Origin: Jaapia argillacea MUCL 33604
Lineage: Eukaryota > Basidiomycota > Agaricomycetes > Jaapiales > Jaapiaceae
Assembly: GCA_000697665.1 (NCBI GenBank)
Contig: KL197722.1
Location: 531,012 to 595,011 of the forward strand
Reading direction: 5' to 3'
Length of the DNA stretch: 64,000 nt
Position numbers and translations under genes: made by a program. The notes beneath the pieces were generated by a model. That model saw nothing but the letters and a program-made list of their open reading frames with translations. It did no database searches and was not told the DNA's origin. This document shows, piece after piece, positions 1-64,000 of the stretch. Positions within the stretch are counted from its first letter, which is position 1. Each line of letters opens with the position of its first letter.

Positions 1-247
1 ACCGCACCTCAAGTTCGCTAGGGCGAGTTACATGGATGGGTGAGTGCGATGATAGTGGAGGGATGGACGTACGGATGAGAGGTAGGGAGGGATAAAAAGA
101 ATGGACGCGGTTGACGAAGAGGATGTCTTCGTTGATGGAGTGCAGACGGTTGTATATGTCAAGTGTTTCGCGGCGGAGGGCTGCGAGGGCGTTGGTGTCG
201 CGAGAGGTGTTGTCGGAGAAGTTGTCATGCAAGATTGGATTGGACAT
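1..247 (-). CDS. RIT1: tRNA A64-2'-O-ribosylphosphate transferase, N-terminal part (runs off the window)
   Basis: Rit1 adds a ribosylphosphate group to A64 of initiator tRNA-Met so that it is not used in elongation. Exon 1 runs from the ATG at 247 down to 73; a GTACGT donor opens an intron that ends at a CTAG acceptor at 18-21, and the frame resumes at 17 as P-NLRCG. The visible 63 residues include IYNRLHSINEDIFFV and YPSLPLIPNLRCG, which match the start of the fungal Rit1 family (a helix, then YP.LP...N.RCG.WY). The rest of the gene lies outside the window. The splice is supported because it restores exactly this conserved motif. Identity rests on recall of the family N-terminus, not on a search. 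Confidence 0.8.
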   Translation of the reverse strand, partial: MSNPILHDNFSDNTSRDTNALAALRRETLDIYNRLHSINEDILFVNRVHSFYPSLPLIRTSIPPLSSHSPIHVTRPSELEVR

Positions 248-358
248 GGATAAGGTATGTAGACCCTAACCTCGTCCGACGCCAATCATCTCGAATTGGA
301 GAAACGAATATAATGTAAAGAGTACATGATCTCGCCAGTCCAAGTTCTCGATATATGC

Positions 359-1040
359 CTAACGTCGAATGAAATTGTAAACGACCGTATGAGCCTGTCC
401 ATAACCTGGAGCCTGCATCAGAGTGTCAAACGCATCCAACTGAGTCGTGCCGAGACTTGGAACTGCGCCATGTCCAAGTGATACAACCAGTCCAGTGGTC
501 CAATATCTTTAGGATTGTAGCCTAGCGTGCGGGACGGTTCTCTTGGTATTGGTGTTCCATGAGCTGTATAATATCCACTGACGCTTAGGATAACGTGTCG
601 AGTCGAAGGGATGAAAACGTACCTCGGGTCAAGATGACGGTTTCCCCCTTCATCAAAACTAAGTATCAAGTATTCGAACCAATGAACGTGGACAAGGCAC
701 ATTCAAAAAACCACTCAGGCGATCCAGAAAAACGAGATGGATGAATCACGAGCCTTCGCACCCGACCATGCCCTCATTTCTTGGTCTTCGTATGTGATGC
801 CAGTTAAGGAGGGAAGAGAAGAGGATGCTTCAGACTCGCAGGGAAGTTCTGAAATCACGTCCAACAATGAAATATCGAGAAGCCATTTTGTCAAACCCTC
901 AACAAGTTTGTGCTAGACAGCCTACTATCGTCCAGTGACTCTCAGTGAGGTGTGAGAGCATCGTCCGACAACACCAAGATAGTCGACCACGAAACCACAG
1001 AATTCTCGAGCAAGTTTAGAATCGATACAATGTCACGACC
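359..1040 (-). CDS. Unresolved minus-strand gene, product unknown
   Basis: Three coding-like stretches lie on the minus strand. The 3' end can be read from about 660 down: FDEGGNRHLDP, a GTACGT...GTCAG intron near 573-622, then GYYTAHGTPIPREPSR and NPKDIGPLDWLYHLDMAQFQ. A second intron of about 44 bases follows, and the frame ends in APGYGQAHTVVYNFIRR with a stop at 359-361. Upstream, open stretches near 720-900 (LTKWLLDISLLDVISELP) and 950-1085 (RALMGVGRDIVSILNLL) have protein-like composition, but I could not join them without ambiguity, so the start is not placed. No family was recognised. It could be one gene or a decayed one. Confidence 0.35.
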
Positions 1041-1129
1041 AACGCCCATCAACGCACGGACCATCCAATTCCCACGCTCCCAAAGTCAATGGACACAGTC
1101 ATCCCGTCGTCGATCTCACTAACCACCCT

Positions 1130-2670
1130 CCCCCGATCATGCCCAACCAAAGCACCGCCGACAGGCCGTCCGATCGACGACGAACTTTACTCCGGCGCAC
1201 CCACCAACACAATTCCACATTGACTGGATGAGCCGATACCTCCACCCAAAGGGGCACCAGCAAAACCCCCAAGTCCTTTCCAGATCCATCGCCAAGCAAT
1301 GCCCCGCCCAACAAAACGTCCTCCAACCCTAACAGAACTCCACACCTCAGCTCACTCATCCTCAAGCCTCGGTCGAGTAGCCACAGAGATCATCATGCTC
1401 TTAACCACAGTGAGCACCTCCCCCACCTCCCACATCCGTTTTCAGCTCTGTGATGCCAAGTTCGTTTGGTGTAGGGTGATCATTTGGAGAAGAACAAACG
1501 AGGTTTGTTACCCGATTTTATGGATGAAAAAGATGGGATCTTCGAAGAGTACGTTCACCCCCCCCTCTCCCCTCACACTCGGACTCAAGCTTACGCTGGA
1601 GAGTAGGTTTACATCTCTAAGAGAAAAGTACAGAAAGTACATGGAGATCGTTTCAGAACAGGAACGTGTAGAAGGCGCGGTACGTCCCCCTCACCCATCC
1701 TCCACCCCTTTTCTTAATACTTTCTGCCAAACAGATGGTTAGGGCATTGGACGAATACGACCGAGCAAAATTACTAGAACTCGCATCATCTCAACACTCC
1801 TCCCCATCCCGAAAATCCCATCTACTCGAATACCACCCCTCTCATTTCGACGTTTTGGAGGAATGGATGACGGTACGACCTCATTCCCCATCATCCAAGT
1901 ACAATACAGGACTAAATGAAGCCTTATGTACCCTCGCCAGGAACTCGCAATCCAATTCAACAACCGCGCCAAAGTCCTAACCGCAATCTGTATCCTAGGG
2001 TTAAGCATAACATTCACCACGATCTTCACCGCAATCCGAGGCGACCTAAACTTCCTCTCCTCCGCTCTCCTCTGTTTCACAATGGCCCTCCCACTCCTCG
2101 CATTCCACCAACACAAATACGTAACCGAACTCCGTATCTCCCAGCTCCTAATCTGCAGCCCCAGTGACATTGCGTGGGTCATTTGGGCTATCCAGGGTGC
2201 ACTGGCGGTGGTCATTGGAGTGGGGGTGTATATCATGGTAGCGAGTTTATGGACGCTTGCTTCGCTTTCGGAACAGTATGAGGATGATAGGATTGAGAAA
2301 TTGAGTGGGGTTTTCTTTTTTGTTTTTAGTAGTTTGGGAGCTGTGGCTTTTGTGGGGGTTTTCGTACCTTCTATCTTGTTACAGCTGAGGAGGTGTTGGA
2401 CGCACAGGAAGATCAAGTGAGTTTTGGTTTACTTTTGGGTGGGTATTACATTAGTGTTGATGGAATGTGCGTTGTAGGAGGAATGGGGACGTGGAATCGC
2501 AATCGCAATCGATACCTCTTCCACCCTCAAACCATGTGGAGCGCCTCGCCACTGATATCCCATCGTCACCTACGGGAGGACCGGACATGACGGATCGTCG
2601 GCCCAATTCCCACCAAAGTGTTGTAACCTTGCAACTCGGTAGACTCCCCAGTCAGGCAGATCCTTTGTGA
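1130..2670 (+). CDS. Four-TM membrane protein of unknown function
   Basis: Exons can be followed from about 1380. MLLTT joins GDHLEKNKRGLLPDFMDE after a GTGAGC intron at 1409. The frame continues through LREKYRKYMEIVSEQERVEG and ALDEYDRAKLLELASS to a donor at 1873, then resumes at about 1942 with ELAIQFNNRAKVLTA. Four hydrophobic helices follow: LTAICILGLSITFTTIF, FLSSALLCFTMALPLLAF, IAWVIWAIQGALAVVIGVGV and VFFFVFSSLGAVAFVGVFV. A last intron (GTGAGTTTTGG...GTAG) leads to a polar tail with QSQSQS that ends at 2670. The charged, coiled-coil-like N-terminus before the helices is probably cytosolic. The start is uncertain: ATGs at about 1138 and 1299 are both possible, so the left coordinate is approximate. 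The family is unrecognised. Confidence 0.6.
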
Positions 2671-4261
2671 GAGCCACGTTGGTTGCGTGGGTGTTGGTTC
2701 CGTGGTATTTTGTGGGATCGTGAGGTGGAGGTCCAGAAATTGGCTGGGATAGTCGAGGGGGGTCTTGGTTCTTGGGGTCAGATGGCCGTTAGCGACTTGT
2801 TTCCACGAAAAATGTTGGGTGGTTGGTCGATGAATACAATGATTTGCTCGGTCATTCGACGTTTGTGGACGTGTCGTATCGGAGTCCTCTTCGAATCGGG
2901 GCATGAGTTGCCTACAAATATGACGAGGGTCGTCTCAACAGCGCCTTGAAACAAGCCATCCAAGACGGAGAATCGGGAAGTTGCCAGTGTACGAGTGTGA
3001 AAGGCGTTCACATTGGGGACGATGGAAATTCTCTAGAGAGGAATGATATGAAGGTGGTTCAACTGGGCTCGCGTACTGCCTGTGGATATGGCGAGTGGTG
3101 GCAGCCAGCGTCTTGAACCAGGCGATCCGAGGCTTTATTGGCACTACGGGCATGCCACCAAATTCTCCGACCTAAAGGCAAGCAAACAGCTGGAGACAAG
3201 TTAAACTATTTGTGAGTTACCATGACGACTGGCCACCAGAGTTCACTTTTATCAACCTGTTCATAGCCCTTCGTCAAGGAAAATTGAGTGGCGCCCGTAG
3301 TGTTGGAGGTCCGAAAATCGGGAAACAAACTGGGTGTTCGGTTGTAGTTCGACCGACTCGGAACGGAGTGACCATGGCATGAAAGCGTCGCTCGAGACAA
3401 AGTCGTGATCACCGCACGGCTGGAAGGGCTGTCTATGAATTGTAGATCAATTGACAATGTTCTACGATGGCGTCGTGAGGTTCCTGTGGGGGTTTGTGGA
3501 CAATGGTGTGCGAATATTAATTGTAGGAACTTGGAATTTGCTTCCGTGTGGGTTCAAATCGCAAGTTGAAACAAAGTTTCTCGTCACTTTAACATCAAAT
3601 CCCCCTGGATTCGTGACTTCGTCAACGTTAGGTCCGAACTCAATCCGACATCCTGGATGCTCTTATTGCAGTGCTGAATTGATCGGCCAACAAACGATGG
3701 ACCTGATCTTGGGACAAAAGCGTCTTCATTTCCGTCCTTCCAGCCATCACAGCTTCTCATCGATGAGCCCCCCTTCGACTCCAGGGTATTGTCATCCAGG
3801 TCCTTTTTCTTGTTCAAGTTCCGCCGGTTTGGAATAATTGAGCCGTGGCATTGGTAGGTTCATTTGGGGAGACAAAGTCCCTGTGCTTTTTGATCATTGA
3901 TATCTCCACGTTGCATTTCTAAAGACAACAACGCTCAACAATCCCACGAGAAGGGCTTTCCCTAGAAAGGTATTTGATCGTTGGTTGGGTCTGCTTTGTA
4001 TTGACCGTACTCTAGGCGACGTGAAGGTATCGTTAGGCGCCCTCTGCTCAGCTTATAAAATTTCTTCTTACCCTCACCCTCGCACCTCGCACCCACAGAT
4101 CCTGGTGATCTCCCCGTGCCAGTGATCCCTGATACCTATTTCGGGCCGGCCCCCTCCCAATCCGCCATCGCAGAAGAAGATTCATATACCAAACAGTGGG
4201 TCCACACGTTCCACTGATCATCGACGAAAGGACTGATTCTATATCCAGCAAGGGAATTCCA
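2671..4261. other. No confirmed gene; weak coding-like stretch at 2795-3400
   Basis: No complete gene could be built here. On the plus strand, 2795-3116 reads GWLVDEYNDLLGHSTF... and, after an in-frame TGA near 2904, YDEGRLNSALKQAIQDGESG up to a stop at 3116. Open protein-like stretches follow near 3120-3205 (RLYWHYGHATKFSDL) and 3220-3380. They may be scattered exons or remains of one gene. A TATA-like TTATAAAATT lies at about 4055, roughly 200 bases before the F-box gene. Confidence 0.3.
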
Positions 4262-5486
4262 ATGTCTGGACCAAGATCCTTCTCCGACCTCCCCCGCGAG
4301 ATCCTTGGATATATCTTTACATATCTCACCGACAGCGATGTGGCTCAAATGTGCAGATTGAGCAAGTCTGTCAAGATTGAGGCCGAGCGGATTTTGTACC
4401 GCTACGTGGCATTCCCTACAGATGCGGACGCGGAGATGTCGCTGTTGAAGACACTGGCACGAGCCCCTCGACTTGCAGAACATGTGCGCGGCCTTCGGTT
4501 CATAGTTCATGGCAGGCTGGAGCCTCACCTCGATCTCGTCGCACGGACTTTCTCCAATATCAACCGATTGACCGACCTAATGCTCATCGAGTTCTGGAAC
4601 GAAGAAGATCCATTGCCCTCCTTCCAAAATTTCGTGGATCTCCTCGTGAATTGCAGTTTCCAACTCCGCACCCTCGAATGCAGCCACATCGATTTCGAAG
4701 ACCTCAAGCCGTTCCTAGCAAGGCAGCCGGAAATCACAGAACTCATCCTCCAACATTGGGAGCCCCCGGCTTACATTGCGCCATTGCCAAATGATTTTTT
4801 AGCCAACCTCGAAGTCGCTCGGATGGATCCTAGGATCGTCGCAGCCCTCTCATCGTCCCCTCCCCTCGAACATCTTCAAATTTCTTTCCAACATCCAACA
4901 GAGGACCACGAGCTTCCTTACATTGACTCGTTGGCCAGGTTCAGGTCCACCCTGCAAGGCCTTGGCCTGGAGAGACACGGGGCCTTTGGGGGTCATCCTC
5001 CGACCAGGGATATATTAATCCACCTAGCTGCTGCACTTCCAAGTCTCAGCACCTTGAGCCTTTGCGATCAAAGGACGATGTACTTCTACGAAAAGGTAGG
5101 ATCCCTCGTCCTCAATTCCAGTCTGATGGACGTTGACGTTGACGTTGACTACCCAGGACGCCGGAATCACTCCGCCCGAAATTGACACAGTTACCGATCT
5201 CGTGACGGCTTTATCCAAGTTTCCCTGCCTAGAGGTGTTCGTTCTCGTCGCAGTTGGTTACGCCGACCCTCATTCCTTGTGGTGGAATCTATGGGATAAC
5301 CGGAGTAGTTTCGGTTTAGTGCAGCTTTTTATGAGTGCTTGTCCTTCCCTTCGATATATGGCACTGCCAAAGTCCCGTTCATCCCCGGAGTATTTGGGCT
5401 TTTCGAGAGCAGAGAATGGTGACGTTGATGCTGTGGCAGAGGAACTTCAGCCGCGTGACATTGATTGGGCTTGGAGGGACTTTTGA
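4262..5486 (+). CDS. F-box protein (387 aa)
   Basis: The N-terminus SFSDLPREILGYIFTYLTDSDVAQMCRLSK is a typical fungal F-box (L-P-x-E-I-L-x-x-I-F). Such domains bind Skp1 in SCF ubiquitin ligases. The rest is rich in leucine-spaced segments such as LTDLMLIEFW and LSTLSLCDQRT, as in LRR-like F-box proteins that score substrates. One intron (5096-5156, 61 bases) interrupts the end of the gene; its acceptor ...CTACCCAG restores the frame into DAGITPPEIDTVTDLVTAL and the stop at 5486. The start at 4262 (MSGPRSFSDLP) is preferred because the F-box lies close to it; an in-frame ATG at 4196 is also possible. The intron carries GACGTT repeats; if retained it would end the protein early. The substrate is unknown. 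Confidence 0.85.
5096..5156 (+). other. Intron with short GACGTT tandem repeat
   Basis: The intron of the F-box gene has the donor GTAGGA and acceptor CCCAG. Near its 3' end it holds three copies of GACGTT followed by GAC. Read through, it would encode a DVDVDVD run and then stop. Confidence 0.75.
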
Positions 5487-6055
5487 GATGGACGGGCGGG
5501 GGAGGTCGGAGGGAGTCAGGATGGTGATAGGTGTGGACTCGAGACACCTTGGTGGAGGGAATATAGTAAGATTTGGACAATAATAATCTACGGTAGTACA
5601 GGATAAACATTACGCTTGTTATTCAGCAATCAGACATTGGAAACATGCTAGGTGTCGATATTGGGTGCGGATTGTGGGTTGGTACTCGCCGTGGCATCGG
5701 AAAGGACAGCGTAGAGGGACCATACGCTTTGGAGCCAGTGTGCGAATGAAAGCCACGGTGGATACGCAAGCCATCGACGCCCAGGATTCGGAAATGTACG
5801 GGGAAGAAGGTTATTAGAGATTGAAAGTCTTGGCGGATTCATTAAATGCTAATCAACAACTATCTATTCGACAGTCGAGAAAAGAAATTAACGCCTAGAA
5901 ATTACGTTGGTATCTACCAGGACCAACCGTCAAGCACCAATCACACGACGCAAACAAAAAGCACTCACAAGATAAGTAAGTCACCCTCAGTCCATCTAAG
6001 TTCTAATTCCGAACACCCCGGCCCTCGGATCTCAATCATTCTATCACAGAAACTG
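5487..6055. other. Intergenic between convergent genes
   Basis: The stretch separates the 3' ends of the F-box gene and the FSH1-type hydrolase. The small open frames inside it look like chance. No RNA gene or repeat was seen. Confidence 0.5.
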
Positions 6056-7416
6056 CTAAACACCCTCTTCCAACGATTCAGCTGTCGATACTGGATGCAA
6101 CGAAGGTGAAGGTGAAGGTGCACCGGATCGAAAAGCAGGAGTTGCCATGCCCGAATGCAATAATGGAGTGACTGCCCCTGAAGGTGGCTCGGGGGTTGCT
6201 GATGATGAAACGGATCGACCCGGGGAGGGTACGGGTCCCACAGGATCTTTGATGTAGTCGCGGAAGAAGTTTCGCCAGGAGGCTTTTGCTGGTACAAAGT
6301 GTCCTATAGGCGAATCCGTGTCAGTCATACTCGCACAGACCCACGAAAGATATGGAAGGACACTTACCACCGTCATGTTCCTCCACACGTCGCTCCTGAC
6401 TTACCTCGACCAACTTCCGGCTACGTTCCTCCACGACGATAACATCATTTCTTCCCAAAACGTGCAGGGTTGGTGTTGAATAAGAGGGCTTTAGCAGGGC
6501 TTGGGAGATTGAGCCGGGAGGGAAGAAGCCAGATACCGAGACGCAGAATTTACTGGGATGATAGAAGGTAGGTTAAGTCATGGGAAGGATAGGATTGAGC
6601 GCAAGGCGAAAGGGGGAAATCTGATGGGCCAAATCAAAGTGGTAGAACGTACAGTGGTGGGTGGATAGGCTCTCCGTTGGACAGGAAGGAAGGGTATAAG
6701 TGGGGCTTTTCTAGCTAATCCGGAGAGGAAACAGAAACGTTAGGCGTGGGGTAGCAGATATCAGATAGATACCTACTGCTGCTGATACTACCGCTGCCAT
6801 AGCGGCTCCTTGGCTGAAAAAGAGTGTTATCGCAAACACCTAAACTATCGAAGACCAGCGATACCTAAATCCAAACACACCCTTCAAACCCATCAATCAA
6901 CTGACCTCTCGATCTCCTGAGTGAGAGAACTTACATCGAATTTCCCTCCCTTCAAAACCTCTCCAATTACATCTAAGCTCTCTTCCATCCCGTCTGCAAT
7001 GGTACGCTCTGGATTGGATCTAAACCATCCTCTGGGGGTCAATGCCGGGTCGGAAGACGAAGTTGACACTTCTGGGGCATCAAGGGACCAAGAAGAGGGT
7101 ATATCCGCGGGGAGGAGGACGTGGGGGGCGTCGATGAATACTACAAGGGATGAGCGTTGGGATGGAGGACTTGTGAAGGACCACATACTGAATTCAGTGT
7201 CTTTGCAAGCTTTTCGGATTGCTGCCATCTGACTTTTAGTGAGTACAGACAGAAGTTCGGTTGGACAAGCCCGAGGGGATTTACGCTGACCCGTTTATTG
7301 AAGATACTGGCATTCTGAGAATACCTGTTCAGCCGGTGATCGTGTTAGTGGGGGAGTATAAGGTAAAAACGGGAGGCTTGCCCATGTAGCATTAAGACCT
7401 TGCGAACGGGACTCAT
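6056..7416 (-). CDS. FSH1-type serine hydrolase (290 aa)
   Basis: This is an alpha/beta hydrolase of the FSH1 family. Eight exons give a frame of 291 codons: 7416-7382, 7324-7291, 7228-7189, 7140-6935, 6839-6773, 6710-6653, 6552-6368 and 6303-6056. The start reads MSPVRKVLMLHG-YSQNASIFNKR-MAAIRKACKDTEF-IFIDAPHVL, the family's opening strand and DAPH loop. The nucleophile lies in FSQGAAMAA, the acid in LGRNDVIVVEE and the histidine in EHDGGHFVP. HPPLKFCVSVSGFFPPG is the conserved central strand. The first intron begins GC, not GT (GG|GCAAGC). The usual GFSQG elbow reads FFSQG here, so the fifth exon boundary may be slightly off. The Ser/Pro-rich tail after FFRDYI is not part of the fold. Confidence 0.85.
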
Positions 7417-8148
7417 AGTGTATCACTGTAGGAGAAGAGGCTACTGCAATTTTTCGTCCAGAGCTGAGACCAGGTGTGAGTCGAAGGCAAGATGGTTCGG
7501 GCCGGTCGATTCCGCGAGTCTTGGACGCTTGCGAAGGGGAGCCTTCAATCGATCATAGTCAACGTTTCAACGAAACTTGTCTCCTGCCCACGATGGACCT
7601 GCACCTATCACCCTGGTCAAAGATCAGTTGCGCGGATCGAAGGAACGAACACGAGCTCGAACATAGAGAAACCATTGGACGTTGGTGATACAAATTTTCC
7701 AAGACGCTATGTACTTCTTTGACAGGGGGTACCGATGTATCTACTTGACGAGTGATGCGAGAGAAGAAATGATTGGTGAAATGACTACTGCTACGAAAAA
7801 AAAGTGATGGAGAGATATGGTAATACTAACTACTAAACAGATGCGAGGCAACGAGTGATTTGGTTCTGAGCGGATGGTAACTACGAAAACAAGGCAAAAA
7901 TACGGACGCAGAGAGGTACTACAGCTACGGGTAAAAAAGGATCCAGATGTGAACAAAGAGCGTAGGGTCATAGAGCACACGAGGTGATGGACGGGTGAAG
8001 ACACCAGTGACTAGAGAGGATAACACAAATCGAGACCATGAAAGGAAATGAAGTGGAAAGATTTCGTTGGGTAACCAAGTCGTCATCGTCGTTATTAGTT
8101 GTTTTGACGGGATGCAAATACGGGAGGAGAGGATGATGGACCGAAAGT
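7417..8148. other. Intergenic, promoter side of the FSH1 gene
   Basis: Both flanking genes are on the minus strand, so the stretch holds the 3' flank of transportin and the promoter of the FSH1-type gene. Small plus-strand open frames at 7476-7722 lack family signal. Nothing else was seen. Confidence 0.5.
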
Positions 8149-11100
8149 TCAAACGCCGTATCGTTGAGCCAACCGTTCCTGTATCACAGGAGGGAAGGTA
8201 GAAACTTGGGACGTCCATCCTGTCGGGTCATGTTGCTTGAAACCAGACAGAAGTTGTTGGAACATGGCGTTCAGTTCGGGTGACGGTTGATTCCACCGGA
8301 CAACGGCGTTACAGAACCACAAAATACTCTGGAATGGAATATACGTCAGCTACTCTGATGATAGGACTAGATCAAAATGAAGCAACCTTGGCAATACCAG
8401 CAGGATTCGACTGAACAAGGGTGCAGAAGCCTCGGAAAGCGGAATCCTTCTCCTCGTTATCGCGAATCTCATACAAGGCCTGACACCACGCCTGCGCAAA
8501 CTCCGAGAGGTGGGGCGATACAACGGCGGGGTGCATGAGACCTATCCTCCCAATCGACACAGCGGCGTTCTCGTGCAAACTACGTGGCGCTTTAGGGTGA
8601 AGGAGGATAGGAATCAATCTCGAGATCAGAGGGTTGACCCATTGTTGGAACTCGGGATCATCTATCACGATGTCATTAACTTCGATGAATAGCGTATGGT
8701 GGAGACAAAGACCTACCCCGACCATAGCGCAAAGCGACCTCGCCAACTGACCAGGCCGCATTATTACAGGCACTGATAAACTCCACCTTGGGTTCAGGAT
8801 CGAGTTGGAGGACAAGCTCGTGCATAATACCAGGCATATGTGGCCGCAATAACGAGAAGCACGACATCGCCATGTCCCCGACGAGGGCATAGGCGGATTG
8901 CCTAACAGGTGCTTGGGGATGCTTGAGGCATACGGTGAGGAGAGTGAAGAGATTTGGCTGGCTCTGAGCGATCAAGGGTTCAAGAGTGGTTCCAAGACCT
9001 TGAGTCAATCCTGACAGGAGATCAAGAGCGACAACGAGGAAAGACCGATCGGGTTCATCAAGATCAGGGTTCTGCTGATATGCCTGGTATTGCAAGAGAG
9101 CTTGATGGACAATGTTGTTGCAGCGCTCGAAAACCGGGCCAGCATAGGGGAGGAAAGCCGGCCCCATGGCAATAGTCACAGAGGCAAGGCACTAGAAAGA
9201 GTAATGAGTCAAAAACGCTTCAGCCAGACAAGATTGTTCGCACTTCCAACAGAGGAACCAGATCCTCATCGTCATCCTTCAACTTTGACCACCGCTTTGT
9301 CAAAGGCGGCATCAAGATGTCCACGTAAGTGGGGTTCGACAACGCCCTTCCGACAGCATCAGCCAAAGTCCCGACGGCATCGTACAAGATCAACATATTC
9401 TTATGCTGATACTTTTCGAAGGCGAAGACCAAATTCCGAAGAACCGGCTCCAGGTAAGGAGCCAATTCGGGACCGGCGTCTTCCTCGAGAGTAGCAAAGG
9501 CACTACAACCAGCTTCCTGGACTCGTTTGTTGTTATCAAGGACCATACGCAGGAGCTGAACGGGACGACGATCTTGCATAAGATAACGGAAGAAACAAAA
9601 TGTAGCAAGGCACACACCCCTTCCATTGTGGGCACGAAGAACTGGTTCTTGTGGTCATCCCCCATAGGCTGTGTGCACCAGCTAGCATATCGGCCAAGCG
9701 TCCAGCATGTGATAGATCGCACGAGCGGCTGTGGACCAGAGTTTTAGCCGTGATGGCATATTCGAAGATCAGAACACACCTTGGGATCGCCCAGAGTAGT
9801 GATCAGGTAAGGAATCAACATGGGCAAATGTGGTTCGATCGCATCGATACACCCTACACATGGGGTTCGGATCAGCGACTCATCAAAGTGAGAGATTGGA
9901 TGGACAGACCTTCAGCCATGGCACCCAAAGCTAAAATCCCGCTCTCCCTATGCAGCCAATCGGAACTCCACAGTTTCTCCTTCAGTGGTTCCAACAGCAC
10001 GTTCAAGAGATCTTGCCCAAATCGTACGGCAAGTACGTCCAAAGCAGCTGCGGCGCACTTTCGCAGGTTCCATTCCGTTGACATCTCGTCGGCGAAATCG
10101 TCATCATCCATATCATACTCGTCCTCCTCATCTGAATCCAGCGTCTCCTCGCCATAGGCACCGACTCTTGCTTTCGAAGATGAATCTCCACCGTTCTCTT
10201 CTCGCTCAAACCCGTGAGATTTTCCTCCATAGTGACGAGGTTTGATGTCGCTTTCTTTATCAGGAACTTCTGCGTCGTCCACCAAATCGTTCTCGAGCCA
10301 CAGGAGGTCGTCCTCGCCATAGATCATGCAATCCAGCAAGACAGGTCCCACCTTCGCAAGCAAAGGGTGGAGGTACGGCGATAGATCGGGATCTTCAGCG
10401 AAAGTCAACCAGAATTCACAGGCCTCCAGGGCAACATTTTCGTTCTTGTCCTTTGTGGAGTACAACATATACTCGGCGACATTGTTCATCTCGGGCATCA
10501 GCTTCTCAGGGCGGGATGCAAGGAGAAGTACGAGTGCCTGGCAAACGTGCCGACGCACGGCAGGATCGTCATCTGATGCACGCTTGAACAGACAAGCGAT
10601 GAAGGTATCGATGTGTGCGAATAAAGACTGGCTGGTGATGGGGACGAAATATGACAGACAGGCGACGGCATGGGCTCGAATTTTGGACGATGGGTGTTCC
10701 GATAGAATCAGGAATTTGGGAACCATATAATCGAGGGGACGAGTGCCGTTGATATCGACGTCTAGCTTGCGGGGATAATCTTCACATGCTTTCTCCAGAA
10801 CATTGAAGGCAGCCTGAGTGATCCGAATGGTCAGCTCGCATTTCGCAGAATTTCACATCACACAAAGGATCGGCCCCAATGGGCGCAGCACAGGATGCTC
10901 AAACCAGTCGTGGCTGGCGCCTCCGCGCCTATAGCACTATTCAATGGATGACATAAATGCGGGAGGTGTGTCCGCGCTGCCGTGGCGCTTCACACGACGA
11001 TAAATGCATGATCTCAGCAAATACCGTGTAAGACACTGGATGCAAAGCACCCTCCCTGACACACACATCCCGCTTGAGTTGAAATCAAGCTCACCTCTTG

Positions 11101-11581
11101 TTGATCTGGATTTGTGGAATCTAACGCGCCCACGAGATGCTGCAAGCATTCGGGCCAATTCCGAGGTTCGAGAACGCCTAGAAAGGCAACAACGTCTTGA
11201 CTGGCTGCATTTCTGATCATGACGGAAGGGTCATTGAAAGCCTGGAGTACCGATGACTTGACGAAGTGGGCTACTTCAGGAGATGAATGTAAGATGAGGC
11301 GGGCGTTATTCTTCAATAGATATCCAGCAATTGTACGGATGCGCTCTTGCTCGTGTGGCATTCCAGCGAGGATGTATGCCAGATATGCAATATAATCCGG
11401 GACTCGCGTAAAGGCATTAAGTTTCTGGACATTAAGACACTTAATACCCTCCCAAGAAGCAAAAATATGAACGTACGACAGTGATGGTTCTCTGGACGTC
11501 AGCATTCCTCGAGTCTGTCGAATCATGGATCGTCTGCAGGATATCCTGCAACCCGACTTGTTGAGGTGTCCAAGCAGCCAT
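8149..11581 (-). CDS. KAP104: Transportin / importin beta-2 (Kap104-type karyopherin)
   Basis: Transportin is a HEAT-repeat nuclear import receptor for PY-NLS cargoes such as hnRNP-like proteins. The start at 11581 reads [17 protein letters not shown], the conserved N-terminus. Conserved blocks follow in order: [57 protein letters not shown], an acidic insert ([15 protein letters not shown]) ahead of [86 protein letters not shown], and the C-terminus [10 protein letters not shown] with its stop at 8149-8151. The acidic loop matches the Ran-responsive cargo-release loop of the family. Most introns are short, but the one between about 10812 and 11092 is near 280 bases. The frame stays open upstream of 11581, but that part does not resemble transportins. 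Confidence 0.93.
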
Positions 11582-12005
11582 CGCAGATGTGAGTGCGCGC
11601 TAAAGGACCGAAAAACGAAGAGATGAACGCGTAGAAAGTTGAGAGATTGTTGACCGTTCGAATCAGCGGCTTCTACGTTTGTCGAATCTGCTGTGTATCC
11701 TTGTTTGCCGGCGATGGCTCCGAGCAGACCAATCCTTATGTAACTCAAAATTCTAATCAAGGGACCTTCCATAAACGTGCACCTGTGGCGCAGAATCTCT
11801 TCATCTCTCTTCATTTCAGGGTAACGTTTCTGCGGCAGGACTTTCTCCTCGATAACGGCCGGAAAGCTTCGTTGTAGGACCATTAATGTGGAGACGCATC
11901 CAAGAGCATCAGTGGCCATCGTCACCAACACGCCCCAGGTGGAAACCTGATACGGGTTTAGATTGGACTGCTTCTTCACCCTCACGTAAGGACAGAGACA
12001 ATCGA
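11582..12005. other. Upstream region of transportin
   Basis: This is the likely promoter of the minus-strand transportin gene. A minus-strand frame stays open across it to 12063, but it has no family resemblance and enters the repeated unit that starts near 12006. Confidence 0.45.
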
Positions 12006-12197
12006 TATCTGTTATTCTGATGAGAACGACACATGGCATAGCGATATCAAGATACATCAACAACAGATTCGTGGAAGGGGAGAAACAAACACCAATCCGT
12101 GAAGGACGGAGCTAAAAAGAAAGAAAAAAAACAAGTAAATAGGTAAATAATGAATAGGGGAAAGGGAGGAGGGAAGTAATAATCATAGAAAATCGCC

Positions 12198-12705
12198 CTA
12201 GAGCTGAGGATATCGTCGAGATAACTCGGAGTGCACGTCACCAGCCAGTAGCTGAAAACGGGGTGCAGGAAGGGTGGACAGCTTCTGACGTGCTTGATTG
12301 CGCTTGGGATGGAAGTCGTCGCGAGGGGGCAAAAATGGAACTAAAATCGAGGAGTCAGATTGAGAGGACTAGATAAATCAATGGATACTGAGAAAGCAAC
12401 TAGTTCGAACCTTCATTCCCAACTATCCCATTCTTTCTCCGAACGAGCTCGTCGCAAACGTCCGTGGACAGCTCATGAAATTGCAGTGCAGTCAATTTCA
12501 GCAACTTCTCCCTCGCAGTGACTCGAGACCCTGATACCTCTGTGCACGGGAGTCAGACCTGTGTACCCATCCCATAGGACAGGTAGAACTCACCCGGAAC
12601 GAGATGACCACCCAAATACTGGCTGAACTCCAGATAATGCGTCTTGGCAGCTGTCCGATAAGGCTGCAGGTCGTGCCCTTCGGTTTCAGATAATCCCTTT
12701 ACCAT
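12198..12705 (-). CDS. Spa2-type SHD (GIT_SHD) protein, copy A (127 aa)
   Basis: The product has two Spa2 homology repeats. The first is SRVTAREKLLKLTALQFHEL followed by STDVCDELVRRKN; the second is NQARQKLSTLPAPRFQLL followed by HSELSRRYPQL. In Spa2/polarisome and GIT proteins this domain docks MAPK-kinases and polarity partners at growth sites. Exons 12705-12594, 12539-12411 and 12340-12198 give 128 codons. Full Spa2 proteins are many times longer, so this is a domain-only paralogue. It starts at MVKGLSETEGHD and contains YRTAAKTHYLEFSQYLGGHL, the conserved leader before the repeats. The start is set by exact exon-length agreement with copy B; upstream, this copy reads ATG-AAG-TAG where copy B stays open. 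Expression is unknown. Confidence 0.75.
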
Positions 12706-13304
12706 CTGACCGTCAAGTGGGGGGGCGGTATGAGTCTACTTGGAGGACACCGAATATGAGGATGATGGGAAACAACAAAGCAGGGAATACGCACGAGCAC
12801 GAGAAGAGCCGTCCAGCGACTACTTCATATCAAGAAGGGGTAGTGTAAATTTAGAGGTGCCGTTGTGCGCTGTTTGAAACGATAACCACCGACACTCACT
12901 TTCAGTAGGCAGCCGAAGTGGTAGTCTTGGTATTCGACATGTGTAACTGGCAGGCTTCCCCGCAGAGACTAAGGAGCTGTGTTCCGCACCGCCTTTCGAG
13001 CCTGGAGATAGGCCAATCGGCGGGTCGGTCACCGGAAGAAGATGAAGTGATTGACTACTCCTAGCCACCGTGGAACAGTTTCGTTATCTAAATAATATGT
13101 GGCGCTGAATGCGAAGTCAAACGGGTGAAACGTTGCTCGGGGAAGGCAAAGCTCTTATCTGTATGGACACGGCCAAGCTGTTATAAGAGGAGCGACCCTA
13201 CCGTCGATTACGACGTCTGACCTTGCTATGCTCGAGCGCTACGACTGGCTTCAAGTTTCTCTATTGACAACAGGACACGACGACAACACACCAGATGGCA
13301 GCCA

Positions 13305-13477
13305 CTCACTCCGAGTAAGAATCATCGACAACAGACTCCTGTACCGACTCAATAACCGTCCTCACCCGCTCGTACACTGCGAGACGACAGCCTGCCCAGG
13401 TGCTACTCTCAGCACATGAGGGGTGATGCCCTTGTAGAACGATCGGACACCCTCGGAGCCTCCTGACGCCACATCTC
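13305..13477 (-). pseudogene. 3' fragment of the SFC1 carrier left by tandem duplication
   Basis: The stretch matches the last exon of SFC1 at 14735-14900, including the region that encodes FYKGITPRVLRVAPGQA in the intact gene. It stops abruptly at about 13477, where unit B begins. An extra few bases near 13451-13461 and several substitutions show that it is no longer constrained. It marks the right end of duplicated unit A. Confidence 0.8.
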
Positions 13478-13480
13478 AAC

Positions 13481-14900
13481 ATCTGTTATTCTGATGAGAA
13501 CAACACATGGCATAGCGATATCAAAATGCACATCAGCAACAGGTTTGTGGAAGGGGAGCAATAAAAACGAATCCGTCAAGGACAGAGTTAAAACGGTCAA
13601 ACAAATAAGCAAGTCGGGGAGTGGGAGGAAGGTCATAATCAAGAAGATCGCCTAGAGCTGGGGGTATCGTCGACACAACTCGAACTGGACTTGATAAACC
13701 AAGGACTGAAAACGAGTTGCGGCAACGGTGGACAACTTCCGACGCGCTTGATTACGCTTGGGATGCAAGTCGTCGCGAGGAAGCAAGAATGGAACTAAAA
13801 TCGAGCAGTCAAATTGAGCGGACCAATATAAATCTCGGGATACTGAGAAAGCAACTAGCACAAACCTGCTTTCACTGTTTTATCATTCTTTCTCCGAATG
13901 ACCTCGTCGCAAACGTCCTCACACAACTCGTGAAATTGTGGTGCCGTCAATTTCAGCAACTTCTCCCTTGTAGTGACTCGAGAGCCTGGAGCCTCTGATC
14001 GCGCGAGTCAGGTCTGTACGCACCGTCCAACAAGATAGGTAGAACCCACCAGGAGCGATATGGTCACTCAAGTATTGTCCGAACTCCATAAAGTGTGTCA
14101 TTGCAGCCGTTCGATAAGGCTCCAGGCCGTGTTCTTGGGCGTCGGGGACCTCCTTCTCCATGGGGTGGTCAAGGGGGCGGTATGAGTCTGCTTCTTGAAC
14201 ACCGAATACTGGATGAGGAGGATGAGAGGTCGCGCAAAAGTAAGGCTGGGGATACGCACAAGCACCAAGAGACGAGCTGGCCAACGACCACTTCATATCG
14301 CGAAGGAGTGGTATAAATTTAGAGGTGCCGGGAGCGCTGTTTGAAACGATAAGCACCGACTGCTCATTTCAGTGGGCAGCGGTAGTGGTTGCCTTGGTAC
14401 TTGACATGTGTCGGGCTTCCCGGCGTGTCGGGGACCGAAGGAGGGTGAAGTGATTGTCTATTCCTACCGACGGTGGAACAGTTTCACAGAGTTTTGTGGT
14501 ACTGAATGAAAAGTCAAACGGGTGATATGCTGTTGCTCGCGGAAGGCAAAGCGCTGATCTATAGTGTGTGGACGCGGTTATAAGTAAGAGCAGCACCCTA
14601 CCAATTATTACGACGTCTGGCCTTCCTATGCTCGAACACGACCACTGGCTTCAAGTTTCTCTGTTGACAACAGGACACGACGACACCACACCGCGGCACC
14701 AGGGACGGTCGTAGATACCCCAGATGATAACGACTCACTCCGAATAAGAATCATCGACAACAGTCTCCTGTACCGACTCAATAACCTTCCTCACCCGCTC
14801 GTACACCGCAAAGACAACAGCCTGCCCAGGTGCTACTCTCAGCACACGAGGGGTGATACCCTTGTAGAACGATCGGACACCTTCCTGACGCCACATCTCC
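13481..14900. repeat. Tandem duplication, unit B
   Basis: This is the partner of 12006-13477. It carries SHD copy B and runs into the intact SFC1 3' end. Unit B lies next to the complete SFC1 gene, so it keeps the original junction, and unit A carries the cut-off carrier fragment. Confidence 0.82.
13652..14161 (-). CDS. Spa2-type SHD (GIT_SHD) protein, copy B (127 aa)
   Basis: The exons (14161-14050, 13994-13866, 13794-13652) have the same lengths as in copy A: 112, 129 and 143 bases. Repeat 1 reads SRVTTREKLLKLTAPQFHEL then CEDVCDEVIRRKN; repeat 2 reads NQARRKLSTVAATRFQSLV and ends CRRYPQL. The leader PYRTAAMTHFMEFGQYLSDH matches copy A. Compared with copy A, the second repeat has lost several conserved positions (QVQFELCRRY against DVHSELSRRY). 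The coding frame also stays open upstream to an ATG at 14296, so a longer N-terminus is possible in this copy. A role in polarised growth is inferred from the domain only. Confidence 0.75.
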
Positions 14901-15962
14901 TGTGCAATACCGACGATACGTTGGACTGCAGACTTTCCGGGCTCGGCAGCGGATTTTTGCAAACCTACCAGGGCGTTAGAAACGATAAAGGACGAGGGAG
15001 AGATGATGCTCACGAGTCTTGATGGTATCAATGGGTGCGTTCGAGAAAGGTCCCATGGCTCCGGAAATCAAACCGATTAACATGTGCTGGTATGAGGGAA
15101 GGTCTTCAAGTTCGGGCTGCTTCGCATGGGCGAACTTCTTCAGTTCTTGGTATGCGGTGAAGTTGGCGCCTATTAGAAGACGAACTCAGGTCAGCCAACA
15201 CCCTTTCGCCAACGAAAATTCATGAAGATTGACCTTGATTAGTTGCTTGTCGAAGCGCGGTAAGACTGACACCTCGGTATAAGGCGGAGAAGCCTTCTTC
15301 TCGAACAATGGTATACACCGCATGTCCTGCATTCCGGTACCGGGGGGCTTCAAGAGGATCGGCCAAAGAATGTTGTTGTGCCTGTAACCGAATCTTGACG
15401 ACTTCCATGGGCGTCACGACCACTACAGCTTCCGTTGTACCAGCTCCCAAGCCAGCTAATTTTCGCAGTCAGAATCAAAAGGAAAGGAACAATGAGCAGG
15501 AGCGTGCCTAAAAAGATCCCTCCAAGATTCGTCTTGCCAGTTGACTTGTCCGAAAGAGCCTTTTTGTAATATTCAAAGCTTGCGAACCGCACCGACATTT
15601 TTGGGACGATACCAGCCAAGACGGCACCCAAACCCTTGTACAACGCCAAAGGTGTCTCTCTCCGGACAATCTGGGCACCCGTGGCAATGAAGCCTCGGGC
15701 TTTCGTCTGAGGGAATTCGGGATGAGCTCGAACCACAGAAAGCAGGAATGCGAGATGCTTACACCGGGAGCACGACCAGATCGCGACAACTGCATACGGA
15801 CCTTGATCGTATCGAGGGGTTGGCAGCATAACTTCGGGAGGGAATGTCAAAGGAAGGACTCTGAACAAGAGAAATGGCACTCACCGCCTCCATACCGCCT
15901 GCAATACCACCCGCCGTGATGTGGGTCGCAAACCCAACAGGTTTCTTGTCCGATTTCGACAT
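14735..15962 (-). CDS. SFC1: Mitochondrial succinate/fumarate carrier
   Basis: This is a six-helix inner-membrane carrier that exchanges cytosolic succinate for matrix fumarate and links the glyoxylate cycle to respiration. It starts MSKSDKKPVGFATHITAGG. The three carrier signatures are QPLDTIKVRMQ, TPMEVVKIRLQ and APIDTIKTRLQ. Family-specific blocks match yeast Acr1/Sfc1: ALYKGLGAVLAGIVPKMSVR, ALYRGVSLTALRQATNQGAN, LISGAMGPFSNAP and YKGITPRVLRVAPGQAV. The gene has several introns, including GTGAGT after MEA and GTAAGC after RAPG. The stop is at 14735-14737. Its 3' exon was copied into the neighbouring duplication (13305-13477). Confidence 0.93.
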
Positions 15963-17463
15963 GATTGGAGGGTGAGGAGGGTGCCAGGGCGGTACTGATC
16001 GTCCTGAGTCGTCCTGGGTGAAAACGAGAAAAACGATGGGGCATCAGCTGATGGTTATATCACCTGCCCAGACCCATCGCTTGAGCTGGAGATAGGGGTT
16101 AGCACGTGAAATTTCGGAGGAGGGGAATGGGTGAGGGGCCCCGCACCAAGACATCGGGACAGTTCTCGCTGCCGGGGCTGGGTTTAACTTCAGCCTTTTC
16201 CCGATCGTGCATCCGTGCACCTTCCGCTCGTCCGCTGTCCGTTTGGATGAGCGCCCATCTGGTATCTTTCCCTCTCCCGGTAGGCTTCAGAGCCGGATTT
16301 TCTCTGCGCTGGAACTCTGGGCAGTGGATGGATTGTGTCTAAATGGGGTGGGAAAGAAGAGTCTTCATGATGGTCCGCTGCCTCTGCTAGCGACCTCAGT
16401 GAATTCCACAAGGCTCCGCAAACTCTCGGTCAAGCCACACTTATTCCCCTGCTGACTCTTGCGTGCAAACCTCCATTATGTCCGATATGGTCTCCTGACT
16501 CTCCCGTCACCGTTACGGTTGTTCTCTGCCCCCGAACTGGCGCCACCTGTAATCGACCAACTCTTCACGACAGTCTAGGAGCGTCTGTGCTAAAGTTACA
16601 CATGCTCTCGACTTTTACATCCAAGTGTTCAAGTGTTGTCCAAGCGCTATCATTCCTGTCCACCCTGGTCCTGCCTGACCAACCCCTCCAGTGACCTGAT
16701 GGTTGCTCAGCAACTACACCTTCGTCTTGGCTTGAGGGTTGGTGCTGGACCAACCACACGAATACATCCGCACGATGGGAGGCTGCAGTCATTCTACCCG
16801 TATACGGAGATGCAGAGATGTGCTCCATCCACACCTGGTCCTCAACCTTCCTTGACCGCATTGCAGGACCCAGGTCGTATCCAAGAGCCGCGAGGATGTC
16901 ATGCTTCTTCAAAGAGCATGGGCTGGGAGGAACATCAGGAATCAGTAAGTTTCTCTTTGAACTTCAGACGAGCCACTCTGGTCCCAATGTAGGAAGACCT
17001 CTCCGTTTGTCAATTACAACATCGGTGTGATTTTCCATCCACCTTCCAGTCTGAGTCTCAGGACTGCAGCGGCCTCACATAGCCACCCTTTTTGAGACTC
17101 CTGCCCTTTCCCGCTCCTCTTCATATGCCCCATCGATTTACTACTTTCTGTCAGAGAGATTGGGTTGCTCTGCCGTGAATCGCGGTGCTTTCGGAGATAA
17201 ACAAGATCATGTAGTATCCCTTCTCGTTACAGTCGACCTGTATTTGTGAAACCAATCAGATCCCGTTGCTTTGGTCTCAAAGGCCTTGATCTGCGGAATG
17301 AGACTAATTCGGCTAAGGTTTGGTACGAACAGCCTCGTGTTTGACCCATAAAGGAGATTGAGCCGACTTCCTAATATGATAATGAAAGATTGAACGTCGC
17401 CGTTGAATGTGAGAGGAGTTGCTTGGGCCTTTGAACTTTGAGAATATTGCCCGGCCACACACC
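15963..17463. other. Divergent intergenic region
   Basis: The region lies between the start of SFC1 (minus) and the homeodomain-like gene (plus), so it holds both promoters. A minus-strand frame at 16565-16912 and plus-strand frames near 16633-17030 are open but show no recognisable motif or splice pattern. Nothing else is supported. Confidence 0.45.
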
Positions 17464-18809
17464 ATGTCCCAACTTGACCAGCCATCTCTCTCTCTCGTTT
17501 CCTCTCTCAAGTCTCTCGCTATGGAATCTGTGGACCCCCTGAATCCACTTGTCGCCGCAACGTCGAGCTCTGAAGGAGTAACGACAATGCCGGATAGCGT
17601 CTCTGTGCCAAAGGAGAAGAAAAAAGTACAGAGGTTGAAGAAAGAGGGCATGAAAGTCATCACTGGTATGTTGTGTTCATAACATGGTGCTCAACTCACG
17701 CGATCCCGGCAGACTTCTTTGAAAATGTAACCCAGAATCCTACGTCGGAGCAGAAACGCGAGGTCCTCAAACAGGTCCAACGAGTACCAGGATGCGAATG
17801 GTATACATACAAACAACTGGGTGTTGCGTTCGTCAATCGAAGGAAGGCTGCGAGAGATGCCAACAACAGGGCTCCACAGACAGTCTCGGCAGTGACTGAG
17901 CACGACATACGTAAGTGCCTCAATTGACATTGTCTTGTGTTACTAAACCAATTTCCATGGCTATCAGTGTACCCTACGTTGAAGGAGGTAGAAAAGAGAG
18001 CGAGGTTGGACGTGTTGCTAGAAAGCCACCCAAACCCGACGGCGGATGCTATAGCAATATGGGCACCTCGAGTCGGCGCATCGACTCAAGACATCTCAAC
18101 CTACATCCAAATGAAGCGAGCATTACAATCCGCAGCTAGACCTTCCTCATCCCGTTGTACTCCAGATGATCAAGTACAGATGGATGGGTGGGAAAACAGT
18201 TTGTTCCTGAACACCTGGGTGTCTCATCTTCCTACCCCATCCCAATCAACTTCCCCGGAACCATCACTACTATTACAAACACCAGTCACACCTCACACTC
18301 CTACAATACCACCACATCTCCCTTCAGCACCCTCACAAGAATCACCTCAGTCTTCTACAGTTATTGACTCACAACACCAAAATGTTGATCTTGTGGAGTT
18401 GCTTAAAACTCTACGGGGTCATATGGATGCTGGGAATTATGGGGAATTTGCTACGGCTTTGGTTGAAGCCGGGGTTGTCACGAAGGATGTTGCTTTCCCG
18501 GAGGTCATGCCAGATCACAACTCCCTGGCCTTACCTTCCGAACCACTCCAAGAAATCTCCCCTCCCCTACCTACTCAATCCGATCAACCTGGTCTCCAAA
18601 TCAGGCAGCTTGCCACAATCATCCGAAAGTCACTATCTGAGGCTTGTCCTATGGATGTGGTCCCAAAAACAGCTGCTGACTTTGTTGAATCATTTGCTCC
18701 GTATGGGGAGATGATCACGGAGTTTTCACTTGCGGTGGAAGAGGGTCGATATCGAGATTTGGGGTGGATCCCCCGTGGAGTTGAGGATATGGATTGCGGG
18801 GAGGATTGA
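17464..18809 (+). CDS. Homeodomain-like protein (413 aa)
   Basis: Exons 17464-17665, 17713-17910 and 17968-18809 give 414 codons. After a basic stretch (KEKKKVQRLKKEG) comes a divergent homeodomain-like unit: FFENVTQNPTSEQKREVLKQ leading to YKQLGVAFVNRRKAARDAN, where VNRRKAAR fits the recognition helix W-F-x-N-R-R. A second, weaker unit reads LLESHPNPTADAIAIWAPRV then YIQMKRALQSAA. The remainder is a Ser/Thr/Pro-rich region (GLN-poor) and an acidic C-terminus. A DNA-binding regulator is likely, but the tryptophan of the classic WFxNRR motif is absent. It is not next to genes that would mark a mating locus. The target is unknown. Confidence 0.7.
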
Positions 18810-19483
18810 GGAGGCTATCATTATATTCACGGTTAGTGCAGCACCCATTGACTCTGTAAGATTTCGTGAACTTACGATCCATGCTAGTGTTTTCCATTGC
18901 TATCCTAGTTTGACTATCATTGCTATCGCTATACAGTAACTACACTAAACTCGCGCAAAATGTACTTCCCATCGTGTAGACCACCATCACCTTGACCGCC
19001 ATTTCACACTGTACAGGTCCGCCCTCGTCTCCCTCACTGTAATTCAATTTGTCCATACCTGGCGCTGCCCTCATATTCTCCCACTGTTGTCATCCATCTC
19101 CTGAGTTCGCGGAAATTCCGAAGCCTTGAAAGTGCGCGCCTTATCAGCGTTGAGGGCTTGAGCCTCTAATTGGAAGGGTGGTGGTCGTCGGTCGAGTTGG
19201 TTGCGCAACTAGTTGAGTGGTGGTATGCGACATCCAGAACTCATCCAGAGAACAAAGCAGAACGATCGAAGGAAACCATCGGAAATATCCGATCCGCGGA
19301 AAGTCTGATAGGTCCGATACATCCGTTGTTTGTGGCCGACCGCGTGTTGGTCCAATCGAAGAACAATGGTCTCCTCTCCTGTGGACCACAATCCTTGTAC
19401 TCTTTCAAGTTCATCTGGTTCGAATTCTGCCCCCACAGCTCTTTCACCTCAAGCCTGCTCTCTTTGACTTCAAAGTTCCAAAG
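18810..19483. other. Intergenic upstream of the PKA gene
   Basis: This is the likely promoter and 5' UTR of the kinase gene. The frame is open upstream of 19484 but does not look conserved. No repeat or RNA gene was seen. Confidence 0.45.
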
Positions 19484-20928
<1,445 letters not shown>

Positions 20929-21491
20929 TGCACCACCCGGTCATCCTCTTCGTTATGTATTGATAGCTTATTCGCATATGGGCAGGACCTCCCTAATGAT
21001 CCCCCCGCACGAACTTGTACCCTCCTCATTCGTCACCGGTCATTTGTGTTGTAGACTCGTTAGGATTACTTGTGTTTCTGCAATGTCTTCTGGAGCATCC
21101 TCAACACCATTCTTCGTTATTTATTGTACCGCTCATCCTCCATTGACGAATAGACTTCATTTTGGCATTTGACGCTCGATCGAACGGATTCGACCACCCG
21201 CCGACCTGAGCAACGCCAACTGAACTCGACGCGCCTGTGTTTGTTTGGAACAAACAAGTGCATCCCACCCAATCCGAAAAATGGCATCCAATTTCGATCC
21301 TTCGTCCAGCACGGCCGTTCTGCTCACTCGAGGCTACTCTACAACTGCGACATTCATAATCCCTGCTTTTCTGTGTCTGGCCGAGCAAAAACTACGCTGA
21401 ACTGTCTGAGATTCGAGGAGATCGAGTACTTTGTCATATCCGTGCGAAGACGCGAAATTGCCGACGCCTCATGGTCTCATGAAAGTCGAGT
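20929..21491. other. Intergenic between PKA and SWR1
   Basis: The stretch holds the 3' flank of the PKA gene and the SWR1 promoter. No additional gene or repeat was seen. Confidence 0.45.
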
Positions 21492-24400
21492 ATGGCCCCG
21501 AGGAAATCAACTGGAAGGTCGTATCATGGGCAATCAGGCGTGTCAGTAGGCAGTGGGCATGATGAGGAGAGAAGGGCTGGTGTTCTTGGTTCGGATTTCG
21601 GAGGGGTTTTTCGCAGTCTTGATGTAGAGGAGTTGGAAGCGAAGCGTGCTTCACTGGTGACTGCAAGGCAAGCAGAATTGGAGAGCGTATTGGACAGACA
21701 TGATAGCCTTGTCAGTAACCCGCTGCTCATCTGTCCCGCTCGCTCACATTTTGCTTAGGTCCGAGAAGCGTTTCATATGGAGAAGTTCGTTACTCTCATT
21801 TCGTACAATCCGAAGGTAGGCTGCCCCTCGTTTGCGTCAGGATTATATCTGAAACGAGCGTAGGAAGCCAAAGAGGACCAGTCTCCAGTCTTCCGAGAAG
21901 TAGGTGCCTGACATCTACGGTTGGGCTTGCAATGCTGATTCGTGACTGCCACAGTACAAGGCCCAGTACGATCTCCTGGAAAAGGCCAATCAAAGCGCAG
22001 GCCCCTCGCGCAAGACACGTCGCGCACACACGGAGCGTTTAGGCTTTCTCAAAGGTCCCAGTGCCACACCTTCCTCGTCCTCCCTTATGAAGAAATCAAA
22101 ACACGCGAAGCCCCCCGTTGATCGACCTGCAGATCTTGAAATATGGGATATTCTCGCTCAAGCGAAGTCAAAAGGCAAGGCAACACCCAAATCTGTGAAT
22201 GGAACAGAGGTGGATGGAGGGAAGGGAGGCAAGAGAACAGCGGAAGGTTGGCTTGGTCAGGCAGCGAATGGTGTTTCTCGAACAGGATATCACGACGCAA
22301 TATCTTCATCCATCCACGTAGCGGCACGCCCCCCTCGCGAGACAGGGCTTGTAACTTCCGGAGCCGACGCATCGCACCCTCGCCCACGAAACCGCCGGAG
22401 GACGGAGCCAATTGAAGCTACTCCTTCATTACTCATGCCTCCCCCATCCGAGAGACCCACTCGCTCGAGCACTCGCATTATACCGATTCCACTATCCCCT
22501 TTGAGACCCGACCTATCGTTCGTTTCGAACACGAACCATTCTATTCCGAAGACGGGCTTCCACTCGCAGCCACAGCTCAAACCCGCTATCAGACGAGTAA
22601 AGCTAATCGTCCGTAGACCTCCGCCCTCTTTTTCAAGCCCTTTGCAGAGACCTCCCGTCCCTCGCCATGGGAATTCGCTTGATAAGTTCCTTTCATCTTA
22701 CAATATGCTGGATCAGGAGGACCTCGCTTCGGAGACCCTGGAAAGCATGGCCAAGGCCGACGCTACCATATGGTCTCGGTACGATGATCTCCGCGGGGAC
22801 GTCAAAACCATGGGATTTGATCCAATAGAGGCCTCTGCTCCGCGACCCGACACCGGTGGCCGAACCGATCCTTGGAGCGACATTGTTGCAACGATTATCG
22901 CTCGCTCCCGACTGCGGTACACAGACGGTCGTCAGATCGCGTCTTATGTCGCTGGAAAAGTTGCCAATTACTGGGAGGGTCAGGCTACTCGCGATGACAA
23001 GGCTAGGGCTCAAGAGGAGAAGCGTCTGAGGGCCTTGGCGAAGGCCACCATTAAGCACATTGCTAGTGAATGGAAGAGGGCAGTCTTTGTGAGTCAACTC
23101 ACAGGTTGGTGCTGCTGTGTTGACTCAAACCATCCTTTTTCCTCTAGCATATTCGTGAACAGCAGCGATTACAACAGGAGGCTGAGGATAAGCGGCGCGG
23201 AAGGGAGCATCTGGATGCCATACTCAACCAATCTGGTCAGATACTGGAAGCTCAACACGTCGAATTGTCGAGGGCCGAGGTATCTCGCTCACAAAGCCGC
23301 TCAAGCGCATCGCCATTCCCCGATAACGAGTCCGACTTTGAGGGTTCCGAGGCGGCGACTGAGCCCCTTGAAACTGGTATCGAGGAAGAGGAGGAAGATA
23401 CCGATGCCGAACCAGAGTATATCGACTATGAGATGTCGATAGGGGAGGGAGGTGACGGAGAGGAGTTCAGTACGAGTGCTTTGCTATCCTTTACCGGAGA
23501 GAATTTTGGGACCTCTGCCAGCTCTCCCTCCGAATCTAGGGCGCCGTCAGAAATCGACAACGAAACCTTCCGCCCTATGCTAGAGGACACTATGCAGTTC
23601 ACAACGTCACCGATGTCTTTCCAACCCACACGACTTGGTTCGACCCCTTCTGATTCCGTTTCAGGCTCGCTACGTTATCCCTCTAGCTCTGACGGCTTTG
23701 ATGACGAGACAATGTCACCTCTTTTTGACTACCTGGATACTGCATTGCACTCCCCAAAGCAGTCGCTTCCCATCCCCTTGCATGATCCGGAACCCGAATG
23801 CGGGAGCGTTCGCCCTTCCGATGGAGATCGATGTCACGCTTCCCATACTTCGTCACTTCTACAAAGCCATACTAATGGTGGCGCTGAGGTTGTTGATGGC
23901 GAAGACCTCCAAATCCCATTGCCCGTCGTCGAAAAACAATCGATGGAGTCCCTTGGCTGGACTAACCCCCAGGATGAGGCTATGAACATGTCGTCACCCC
24001 CGCATCACCACTTCGTCTCTCCAGCTCCCGACGAAACCGATCTCGCCCCTTCCCCGTCCCTGGCCGAGGAAGCCCAAGGGGATCAGGCCTTTATCAACAA
24101 AGCCGCTCCGGCCGCCTTTGAGGGTGTCCATGATGCTCGCCTCCAGGGTGAGGCTGATGTGGAAGAGGGGGAAGCTGATGCCGAGGTCGAAGAGGATGAT
24201 CGCATACCGGCATATCTTAAACCATTTGCTGTTGCTCCGGTTGATTGGGACTCACAGGACAAGATCAAACCACCCTTGCTCCTCCGCGGTAGTTTGCGCC
24301 CGTACCAACACTCTGGTCTGGAATGGTTAGCCAGTCTTCATGTGAACAACCTGAATGGGATTTTGGCTGATGAGATGGGGTTAGGGTGCGTCTCCACGAC

Positions 24401-26927
24401 TTCGTTTCGAAGGCAGTTTGCTGATGCTAAGCTCCAGCAAGACCATCCAGACGATTGCTTTGTTGGCACACTTGGCATGCGATCGCGGTATCTGGGGACC
24501 CCATCTGATCATCGTCCCTACCAGTGTTATCTTGAACTGGGAAATGGAGTTCAAGAAGTTCCTTCCCGGATTCAAAGTTCTTAGTTATCATGGAACTACC
24601 AAGCGACGTAAAGAACTCAGGCAAGGCTGGAACAACAAGTACCATTTCAATGTCTGTATCACGTCTTACACCCTCGCTAGCCGTGACGCGCATATCTTCA
24701 AGCGAAAGCCTTGGTATTACATGATACTGGATGAAGCCCATATGATCAAGAACTTCAAGTCCCAGCGGTGGAACATCCTCTTGATGTTTCGATCGTTTCG
24801 TCGATTGCTGCTCACTGGGACACCCTTGCAGAACAACCTAACAGAGTTGTGGGCTTTACTGCAATTTCTGATGTCGGGCACAAACTTTGCGAACGTGAAA
24901 GAGTTTGGAGAATGGTTTTCTAGTACGTTATCTTCGCTCCCACCCATTCGTTGAACTAAGTTCTCGACCAGATCCCCTCGAAAAGGCTATCGAGATGGGA
25001 TCCGTTTTGGATGACGAAACCCAGCAACGTGTATCCAAACTCCACACCGTTCTCAGACCCTATCTTCTTCGCCGTTTGAAGCGTGACGTGGAGAAGGAGT
25101 TGCCCAGCAAATACGAGCACCTTGTCCTTTGTCCTCTTTCTAAACGACAGCGCTTCCTCTACGACGAGTTTATGTCTCGACGGCAGACTCGGGATGATCT
25201 CCATTCTGGAGTCTACCAAAAGGTCGCCAACATCTTGATGCAACTTCGGAAGGTGTGCAATCACCCCGATCTTTTTGAGGTTCGGTCGATCGTGACATCC
25301 TTCGCGGTGCCTCGTTCAGTTGCTGCCGACTTTGAGATCAAAGATCTGCTTGTTCGTCGCCGAATGATGCAAGATGTCGACGAAGACTGTGTCGACCTTG
25401 ATTTCCTTGGTCTCCAGTTCATTAATCGTCAGAAAAAGTCCATCGTCGCTTCGATGGAGACTTGTCGCTTGGACGCTTCGTCCCGATTACCGTTCATTAC
25501 AGAGCTACCAGGCGAACCACCACCATACGATGCGCGGACCATCGATGGATTCAAAAGTTGGCGATCCTACCAATTGCGTGCAGCTACAATTGCGCGATGG
25601 TCACACTTTGCGTACCTCAACCGACTCCGCTGTGCTCAGTCGCCAATATACAGTCAGGAGCTCGTTTCGACCGTTGGCCAACTGTATAGTTCTCCGCTCT
25701 CCCCCACGGGACCAGATCACCAAGCCAAACATTTAGAAACCTCGAACTGCTTGTCTACTGCAGTATGTACATATGCGGCTCGCGCGCAGATAATGTCGGA
25801 CATCATCGACAGATTTGCTTTCGCCACACCCCCTGTGGTCGCACTGGACCTACCGCGCATTGCAATGGCTGGATGTGGTGACGTTACCAACTCTGTGGCT
25901 CTTAACGTTGAATTTGATGAAGTTCTTCACCGAGCCAGCGTCAAGCTACAGATAGCCTTTCCTGACCCCTCTTTGCTGCAATACGACTGCGGGAAGCTTC
26001 AACAATTGGACTTGCTTCTTAAGGAGAGGAAGGCGGGCGGGCATCGTATCCTTATCTTCACGCAGATGACAAAGATTTTGGACATTTTGGAGATCTTCCT
26101 CAGTTTCCACGGGTACTTGTACCTTCGACTGGATGGAGCCACCAAAATCGAAGACAGACAGTACATTACGGAAAGATTCAATGCCGATCCCAAGGTCTTC
26201 TGTTTCATATCATCCTCTCGGTCGGGAGGTGTTGGGATCAAGTATGTATTCCCCAAAAGTTGCCGACACACATTTTACTGAAGCCATCTACCACAGCCTC
26301 ACTGGCGCTGACACTGTCATATTCTACGACAGCGATTTCAATCCTCAAATGGATAGGCAATGTGAAGACAGGTTTGTTTCATCTCATCCCACTACTCAAC
26401 TTCACTTACCGATGACACCACTCCCCAGGGCTCATCGTATTGGTCAGATCCGCGACGTGCACATCTATCGATTCATCTCCCAGCATACGGTCGAAGAAGC
26501 TCTGCTACGCAAGGCCAACCAAAAACGTTCTCTGGATGACATCGTCATCCAGCAAGGGGAATTTGACTGGCGTTCGCTTTTTGGTGAAGATCAGCAAAGT
26601 GCGCTCACAAGGGCGATGGGGGAGTTTGAGGACCGAGAGGATGCTCATGCCGCTGCGGTTGCAGCGAGGGAAGAGATTGAGATGGTTGGTGCCGATGAGG
26701 TTGACTTTGGGGGTCCGGAAGGAGTGGAGGCAGTCAGTAGCATTGCGGTGCCTAGTCCTGCCGCAGAGCAAGAGGTGAATATTCACGGCGATGAAGTCGT
26801 GAATAACGAAATCGCTGCGCATGATGACTTAGAGGAGCACGACCAAGAGGATGGTGGGACGGCCGTTGACTATATGCTCTCATTCGTTCAATCCGATTGG
26901 GAGTTCTTCAAGGACTGGCGGTTATGA
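21492..26927 (+). CDS. SWR1: SWR1-type chromatin remodelling ATPase (about 1,670 aa)
   Basis: Swr1 is the motor of the SWR complex that exchanges H2A for H2A.Z in nucleosomes. Nine exons keep the frame: 21492-21710, 21759-21815, 21864-21899, 21955-23088, 23148-24385, 24438-24922, 24972-26241, 26297-26371 and 26429-26927. An HSA domain is visible around [19 protein letters not shown], followed by a long acidic stretch. The Snf2 ATPase has [49 protein letters not shown], then a long insertion, and [20 protein letters not shown] with [19 protein letters not shown]. Splicing at 24385/24438 completes the Walker lysine. The split between the ATPase lobes and the segment [20 protein letters not shown]-like ([18 protein letters not shown]) fit Swr1 more than Ino80. 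The C-terminus is acidic and ends EFFKDWRL. Confidence 0.93.
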
Positions 26928-27405
26928 TGTATCTATTGTTAGCTATATTTGTTCTTGCCACATCGTGTATCGCACTGAATCGACTGGACTTGGGAGTTTT
27001 GGTCCCAAACACATCTCCCCTCCATTCTCCGAACGAAAGGCCGATGTCGTCGACCACCTAAACGAAATCTTGCGCACCGCGACCTTCAGTGAGATCCCTT
27101 CTCAACTACTTAGCTCTTCCACTATTGTCACCAAAGAGTTGACCCGTGGCTCCATTCTGCCCCGCATTTATGCGAGACCAATCTCCACGCCTCGAATCTG
27201 ACCCTCTAGTGCCAATAACGGTCTCATAGTACTAGTGACGCCTCCCATCTCCCCTCCGTTGCTTCTTGCACCGGCCCATTAGGTGACTTCTTGGTATTTG
27301 GATCAGGCGATTTGACCTAAAAAAATTGCCCAATGCGATAATTGTTGTGATTGAAGTCTTGCGGTCCACACCCAAAGACGGCCTGTCGATCATCGATGGC
27401 GTACC
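26928..27405. other. Intergenic between convergent genes
   Basis: The stretch lies between the 3' ends of SWR1 and the Pkh-type kinase. No gene is supported. Confidence 0.5.
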
Positions 27406-29429
<2,024 letters not shown>

Positions 29430-30758
29430 CTCTTCCAACGGGATGCAAAATAACACTGACTTGTGGCTATAGTCTGAAAGGTTCTCCCATCTCGCTCGCC
29501 TCAGCTCAGCCGCCGCCCCCTTTCAGACCCAACCGAGCGTATCGAATTGGATTTGGAGAATTTCCAGGCTGTAGAACAAATGATTGGCTATTGATTACCG
29601 GATTTCGAACAAGAGACCGGTCACCTCGACGCGAACAGAGACTCTTCTGATCGTGGCGGTGATTGCCAACGTACCTCGAGGAGCAATAGCTCCGCCATTT
29701 GTTGCAGTCAGGCGTCGAGGATTTTGACATCGGGTGTCCTATTCTGCTCCGGTACGTTGGCCAGTCTGCATCCCGTCGACTACCTCCACCACGAAGGTTC
29801 CGCAACTGAATTCCTGTTGTACGTTACGGGAGAACGATGAGAATTTTGTTGTCCTTGTTATGGCATCGACGAGGGCAAAACTTTGGACTATCACGATCCG
29901 CCGAGCTTCCCTCTCCTCAGGATCCAGCCTAAATTCAACACTTTCGAAAGCCTTATGGTCGATCATGGACAGGATAATCAAACCTAATTTTCGTCGTCGT
30001 TTGTTACGCCTTCGATAACTGTCATCTTGCTGCATAGGTTTGAATGATCTTTGAAGGAACCTTCACGGACACGATGGATTCCGAAGCACCCTCTTGCCCT
30101 TCGGATCCAGTAAGCGGTCATCGGTCATCGGCAAGATCTTTGACATTCCTGGGGCTCCTACATCGTGGCTGACATCCAAACTCAAATGGCCTATCATCTT
30201 CCCCTCGGGTTCCCACCAATCCAACAATTTCTCATGCTAGACCAGGGCTTTATTGACGCCTTTGCTTGCAGCTGACGCCATCTATGGCTGGTCCATTGCA
30301 GGGAGTACCCTCACGATGCAACTCACGGCAGAACAGGTGTTCTTTACCAAGGCTTCTACCAACCATCGCCAATCGAGGTGAAAGACTATCTGACTTTTTC
30401 CTTGTAAGGACGCGGCCGCCGTTTCGTTCTTGATAGACTTGCTATCCCTCCACATTCGTGAAGCCTCGATGGCGCACAACTCCCGACTGCCTCCTTTTCC
30501 TTTCCGAATTTGCAAGGCTGAGTTTCTATTTACCTTTACGTGTCCCAGCCCGTCATAAAGTATTGAGTTTTGTCGGTAAGCCCTCCAATCTGTGGGGTCC
30601 GTCATTTCCCTGCTTTTCCATTGGTGTCTTCTCACCAGCTAATCACGAGCAGCGATCCACCCTCGTACACCAAACGACGATACCTACAAACAAGGTGCTT
30701 ATACCCCGCCACCTGTTCGTCCCAGAGCGCATCAATCACAGTTTCGCGGTGTTGAGAA
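29430..30758. other. Divergent intergenic region, 1.3 kb
   Basis: The region holds the promoters of the Pkh-type kinase (minus) and the DUF6533 gene (plus). Open frames on both strands at 29734-30035 (minus: KRRRKLGLIILSMIDHKAFE) are protein-like, but no splice model or family could be supported. GGTCATCGGTCATCGGCAAG is a short direct repeat near 30117. Confidence 0.4.
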
Positions 30759-32141
30759 ATGGCGAATTCGCCGCCGGTGGTTTACAGCTCCAGTACGCGG
30801 TCTCATTTGCTGTCACCATTCCATCATCTGATATGATGGTGCCTTCGCCAAGTCGGGTCTTTGACCTTCCTTGCATGGGATGTGATAGTCACTTTCGACG
30901 ATGAGGTTGAGTTCATCTGGCAGTGAGTGTCATCGCTGAAGAAATATACACCAGCTCCTCACCTGCCTGTATCAACCCAGGCAGCCCTGGAGGTCTCCAA
31001 CGAAGTGGCTCTTCCTGTTTTCGAGACATTCATCCATCATTGCCCAGATGTAGGCCTTTATCTTTCTTCTTCTTTGCCGACCCACTAATCCATACCCAAG
31101 ATTCTTTTTGCTCCGATCCCTTGGGTACTTTGGTCTCAACATACCGCCTGAATCATGTCCGTTGTGGTTCACTCTGCAAAGTGTCGTGACGCAGATCATT
31201 ATTGCTTCTGTGGAGACGATCCTTGCTATGAGGGGTCTGTGATCCACGCCGCTTGCTCCGAGTACACCCCAATCTAATCATGATTTACGATAGTTTATGC
31301 ACTTCACAATAGAAGTCCCAAGATCCACAGACTGCTTGTGGGACTTTCTGGTATCGAATTGGTGGTGGTCATCCTGACTTTCGCCATATTCATCCCACAA
31401 TTCGACTGGTTCCCGACTTGCGTCCCATTTCCCTCATATCAAAGCTTGACCTTTCTGCACATCATGACGTAAGTATCTTCCTTGTCTTTTGCGTTATCGC
31501 GGGTCGTTGACCACAGCATCGAAGCGCCTCCAACTTGTTTATACAAACTTCTATTATCGTTCTTACCTTGGCCAAGACCTTCATGGGTTGGAGAAGTCGA
31601 GGGAGAATACCCATTCTAGCTGTCTTGACCCGCGACGGTCTATGGGCATTCCTCCTCGTGTCTTGTGCGTGGCTATCCATCCTCTGCATTTCCCCATCAG
31701 AACGTGAGCTCTCGCCGCTACGTAGTCTTGTTGGCGTTCAACGGCGCTTTCTATGTCGTCATTGGCCCTGTGTTTCGTTCGTTTATCTACACGTAAGAAG
31801 ATTCCTCTTATGAATTGTGAGCAGCCTCTATGATGGCTGAGCTCATCATTTCCGTTTTCAAGGTGGTTCCTGAGCGCCCTGTCCTTTTCGGTGAGCTTCA
31901 ACTCTCCCACTCGTCATCCTCTGTCTGATTCGTTGCATTGATTTAGGGTGGTCGGCTGGTCCTGAACTTATACAAGCTGGGACCAAGAAAGCCTCCGGGG
32001 GTTAGTAGTAGCACGCCCGCCTTAACAACTGAGATTGAGGCAATAACAGCAGAGTTGTACGAGCTGCCGACTTTGGTTCACGAGACTGAGGAAGCACCAC
32101 TATCGCCTGTGGCAGGTCCTTCATCTCGGCGACTTTCCTAG
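30759..32141 (+). CDS. DUF6533 multi-pass membrane protein
   Basis: The start at 30759 gives MANSPPVVYSS in a 34-base exon, joined to IGSLTFLAWDVIVTFDDEVE-FIWQ (exon from 30853), which is the DUF6533 signature (W-D-h-h-h-T-F-D-D-E-h-x-h-h-W). The third exon reads PWRSPTKWLFLFSRHSSI, and later exons encode further helices: FTLQSVVTQIIIASVETI, LLVGLSGIELVVVILTFAI and, near 31550, IVLTLAKTFMGWRSR. The C-terminal tail is cytosolic-looking (ITAELYELPTLVHETEEA) and ends SRRLS at 32141. Six or seven TM helices are likely. The family is common and expanded in Agaricomycetes, and its function is unknown. Confidence 0.82.
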
Positions 32142-33389
32142 CATATCACGGGAGTTATGGAAGATAGAGTAGAACGTTTCCAGATGTTCTGGATTGTGAA
32201 CCTAAACTGCAAGAGACGGGGAGACAGCAGCTGCTACCATGACTTATTGTCATTCAATGCTATCGCCTGTGTGCTCTGCTCGTTCAAGGGCCACGATTTG
32301 ACCAGATATGGTCATTAAGAACTTCGAACTTGTACAATCAATCATCTTGGGGGCATTTAGGATCGTGATTTCTTGTCCCTCGCGAAAGGGGCTGATTAGA
32401 GTATCGCATTTGTTGGTAGGAAGTCGAGGTTGCGTAACTGCTAATGGTCACCCACTCGTGAACAGAAAGAGCATCCAGTGAATGAGGTCGGTTCAGGGCT
32501 ATCGAATGATGCAACAGATTGGGAATTTCTTCCGATCACCACAAAGGTGCGATGAACGGAGAGAATCCTCAGGCGAGGTATCGATTAAACGCGTTGACGT
32601 TGCGTTGCTTGGCGACAGACCTGACCCTGACCATCAGAACAATTGAATACGAGGCCAGGAAGAAGTGACCACGTACGCAAAGCAAGTTGTTCAGGCAGTA
32701 TCCTTCTTATGAAGACTTGGGCTGAAACCCTCGAAGAGCTGATTGAGCAGCTTCTGCCAATGCCACCTCATTTTTCTCCTCCTGCGGATATTATGAGACT
32801 CAGCACCCGGCGGGACGGTTCTTACGCACGATACTATTCTGTGTCTGCACAACAGCAGCCTCCGCCTCCCTTTGCTCAATTAACTTGAGGGCGGCGGTCC
32901 GGTCAGTACTTGGAAATGACGAAGAAGGTGGGTCAAATCACCTCTAAAATTGAAAGAAAATTCTGTCAGAAAACATATAAATTGGCTCCCTGAGAATTGA
33001 CGCGATCCCCACCTCTACCCCTCCGTAATGTGTCCTGATGCACGGAATATGCTGCAATCATGCCGTAGGCTGACAGCCCCACACATCCGAGCACCACTCC
33101 TCGATGCGCTAGGTCCCAGATTGGAGCACGAAAGAAAGACATGAGCAGAGATGAGCCGGGGAATGTCGATGGACGTGACAGAACCAGGCGGATTAGACAA
33201 GCACAACGCGGCGCTGAACCTAGTTCTCTCCACTCACGACATTTTCGTAATTTGTCAAATCTCTTGGCTTCCTGCTACCGTATGGCATACCCACATTCGT
33301 GGGCACCTGATCTATGACGATCCAACAGTCTAAGGCTCGAGGAACTTATATGAATCCCTGATTCCTCGAGTGATGAGGTTGACTCCACG
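32142..33389. other. Intergenic, 1.25 kb
   Basis: The stretch lies upstream of the secreted glycosidase gene. A TATA-like ACTTATATGAA lies about 45 bases before its ATG. The open frames at 32643-33333 show no family signal. Confidence 0.45.
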
Positions 33390-36301
33390 ATGTGGTCTGT
33401 CGTGGCTCTACTGCTTTTCTGTAATCTCTGGCTGGCTTGTCGAGCACAGAATGTCTCCAGCCTCAACTTTTATGTCTCTAGCGGAGGCAATGACAATTAT
33501 TTCCTTCGGGACAATCTCACGACCGCTCAGATCCTTTTGACGAGCACGAACACGACAGTTGGTGGCCCCCGACGCTTTGTGGCGGCGCTCCCTGCAGGCA
33601 ACTCAGGAGCCTTGGTGTATTTCTTGCCTTCAAGCCCGGTGAATAGCTCCTCGACGACTGGCGCCTCTCAAAACACCACTCTTACGGTTGGCATGATTAA
33701 TGGAACCATGAAGGGGGTCACTGAGGATTATGACAATGTTGGTGTCCAAGCTGACCTGACCTTTAATGAAAACGCAACTCTTGGTGTCACTATCATCGGA
33801 GCTGTACGAGCTATGCGTGGTACGTCACCCTAATATGATATCTTCGTCCACAGATACATCTTACTGCTCGCAGATTACGTCGAAGGTTCAGGGACAATGC
33901 ATGAAATCTTCAATTACACTCTGTACTCATACAATACGACCAATATTCGCTTACATCGCCAATATATCAACACGACCAATTCAAGTTCTTCGATCTACAA
34001 AGGCGCCGACTTGTATCTCATTGCTGGGAGCGGGACCAAATTTTCCGTTACTCCAGGCAATAACGGCACGTACACCCCTCCGACAATCGATATCCTCGTC
34101 CCTTCAGGTTCCCAGAACGGCACCGTAAGGGTGAAGGTCGTCACCAACGAGACCAGCTTGGCCGGATTGAACCCTCAGAGCTTGTTCCTAAACCAGAGCT
34201 CCGGAAGTACACCCGGTATTCAGTTGGCCTTGAATGGTCTTGCTGATGGAAGTAACCCAGTTGCCGATCAGGTTCGACCCTGATTATCCGTTACATTGTC
34301 CCCATATTTTTCGACTGATGAGGGCCGTGCACAGGTGTCTTTCCTAACTTACTCCAATAAATTTACTGCAGGAGGGTGGCGCTTCTTGACCGTAAGAAAC
34401 CAATCTGCTGCTATGCTATCACCTTTGACTTACCTCCCCGATATGTAGTATTTTGGACGAGACTCCCTGATTGCTCTGCGACTTCTCATGCCAACTCTGA
34501 CTTCCGAGGCCATCGAAGCAGCACTTGGCGCTGTGATTGAGCGAGCAAACTCGACCGGCGCACTTTGTCACGAAGAAACAATAGGTTCGCTTTGCCCTGC
34601 CATATGATGGTGATCCGTATTGACGTTCGTCTGTAGGGGATTATGCTTCCTTCGTCAGTCATCATCGATTCCACGACGTTCGCTGTGGTATTCTGACGGT
34701 CGTTTCCGATATCATAGGTAAATATGGGTAATAACATGAGCTACCTAGGCAACCAGCCATATTACGACTACAAGGTACCCCTCTCTTCACCTTGATTTCA
34801 AACTCTTTCTAACAGTAATTGTCTTAGATGATTGACACTGGTACGGGCCTCGTTCAAGATCATCGCTGCCATCTTAACTGCGATTTCAGATCTGTACCTC
34901 CTACCCGCATTGAGCCACTATTTCCTCGAGCTCCCTCAAGGAAAAGGCCGCGCTGCCCAATTCTTGGCTCGTAATGCAACCCTCCAAAACGGCACATACG
35001 GCCAAATTCTCAACAGGTTCGTAACCTATTATGTCAGGCTCACTATCACCGTCCTCATCTTCGCAACTCAGGACAATCGAGTATAACTTCGCCCGCTCGC
35101 TTCCTTTCTATGTCAACTCTACTCCACAAAATCTGCTTGCTTTTCGCCCTGGTCAGCCTGTTGGTAACTGGAGAGACAGCAACGAGGGGACTGGTTATGG
35201 TCCAGTTCCATTCGATGTCAACACCGCCTTGGTACCGGCGTCGTTGCGAGCGACCGATGCACTGGCCCAGGCGGGGATCATCCCAACGGTAACCTCTTGG
35301 CCTGGCGGGAATATATCTGATGTTGCAGCGGTTTGGGAGCGAGAGGCACCTGTGCTTTTCGAGGTTACAATCGATTCGTCCACTGCTCAGGCTCGACTCC
35401 AAAATTTTGTGAAGGCGGCGAATTTGAGCACTTCCTTGTTGTCTCAAAACTCGACTACTTCGTCTGGAAACGTATCATTCTACGCGCTATCACTGATGGC
35501 GGATGGATCGCCTGTTGAGGTCAGCTGCAGATTCTTCACAATCTTCGTAACGTCGTTCCTGACCTGCCACAAAGGTCCTCAATTCTGATCTCTCATTCAA
35601 TTTACTCTACGGGACCAATGTTTCCCAAGAGTTCTTGCAACACGTCGTTGACGCTTTACAGCCCTACCCTCGAGGTACAGTTTCTCCCAATTATCCCTCC
35701 TCAGCGCAGGTAGGTTGACTTTAGTTATCATCCAGGCTTGTTGACGAATATTGGTATGCTGGTCGCGAACCCGGCATACGACTCCAACACCACAAATATT
35801 GAAGTTCTGAACCGAGCAGCGTATCATGGCACTGTCGTCTGGTTGGTTACTCAGACCGCTTCCTCCTATACAACTCACTCATATTACGCGTAGGTCTTTC
35901 CAGCAGGGTTTGATGGCTGGAGGCCTCCTGCGTCAGCTAGGATTCTGCTCTCCGATCACGACAGTTGACATCAACCCTCCACCTCAACCTCCTCCATCTT
36001 GGTGCTCTAACACAACGTTTGTGCAAGCCCTCCGTGACGCGCAAATGCGTCTATGGACATCCATCAATGGTGCAAAGAGTCGTGAGCTCTTTCTTCGCTT
36101 CGTATGCGTAAGTTCTATCTTCACACAACTGCTTTCACAGAGATCTATTCTGAAGTATGGTCATACTCCTTCAACAACGCGACGAACGACTTTTCCGTTG
36201 CTGATCTGGGTAGCTTGTCGCCAGAAGGAACTGAGTCGGATGCGATTCAACTGTGGTCTTACGGATTCCTAGGGATTCTGGATCCTTACACAATTCCCTG
36301 A
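33390..36301 (+). CDS. Secreted six-hairpin glycosidase (glycogen-debranching-like)
   Basis: A signal peptide (MWSVVALLLFCNLWLACRAQ) and many N-x-S/T sites show a secreted glycoprotein. The first half is beta-rich, with FYVSSGGNDNYFLRDNL near the mature start. The second half looks like an (alpha/alpha)6 catalytic domain: YFGRDSLIALRLLMP, CHEETIGDYASFVNMGNN, GNQPYYDYKMIDTDLYLLPA, GNWRDSNEGTGYGPVPFDVN, YHGTVVWSWQQGLMAGGLL and, at the C-terminus, QLWSYGFLGILDPYTIP. The FGRDSL and HEETIGDY motifs resemble amylo-alpha-1,6-glucosidase-type enzymes; the candidate acids are in those motifs and in WRDSNEG. About ten introns were followed, including three in 34580-34890 that restore the frame. The substrate is unknown and the GH family number is not assigned. 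Confidence 0.75.
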
Positions 36302-36574
36302 TACTTCACCGAGCGAAGTAATTGTACTAAAAAGATAACCTACTCCATGCACTCGCTGTTTGATCGACTTGCCACTGCGCCAGTCAAACGCTAACAATCA
36401 ATGCACGCGACACCATTCTGCCCCGACGTTATATCAGAACGATTGTAATTGCGTCGACAAACTAGTATTACAAAGAAGAGACAGGCAGGTAACTAAATCG
36501 GCAGGTATGCAATAAACTAAATCATGCAAGTGTATCCTCCACCAATGCAAGACGTGAACGACCAGATAAATTCC

Positions 36575-38271
36575 TCATGCAGTAGTAGCGTTGTTGAAGA
36601 TCAGGATGTTGACAGTCTGAGCAGGTAACTCTGCCAGTACATCCTTGGTGCCGAGGGCAATCAAAGCCTTCTTCAACTGCAGGGGAGTCAAAGTCTGGGG
36701 ACCATCGGGGATGGGTGCGACGGCATCAACCAACTCGGGAGTGGGGAGGAAGGCGGCGACCCAGCTGGGGAGGGATGAGCGAGCGATGGCGTAGATTGAC
36801 GAGAATCCGGCAGATGAGAACTGGGTCTGGAGGGAGGCAGGAACCATGTCCTCCGAGATGAAGGGGCTGAAGGTGGTGGTACCGTAGATGGAAAGGAGGT
36901 AGGCGAGCATGCCAGCGGTGTGGGGGGAAGCCATAGAGGTACCGGACATGGTGGTTACGGCAGTCTTGCTACCAATATAAGTAGACAGAATGTTCAAACC
37001 TGATATCATAGGTGTGTCAGGGCAATGGAGTAGATATAGAAATTTGGAACGTACCAGGGGCAAAGATGTCGACGCAAGCACCGTGGTTGGAGAAGTAGGC
37101 CCTCTCATCACCAAGAGTGGATGCACCAACAGTGACGGCCTTCTCAGCAGCAGCGGGAGAGTATTGGCACGCATCACGGTTGTCATTACCTGTCAGGGTT
37201 TTCGTTAGCAAGCCTCAAAAGCACACTTGGCAGTACAAACTCACCAGCAGCGACGGCGAAGTGCATTCCCAAGTCGACAGCCTTGTTGACAGCATCATCC
37301 AAAGCACGAGACTTGCCACCACCAAGACTCATGTTTGCGACGGAACCCTTATGCTTGGTCTTCCCGGTCGCCTTGAACTCGGCACGAGCAGCGGCATCCT
37401 TCTTAGCAGCCTCCTGAGCAGCCCAAACAACTCCACCGACGACATCCGACATGGTACCACTACCATTCGAACCAAGCACCTTGACGGCAATGACGTTGGC
37501 ACCCTTGGCGACACCATACTTGCGAGAAGCAATGGTACCAGCACAGTGAGTTCCATGACCGTTGCCATCCTCATCGACATCGTTCTGAGGGATGGTCTTT
37601 CCCCAGAAAGCACGACCTTGGAATTCTTCGTGGTTGACGTTGATACCAGTATCGACAACGTAGACGTCGACACCCTCGCCACCGCTGGGGTCAAAGACAT
37701 ACTTCGTAAATGTGCCGAAAGTCAACTTGGCACGGTGACTGACTCGTGCGAGTCCCTATTTCAATGACACGTCAGCACGTGAAACCTCGCTGCTGCGGAT
37801 CGCGGAAAATATACGAACCCAAGGTGCGCTCTTCTGAGTCTCCATCTTCTCCCCGACTGGCCCAATGTCCATCGTCCGTACTACCTGATCCAGCTCGACG
37901 TACGCCACCTCCGGCATGCCCCTAATGGCCTCAACAGTCGCCTCTGAGAACTTCCCAGCATATCCCTTGATGTGCCCATCATAGACATGGCTCAACCCCG
38001 ACTCCCCACCAACAAGCAACGGGTCATTCGCATGCGCGCTCTGCAAGAAGTTCAAATGATTCTGCATCAACGCCGAAGGCAAATCGTGCTTCATCATCAC
38101 AATGTACGAATTGTTAATGGTCCCGTGAGGGTGGAACGACTGCATCAGGGGCGCAGGGACAAACGACGCGCGGTCGCGGGAAGTGTCATAGTGAGACGTT
38201 GATAGTGGTGAGGCATACCCTGTTGAGGCCAGGGATACAGCCAAGATGGTCAAGGAGAGGATGGAAGGCAT
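36575..38271 (-). CDS. Secreted subtilisin-like serine protease (proteinase K/cerevisin type)
   Basis: This is an S8 endopeptidase with a signal peptide (MPSILSLTILAVSLASTGYA) and an I9-type inhibitor propeptide (NNSYIVMMKHDLPSALMQNH to PEVAYVELDQVV). The mature enzyme begins near SAPWGLARVSHRAKL, joined across a GTTCGT...AATAG intron. The catalytic triad is visible: Asp in YVVDTGINVNHEEF, His in DGNGHGTHCAGTI and Ser in TMSGTSMASPHTAG. The oxyanion-hole Asn is in AVAAGNDNRDACQYSP, across another intron. An extension of about 100 residues after the catalytic Ser includes FLPTPELVDAVAPIPDGPQ. It is probably secreted or vacuolar. Confidence 0.92.
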
Positions 38272-38563
38272 GGTGGTGGGGAGATAGGACGAAGTTGAGT
38301 TCGCGCCGGGAGATGATAACGCGTGTCCGGTTTGGTCTTATTTGTCTCCTGTGGCGTGGCGGAACGGACCATCGCCTGAGGCTGACGGAAACGTGAAAGG
38401 GGGGACAGCCTGGGATGATCATCGTCATGGCATTGCCAAACCCCAACAACTCGCGTGCACTGAACGTTCTGGGGTAGAAGGGGACACGATGCGTTCACAG
38501 CAGAATTATCTATTACACATGCGATGAAAATGGGATACAGTGATCTATGTGCAGTCAGGGCAG

Positions 38564-41500
38564 TCAGGTGTCGTGCAACTCCGCGAGAATGTCCCAAGGA
38601 TGGTGGTCATGAAGTTTCGTAAGGTCAACCACAATGCAAGACGGAACGTAATTCGAATCCCGATCCAAGGAGGTATGTGGGTATCCCTTATGCGACATAG
38701 TGCCTTCGACCAACCTGGGCCATAGCACTGGCAACGTTTTCGAAAAAGGCATGCTCTCCCAAGAGTTTAACAATTCCTGCGGTCTCAAACATTCGTTTGG
38801 GACCTGACCTGAGGTGAGTGATGAAAAGGCCAACGTGTTGTCCCTGAAAGCGATACTCAGACGAGACAGGGAACCCCGAGAAACAACGAACGTACCTGGT
38901 ACGTCTCGAGAAGCTCGTAGAAGATTTGACAAGCCCTGCCATTCAATGATCAACGTCACGATCTCACGAGTGAAAAAGGTCAACTTACGACGCGTCAATC
39001 GTGTCCACATCAGCCATATGGAACACCAAGAAAGACGCAGGCTGCCTTCGCGGTTCCTCAGAGGGGTGACTAGCTTCGACGCCATATAATTCCAGTCGTC
39101 GCAATCGCTCTATCATCCCAACTTTAGCTACAATCAATCAATAAACGAGGAAAAAAAGGCGTTACCCTTCAGTTGTGCAGTATTGGCTATCGTCGAGACG
39201 AGTCAGCGGTTCATCCGTCAACGACGAGGCAGAACTGAAATAAACCCACCAAAATCCAAATTCTCCCTAATACGCACAATCAACACACCCGGAACGTCCT
39301 CCTGCGCTTCAGGGTTCTCATTAATAGGTTTCCACCGATCAGTACCCGGTATCCTTCCCTACGAGTAAGTCCTCCAAATCAGCAGCTACATCGCAAAGAC
39401 CGAAAAAAAACCTCACCAAAATCGTCATTCTCGTTTTCGAACTGCGATAAACGACCAACAACAACGATATTATCAAACTAACAACGACTCCAATCTCGAC
39501 ATTCCATATAATCGTCAAAATGAAAGTCAAAGACATGAGACCGAGGTCTATCCATGAACGCATCCTACACCCCAACGACGTGACATCAGCGAACCGGATA
39601 CCAATCAAATGGGTACATGAAAAAGGAGCAACTCACCGCCAGTAGAACATAACATCATGTGGAGTCTCGGAAAGCAAGCTAAACACAACCATCGAGATAC
39701 TACACACCACATCAGCATACAATGCCCAGTGATATGTACAACCATCGAGCAACTCACATAGCGGCAAGAACACACGTCGGCAAATAATAGAGCATCGGAA
39801 GTAAAAAGAACGTCGCAAGCAACACAACACTCGAACAAACGATCGAAGCCATCTGCGTTCTCCCACCCACATCTCCATTAATCCTTGACCTTCATCACAA
39901 GGACCTTCATCAATATTCCGATGCTACACTCCGGTGAGGTGGAATGGGAACGTACCTGGTGATGGACCCAAACGCAGGGAGTGTCCCAGGGACGAAAGAT
40001 CCCATCAAATTACCAGCGCCCAACGCGACGAGTTCCCTATTAGGACTGATGGAGTATCCAAAGCGAGCAGCATTCTGTTTCGCAGCGACGATACTATCGA
40101 GGAAGCCCACAATCGAAATCAACCTACACAAAACAGAAGGTTGATAAGAAGGTGAGCACAGGGCGAGACGAGCGAGATGCTTACACAGCAGTGGAAGTAG
40201 TCACACGAAGAAACTTGAGATTGACAGCTTGTAACGGGAAAGCAAAGAAATGTTTGCCAGTGCCAACATTCACGGTTCCAAGGATAGCAACGCCATCTTC
40301 ATCCCACCCAAATTCATCCGAAAGAACTACAAAATCAAAAGCATCATCAGGTTGTGCGACCGACGAGAAAGAGGTGAAGACAAACTGGTGGAAACCACAA
40401 CGACAACAAGCACCTCTGGCAACCTATAAATCCACCAATATTTCTTGAACGCAGCCTTGGCAGTCCTCAACACAAACAAAATGCCAAGAGCGCTAAAGGA
40501 TATGACAGTAGTAAGGTGATGTGAATGTGTAAACACATTCTCGACAATGAATGTTAATTTTGCCCAGCTGGTTTGGGGGTTTAGTTGACGTGAAAGCGCA
40601 GAGAGGCCAAACATTGGTATCAATTGTTCACTAGGGGTATGAGAACGAGTTCGTCAGGCATGAACACGAAATGGAAGAGAAGAAGGTACATCATAATGAC
40701 AACAGCGACGGCTGTGATGAATCCGCGGAGGAGCGCGCGACTGAGGACGACATCGATGAATCCCAATCGTAAAAGGCCCAATAAGAAGGATATCAATCCG
40801 ACCTGGATCAGCAAATCAGCCTTTGCTCGACACCTTCATCTCTCGACTATAGGAGAAACGCACTTGAAAGGTGATAATGGTACTGATTGCTAAACCAATG
40901 GCTTCAGGATTATCGGGTATTGAATGAGGGTCTCCATGTAGGATTTCAGACACGGCTTGGCCCACGAGTAAACTGAGGGCAGCTTCGGGTGCTACGTTTA
41001 GTTGACGAGAGGTCCCTAGCAGAGCGTAGAATAGTCCGGGTATCGATGCGGAATACTATATTTAGCATGAAAGTCAGCGAAGTTCTGTCAAGGGGGGATA
41101 CACAGGGTAGACGTACCAGACCGACAACAGGACTGAGCTTTGCAAGTGAGGAGGCGTAACTGACGCATTGTGGTATAAGCATGGAGGCGACGGTTACTCC
41201 TGCAAGCACATCTCCACCCAGTCTGCGCAAGACATGAACCACGATACCGAAGTCAGCAAGCGTTGCAATCTCTAAAGCATCGAGCAAGAGTTATGATGGA
41301 CTTACAGCGAGAAGGAATAGTCAGGGATCCACGAAGTTGAAGGAACATAATATTTCACTTTCGTCCATTGGGATTTCTTCTTTCCCGATTTGCCCGATTC
41401 TGCAGAATAAAGTGACAATATAATGAGATGGCGAGAAGGTCAAACGGGTCCCAAATAAACCAAACTCACCAGCAACACTTCCATAAGCAGATGCAGGTCG

Positions 41501-41740
41501 ACTAGTCGAACCTATATTCCCTTCTCCGCCTCCCACCTCCGGAACCGCTCCTAACAACTTCGACCTCTCCGTGACAGTCCCGCCACCAACACTCTCACCA
41601 CCAGAAGCATACCCATCCATCGCGCTCATAGACATTCTTGATGGCGTTCTGGATATGTATGGGGTTCTATGGGGTGTGTGGGTATGATCCGAATCCGTAT
41701 TTTCGTGGTGGATGATGACATCCTGCGGATGTGTGTCCAT
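38564..41740 (-). CDS. SulP/SLC26-family anion (sulfate) transporter with STAS domain
   Basis: The product is a plasma-membrane or organellar anion transporter. The hydrophilic N-terminus (MDTHPQDVIIHHENTDSDH) holds a TERSKLLG motif. The transport domain follows: YVPSTSWIPDYSF, DVLAGVTVASMLIPQCVSYA, LLGTSRQLNVAPEAALSLLV, GFITAVAVVIMMYLLLF, a central IVGFLDSIVAAKQNAARFGY and NRELVALGAGNLMGSFVPGT. Later helices include LGLMSLTFILTIIWNVEIGV. The STAS domain spans DVPGVLIVRIRENLDFA, FLVFHMADVDTIDAS and the C-terminal KLLGEHAFFENVASAMAQV. At least ten short introns are present. The substrate is not determined by the sequence; vacuolar Ypr003c-like and sulfate-uptake relatives are both possible. 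Confidence 0.88.
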
Positions 41741-41950
41741 GTATGGTCGTTGGGTTGCGATGGCAAGGATACAAGGAACGTTGTATGTGATGTGGAGTTG
41801 TAAAGGAATCCTCAGAGTCAGAACCGGTTCATAGCAGGCTGCGCGAAAGTCTCAAAAGTGGATCCGGCGACTTGTGTCACAATAATGGAATATCGGCGAT
41901 CAACCACCACCAGCCAATCGCAGCTGTCAGAGTCTGCTCAAACGGGCCGC

Positions 41951-41959
41951 CGCTGTGGT
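41951..41959. repeat. 9-bp target-site duplication, left copy
   Basis: CGCTGTGGT lies immediately before the left inverted repeat; the identical 9 bases follow the right repeat at 47840-47848. Confidence 0.92.
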
Positions 41960-42161
41960 CAGACTCCTTCCCACCCCCTCTTGCGAGTTCAGCGATTCGG
42001 AAAAGAGAAAGATATGATATGTTTTAAGAATAACATATGCCACAACCAAATACACGCAACGCAGAGATTAAAACCCAGCGCACGAATCTGAACTCTCCAG
42101 AGGGACTGGCAAATTATGCACTCTCCCACGCCACTCGGGCATTCGGGGAGCGCGTTTCTGG
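41960..42161 (+). repeat. Left terminal inverted repeat (202 bp)
   Basis: It is the reverse complement of 47638-47839 except at 42025 (T against C), 42060 (C against T) and 42079 (C against T). It contains the ATG of the helicase gene (42037) and must contain or adjoin its promoter. Confidence 0.95.
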
Positions 42162-44744
42162 ACGCGTTTCTGAACGCGTCGTACTCCTGGAAGTCTCTCT
42201 CGATTGTCTCCCTATGCAACGGATCGGGAGGGCCATTCCCACTCTCCAACAGATTAGGCAGGCTGCGCAAGGCCAGCTGAATCAAACTCCTTGTCTCTGG
42301 CAGTTACAGATTGGTGAAGCTCTGCTGAAAGCCGACAAGGACGTTGTCTGCATCACTGCTACTGGCGACGGGAAGACCTTAACATTTTGGTTACCACTTC
42401 TATTCAGTGAAGATGGTATTGTCTTGGTTGTCACCCCTCTCAATCAGCTCGGAAAGCAAACAGAAGCGCAGCTCGGCACTTCCGGTGTCTCTTGTATTGC
42501 AGTTGAATCGAAGACGGCCACCCCCGAGAAGTTCAAAGTGAGTCTGCAAATTTGTAGCCTCTCCTACGAGGTCTCAACTGATGCACTATTAGGCCATCCG
42601 GAGTCTTGAACACAGGGTGGTTGTTGCGAACCCGGAGTTACTCATGAAGGACGATGGGAGTTTCGAAGCCCTACTTCGTGACCCAAAATTCAATTCGAAG
42701 CTCCTCGCCGTAGTCATCGATGAGGCCCACTGTGTCTCTGAATGGGGTGGGTTTCGTGATGAGTATCGTTATATAGGCAGGCTCCGGCATCTACTACCAT
42801 CATCTGTACCCTTCTACGCGGCGTCGGCTACCATGCCACCCGAGATACTCGCGGATGTCAAAAAATCCCTGAACTTGCGAACCAGTAACACATTCCTCAT
42901 GCACCGATCAAATGATCGCCCGAATATCCATCTCGTCTCAAGGCCCTTCAAGTATGGGCAACACACATATTCCGATCTTGACTTCCTGGTGAAGGATTGG
43001 AAGCCCGGTGATGCATCCCCACCGAAGTTCTTGATATTCTTCGACTCCATCAAAGAGTCTGAAGATGCAGCTAACCATCTTCGGAGCCTCCTTCCCAAGG
43101 AATATCAAGATAAGATCAAATGGTTTCATGCTGTGATGACTCCAGAGTTCCGAGACATTGAGGTCGGCCGTTTTCGTGAAGCAGACTCCTGGGGTTACTG
43201 TGCCACTGACTCTTTTGGAATGGTGAGTCGCAATTGACTCTTTTTCGATGCAGAAATTGACCATTTACCGCAAGGGCATGGATCTATCCGACATATTGCT
43301 CATAATACAGTGGAAAGCAAGTACCAGTTATCTTAAGATCTGGCAGAGAATCGGACGTGCGGCTCGAGACCAATCTCTCGAAGGGACAGCAATCATATTC
43401 TCTGAGACTCAGTACTCCGATGAAAAACGTGCACAGAAAGAGGCAACACAACAGAAGCGGGCTGAGACCTTGAAGAGGAAAGCCGAGGTAGCGAGTAGTG
43501 GGGGTCAGGCAAAGAAAAGGAAAGGAAATAATTCATTATCCATAGTCGCAGGGAATGAAGGTGATCAGCGAGGGAGTACTGGGGGTGCGGAAACTGCAAA
43601 TGGACAAATCGAACCAACAGTCCGGATGGACGTTGAGGCACGCCGTGCAAGTTATGCTCCTTCCGTGGTGGCCAAGATACAGAAAGCTACCAAAGGGGGC
43701 GATCGCTTGCACCCTGTTCTCGATGATATGATCAATGCACGGGCGAGAGGTATCAACTGCATACGGCTTCCATTCACGCTGGCATTTGAAAACGATAAGA
43801 TTGGTACGTGATTAATCGCACGAACGTTATCCCTTCTGATCGTTCTGATCGTTCTATCGTTCTGATCTAGTCCCGATAAGCAACCTCTGTTGTTTGCATC
43901 TCATTGTCGATTGTCTCCCTTGTGCTACATCTGGCGGTTGCGAGCGTTGCAGGTTGAAGATATCCCGACTTTGCTGTGATACTTGCAGCCCCGAAGAATT
44001 TGCCCAGAAATTTCTCGTCAACAACCCTCCTGTCCCCCCCGTCCCACGTCGTTCAGGAATTGAAACAAGCTACATGCCATCTCAAAGCGAGCAGGATCTC
44101 AAGGCTGCATTGTTCGTCTGGCGCGAGGAGGCCGCAGAGGCTGAATTCGGTGCAGACGTTCTCTCCATGACCGGACCGTGTGTCTTCATGGCCGAGGAGA
44201 CTGTGCTACGCCTTGTCGACTGTGCTCATCACCTCAAGATTTGAGCACCATCTGATGTCGGCAAGGAAACCAAGTGGAAGCGAGCTCATAAATACGCCGA
44301 TGAGCTTGCGGCGTTGATCCAATCTCACTGCCCTCTCCCAGCTCCTACAACTTCACCCTCGACAGACACCTCATTACCTCTTGGTGATCGCACTGCAGTC
44401 ATCAACCAACCGGACGAGCCGTTGAACGTTTCCAAACCAGCGAAACCCTCTAAACCACGCCGTTGTGGTGCGTGTGGACAGCTCGGTCATATTAGTGTGT
44501 TTTCTGTTCATTTCAAAAACGTTGCCTGATGTTTTCAAGGATCCAATAAACTTTGTCCGAATTACGGTGGTGGCCAGTCAAGTGGCGACCCCGAGAACGT
44601 TCTCGTTCCCTCTGCACCACAAGTTCCCAGTGAGTTCGTTGATGTGCCGTCATCATACCTGACTCAAACCACATCAAGGACCCCTCCCTCGTCCATTGGT
44701 CCAGCACAATGCTGTCGCCTCGAGCTCAACATTATCGGCCGCTG
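42037..44744 (+). CDS. RecQ-like DEAH helicase of the mobile element; in-frame stop at 44242
   Basis: Exons 42037-42537, 42593-43222, 43275-43803 and from 43871 give 677 codons to a TGA at 44242-44244. Superfamily-2 motifs are present: LWQLQIGEALL (Q-like), TATGDGKTLTFWLPLL (I), VVIDEAHCVSEWG (II, RecQ-type DEAHC), AASATMPPEI (III), KFLIFFDSIKESED (IV) and QRIGRAARDQSLEG (VI). A basic linker (KRKAEVASSGGQAKKRKG) and a Cys-rich block (LPCATSGGCERCRLK) follow. After the TGA the same frame runs on as DVGKETKWKRAHKYADELAA and a zinc knuckle, CGACGQLGHI, completed over an intron (44495-44539) by SNKLCPNYGG, ending at 44744. The TGA lies inside a 51-base stretch (GTCGAC...GGCAAG) that could be spliced in phase, so the gene may still be whole. 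It probably acts in transposition or repair of the donor site, not as the host RecQ. Confidence 0.8.
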
Positions 44745-44929
44745 ACAACACAGGAGGAGAGAAACGGAGCCAGGGTCTTCTGCATTCACAAGGGCCTATT
44801 GATCCTTCATCTTTCTATCATGGTTTCCGGTATGTCCATTCACATTTGATCTCTGCCTCTTACTGTCGTTACTGATACACATCTGCTAGGGAATAAGCAG
44901 TCGATGTATCATATTGTAGCACCTCGTAT

Positions 44930-47683
44930 TTAATCCATCAAATCATCCCCGTCAACTTCGATGTCCTCCTCCCCTCCTCCTCCAATCACACCATCCAAAG
45001 CAATATCGTCAACCTGAGTGGCACCCTCGTTGAGTAAAGCAAGACCCTTACTCATCTGATTTGGGATGAGGTATGTCACCTTACGGCCCGGATTAAGGAC
45101 ACGGTGGATGTCATGATCGTGCATGTACACCCCTAGTGCATGCAGAGTCTTCGTAAGATCTGTGTCTGCATGTGCAATTGTCCGATTGGACAACAGAAAA
45201 TTATCTTGTATATTGTCGATGCAACTGCGGTATGTCTCCACTAGTGGCGATTCGAGTATGATGCGATGGACGGTTCGATTTGATACACTTCCACCATAGA
45301 CCACCTGTGCAGTCGTCGGTGAGTGACGAATCAAACACTTCGTTCTGGCTCGTACCTTCGTGTATAGGTTATTCCGCTCCACCAACCAATCCACGCCGCG
45401 AAATTTCCCCTCCTTGCCTGTTGGGTTGCAAAGCCAGTTCAGTCGGATTGCCCGCCTAGGTCTGGTCCATCAGTATCCCACTCTCCTTTCTGCGTTCACT
45501 TACCTCAGCCTTTCAGGATAAACAAAGTGGACATCGTGGAGAAAGCGAGTCATCTGCGCTGCATATTTTGATTTGGATGACCCTTTGAAAATGAATATCC
45601 AAGGTATGCATGCCCACTCCACTGCGCCAATATCTCCCTGATTCATCGCATCTGCCATCATCTCATAAAGGAGGAAATCGCGATTCATCAACAATGAATT
45701 CTCGAACACTTGGTCGCGTTCCTCCACTCTCTGGCGCCGCATCTTCTCGAAATCACGTCCTGCGACAAAGTTACCGGCCATATCCTCTGAAAGTTTTACG
45801 ACATCCTCCCACAGTGGCTTGGTATCCGCCCACTGTTCTCTTGTATCCAGACGAAATCGCTTGTGGATCTCTGTCTCCCACCCATCAAGACGTAGAGCAA
45901 TTCCAACGTGTCCAATCACTTCATGGGTACGTCGAAATTTGAATTTTGTGGCGATACTGTGTGCTTGGCGATAACGAGAGATTGATATGTAGTGCATCAA
46001 GGTCGCTGTGTCTTCCTGCCCCCTTTTCGGCTCCAGATATGTTCGCCACACGGCATCAGCACACGCCATCTTCAGATGAAACAGCCCAGGGATGAAGACC
46101 ATGAATCGCATCTGGCGGAATGGGGTATGTTCAATTGACCTCGAAGCTAGAAGACTCTGTATCCGCTCCATTGTCGAGAGATCTCCGTGGAAGAGGATAA
46201 TGTGCTCCGCAACATCCACAACGTTGGGGACTCCTTCTGCTCCCACCCCTCCCTGCCGTAGTAAGTCCTCAACAGCCTCTGCATTTCCCTGAACCGTTGA
46301 TTGATTGATATTCATAGCGCGGGCGGGAACCTGCGGTGTCTTCACCACTGGTATTTGATACATTGGTTTATATGGGCAGCCTAGTTGAGGGATGAATTGC
46401 CGAAAGTACTCGGGCCCATGGTGGCATAGGTCGTAACGCATCTTCCAGGCGTTGAACCGCTGTTGGCAGTAGAGCCCAGAGGGGTGGGGGTCTTCGGGAT
46501 GAATGGTGAGTAGTTGATCCCATGAACACACCGGCCGCTGACTTTCTCGCTGTGGATTATTTGGACTTGATCTCCAGAGTGTGTCGGCGCACCTCAAATC
46601 CTCTGTGGTGACACCATGCTTGACCTCAAGTAGCGTTCCGGACGTTAGGTGCTTTAATGTGGGCACTGCCTTCTCGACCGTCGGCGTATCAACTTTGAGA
46701 TCAACATCAAAGTTGTCATATGCATATGATGCGAGCATCGTTGACCCCAACGCTCGCAAGCCACGTCTCGACTCTTCGGCAAGTGATCGTATGGCATTAT
46801 TTACCGCCGTTGTTGATATTGACAACCCTGCATGCGCCAGGACCTCCATTACTCTCTCCGGTGTATTGCTACAACGACCAAAGATCCCCATGACGGCTGG
46901 CAGTGGGTTACAACGCTGGTTTGTACTCTGCGTCATAATTGTGACGCAGGTCACCTTCTTCTACGTTGTATGTCAGTTACCAGTATAGATGTTAAGATTG
47001 TATCTCACTATTGACAGAAGCTTCTCAGCCTCAGACTCAACCTGATCCCCACTCCCATCACCTGTTCCATGTCTCAAATTTGCCACCATCACCCCAGCCT
47101 TGCGACGCCTCACCGCTACATGATCGGCAGACAGCAAGGCTCCCAACAAGTCCCAGAGGTGTGGAGCCAGATCACGCATCAAGTTTGCCATTACAGGAAT
47201 CTGGAACGCATCCATCTTCTCTGGTGTTGCGTGGTTTGCATTGAAATGCCACCCCGTTTGTTTGTTCACAAGCTTCATAACCTCTTGGGTACATTCTCGT
47301 GTTGTAACTCTCCGTGCCCATTCTAACGAGATTTCTTTTGTTACTGTATGGGTACTAAGTGCTTCGAGGATTTCTTCGACATGGCTAATGAGATCTTGAA
47401 CCACATCCTCGTTGGTAGGTTGTCTGCTTCCCAAGAGGTGCAGGATCAGTGCGGCGGGTGATAGTCCATTGTCGGACAGACTGGTGAGGGCGGCGTTGAG
47501 TCGTAAAGGTTCCATTGGGAGACAAGGGTCGTGTTGGTCAGGATTGGCAAAGTACTTCAAAGGCAAGGTGCTACGACTAAGTACGATCTGAGGCGTGTCT
47601 GCAACATGTCCTGAATACCATCTGGCATCGATGAGCACCAGAAACGCGCTCCCCGAATGCCCGAGTGGCGTGGGAGAGTGCAT
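44930..47683 (-). CDS. DUF6589 protein (885 aa), candidate transposase
   Basis: Exons 47683-47009, 46960-45504 and 45455-44930 give 886 codons. The start MHSPTPLGHSGSAFLVL lies inside the right inverted repeat. The N-terminal half is helical. The core carries DUF6589 hallmarks: GSTMLASYAYDNFDVDLK, EHIILFHGDLSTMERIQSLL, FHLKMACADAVWRTYL and, after the last intron, LNWLCNPTGKEGKFRGVDW with DWLVERNNLYTKV. Acidic residues in YDNFD (about residue 307) and HGDLS (about 485), with a later Glu, could form an RNase H-like D-D-E site; this is inference only. The C-terminus is acidic (GGGGEEDIEVDGDDLMD). The gene ends 186 bases from the helicase gene's last stop, tail to tail. Confidence 0.85.
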
Positions 47684-47839
47684 AATTTGCCAGTCCCTCT
47701 GGAGAGTTCAGATTCGTGCACTGGGTTTTAATCTCTGCATTGCGTGTATTTGGTTGTGGCATATGTTATTCTTGAAACATATCATATCTTTCTCTTTTCC
47801 GAATCGCTGAACTCGCAAGAGGGGGTGGGAAGGAGTCTG
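47638..47839 (-). repeat. Right terminal inverted repeat (202 bp)
   Basis: It is the inverted copy of 41960-42161 with three differences. It contains the ATG of the DUF6589 gene (47683) and, in another frame, a mirror of the helicase start (MPQPNTRNAEIKTQC). Confidence 0.95.
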
Positions 47840-47848
47840 CGCTGTGGT
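47840..47848. repeat. 9-bp target-site duplication, right copy
   Basis: CGCTGTGGT is identical to 41951-41959. Confidence 0.92.
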
Positions 47849-48379
47849 CCGCTATGAACGCCCCCCATCTCGGATTTTAACATCTACGTACTTTGTTTAA
47901 TTTGTACTGTTTTCTTTCATCAACTACCTTGTCCAGGCGGCTCGATAAGTTCCATCTGCACCCTTTTGAATCATGTGGTACCGGTGCAGCTAATCATACC
48001 CTCGAAGCATATTTCTGTCCCGAGAGTAGGCGCCGAGATAGCACAGCATCCAGTGCCAACTATCGTCTCGTGCTGCATATTGAAATCCTCATGAGGTGCA
48101 TCGCAAGCGCTTTAGACATTTGAATTTGTCTCGAAAACATCGAAGGCGTCAGTACTGCAGTACCCCATGACGAAAGCCCAAGGGGGATACATCGCCTCCT
48201 TACCAACACCCCTTCCCCCAAGGAGCGGAGAACTCACTCTATGTACTGCATTTACATTTCTGGTAGGATCTGGGTCTCATGTGACTCTCTACAGTCAGAT
48301 ACTTAACATCCCTCACGCTAGATTACGCCACTGTCTCATCCAGGACCTTGTCGCATGCCGACCAGCAATCTTCGTTTCA
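47849..48379. other. Right flank of the element and promoter region of the kinase
   Basis: The stretch continues the original intergenic sequence. The kinase frame is open from 48167, but the part before 48380 does not look conserved. Confidence 0.45.
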
Positions 48380-49841
48380 ATGTCATTACGTCGTACAAAG
48401 CCATCGTTCGATTTGAGGGCGTCTTCCATCAGGCTAGAAAGGGGGTATGCAGAACGACGACCATGGATTCAGGTACTTCTGGAGGAACTCAGGACGGCGG
48501 AGCGACACATGCTGCCGGAGGCGCTTCGAGAGTATCTGTTAGATTTTCGAGAGTTTGAGAAGGCCTGTCTCTCGCTGGATGGCGAAGACGCAGTGGAGAT
48601 GGCGGAGATTATGCAAGACGTATGTTGTCTTCAACGTGGTTTTTCTCTGGGCTATCACTCACCTTCCACCGACGTACAGGTCCTTGATATCACTGATCAC
48701 GCATATGAACATCGCGGCGTTGTGTTCAAAACCCTGAACGGCTTGTGTAAGTCGTCCGGGGTCTTGGTGGGGATACCTATTATACCCTCCATCAAAAATC
48801 TTGCTTTTGTTGCATCTGGTGGTTTTGGGGAGATTTTCAAGGGGCATACAGAGGATGGGGACCTTGTGGCCATAAAGACAATCAGGTTCTTCACCAAACA
48901 AGACAATCCCGAGGGACAGAAGGTTAGTTCGTGCATCAAAGACCTATCCTCTGATACTCCAGCTGATGGGGAGTGTAGTCCTTTAGAACGGAGATATTAC
49001 TCTACCGCCAAGTTCGACACCGTCACATCTTGCCTCTGATTGGTATTACGGATCCAGAGTTCTCTAGATCTAGCGCCCAGATGGTCATACCATGGAAAGC
49101 AAATGGTAATCTACTCGAGTACGTGAAACGTGTAGAATCGCCACCCTTAACTGTCAACAGACTCAAAATTGTAAGCTTATTTCGGCTCTTTACGATGTAG
49201 GCTAGGTCTCATCGCAGGTATATCTAGCTCGTCGGTGTCTGTTCCGCTCTATGTTACCTTCATAGCCACGTTCCCGTCGTGGTGCATGGTGATCTGAAAT
49301 GCGTGAGTCATCCAAAGTCCCAATCCTTCAAGTATTCATCGATGTAAATTGATTTTATTAGGCAAATGTCCTTGTGGATGATGATGGAACACCCCTTCTA
49401 GCAGACTTTGGCTTGTCCACCGTCCGCTACCACGGGGCAAGCCTTTCATCAGCCCAAAATGCTGGGACTTTACGGTGGATGGCACCTGAGTTGTTGACTG
49501 GGAACCCACCAAAGATTTCACGTGAGACCGATGCGTGGTCCTTTGGGATGCTCGCACTTGAAATTTTTACGGGACAGTCCCCCTATTCAGACAAGTGTGA
49601 TTATAATGTTACGCTGTCCCGGGCCCAAGGGGAGCTACCGAAACGACCCTCGGGACACCACATCGTTCAGCTTGGGCTCAATCAGGAACTTTGGACGCAG
49701 CTCCGTCAACTTTGGTCATTCTCCCCAGAGAAGAGGCCGAAATTTACCGATCTTGCCCCTATATTGGATCGCCTTGAGGCGAGGTGGAGTCCACCTTCGC
49801 CCACTCCTACCCCGCAGAAGTATATCGTAAGTTCCCATTAG
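48380..49841 (+). CDS. Protein kinase, TKL-like; may continue into KH domains
   Basis: The leader (MSLRRTKPSFDL...) and a helical region (ALREYLLDFREFEKACLS) precede the catalytic domain: ASGGFGEIFKGHTEDGD, VAIKTIRFF, SFRTEILLYRQVRHRHILPL across a GTTAGT intron, VVHGDLKCANVLVDDDG, LADFGLSTV, GTLRWMAPELL and TDAWSFGMLALEIFTGQSPY. HGDLK replaces HRDLK, as is common in Agaricomycete TKL kinases. If the final intron is not removed, the gene stops at 49841 after KYIVSSH. A GTAAGT donor at 49828 can be spliced in phase to the KH exon at 49962, which would fuse the two genes. The substrate is unknown. Confidence 0.8.
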
Positions 49842-49961
49842 GAGATTACACTTGGCGTGAACGTCTAACCATCCATTCCAGACAGTGAGCAAGGCCGTGG
49901 TTATGAAGTTCAAGGGAGAAACTAACCTCCCCTCCTTGCCACTTTTTCGACATGGTTGCAG

Positions 49962-51947
49962 AATAACATCACAATACCCCCTGGCTCTGAAGGGAGATTT
50001 ATCGGACCAAAAGGCGCCCAGATCGATAAGTACCGACACGAGTTGAAGGTGGAAATAAGTGTAACACCGGGGAATTTGGAAGTGAGTGATCCATTTCATA
50101 GTGGTCGTCTTGGCTGGAATGGAACCCTCTAGATCCATGGACTCCCAGAAAATGTCACTGAAGCTCGTGCCAGACTAAAGGAACTTGCAGCCACATTGGT
50201 AAATTATCAAACCACTATCAACTCAACATTCCCACTGAATCGTACCCAGGCGGATAGGGTAGAGGAGGAGATCCCTGTTTCTGGTGACTTGCACAAGTTT
50301 CTCATTGGCCCTCAAGGGTCACTGGTGAAGCTTTTCTCGGCTAAGCATGGAGTCCGCGTCGACTTCCATCGCAAGCAAGATGCAGCTTTGATCTGCGGGT
50401 CTAGCGATAATGTTAGGGCTGCAGCGGAGGATCTCCGCAATCAAGTGTGCTCCTTCGGTTTCTCGACCACTTACTTCGCTCATCTTACTTCAGATCCGCA
50501 TCATCGAAAAGCAGCAATTGTTCTGCTCCGAACTCCAAGTTGATGTCAAAACAGCCTCCAGGCTCGCGACATGTAAGGACGAAGTCAGAGGAATCACAGG
50601 CGCTCAACGAATCGACATCTCACCTACATCCACCAATTCTAATCGACAGTCGGTGTGCCTCTCCGGAACTAAAGAGGCTCTTTCCGCTGCGACAGATAAA
50701 ATCCGCCAAATTGAGCGCGCAGTATTGACTGAGAAGGAGGTATCGATTGTAATCCCTTCACAGTCACGCTCCATCATTATCGGTCCCCAGTGGCAGACGT
50801 GGTCAGAAATCGTTCTGCGTTGTGGTGGGCCCAGTGATCTTCAAGCGCAAAAGAATATCATTGAAATGCAAGTGTCCTGTTCACTTCTGACGGTTTGAAA
50901 CTAACTTACTTATAGTGACCCGAGCTGCGATGTCGTTCGTTTGCGAGGAACGCCCTCGATTCTCGACAAACTCACTGCTGAGATCAAAGCCCGCACAAAG
51001 ACTGTTTACGCTGTGAGAATTTCGAACCGCTGGCACAGGAAGTTATTCCCCTACGCGAAGGACATCGCGCACTCAACGGAAACTACGATACTATTCCCCG
51101 GACACGACGCATATCATAGTTTGGGCGAGCCCGCAAATGTCGCCAAAATGCAGGGAGAAGTCAAATCTGACATTGTCAAATTCTATGGCACTATTTCTGG
51201 GTACGAGGCAGCCCGAAGGTCCTTAGAGGTGAGCAAACCGATTTACTCTGCTATATTTAGACGACTTAAATCGTGGTTCTTGTGTAATAGTCGCATCTAC
51301 GAGATCTAAAGGGAAAAGAACGCACAATATCTGTCCCTTCACGGTACGAGCACGCCGTATATGAGTGTGTCTTTGCCAAGCTATCCGCCCGTGGAGTCAC
51401 AATCTCACCCATACTCAACTCGCAAGGGTACTTCCCCGATCGGCCTATGGGAGCGACCAGCGACGGCATCGAGGAGGTTCAGTGGAATGTCGTCGATCGA
51501 TGGCGGAACCTCGATAGCAATTCTACTTGGACGTTAGCAGCTCGAGATAAACAAGATCTACCGAGAGCTGTAGAGTGGATTAACGAGAGCTTGCAGCAAC
51601 TATGGGAAGTCCAGCGGGTGGGCTTCCTGACCCTGTTGGATCGCAGCAAGTTTTCCCTCATTGTAGGTCCCGGAGGTCAAACTGTGACGCGCATTCAACA
51701 AGAAACTGGGGCGATTGTTCGGGTTCCCAGTAATCGTCCATGTGATGCTCAAGATAGGACAATCACGATTATAGGTTTGCCCGTTTTTGATTATTTGGAG
51801 GTTGCCACTGAGTAGTTTGAAGGCTCTGACAAAACCATTGAAGAAGCTCGACAGAGAATCATGCGCATTGTTGATAGCACACCTCGTCGACGAAAAGGTA
51901 GTATCGCCAGCATTGACCCAGTTCGAGCCGCTGCGATGTCTGCCTGA
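49962..51947 (+). CDS. Multi-KH domain protein, like the C-terminal half of vigilin/Scp160
   Basis: Five or more KH-like units follow one another. The best are EGRFIGPKGAQIDKYRHEL, HKFLIGPQGSLVKLFSAKHG, SRSIIIGPQ (degenerate; GXXG lost) and FSLIVGPGGQTVTRIQQETG near the end. Vigilin/Scp160 proteins bind mRNA and ribosomes at the ER and have about 14 KH units. The first exon has no good ATG and begins mid-unit after a TTGCAG acceptor, so this is either an N-terminally truncated copy or the 3' part of the kinase gene. Several GXXG loops are damaged, which suggests relaxed constraint or an RNA-free scaffold role. Introns near 50093-50135, 50190-50250 and 50870-50915 are supported by frame. The stop is at 51945-51947. 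Confidence 0.7.
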
Positions 51948-52071
51948 AACTATTTGTCTGGATGACCAGCGAGGTCCTAGAATGGAAGTATCAATAACAC
52001 CATCGTACGGGCTGATTCGACCAAAATTTTATGGTGTTGACCAAATATGTTCTCGGAACACAGCAATAAAT

Positions 52072-53638
52072 CTACTCCTTATACTCATAAAAGCCCTTGC
52101 CATTCTTCCTGCCATACCACTGTGCGTCAACCATCCTCTCCAGCAATACCGATGGTCGATACTTCGAATCGCCAGTTCCTTGGTAGAGCGTCTGTTGGAT
52201 GGCGAGGCAGGTGTCGAGACCAATGCTACAGAAAGAGAAATAGATTCATGTAATTCAGCGAGGTGTGTAAAAGGCCGGAACGAGGAAAGAACCTACAAGT
52301 CGGCTGCGAACAGGAATGGGGTTGTTTGTCAAGGACGAAGAATAGACACGAGATGAGTGTAAATGGCAGGCGGGATAGTGTTGAGCACGTACCGAGTTGG
52401 AGAGGACCCATCGGGTGGTTCATTCCCAATCGCAAAGTCTTGTCGATATCCTCCTTCGTCGCAACTCCCTATCGATGCGCAAATTCATATGTTCAAGTCA
52501 GCGAACACTCGCGCGAGCAAGGATGTGTGGAGACAGACGAACCTTTTCTAGCCACATTATAGCCTGCCGAATGTAGCCCAAACTTTAGATCGACATCGTG
52601 TGGGTAAGTTACGGGGCGCGCACCTCATTGATGAAAGGCATGAGGAGAGCATTGGAGACGAATCCTGGAACGTCTTTTGATGTCGTCACCTCTAACAAGA
52701 TAGATGAGAAAACGGCTTCAGCATGCGCAGCACCACCTGAGAAACGCTGTGGGGCGGCCGTGCAATTGATTCTCGGTCTATCTCCCCTTCAATGGCCAAG
52801 GACGATTGAGGGGACCGTTGCAGTCTCGGAGCCGATGGCAAGCTTAGATGACAACCTCACCTTTCCCACATGCAATAGCGAAGTTCTGTGCCCGATTCAG
52901 AGTCGCCTCCGACGTCTGCAGAGCCGCGATGATCTCCACCAATTTCTAAGCATAAAGTTATTCTGGTTAGACACCGGCAAAAAAAGCCTCGAGTGTATCG
53001 GACACATACCATAACGGGTACGGGATTGAAGAAGTGCAATCCCACAACTCTCGATGCGCTCTTCTGACCGGCTTCCGAGGCCGCGGTTTGACCTTGGGGA
53101 ATCGTTGCAGAAGCAATTTTGGTGATACTGATGGAAGACGTATTGGAGGCCAAGATAGCATCGGGTCGGCACTCCGCTGACAACTCCGTGAAGATCTTTT
53201 GTTTCAAACCAAGGTTTTCTGAGACGGCCTTCAACGTAAGGACACTCCAGTTAGAGAAGCCGTACATGACTGGTGCGGTCATCATACCTCGACAACCATG
53301 TCAGCATCTCGCATTCCCTTGAGACCCTGATCTTGGCCAACAATCGTGATCCTATCCCTAGCTTCCTTCGCCTCCAAGTCCTGGATCTTGCCTTTGCTCA
53401 CGTCTTTCGCCAGAAGTTTGTCCATGAGCTTCAGGCCCTTCTCTACCTGCTCGGGCGAGCGGTCATAGAGAAGCACGGGAACCTTGGCGCGAAGAGCTGC
53501 GACATAGGCAATTCCGAGACCTACATTAAAGATATAGATATCATTCAAAGGGTTGTAAATAGATTGCCAAGGACGTTACTCACCCATCTGGCCTGAGCCC
53601 AACACCCCCAAAGTCCGAATACCGTGTGCGACAGACAT
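52072..53638 (-). CDS. 3-hydroxyacyl-CoA (3-hydroxybutyryl-CoA) dehydrogenase
   Basis: This NAD-dependent enzyme oxidises L-3-hydroxyacyl-CoA in beta-oxidation. The start at 53638 reads [19 protein letters not shown], the nucleotide-binding GxGxxG, followed across an intron by [20 protein letters not shown]. Conserved blocks: [17 protein letters not shown] (substrate Ser), [13 protein letters not shown] (catalytic His), [35 protein letters not shown] and the C-terminus [15 protein letters not shown] with a stop at 52072-52074. At least five introns are present. The short single-domain length fits HBDH/PaaH, not the multifunctional enzyme. A mitochondrial location is likely by family. It converges on the KH gene with about 125 bases between the stops. 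Confidence 0.88.
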
Positions 53639-54342
53639 GATGGGAAGAAGTCAAGATTCAGGTGAGCTGTAGAATTGGATCCCGAAGGCAGTTGAAGAGT
53701 ACGACAATTGGCAATGATCGGAAGGGCGCCCTCCGAATGCGGGGAACAGGCCTGGAGGAGCAGGGACGGCTATACGACCAGAAAAAAGTCCCGATTACCC
53801 GGTCATGTGATACTGTCTGGATGTCGAGTTCCTGATGCGAGCTATTGTTGGATTGCCCGTTTAGCCATGTTGCCGGAAGTATTTCGTTCAAGCTTTTGAT
53901 GTCTGACAAAAGTCTGAGCTATTCTCCCATGACAGCTGCGCCCCTGGAAGCATCCCTGAACCATTGCTTACAAGGAAGGATACAAGATTATCAAGGCTTA
54001 TCTCATTTTAGATCCCATGTCCATCCAACTTTATCCCGCTGTGGTGAACTACTCCCGGATCCGATGCTCATCTTCGTAAGGCGCTAGCTGGATCCGTATA
54101 CTTCTTGCCCAGGTACTCCAAGAACCCACCTGCCTACTGGTCCATCAATCTTGGCATTCCTCAGTTGTATCATGCTGCCATTGCCGTCCTGTCAGCAGAC
54201 GATTTCGTAATGTCAGCCTTGCTCAGAGAACTGTTGCGGTACCTATTGGGTCGTACACAAAACCCTGAGGCCGGGCAGCTTAAAGCCCAAGTACTTAAAC
54301 GTACTATCACGATTATCAGCTTCAACAGCTGAAACTACCAAG
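53639..54342. other. Divergent promoter region, 0.7 kb
   Basis: The region separates the dehydrogenase (minus) from the first ubiquitin-family paralogue (plus). No gene, repeat or RNA was supported. Confidence 0.45.
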
Positions 54343-54792
54343 ATGTCTCATCGTCCATCCACCCCTCCCCCTCAATACTATGATGCTACGGCTTCAACAC
54401 GTCCTTCTCGCAATCCAAAAATCCTTCTTCTCCGCTTCGGAAACAAAGAAGTCGTTACCGCTCCTTCAAAGGACTACGATGTGAGTATCTGCACACCATT
54501 ATCGCTATTCCATCCATCTAACATACCCCCTTCTCTTCCAAAGGGTGTACGCGATGCTGCTCGCCGTCTATTCGACATCCCCGACGTACAACCCGTCACC
54601 CTTCACGGCAAATTCGCCGATTTTGGCGATCAGCCTATACCCATCGATCCTCTCTTCTGGCCTCACATCCACGAAACTGTCGGTGTCGTCTGGGTGAACT
54701 GGAGTGCCAAACGCACCAGACAGGCGAGTCCGAGCGGAAAACGAAAGCCCTTGGACGCTGCCGACAAGCAGCCACAATGCGCCAACCAATGA
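54343..54792 (+). CDS. Paralogue i: N-terminal module only (128 aa)
   Basis: Exons 54343-54480 and 54544-54792 give 129 codons. KILLLRFGNKEVVTAPSKDY is joined over a GTGAGT intron to VRDAARRLFDIPD, then VTLHGKFADFGDQPIPIDPL and WVNWS. The same module opens paralogues ii, iv and v, where it precedes a ubiquitin-like domain. Here the protein ends soon after it in a basic tail (KRTRQASPSGKRKPL), so it is a short form or a truncated relative. Start and stop are clear, and the reading frame is intact. The fold and function are unknown. Confidence 0.75.
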   Translation: MSHRPSTPPPQYYDATASTRPSRNPKILLLRFGNKEVVTAPSKDYDVSICTPLSLFHPSNIPPSLPKGVRDAARRLFDIPDVQPVTLHGKFADFGDQPIPIDPLFWPHIHETVGVVWVNWSAKRTRQASPSGKRKPLDAADKQPQCANQ

Positions 54793-55177
54793 ACGATGAG
54801 CCAGATTTGTGAGAATCAGTGACGTGTTTTTCGAGCGTCTCCCATTCTAAAACTTTCTCGTTTCATAGATCCGAATCATTCTGCGTGATGAACGGCGATT
54901 ATCCTCGTTGGAGTGGACTCGTCATTCTCAGATACCCATTATGACCTTTCACGACCGCTACCTTAATACCCGTGACTTTTTTCTGTTCGACATTGTATCT
55001 CTAGCCGCAATTATGTGTATCTATGAACGCCCCACACTCAGATATCGTTGTCCTTGTGGTGCAGAATGAACCAAGCATCCAATTACTAGCTTCATAAAAA
55101 TACCTGTAACATCATTGGCCCTCCTGAAGTAGGATCTCAGGAAAAATACTGCTATGCCGTACGCGGAACATGATACG
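54793..55177. other. Intergenic
   Basis: The stretch lies between the 3' ends of paralogues i and ii. No ubiquitin-like or C-terminal module remnants were seen after paralogue i. Confidence 0.45.
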
Positions 55178-56685
55178 TCAATATACCTGCATACCACCCC
55201 ACTCAATGACCCTGAACAAATCGCCGGGTATTCTCTCGTCATCCTCAATCCCGACTATATCTTTCCACCAATCTACAGGCCTGTCAGCCCTCGAGGCTGC
55301 CTGATCGCACGACGGCTGCCGCCTATCTTCCTCGGAGATTCCTTTCCACAACATGAAGACCCGAAGGATCGCATCAGGTCGCGGAGTGATCTCGAGGGGA
55401 GCTGCGACAGAATATGATTGCTGAGGCAGAAAGCGGAGTTGAACATATGGATGTTCGTTGAAATCTGGTATCCAGAACCTGGGACCAGAGTTCAATCGGT
55501 GAGTGGCTTGAAGACCGAAGTAAGGAACTGCCTATTTACGTGATGAAGGACGTTCGAGCCTCAATGTGAAGTCCAAGGGCTCGAAGGGCGTTATCAAGAT
55601 ATATAGGAACCGAGTGGGTAGACAACACCACAGAGTTACCTGGGGTTAAGATCGGATGGGAGGGGTCGAATACTTCGTCTCCGACTGACTGGGAAAGTGG
55701 GGGAATTGCGGGAGGACTGTCGATTATGTCCGCCCGCCGCACTCTGGAGAACAGAGGGAAATTCGAGGGACCAGTAAGCACGACGGGATGACGAGAGGAC
55801 GGCAGGGATGAACTCACTCGGCTTCCCAGTAGAGGTACGAAACCTCCATACCGTTCTTGTCCCTGATCACACCGTTAGGCTGAGCAGAGACCTCCCAGGC
55901 AACCGTTTGTCCTACACGCCCCTGTGAAGCAACTAGGGCCTTCTGCTCGACGAGGACGTCAGGGAAAAGTGCCGAAAACTCCCATTGAGGCACAAGTCCG
56001 AGCATTACTCGAATTTCCATCGGTTTTGGAGGGAAGAGATAAATAACTGGCTTCTTCCCAATTTGTTTCATCATAAGGTCCAGTTGCGAACCTTCATCCA
56101 ATCCATAGGATGCTAGACTCTTTTCTTCATCCCCCAGCGAATCTCCCATAAAATGAGACGATACTTGTCTGGAGGGATACCTTCCCTGTCTTGGATCCTA
56201 GCCTTCAAATTTGCGACGGAATCGGTGGTCTGCATAGCGAAAAACTTGACCTCAGCACCAATCTGGACAGTGATATTGATTCGATTCGTCCCTGAGCCAG
56301 GCACAGCGGATTCATGACTTGGAAGCGGTTCACTGTATACCCAAAGATCTTGGACGGTGGCATGGAGAATAGGCCACAAGCAGGGGTCGATTTGGATGGG
56401 AATATCGCCGCGTCCTTCGAATTTCACGCGAAAGTGAACAGCATTATGGTCTTTTACGCGAAAAAGACGACGTGCCACTTGTTGGAGGTCCTAAACATAT
56501 CCAAGGCCCTTCAGTACGGGGCTGTATGTGAGAGTGGAATGTCTGACCAGATAGTTCTTGGTTGAGAGCGTGGCTATGGATTTGTTTCCATAGTGAAGAA
56601 TTAATATTGAAGGCTGTCCTGTGCTTGTGTCTGTCTCTGCGGAGGACGCGGAACGTTTGATACGTTTGGCCGCACTTCCACTCAT
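55178..56685 (-). CDS. Paralogue ii: N-module, ubiquitin-like, KPVIYL motif, C-module; one frameshift
   Basis: The order is: N-module (SILILHYGNKSIATLSTKNY, then VARRLFRV and DIPIQIDPCLWPIL), a ubiquitin-like domain (FAMQTTDSVANLKARIQDR, EGIPPDKYRLIL), the motif KKPVIYLFPPKPMEIRVML, SAQPNGVIRDKNGMEVSYL, and a C-module (RFWIPDFNEHPYVQLRFLP to EWGGMQVY at 55178). Introns are visible after KNYL, after YWEAE and after TSFIT. Between LIL and GDSLGDEEKSLAS, near 56150, the frame changes by one base with no intron signal. The gene is therefore either a recent pseudogene or contains a sequence error. All else looks intact. Function is unknown; the ubiquitin-like part lacks a terminal GG. Confidence 0.7.
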
Positions 56686-56896
56686 GGCTGCAGGACGGGT
56701 ACCCAGGCATTGACTCCTGAGATCTGAGGCAACAACAGACCGTGACCATCACGTGCGTGGTGGTCACACAAAGTCACGGAAGGAAACCAAGGTGCAGTGG
56801 CAACACTGAAGATCCTTTGGTGGAAATAAAATAATGTACAAGGGACTCGATGCTCCAGCCGACACCTAAGTACTTCCTGACTTGGGGATCCTGGAC

Positions 56897-57995
56897 TCAG
56901 ATCACCTGCATCCCACCCCACTCGAGAACAGTGAAAGGATTTTCTCCATTATCCATGACTTTCTCCTCAGTATCAACAACTTCTTTCCAGAATCTGCTTT
57001 CTTCTCGACCCCTCGTAACGGACTGTTGCCATCGTCCTTCCTCAACATTTTCGTCATCTTCCCCTCTGAATAGCATGAATACACGACGGACCACATCGGG
57101 CTCTGGAGTAATTCGGAGGGGAGCCATTGCCGAGTAGGATTGCTGAGGAAGGAAACGTAAAATGATATGTCGGTGTTTCTTGAGATATGGCAGCCAAAAT
57201 CTAGTGAAGGCGAGGATTAAGTTAGCCATGCTGAATGACAACTGGGGTAGCGTTTGACATACGTGATGAAAGAAGTTCGAGCTTCAACATGAAGACCAAG
57301 AACACAGAGTGTCTTGTCAAGGTAGGCTGCAACCAAATCAACCGGAATCATGACCGAGTCTTCTGGGGTGAGAGTCGGACAAGCAGGGTCGAACCCGACG
57401 GATTCATTGACCGGAGATATTGGTCGAGAGGAGGGTGGAGTGTTGTTCCACGAACCACTGCAAGAGCTAGTGTTCCCAATCCGATCCAAATCAAGTCGAC
57501 TGCGCTGAATGTGAACATCACTCACTCCGCCTCCCAATAGAGGTACGAGACTTCTATTCCACTGGACCGTTCCGTCAATATCCCGTTCGGCTGGGCATGA
57601 ATGTCCCATTGAATGTGCTGCCCGTACTTTGGCCCATCATCACAGCCGAAGTCTTCTACCCCGATAGGTACGACGGGGTAAATTGTCGTAAATCTGGAGG
57701 ACGGCGCGAGTCGAAGCGACACTTGGACGTTCATCGGCTTCGGCGGGTATAAATAAATTACAGGCTTCCTCAGCCGCAGAACAAGATGCACGGTGGAACC
57801 TTCTTCAATCCCGAGAGAGGCGATGGTGCGAGAATCGTCGGCCAGATCAGTCCCGTTGAAAACAAGCCTTTGCTGAGAAGGATCGATGCCCTCCTTGTTC
57901 TGAATGGCTCTTTTCAAGGATATAACCCTAGAATCAGGATCAAGCTGGAGGGAAACGCGTTTGCCAGTCAGCGTTACCACGGTGACGCCCAGCAT
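56897..57995 (-). CDS. Paralogue iii: ubiquitin fused to KPVIYLYPP and C-module
   Basis: The protein begins directly with ubiquitin-like sequence: VTVVTLTGKRVSLQLDPDSR, then EGIDPSQQRLVFNGTDLADD and STVHLVLRLR. The next residues are KPVIYLYPPKPMNVQVSLRL, so the usual GG cleavage site is replaced and the fold is permanently attached. NGILTERSSGIEVSYLYWEA follows, then an intron and SVGFDP-ACPTLTPEDSV with YLDKTLCVLGLHVEARTSF, another intron and RFWLPYLKKHRHIILRFLP ending EWGGMQVI at 56897. All exons are in frame; this is the only complete-looking member with the ubiquitin domain. The N-module of paralogues i, ii, iv and v is absent. The role may be a scaffold or a decoy for ubiquitin-binding partners (inference). 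Confidence 0.8.
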
Positions 57996-58217
57996 GGTCG
58001 AGGATTATGGACGGAATTGACTAGAGTGGCGGCGGTACACAAAAAGTTGAACTCGAGTTAAACCGAGAGAGCTTTTGCTGAATGGCTGTGCTGGATTCAA
58101 GTCACACGCAGTCAAGCTACTGTAGTCAAGGGCGGCGCTCGAAACTAGCCAATTCATTCCATCGTGTTCTCAACCCCCCACCACTTACTGTGACTTAGCT
58201 CGACCCAGGCTGTCTCT

Positions 58218-59138
58218 ATGTCAATTCATGATTTCCCAGTGGAATTGCACCAGGCGATCCTGGCTCATCTTCCCCTGCCAGACCTCCTTAGCGCTCACCA
58301 CGTCAATGGCGTATGGAGATCCTTAGTGCCCAGAAGCACCACCCCACACCGTCTCTTCTTATTCAACCTCGCATTTCTACCCCACGAATGTGATCCATAC
58401 CCCCACCCAGTCACTCTCACCACTCGATTAACCTACGTCGAGTATATCGAATCCACGTACTCTGTCCGAATACCCGAAGAATACCGCATCGTCCTCACCG
58501 AGTGGCCCATTTCCATCCCTCCGGCTGGAATTCATTGGCCCCATGGTCTCCGCTTTTTCGACGATCCTGTTAAAGGATGTACCTGCTCTCGGCGGCAATT
58601 CGAAAATTTGCAGTGCGGGTGCAAGAGGAGAGAATGTTATGCGGACAGCATCTTCATCGTCACAACCTTGCTTGATCGAATCCATGCAGGAGAGGACTTC
58701 GATTTCGAAGCTGACGTGGAGTCGAGATGCGAACTCTTCGACAAGCCTCCTTTGGATGCACCAGAAACCCGCATGCAGACCTTGCGTCTCCTAAATTCCT
58801 ATCGTGATTTTGTCGTGGTACCCGACAATCATGACTACACCACCGCTTCCGCCGTAACGCTTGGGATCTGGAAGCGTGCAAAATGGTCCAAGCTATCCCT
58901 GCTTGTGCTGGATATGTCGGCCTATCCTATTACGATTGTTGATCCTGACAGTGATACGGAGGAAACGAGGGTCCACATAAGCAGGTCACACTTGATACTG
59001 ACCGGGGCTGCGAAAGGGCAGATTCATGGATGGTCAATGTCGACCTGGTATGATGGATTCCATGCGGAGAACTTCTTTGAATGGAGGGTTGAAGAGTTGA
59101 AGGAGGAGCAACTGCAAGCCCTCAGAGGGGGTGAATAA
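58218..59138 (+). CDS. F-box protein (306 aa), single exon
   Basis: MSIHDFPVELHQAILAHLPL with the following DLLSAHHVNGVWRSLV is an F-box, the Skp1-binding module. The rest has no recognisable repeat. A Cys-rich patch (KGCTCSRRQFENLQCGCKRR plus EC) could bind a metal. The C-terminus has acidic and Glu-rich helices (EEQLQALRGGE). The gene has no intron, unlike most neighbours. The substrate is unknown. Confidence 0.8.
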   Translation: MSIHDFPVELHQAILAHLPLPDLLSAHHVNGVWRSLVPRSTTPHRLFLFNLAFLPHECDPYPHPVTLTTRLTYVEYIESTYSVRIPEEYRIVLTEWPISIPPAGIHWPHGLRFFDDPVKGCTCSRRQFENLQCGCKRRECYADSIFIVTTLLDRIHAGEDFDFEADVESRCELFDKPPLDAPETRMQTLRLLNSYRDFVVVPDNHDYTTASAVTLGIWKRAKWSKLSLLVLDMSAYPITIVDPDSDTEETRVHISRSHLILTGAAKGQIHGWSMSTWYDGFHAENFFEWRVEELKEEQLQALRGGE

Positions 59139-59468
59139 CGGTCGGAAGGTTGAAGGCATAGCTTACTGCCTTGTCTTACATATCAATTATCAAGTTCGAA
59201 TGATGCTCTTTAAGCATATAATACCTGACAGAATTTCATTTCCAGTAGCGATCTTTCTAGAGGGCATCGAGGAACGGTACTACAAGCTCTAAATTCCTAA
59301 CACCATCAACATCCGCTAGAGTCTCGGAGAAATGCAACTCGACTGCAATCCAACGCCAGCGCTGGCCACACATCAGGGTCCGTCATCATGCTAGTGCTAC
59401 GACACCGCTATGAAACGATTCGGGCAGTGGTATCGGCCAGGTCTGCAACGAAGTAAGGTCACGCAAGT
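59139..59468. other. Intergenic
   Basis: The stretch lies between the ends of the convergent F-box and cyclase genes. Nothing was seen. Confidence 0.5.
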
Positions 59469-60215
59469 TCACGGTGGTGGAGATAAGATATTCATACCTC
59501 GCGCGGACCACCCAACCGCTCTAACTGGCGAGCCGTCGCACCCACTTATCCGAAGTGGTAATAGACTGACAACCGGGTCCTCAATCGTCAACAGCGCCTC
59601 CAGTCCGTTGAGATTTTCTACAATGACACCTCCCTGGTCCAAGACGACGTGATGGACGTCAAAACACTGCTCCCCTTCCTCAACGCCGTCCACTTGACCA
59701 TGACAACCGCCGCTCGCACCACGAAGTCTCGACGCAGGCATTTCGTCGGGACTTAGTGTGTCGACGCCAATAACCCTAACCCCTCGCGAAATTATGTTCT
59801 TGGCCGCTTCTTCTTCCAGCCAGGGATGGTCGATGTATATCTCTTGCCTCCAATATTTCGACCAACCCGTGCATAACAGCACGACCACGCCTTCTTTCAT
59901 CTTCGACTCGTACCTCTTCAAGTCCCCCTCCCACGTAATCCTCTCCCGAGGCTTCTTATACCGAACGTCGATAACCAGAGCCGGGCCAATGAGGGTGGGT
60001 AATGGTATTTGGTCTACCGAAAGTGCATTTTGGTGCGAGAGAAAGTGGTTGGGAGCGTCGATGTGAGTTCCGGTGTGGGACCCCAAGGAGAGTGTGTGCA
60101 ATGAGATTCCAATGTCGAGGAGGGCAGGAAGTGGACAACACGTGAATGGGGGGTGACCAGGACAGACGGTCATGGTCGGCTCAAGCGAGTGGGTCAAGTC
60201 GATGATTGTGGACAT
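59469..60215 (-). CDS. Cyclase-family metal hydrolase (kynurenine-formamidase-like), copy 1
   Basis: This is a PF04199-type metal-dependent hydrolase. The signature is SLGSHTGTHIDAPNHFL (H-x-G-T-H-x-D-x-P-x-H-F), whose His and Asp residues bind the metal. The start IIDLTHSLEPTMTVCPGHPP, the strand VVVLLCTGWSKYW and VRVIGVDTLSPDEMP are family blocks. It is 249 codons in one open frame. The tail (ARGMNILSPPP) may instead be spliced at GTATGA. It shares about half its positions with copy 2 downstream. Members open small cyclic amides or formyl-kynurenine; the substrate is unknown here. Confidence 0.85.
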   Translation of the reverse strand: MSTIIDLTHSLEPTMTVCPGHPPFTCCPLPALLDIGISLHTLSLGSHTGTHIDAPNHFLSHQNALSVDQIPLPTLIGPALVIDVRYKKPRERITWEGDLKRYESKMKEGVVVLLCTGWSKYWRQEIYIDHPWLEEEAAKNIISRGVRVIGVDTLSPDEMPASRLRGASGGCHGQVDGVEEGEQCFDVHHVVLDQGGVIVENLNGLEALLTIEDPVVSLLPLRISGCDGSPVRAVGWSARGMNILSPPP

Positions 60216-60819
60216 GTTTCCAGGGAAACGGTCGGCTACTGCTGGAGATAGGTGAACGAAAGGATCAAGGAGAGATAAATTCGTTTATCTAGGCATCTAA
60301 ATTTGCATTCCTTGAATCCCCGTCGTGTTTCATAATCCTGCGGTTTCATGCTTGTCTATATGGGATTCTGGAGAGGCGCAACAGGTTAAAAAACCTTCAG
60401 GAGGTCGGTCCGAACGGAGAGAGCGAGTCCCGTTACAGCGTCGCCGTTCACGTCATTAAGCGTAGAGCTTCTGGCTAGATAAGGCAGGTGTGGTATTCGT
60501 CAATGATTCTCCGGAGTTTCGCCCACGACGATACGAAGATTTGAAGTGATATGAAGAGAGATTTCGGGCAAAAGGTGGTGAAAGATTGTCGATGGGATGT
60601 AAGTGGCGTTGAAGGAATGATACGAGAGAGACTGGCCTAGAATTTGGGTTCAATCGTGGTATCGTAAGGGAAAAAGAACACGAAGATTTTTTCAGGGAGT
60701 ATACTCACTATGCGTTGGAGAGTAAAGCTCCGTGGTGGAGGGAGTTGCGTTGTAGGTCCAAAGGAAGGTCGGAACGCCTTGAAGGAGCCTGAGAGCCGAG
60801 GAAGCATTAAGGCGGGATT
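60216..60819. other. Intergenic between the two cyclase genes
   Basis: The stretch holds the promoter of copy 1. The small minus-strand frame at 60456-60653 has no family signal. Nothing else was seen. Confidence 0.45.
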
Positions 60820-61536
60820 TTAGCCTTCATGCCAAGCATAAGCTCTGACTGGCGATCCATCACTCCCACCCAACTTCAGTGGAACCATGCTGACCATGAG
60901 TTTTCTCGACTCCCAACCGCTCACCAAAATTTCCCCGATATTGGTCAGATTTTCCACGATGACCCCATCCGCACCCAAGACGACTTCGTGGATCCCGAAA
61001 TCGTCCACATGTCCTCCTTCTCCTCCAGTTGAGTCGGACAATCTGGTTTCGTCGGGACTCAGCGTATCTACGCCAATGACTTTCACCCCACGAGCGATGA
61101 TTTCTTCGGCGACGCGGCGGTCAAAGTACGGATGGTCGTAGTATTTGGGCGATCCCCAGTGTTTCGACCAGCCAGTATACAGCAACACAATAACGCCTTC
61201 GCCCATCTGGTCCCCATATTCCTCAACTTCCTCCCAATGAATTCTCTCCCTTTCATCCCTCTCTCCCTTCTTTGCGAGATCTACAACGAGACACCTTCCG
61301 ATGAACATATCCAGCGGCATCTGTTCAATGGTTCTGCCTCCTTCAAACCAGTGAAAAGGACTGTCCGCGTGAGTTCCAGTGTGTGATCCCATGGATATGG
61401 CGTGGACATTGAAACCATGGATAGGGATGGTCGCGAAGGGAACAGAGGTAAATGGTGGGTCACCAGGATAGATCTGAACTCGATCGTTCCTCAACTCGTG
61501 CGAGAGGTCGATAAAAGTTCGCGAAGACGGCGACAT
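60820..61536 (-). CDS. Cyclase-family metal hydrolase (kynurenine-formamidase-like), copy 2
   Basis: The start FIDLSHELRNDRVQIYPGDP precedes the metal-binding signature SMGSHTGTHADSPFHWF. VIVLLYTGWSKHWGSP, VKVIGVDTLSPDETRL and LGGSDGSPVRAYAWHEG match copy 1, so the pair arose by tandem duplication. The frame is one exon of 238 residues. Within the metal motif the last position is W-F after H, a mild variation. Both genes lie on the minus strand with separate upstream regions and are probably transcribed separately. Confidence 0.85.
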   Translation of the reverse strand: MSPSSRTFIDLSHELRNDRVQIYPGDPPFTSVPFATIPIHGFNVHAISMGSHTGTHADSPFHWFEGGRTIEQMPLDMFIGRCLVVDLAKKGERDERERIHWEEVEEYGDQMGEGVIVLLYTGWSKHWGSPKYYDHPYFDRRVAEEIIARGVKVIGVDTLSPDETRLSDSTGGEGGHVDDFGIHEVVLGADGVIVENLTNIGEILVSGWESRKLMVSMVPLKLGGSDGSPVRAYAWHEG

Positions 61537-61767
61537 CTTTTAAAGTTGATTGCTTTGAGATTCGGTTACAAGAGTCAAACATAAGTGGTGGAGGGTGCAC
61601 ATCAGTCGCACGTGTTGTCGCAAGCCACATGACGCCTTGTTGAGATGCTCAGTTGAATATATTTTTCTGCCGTTCATTTGGCAAAGCACACTGTCCCGAG
61701 TCTGACTTGAGTGCCAGACACAGCTGAAAATGGAGCCCGAATCCTCCATGCTGTCTCAGAAACCAAC

Positions 61768-63285
61768 TCTCTCTCTCCGTGCCTCCGCCATCCCCAGGCC
61801 AAATGTTTAGTTGGTTGCGACCTCGGTGACAAGCACCTGCTCGCGCCATAATCTTGCGCTATCAGGGTCGAATTGTAGCGACAGCTTCATCCCACAAGAT
61901 CAACGCGAGTCCATTTTCCGACTGCTGGTGGAAACAGGGAAGACTTTTTCTGACCCCTTCCCAGGTAATTCAGAACGCTGTATGTCGACTTTTCGACCTC
62001 GACGTCTCCCAGTCGCCTCTCATTCAACTTCGCATGATATTTGAAGATAAACGTGGAGAAGACCTCGTCTTGGTGGGTGCCGACCTATGGCTTGTAGCAC
62101 AAAGCTTGATCAAGGAGGTGTGGGTCGATGTCCAAGAGTTACCCCACCCGTCCGTGAATGCTAAAATCAGCGAAGCCCTATCTATATTTCCGACTTCAAC
62201 GGCAGAAGAAACCATTTTCGTCTTCGTTAAGTATCCTTCAGGCTCCATTCACACATTTGGACCGCTTTCTTCTGTTTGGCCTCTTTATTTCCTCGCATTT
62301 CTTGTTGAGAAAGCCGTGAGCATCCCAGCCCACTTCCAGCGTTTGGCCCTCATTGACCAACCAATACCGAACAAAACCCCTGAAATCTTGCGGCCATTGG
62401 AGTCAAGAACCACAGTATTCTAGGGTTTTCTGTCCCCAGACAGCTCGCAAAGAAACCGGTCATATATCTCTACCCACCCAGAGAAGTGGAGGTTGCAGTG
62501 GAACTGGAATTGAAGGGAGCTTGGGAGTTTGAGACTGTGTAACCCGTGTTCGCCGTTGACAAAGCTTTCACCGCGGAGAGGAAGGGTGAGAGAGTGCGCT
62601 GGGAGGTGGTTGCGAGGCCCGACGGCACCAGGACTGAGAATGCTACCGGGTTGGAAGTTGCTTATCTGTACCGGGAGGCCTTGTGCGTTTCTTGCATATT
62701 ACAACTTTCTCCGTCAAAATCTCAGTTTCGACATCTCCACATAGGATCCAACCACGAAGACCTATCGATACCCCACCAGCTCCAAGACCTGCATCTCCGA
62801 CTCGTACTCACAACAATCTTCGATCCTGCCAATCCCAATCTCGCACCCTCAAATTCAACCCTAATTCCCACTCCATCGGTGCCAATATACCTTGATAAAA
62901 CGTTGGGAAACTGTGTCTCAACGTCGAAGCACGTACTTCCTTCATCACGTATGTGGCCTTTCCGAATATCCTCTTCCAGAACTAACATATTCACGCATAC
63001 GATAGGTTCTGGCCACCTTCTTTCCAACCTCATACTGAGATTGCCCTTCTCTTCCTCCCGCAATCATTCTACTCCGCCGCAGCACCTTCGACCATCACAC
63101 CAAAACCTGACGAAGTTGTTCGGGTATTTATGTTATTCAAGTGTATTTAAGATCAAGACATGAGGTTGTGGGACACACAGCGAACTTGTGATTGGAGAGA
63201 GGTTGTTGGCGTTGTTCCGGAAGTCGATCCGACAGTGGAGAGGTTTAGGTTGGTGGAATGGGGTGGATGGAGGCCTCGTAGGTGA
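61768..63285 (+). pseudogene. Paralogue iv: decayed full-length member
   Basis: Modules align in order with paralogue ii: N-module (ILRYQGRIVATASSHKI, NAVCRLFD, GADLWLVAQSLIKEVWVDV), a very divergent ubiquitin-like part (IFVFVKYPSGSIHTF, FQRLALIDQPIP), KKPVIYLYPPREVEVAVELE, ARPDGTRTENATGLEVAYLY, then IFDPANPNLAPSNSTL and YLDKTL, and a C-module (FWPPSFQPHTEIALLFLPQ, FRLVEWGGWRPR). An in-frame TAA interrupts after FETV (about 62540), and the frame changes between YLDKTLG and LCLNVEARTSF (about 62911). No single model joins the first module to the second. It is a pseudogene of the host family. Confidence 0.7.
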
Positions 63286-63451
63286 AGGCAACTTTTTGTC
63301 TTGTCTGCTCCTACTGCCATACGATACCGCATGTAAGTTGAGGCTATGGTAGTTTCAATGTATTCTGTGCGGCTTACTGCTTTCCCGGCCATTGCCACCA
63401 TTTTTGTCCTCAGGGGCCGGACGATATACCTCTCATCTGCCTCTCACCACA

Positions 63452-64000
63452 GATGTCTTCCAAAACAACACATCCGCGTGCATATGTGCCAATTCTAGTG
63501 GTTCACTATAAAAACGAAAGGGTTGTCACCTCACGCAGCGATAATACTCGCCTTGCTGTGCTACGCCGTACGTCAAGGCCTACCCCCCAACGCTTATAAA
63601 TACTTAGGTGCTTCAAGTGACTATCCAGAGGCTGTTCGAATTGTCCCAATCTGAGCCTCTGCAACTATACGCAAAGTTTGAAGAATGTGGAGACAAGCCT
63701 GTGAGGATTGACGGGTTGTATTGGGCCGAGCTTTCTCCAGCCATCCATGAAATATGGGTCAACTACACCCCACCTTCGGTGAGTCTGGAGTGAACAATGG
63801 AGATTGTCCTCGTCTGAAAACCGCTAGCGCCCATATGCTTCACCACCCGACTACAGCAGTGCAGCTCGCTCTGTCGTTGGGAACAATTGTATGCCAGTGT
63901 GATTATGGCTCAAAGGTTGTTTGACGCTAGTTGGACTCTCCCCAGCGGCAGACTTGTTGACTTCAGCGAGTGCAAGAGGGGGATAGCCGATGCTGGGACC
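63452..64000 (+). CDS. Paralogue v: N-module, runs towards the window edge
   Basis: The start MSSKTTHPRAYVPILVVHYK precedes NERVVTSRSDN; a GTACGT intron leads to VLQVTIQRLFELSQSEPLQL, YAKFEECGDKPVRIDGLYWA and HEIWVNYTPPS. This is the same N-module as in paralogue i. Without splicing it stops at about 63793. A GTGAGT donor at 63779 could continue it into an open frame (VIMAQRLFDASWTLPSGRL) that reaches the window end, so the gene may be longer. The ubiquitin-like part is not visible in the window. Confidence 0.6.

Follow-up and report, generated by a model that had tools for sequence, protein, structure and literature searches.

Helicase-encoding DNA transposons of fungi have been described in the Academ superfamily, where the AcademH lineage (Kojima 2020, as cited in PMC10045372 and PMC10799480) is reported to produce target duplications of 9 or 10 bp and AcademX duplications of 3 or 4 bp. 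This difference in length is seemingly tied to the helicase or nuclease that the elements encode (PMC10045372). AcademH elements have been found at low copy number in Basidiomycota, Ascomycota and Mucoromycota (PMC10799480), and in the mushroom Marasmius oreades putative non-autonomous MULE and Academ insertions are reported to be widespread (PMC8290104). A RecQ helicase is likewise the mark of KolobokH, a fungal lineage of Kolobok (PMC9587614); a KolobokH of Cladobotryum is described as combining two RecQ-like helicase genes with a single uncharacterised gene (PMC10989895).

The element analysed here, from Jaapia argillacea, lies within a 64-kb stretch of DNA that was examined as a whole (the window; Table 1). 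It is bounded by inverted arms of 202 nt each that differ at three positions, the sole inverted pair found in the window with a floor of 60 nt and a seed of 14 nt. A perfect 9-bp direct duplication, CGCTGTGGT, flanks it on both sides; of the 58,102 start positions in the window, 2 have identical 9-mers at the same spacing, one of the two being the element's own duplication. The ends read CAG..CTG (CA..TG), and GC content is 50.1% against 50.3% for the window. The element is a DNA transposon that retains both marks of its insertion, terminal repeats and target duplication, and comparison of the arms and flanks bears out the sequence-only reading on the transposon structure, the length of the repeats, their three mismatches and the 9-bp duplication. 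Since the duplication is perfect and the repeats are near-identical, the insertion looks recent. Two of the arm mismatches, at arm positions 101 and 120 (window 42060 and 42079), set a CG of the left arm against a TG of the right, a pattern suggestive of cytosine methylation followed by decay; the third is T versus C. No second copy was found elsewhere in the window, where the strongest protein match has E=0.66 and the strongest repeat match E=5.2. The insertion site gives no evidence of a disrupted exon: the longest frame over the roughly 1.5 kb of joined flanks spans 66 residues, a result that leaves room for an interrupted spliced gene or an untranslated region. Also in the window, at 12197-14884, is a diverged direct duplication whose copies lie about 1.40-1.47 kb apart, with 80-95% identity over seven matched blocks.

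Table 1. Features of the element, in window coordinates
Feature	Position	Strand	Basis
Left target-site duplication, CGCTGTGGT	41951..41959	.	Sequence
Left terminal inverted repeat, 202 bp, starts CAGACTCC	41960..42161	+	Sequence comparison of arms
RecQ-type SF2 helicase gene, predicted start and splice sites, ends at in-frame TGA	42037..44244	+	Splice model, Pfam, PDB matches, motifs
Helicase exons (predicted)	42037-42537, 42593-43222, 43275-43803, 43871-44244	+	Splice model
ATGDGKT	42358..42378	+	Motif position in helicase model
DEAHC	42719..42733	+	Motif position in helicase model
QRIGRA	43344..43361	+	Motif position in helicase model
Coding-like tail after TGA, possible CxxC...H zinc knuckle (by eye), provisional last intron and 3' end	44245..44745	+	Reading frame
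DUF6589 gene, predicted splice sites, product of 887 aa and probably a DDE transposase	44930..47683	-	Splice model, PF20231 match E=4.4e-100
DUF6589 gene exons (predicted)	47683-47009, 46960-45504, 45461-44930	-	Splice model
Candidate catalytic Glu E739, in DWLVERNN	45377..45379	-	8.3-bit drop
H520, conserved His between the second Asp and the Glu	46076..46078	-	8.3-bit drop
Candidate second catalytic Asp D485, in HGDLST	46181..46183	-	6.7-bit drop on D485A
Candidate first catalytic Asp D307, upstream of Pfam-defined domain	46715..46717	-	Position and order alone
Right terminal inverted repeat, 202 bp	47638..47839	-	Sequence comparison of arms
Right target-site duplication, CGCTGTGGT	47840..47848	.	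Sequence

The interior holds the two genes that had been described there, arranged tail to tail, with DEAD and Helicase_C domains encoded on the plus strand and DUF6589 on the minus strand. In Pfam the plus-strand model matches DEAD at E=1.5e-21 and Helicase_C at E=1.2e-10, and its top PDB sequence match is the WRN helicase (E=1.8e-29). The PDB list at E up to 1e-10 comprises 36 distinct sequences, 33 of which carry the name WRN, Bloom, RecQ, Q1 or Q5; the other three are called simply "ATP-dependent DNA helicase". By these matches the product is a RecQ-type helicase, much as the sequence-only reading had it. The model contains ATGDGKT, DEAHC and QRIGRA, which we take to be helicase motifs I (Walker A), II and VI, respectively. 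A Cys-rich stretch 3' of the helicase core resembles the RecQ zinc region by eye, and the Pfam scan of ORFs returned no match for it. Downstream of the core and the Cys-rich region, and ahead of a coding-like C-terminal tail, the frame meets an in-frame TGA (44242-44244), which may be either a true stop or part of an unrecognised intron. The description of the element as intact-looking is consequently only partly upheld: the DUF6589 model is open through all three of its exons with no internal stop, and the helicase frame carries the TGA. In both genes the modelled ATG falls inside a terminal repeat, the left one for the helicase and the right one for DUF6589. Elsewhere in the window, ORFs at 23148-26281 match SNF2 and Helicase_C and probably represent a single chromatin-type ATPase gene.

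The minus-strand gene is the less familiar partner. Its product matches PF20231 (DUF6589), a family to which Pfam assigns no function, over residues 387-808 and profile positions 21-410 of 410, as the earlier domain assignment had proposed. The sole other Pfam match listed for the spliced model at E up to 10 is MrcB_N at a chance-level E=0.19, and an exon-by-exon scan of the gene gave sub-threshold matches, with E between 0.07 and 0.23, to three unrelated families. Candidates for a D..D..E triad were picked by eye as D307 (YDNFDV), D485 (HGDLST) and E739 (DWLVERNN), with 177 residues lying between D307 and D485 and 253 between D485 and E739. Conservation was gauged with the Pfam profile: each fragment carrying a single substitution was scored relative to the same fragment left unchanged. 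Residues 381-815 contain 50 acidic residues, of which 19 were substituted singly by Ala and two as a pair, the remaining 29 being left out. The largest drops among the 19 came from E739 (8.3 bits), D735 (6.9 bits) and D485 (6.7 bits); the other 16 lay between a loss of 2.2 bits and a gain of 0.5 bits, and the pair E610/D611 gave a 2.9-bit drop. E490, which had been guessed beforehand to be conserved, fell by just 0.4 bits. Substituting H520, 35 residues past D485, by Ala cost 8.3 bits. Further non-acidic positions, likewise changed to Ala, showed drops of 4.7 (G484), 4.6 (N742 and F519), 4.5 (T488), 3.2 (R491 and N719), 3.1 (H576), 2.6 (P516), 2.5 (L518) and 1.8 bits (G517), and after GD the profile favours QL over the LS found here (+5.1 bits). 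The conserved His sits in the context PGLFH, with G at H-3, and the profile scores the sequence lower when D or C is put at H-3 or H-2.

An Asp followed soon by a His, with a Glu beyond a long stretch, is an arrangement expected of DDE transposases that carry an inserted domain, as in the hAT, MuDR and P families. D485, the His 35 residues on and the distant E739 have this layout. Conservation alone is no proof of catalysis, because the non-acidic Y691 (9.5 bits when changed to Ala) exceeds every candidate catalytic residue and D735 ranks alongside them. AlphaFold run without an alignment gave mean pLDDT values of 32.8 (for an input with an intron stretch read through) and 34.3, which are unusable for judging whether an RNase H fold is present. 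Taken with the profile scores, the layout makes DUF6589 a probable component of a transposase catalytic domain. The view that neither gene is a transposase is probably wrong, in light of the conserved D..H..E of DUF6589 and the candidate first D upstream of it. Could the DUF6589 protein be an accessory factor, with the transposase supplied by another copy of the element? The low-confidence AlphaFold models leave such a role conceivable, but the acidic pattern of DUF6589 is conserved and Pfam finds no other transposase domain in the eight scanned ORFs of the element or in its two spliced models, and the chance that the protein is accessory is close to negligible.

To which group of transposons does the element belong? 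It encodes a helicase, recognised by its DEAD, Helicase_C and WRN matches, and its 9-bp duplication falls inside the 9-10 bp stated for AcademH (PMC10045372). The short introns of its gene models suggest a eukaryote and, with the occurrence of DUF6589 in basidiomycetes given in the sequence-only reading, agree with a fungal host, AcademH hosts being animals or fungi. Because helicase and 9-bp duplication together match the published AcademH combination, the element is likely to be an AcademH-type DNA transposon that is nearly complete; we infer Academ membership, which transposase homology defines, from the helicase and the length of the duplication. It would then probably add a new member to a lineage already described. 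The element had been read in the first place as a possible undescribed superfamily, and this no longer leads, a helicase with a 9- or 10-bp duplication having already been reported for AcademH. That same published combination in fungi (PMC10045372, PMC10799480) weighs against a distinct, non-Academ DDE superfamily in which a DUF6589 transposase with 9-bp duplications acquired its RecQ helicase independently. Such an origin is nonetheless in keeping with the gain of helicases by more than one superfamily, as described for the Kolobok lineages (PMC9587614), and with a DUF6589 profile that does not favour C or D at either H-3 or H-2. The literature searched likewise yielded no paper found to name DUF6589, and the papers returned for "PF20231" were unrelated, as judged from their titles and the opening of their abstracts. 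A separate superfamily seems doubtful on balance. The same doubt extends to its fuller form, in which DUF6589 proteins would stand as a separate DDE superfamily, marked by an atypical D..xxxH..DxxxE core and by a RecQ-type helicase partner that helps to set the 9-bp stagger.

The preferred AcademH placement also has to be weighed against two other superfamilies. The RecQ helicase and the fungal host agree with KolobokH as described (PMC9587614, PMC10989895). However, Kolobok is reported to duplicate TTAA and to have ends of the form 5'-RR/YY-3' (PMC9587614), whereas the element duplicates the 9 bp of CGCTGTGGT and ends in CA..TG; Kolobok is also described as having C/DxxH, unlike the element, in which G stands at -3 of the conserved His and the profile disfavours C or D. 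Contradicted on duplication, ends and motif alike, assignment to KolobokH is rejected as extremely improbable. A Mutator-like element with a RecQ gene captured from its host is very unlikely as well, even though the 9-bp duplication lies within the 4-10 bp given for MuDR (PMC10045372) and long terminal inverted repeats suit Mutator-like elements (PMC3310237). The element differs from MuDR and MULE elements in carrying a helicase, in the absence of C/DxxH from the DUF6589 sequence and in having no MULE match listed in Pfam at E up to 10. Pfam includes a KDZ model too, and no match to the KDZ transposase domain is listed at E up to 10. HMMER filters remove most matches above about E 0.1, and both negatives exclude clear matches only. 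Within that scope, the suggestion that the element is a Mutator or KDZ relative that recruited a helicase is weakened on both counts, for Mutator also by the profile.

How would an AcademH-like element with these two proteins move? We infer the course that follows, and with it catalysis by DUF6589, a role for the helicase and any current activity of the element. The DUF6589 protein, acting as a DDE transposase, would bind the two 202-bp ends, cut them, and join them to the target strands at positions 9 bp apart, a stagger that repair would convert into the duplication. The RecQ-type helicase, as the second protein of the element, probably unwinds the ends, strand-transfer intermediates or gapped joints, and its step may be set during transposition or during repair. 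Each repeat could double as an element end and as the promoter region of the adjacent gene. If this is true, DUF6589 could be renamed in Pfam as part of a transposase catalytic domain, and proteins that bear it could be flagged as transposon-derived rather than as host genes. An element with both ends, its duplication and an open transposase frame would also be a good place to start asking why a DNA transposon carries a helicase, a question to which the published connection of duplication length with the accessory enzyme has given rise (PMC10045372).

Searches for relatives of the DUF6589 protein outside the window gave no confirmed match. In viral contigs the main exon returned no pattern match, and two further queries returned 19 and 36 pattern matches, none of them confirmed; in genome contigs all 19 pattern matches likewise went unconfirmed, and tblastn against phages and plasmids gave nothing at E 0.01. 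Among PDB sequences, one search found no match and another found four, the lowest at E=0.23. With a helicase exon as query, viral contigs gave six pattern matches and one confirmed locus, a 1176-aa ORF with RecQ-like motifs near an integrase-like ORF (both by eye), which was set aside as unrelated. The window around the element also holds ORFs at 36575-38337 that match subtilase and peptidase inhibitor I9, probably a single subtilisin-like protease gene, and, at 59469-61539, two adjacent minus-strand ORFs that match Pfam Cyclase (PF04199) and are likely a tandem gene pair.
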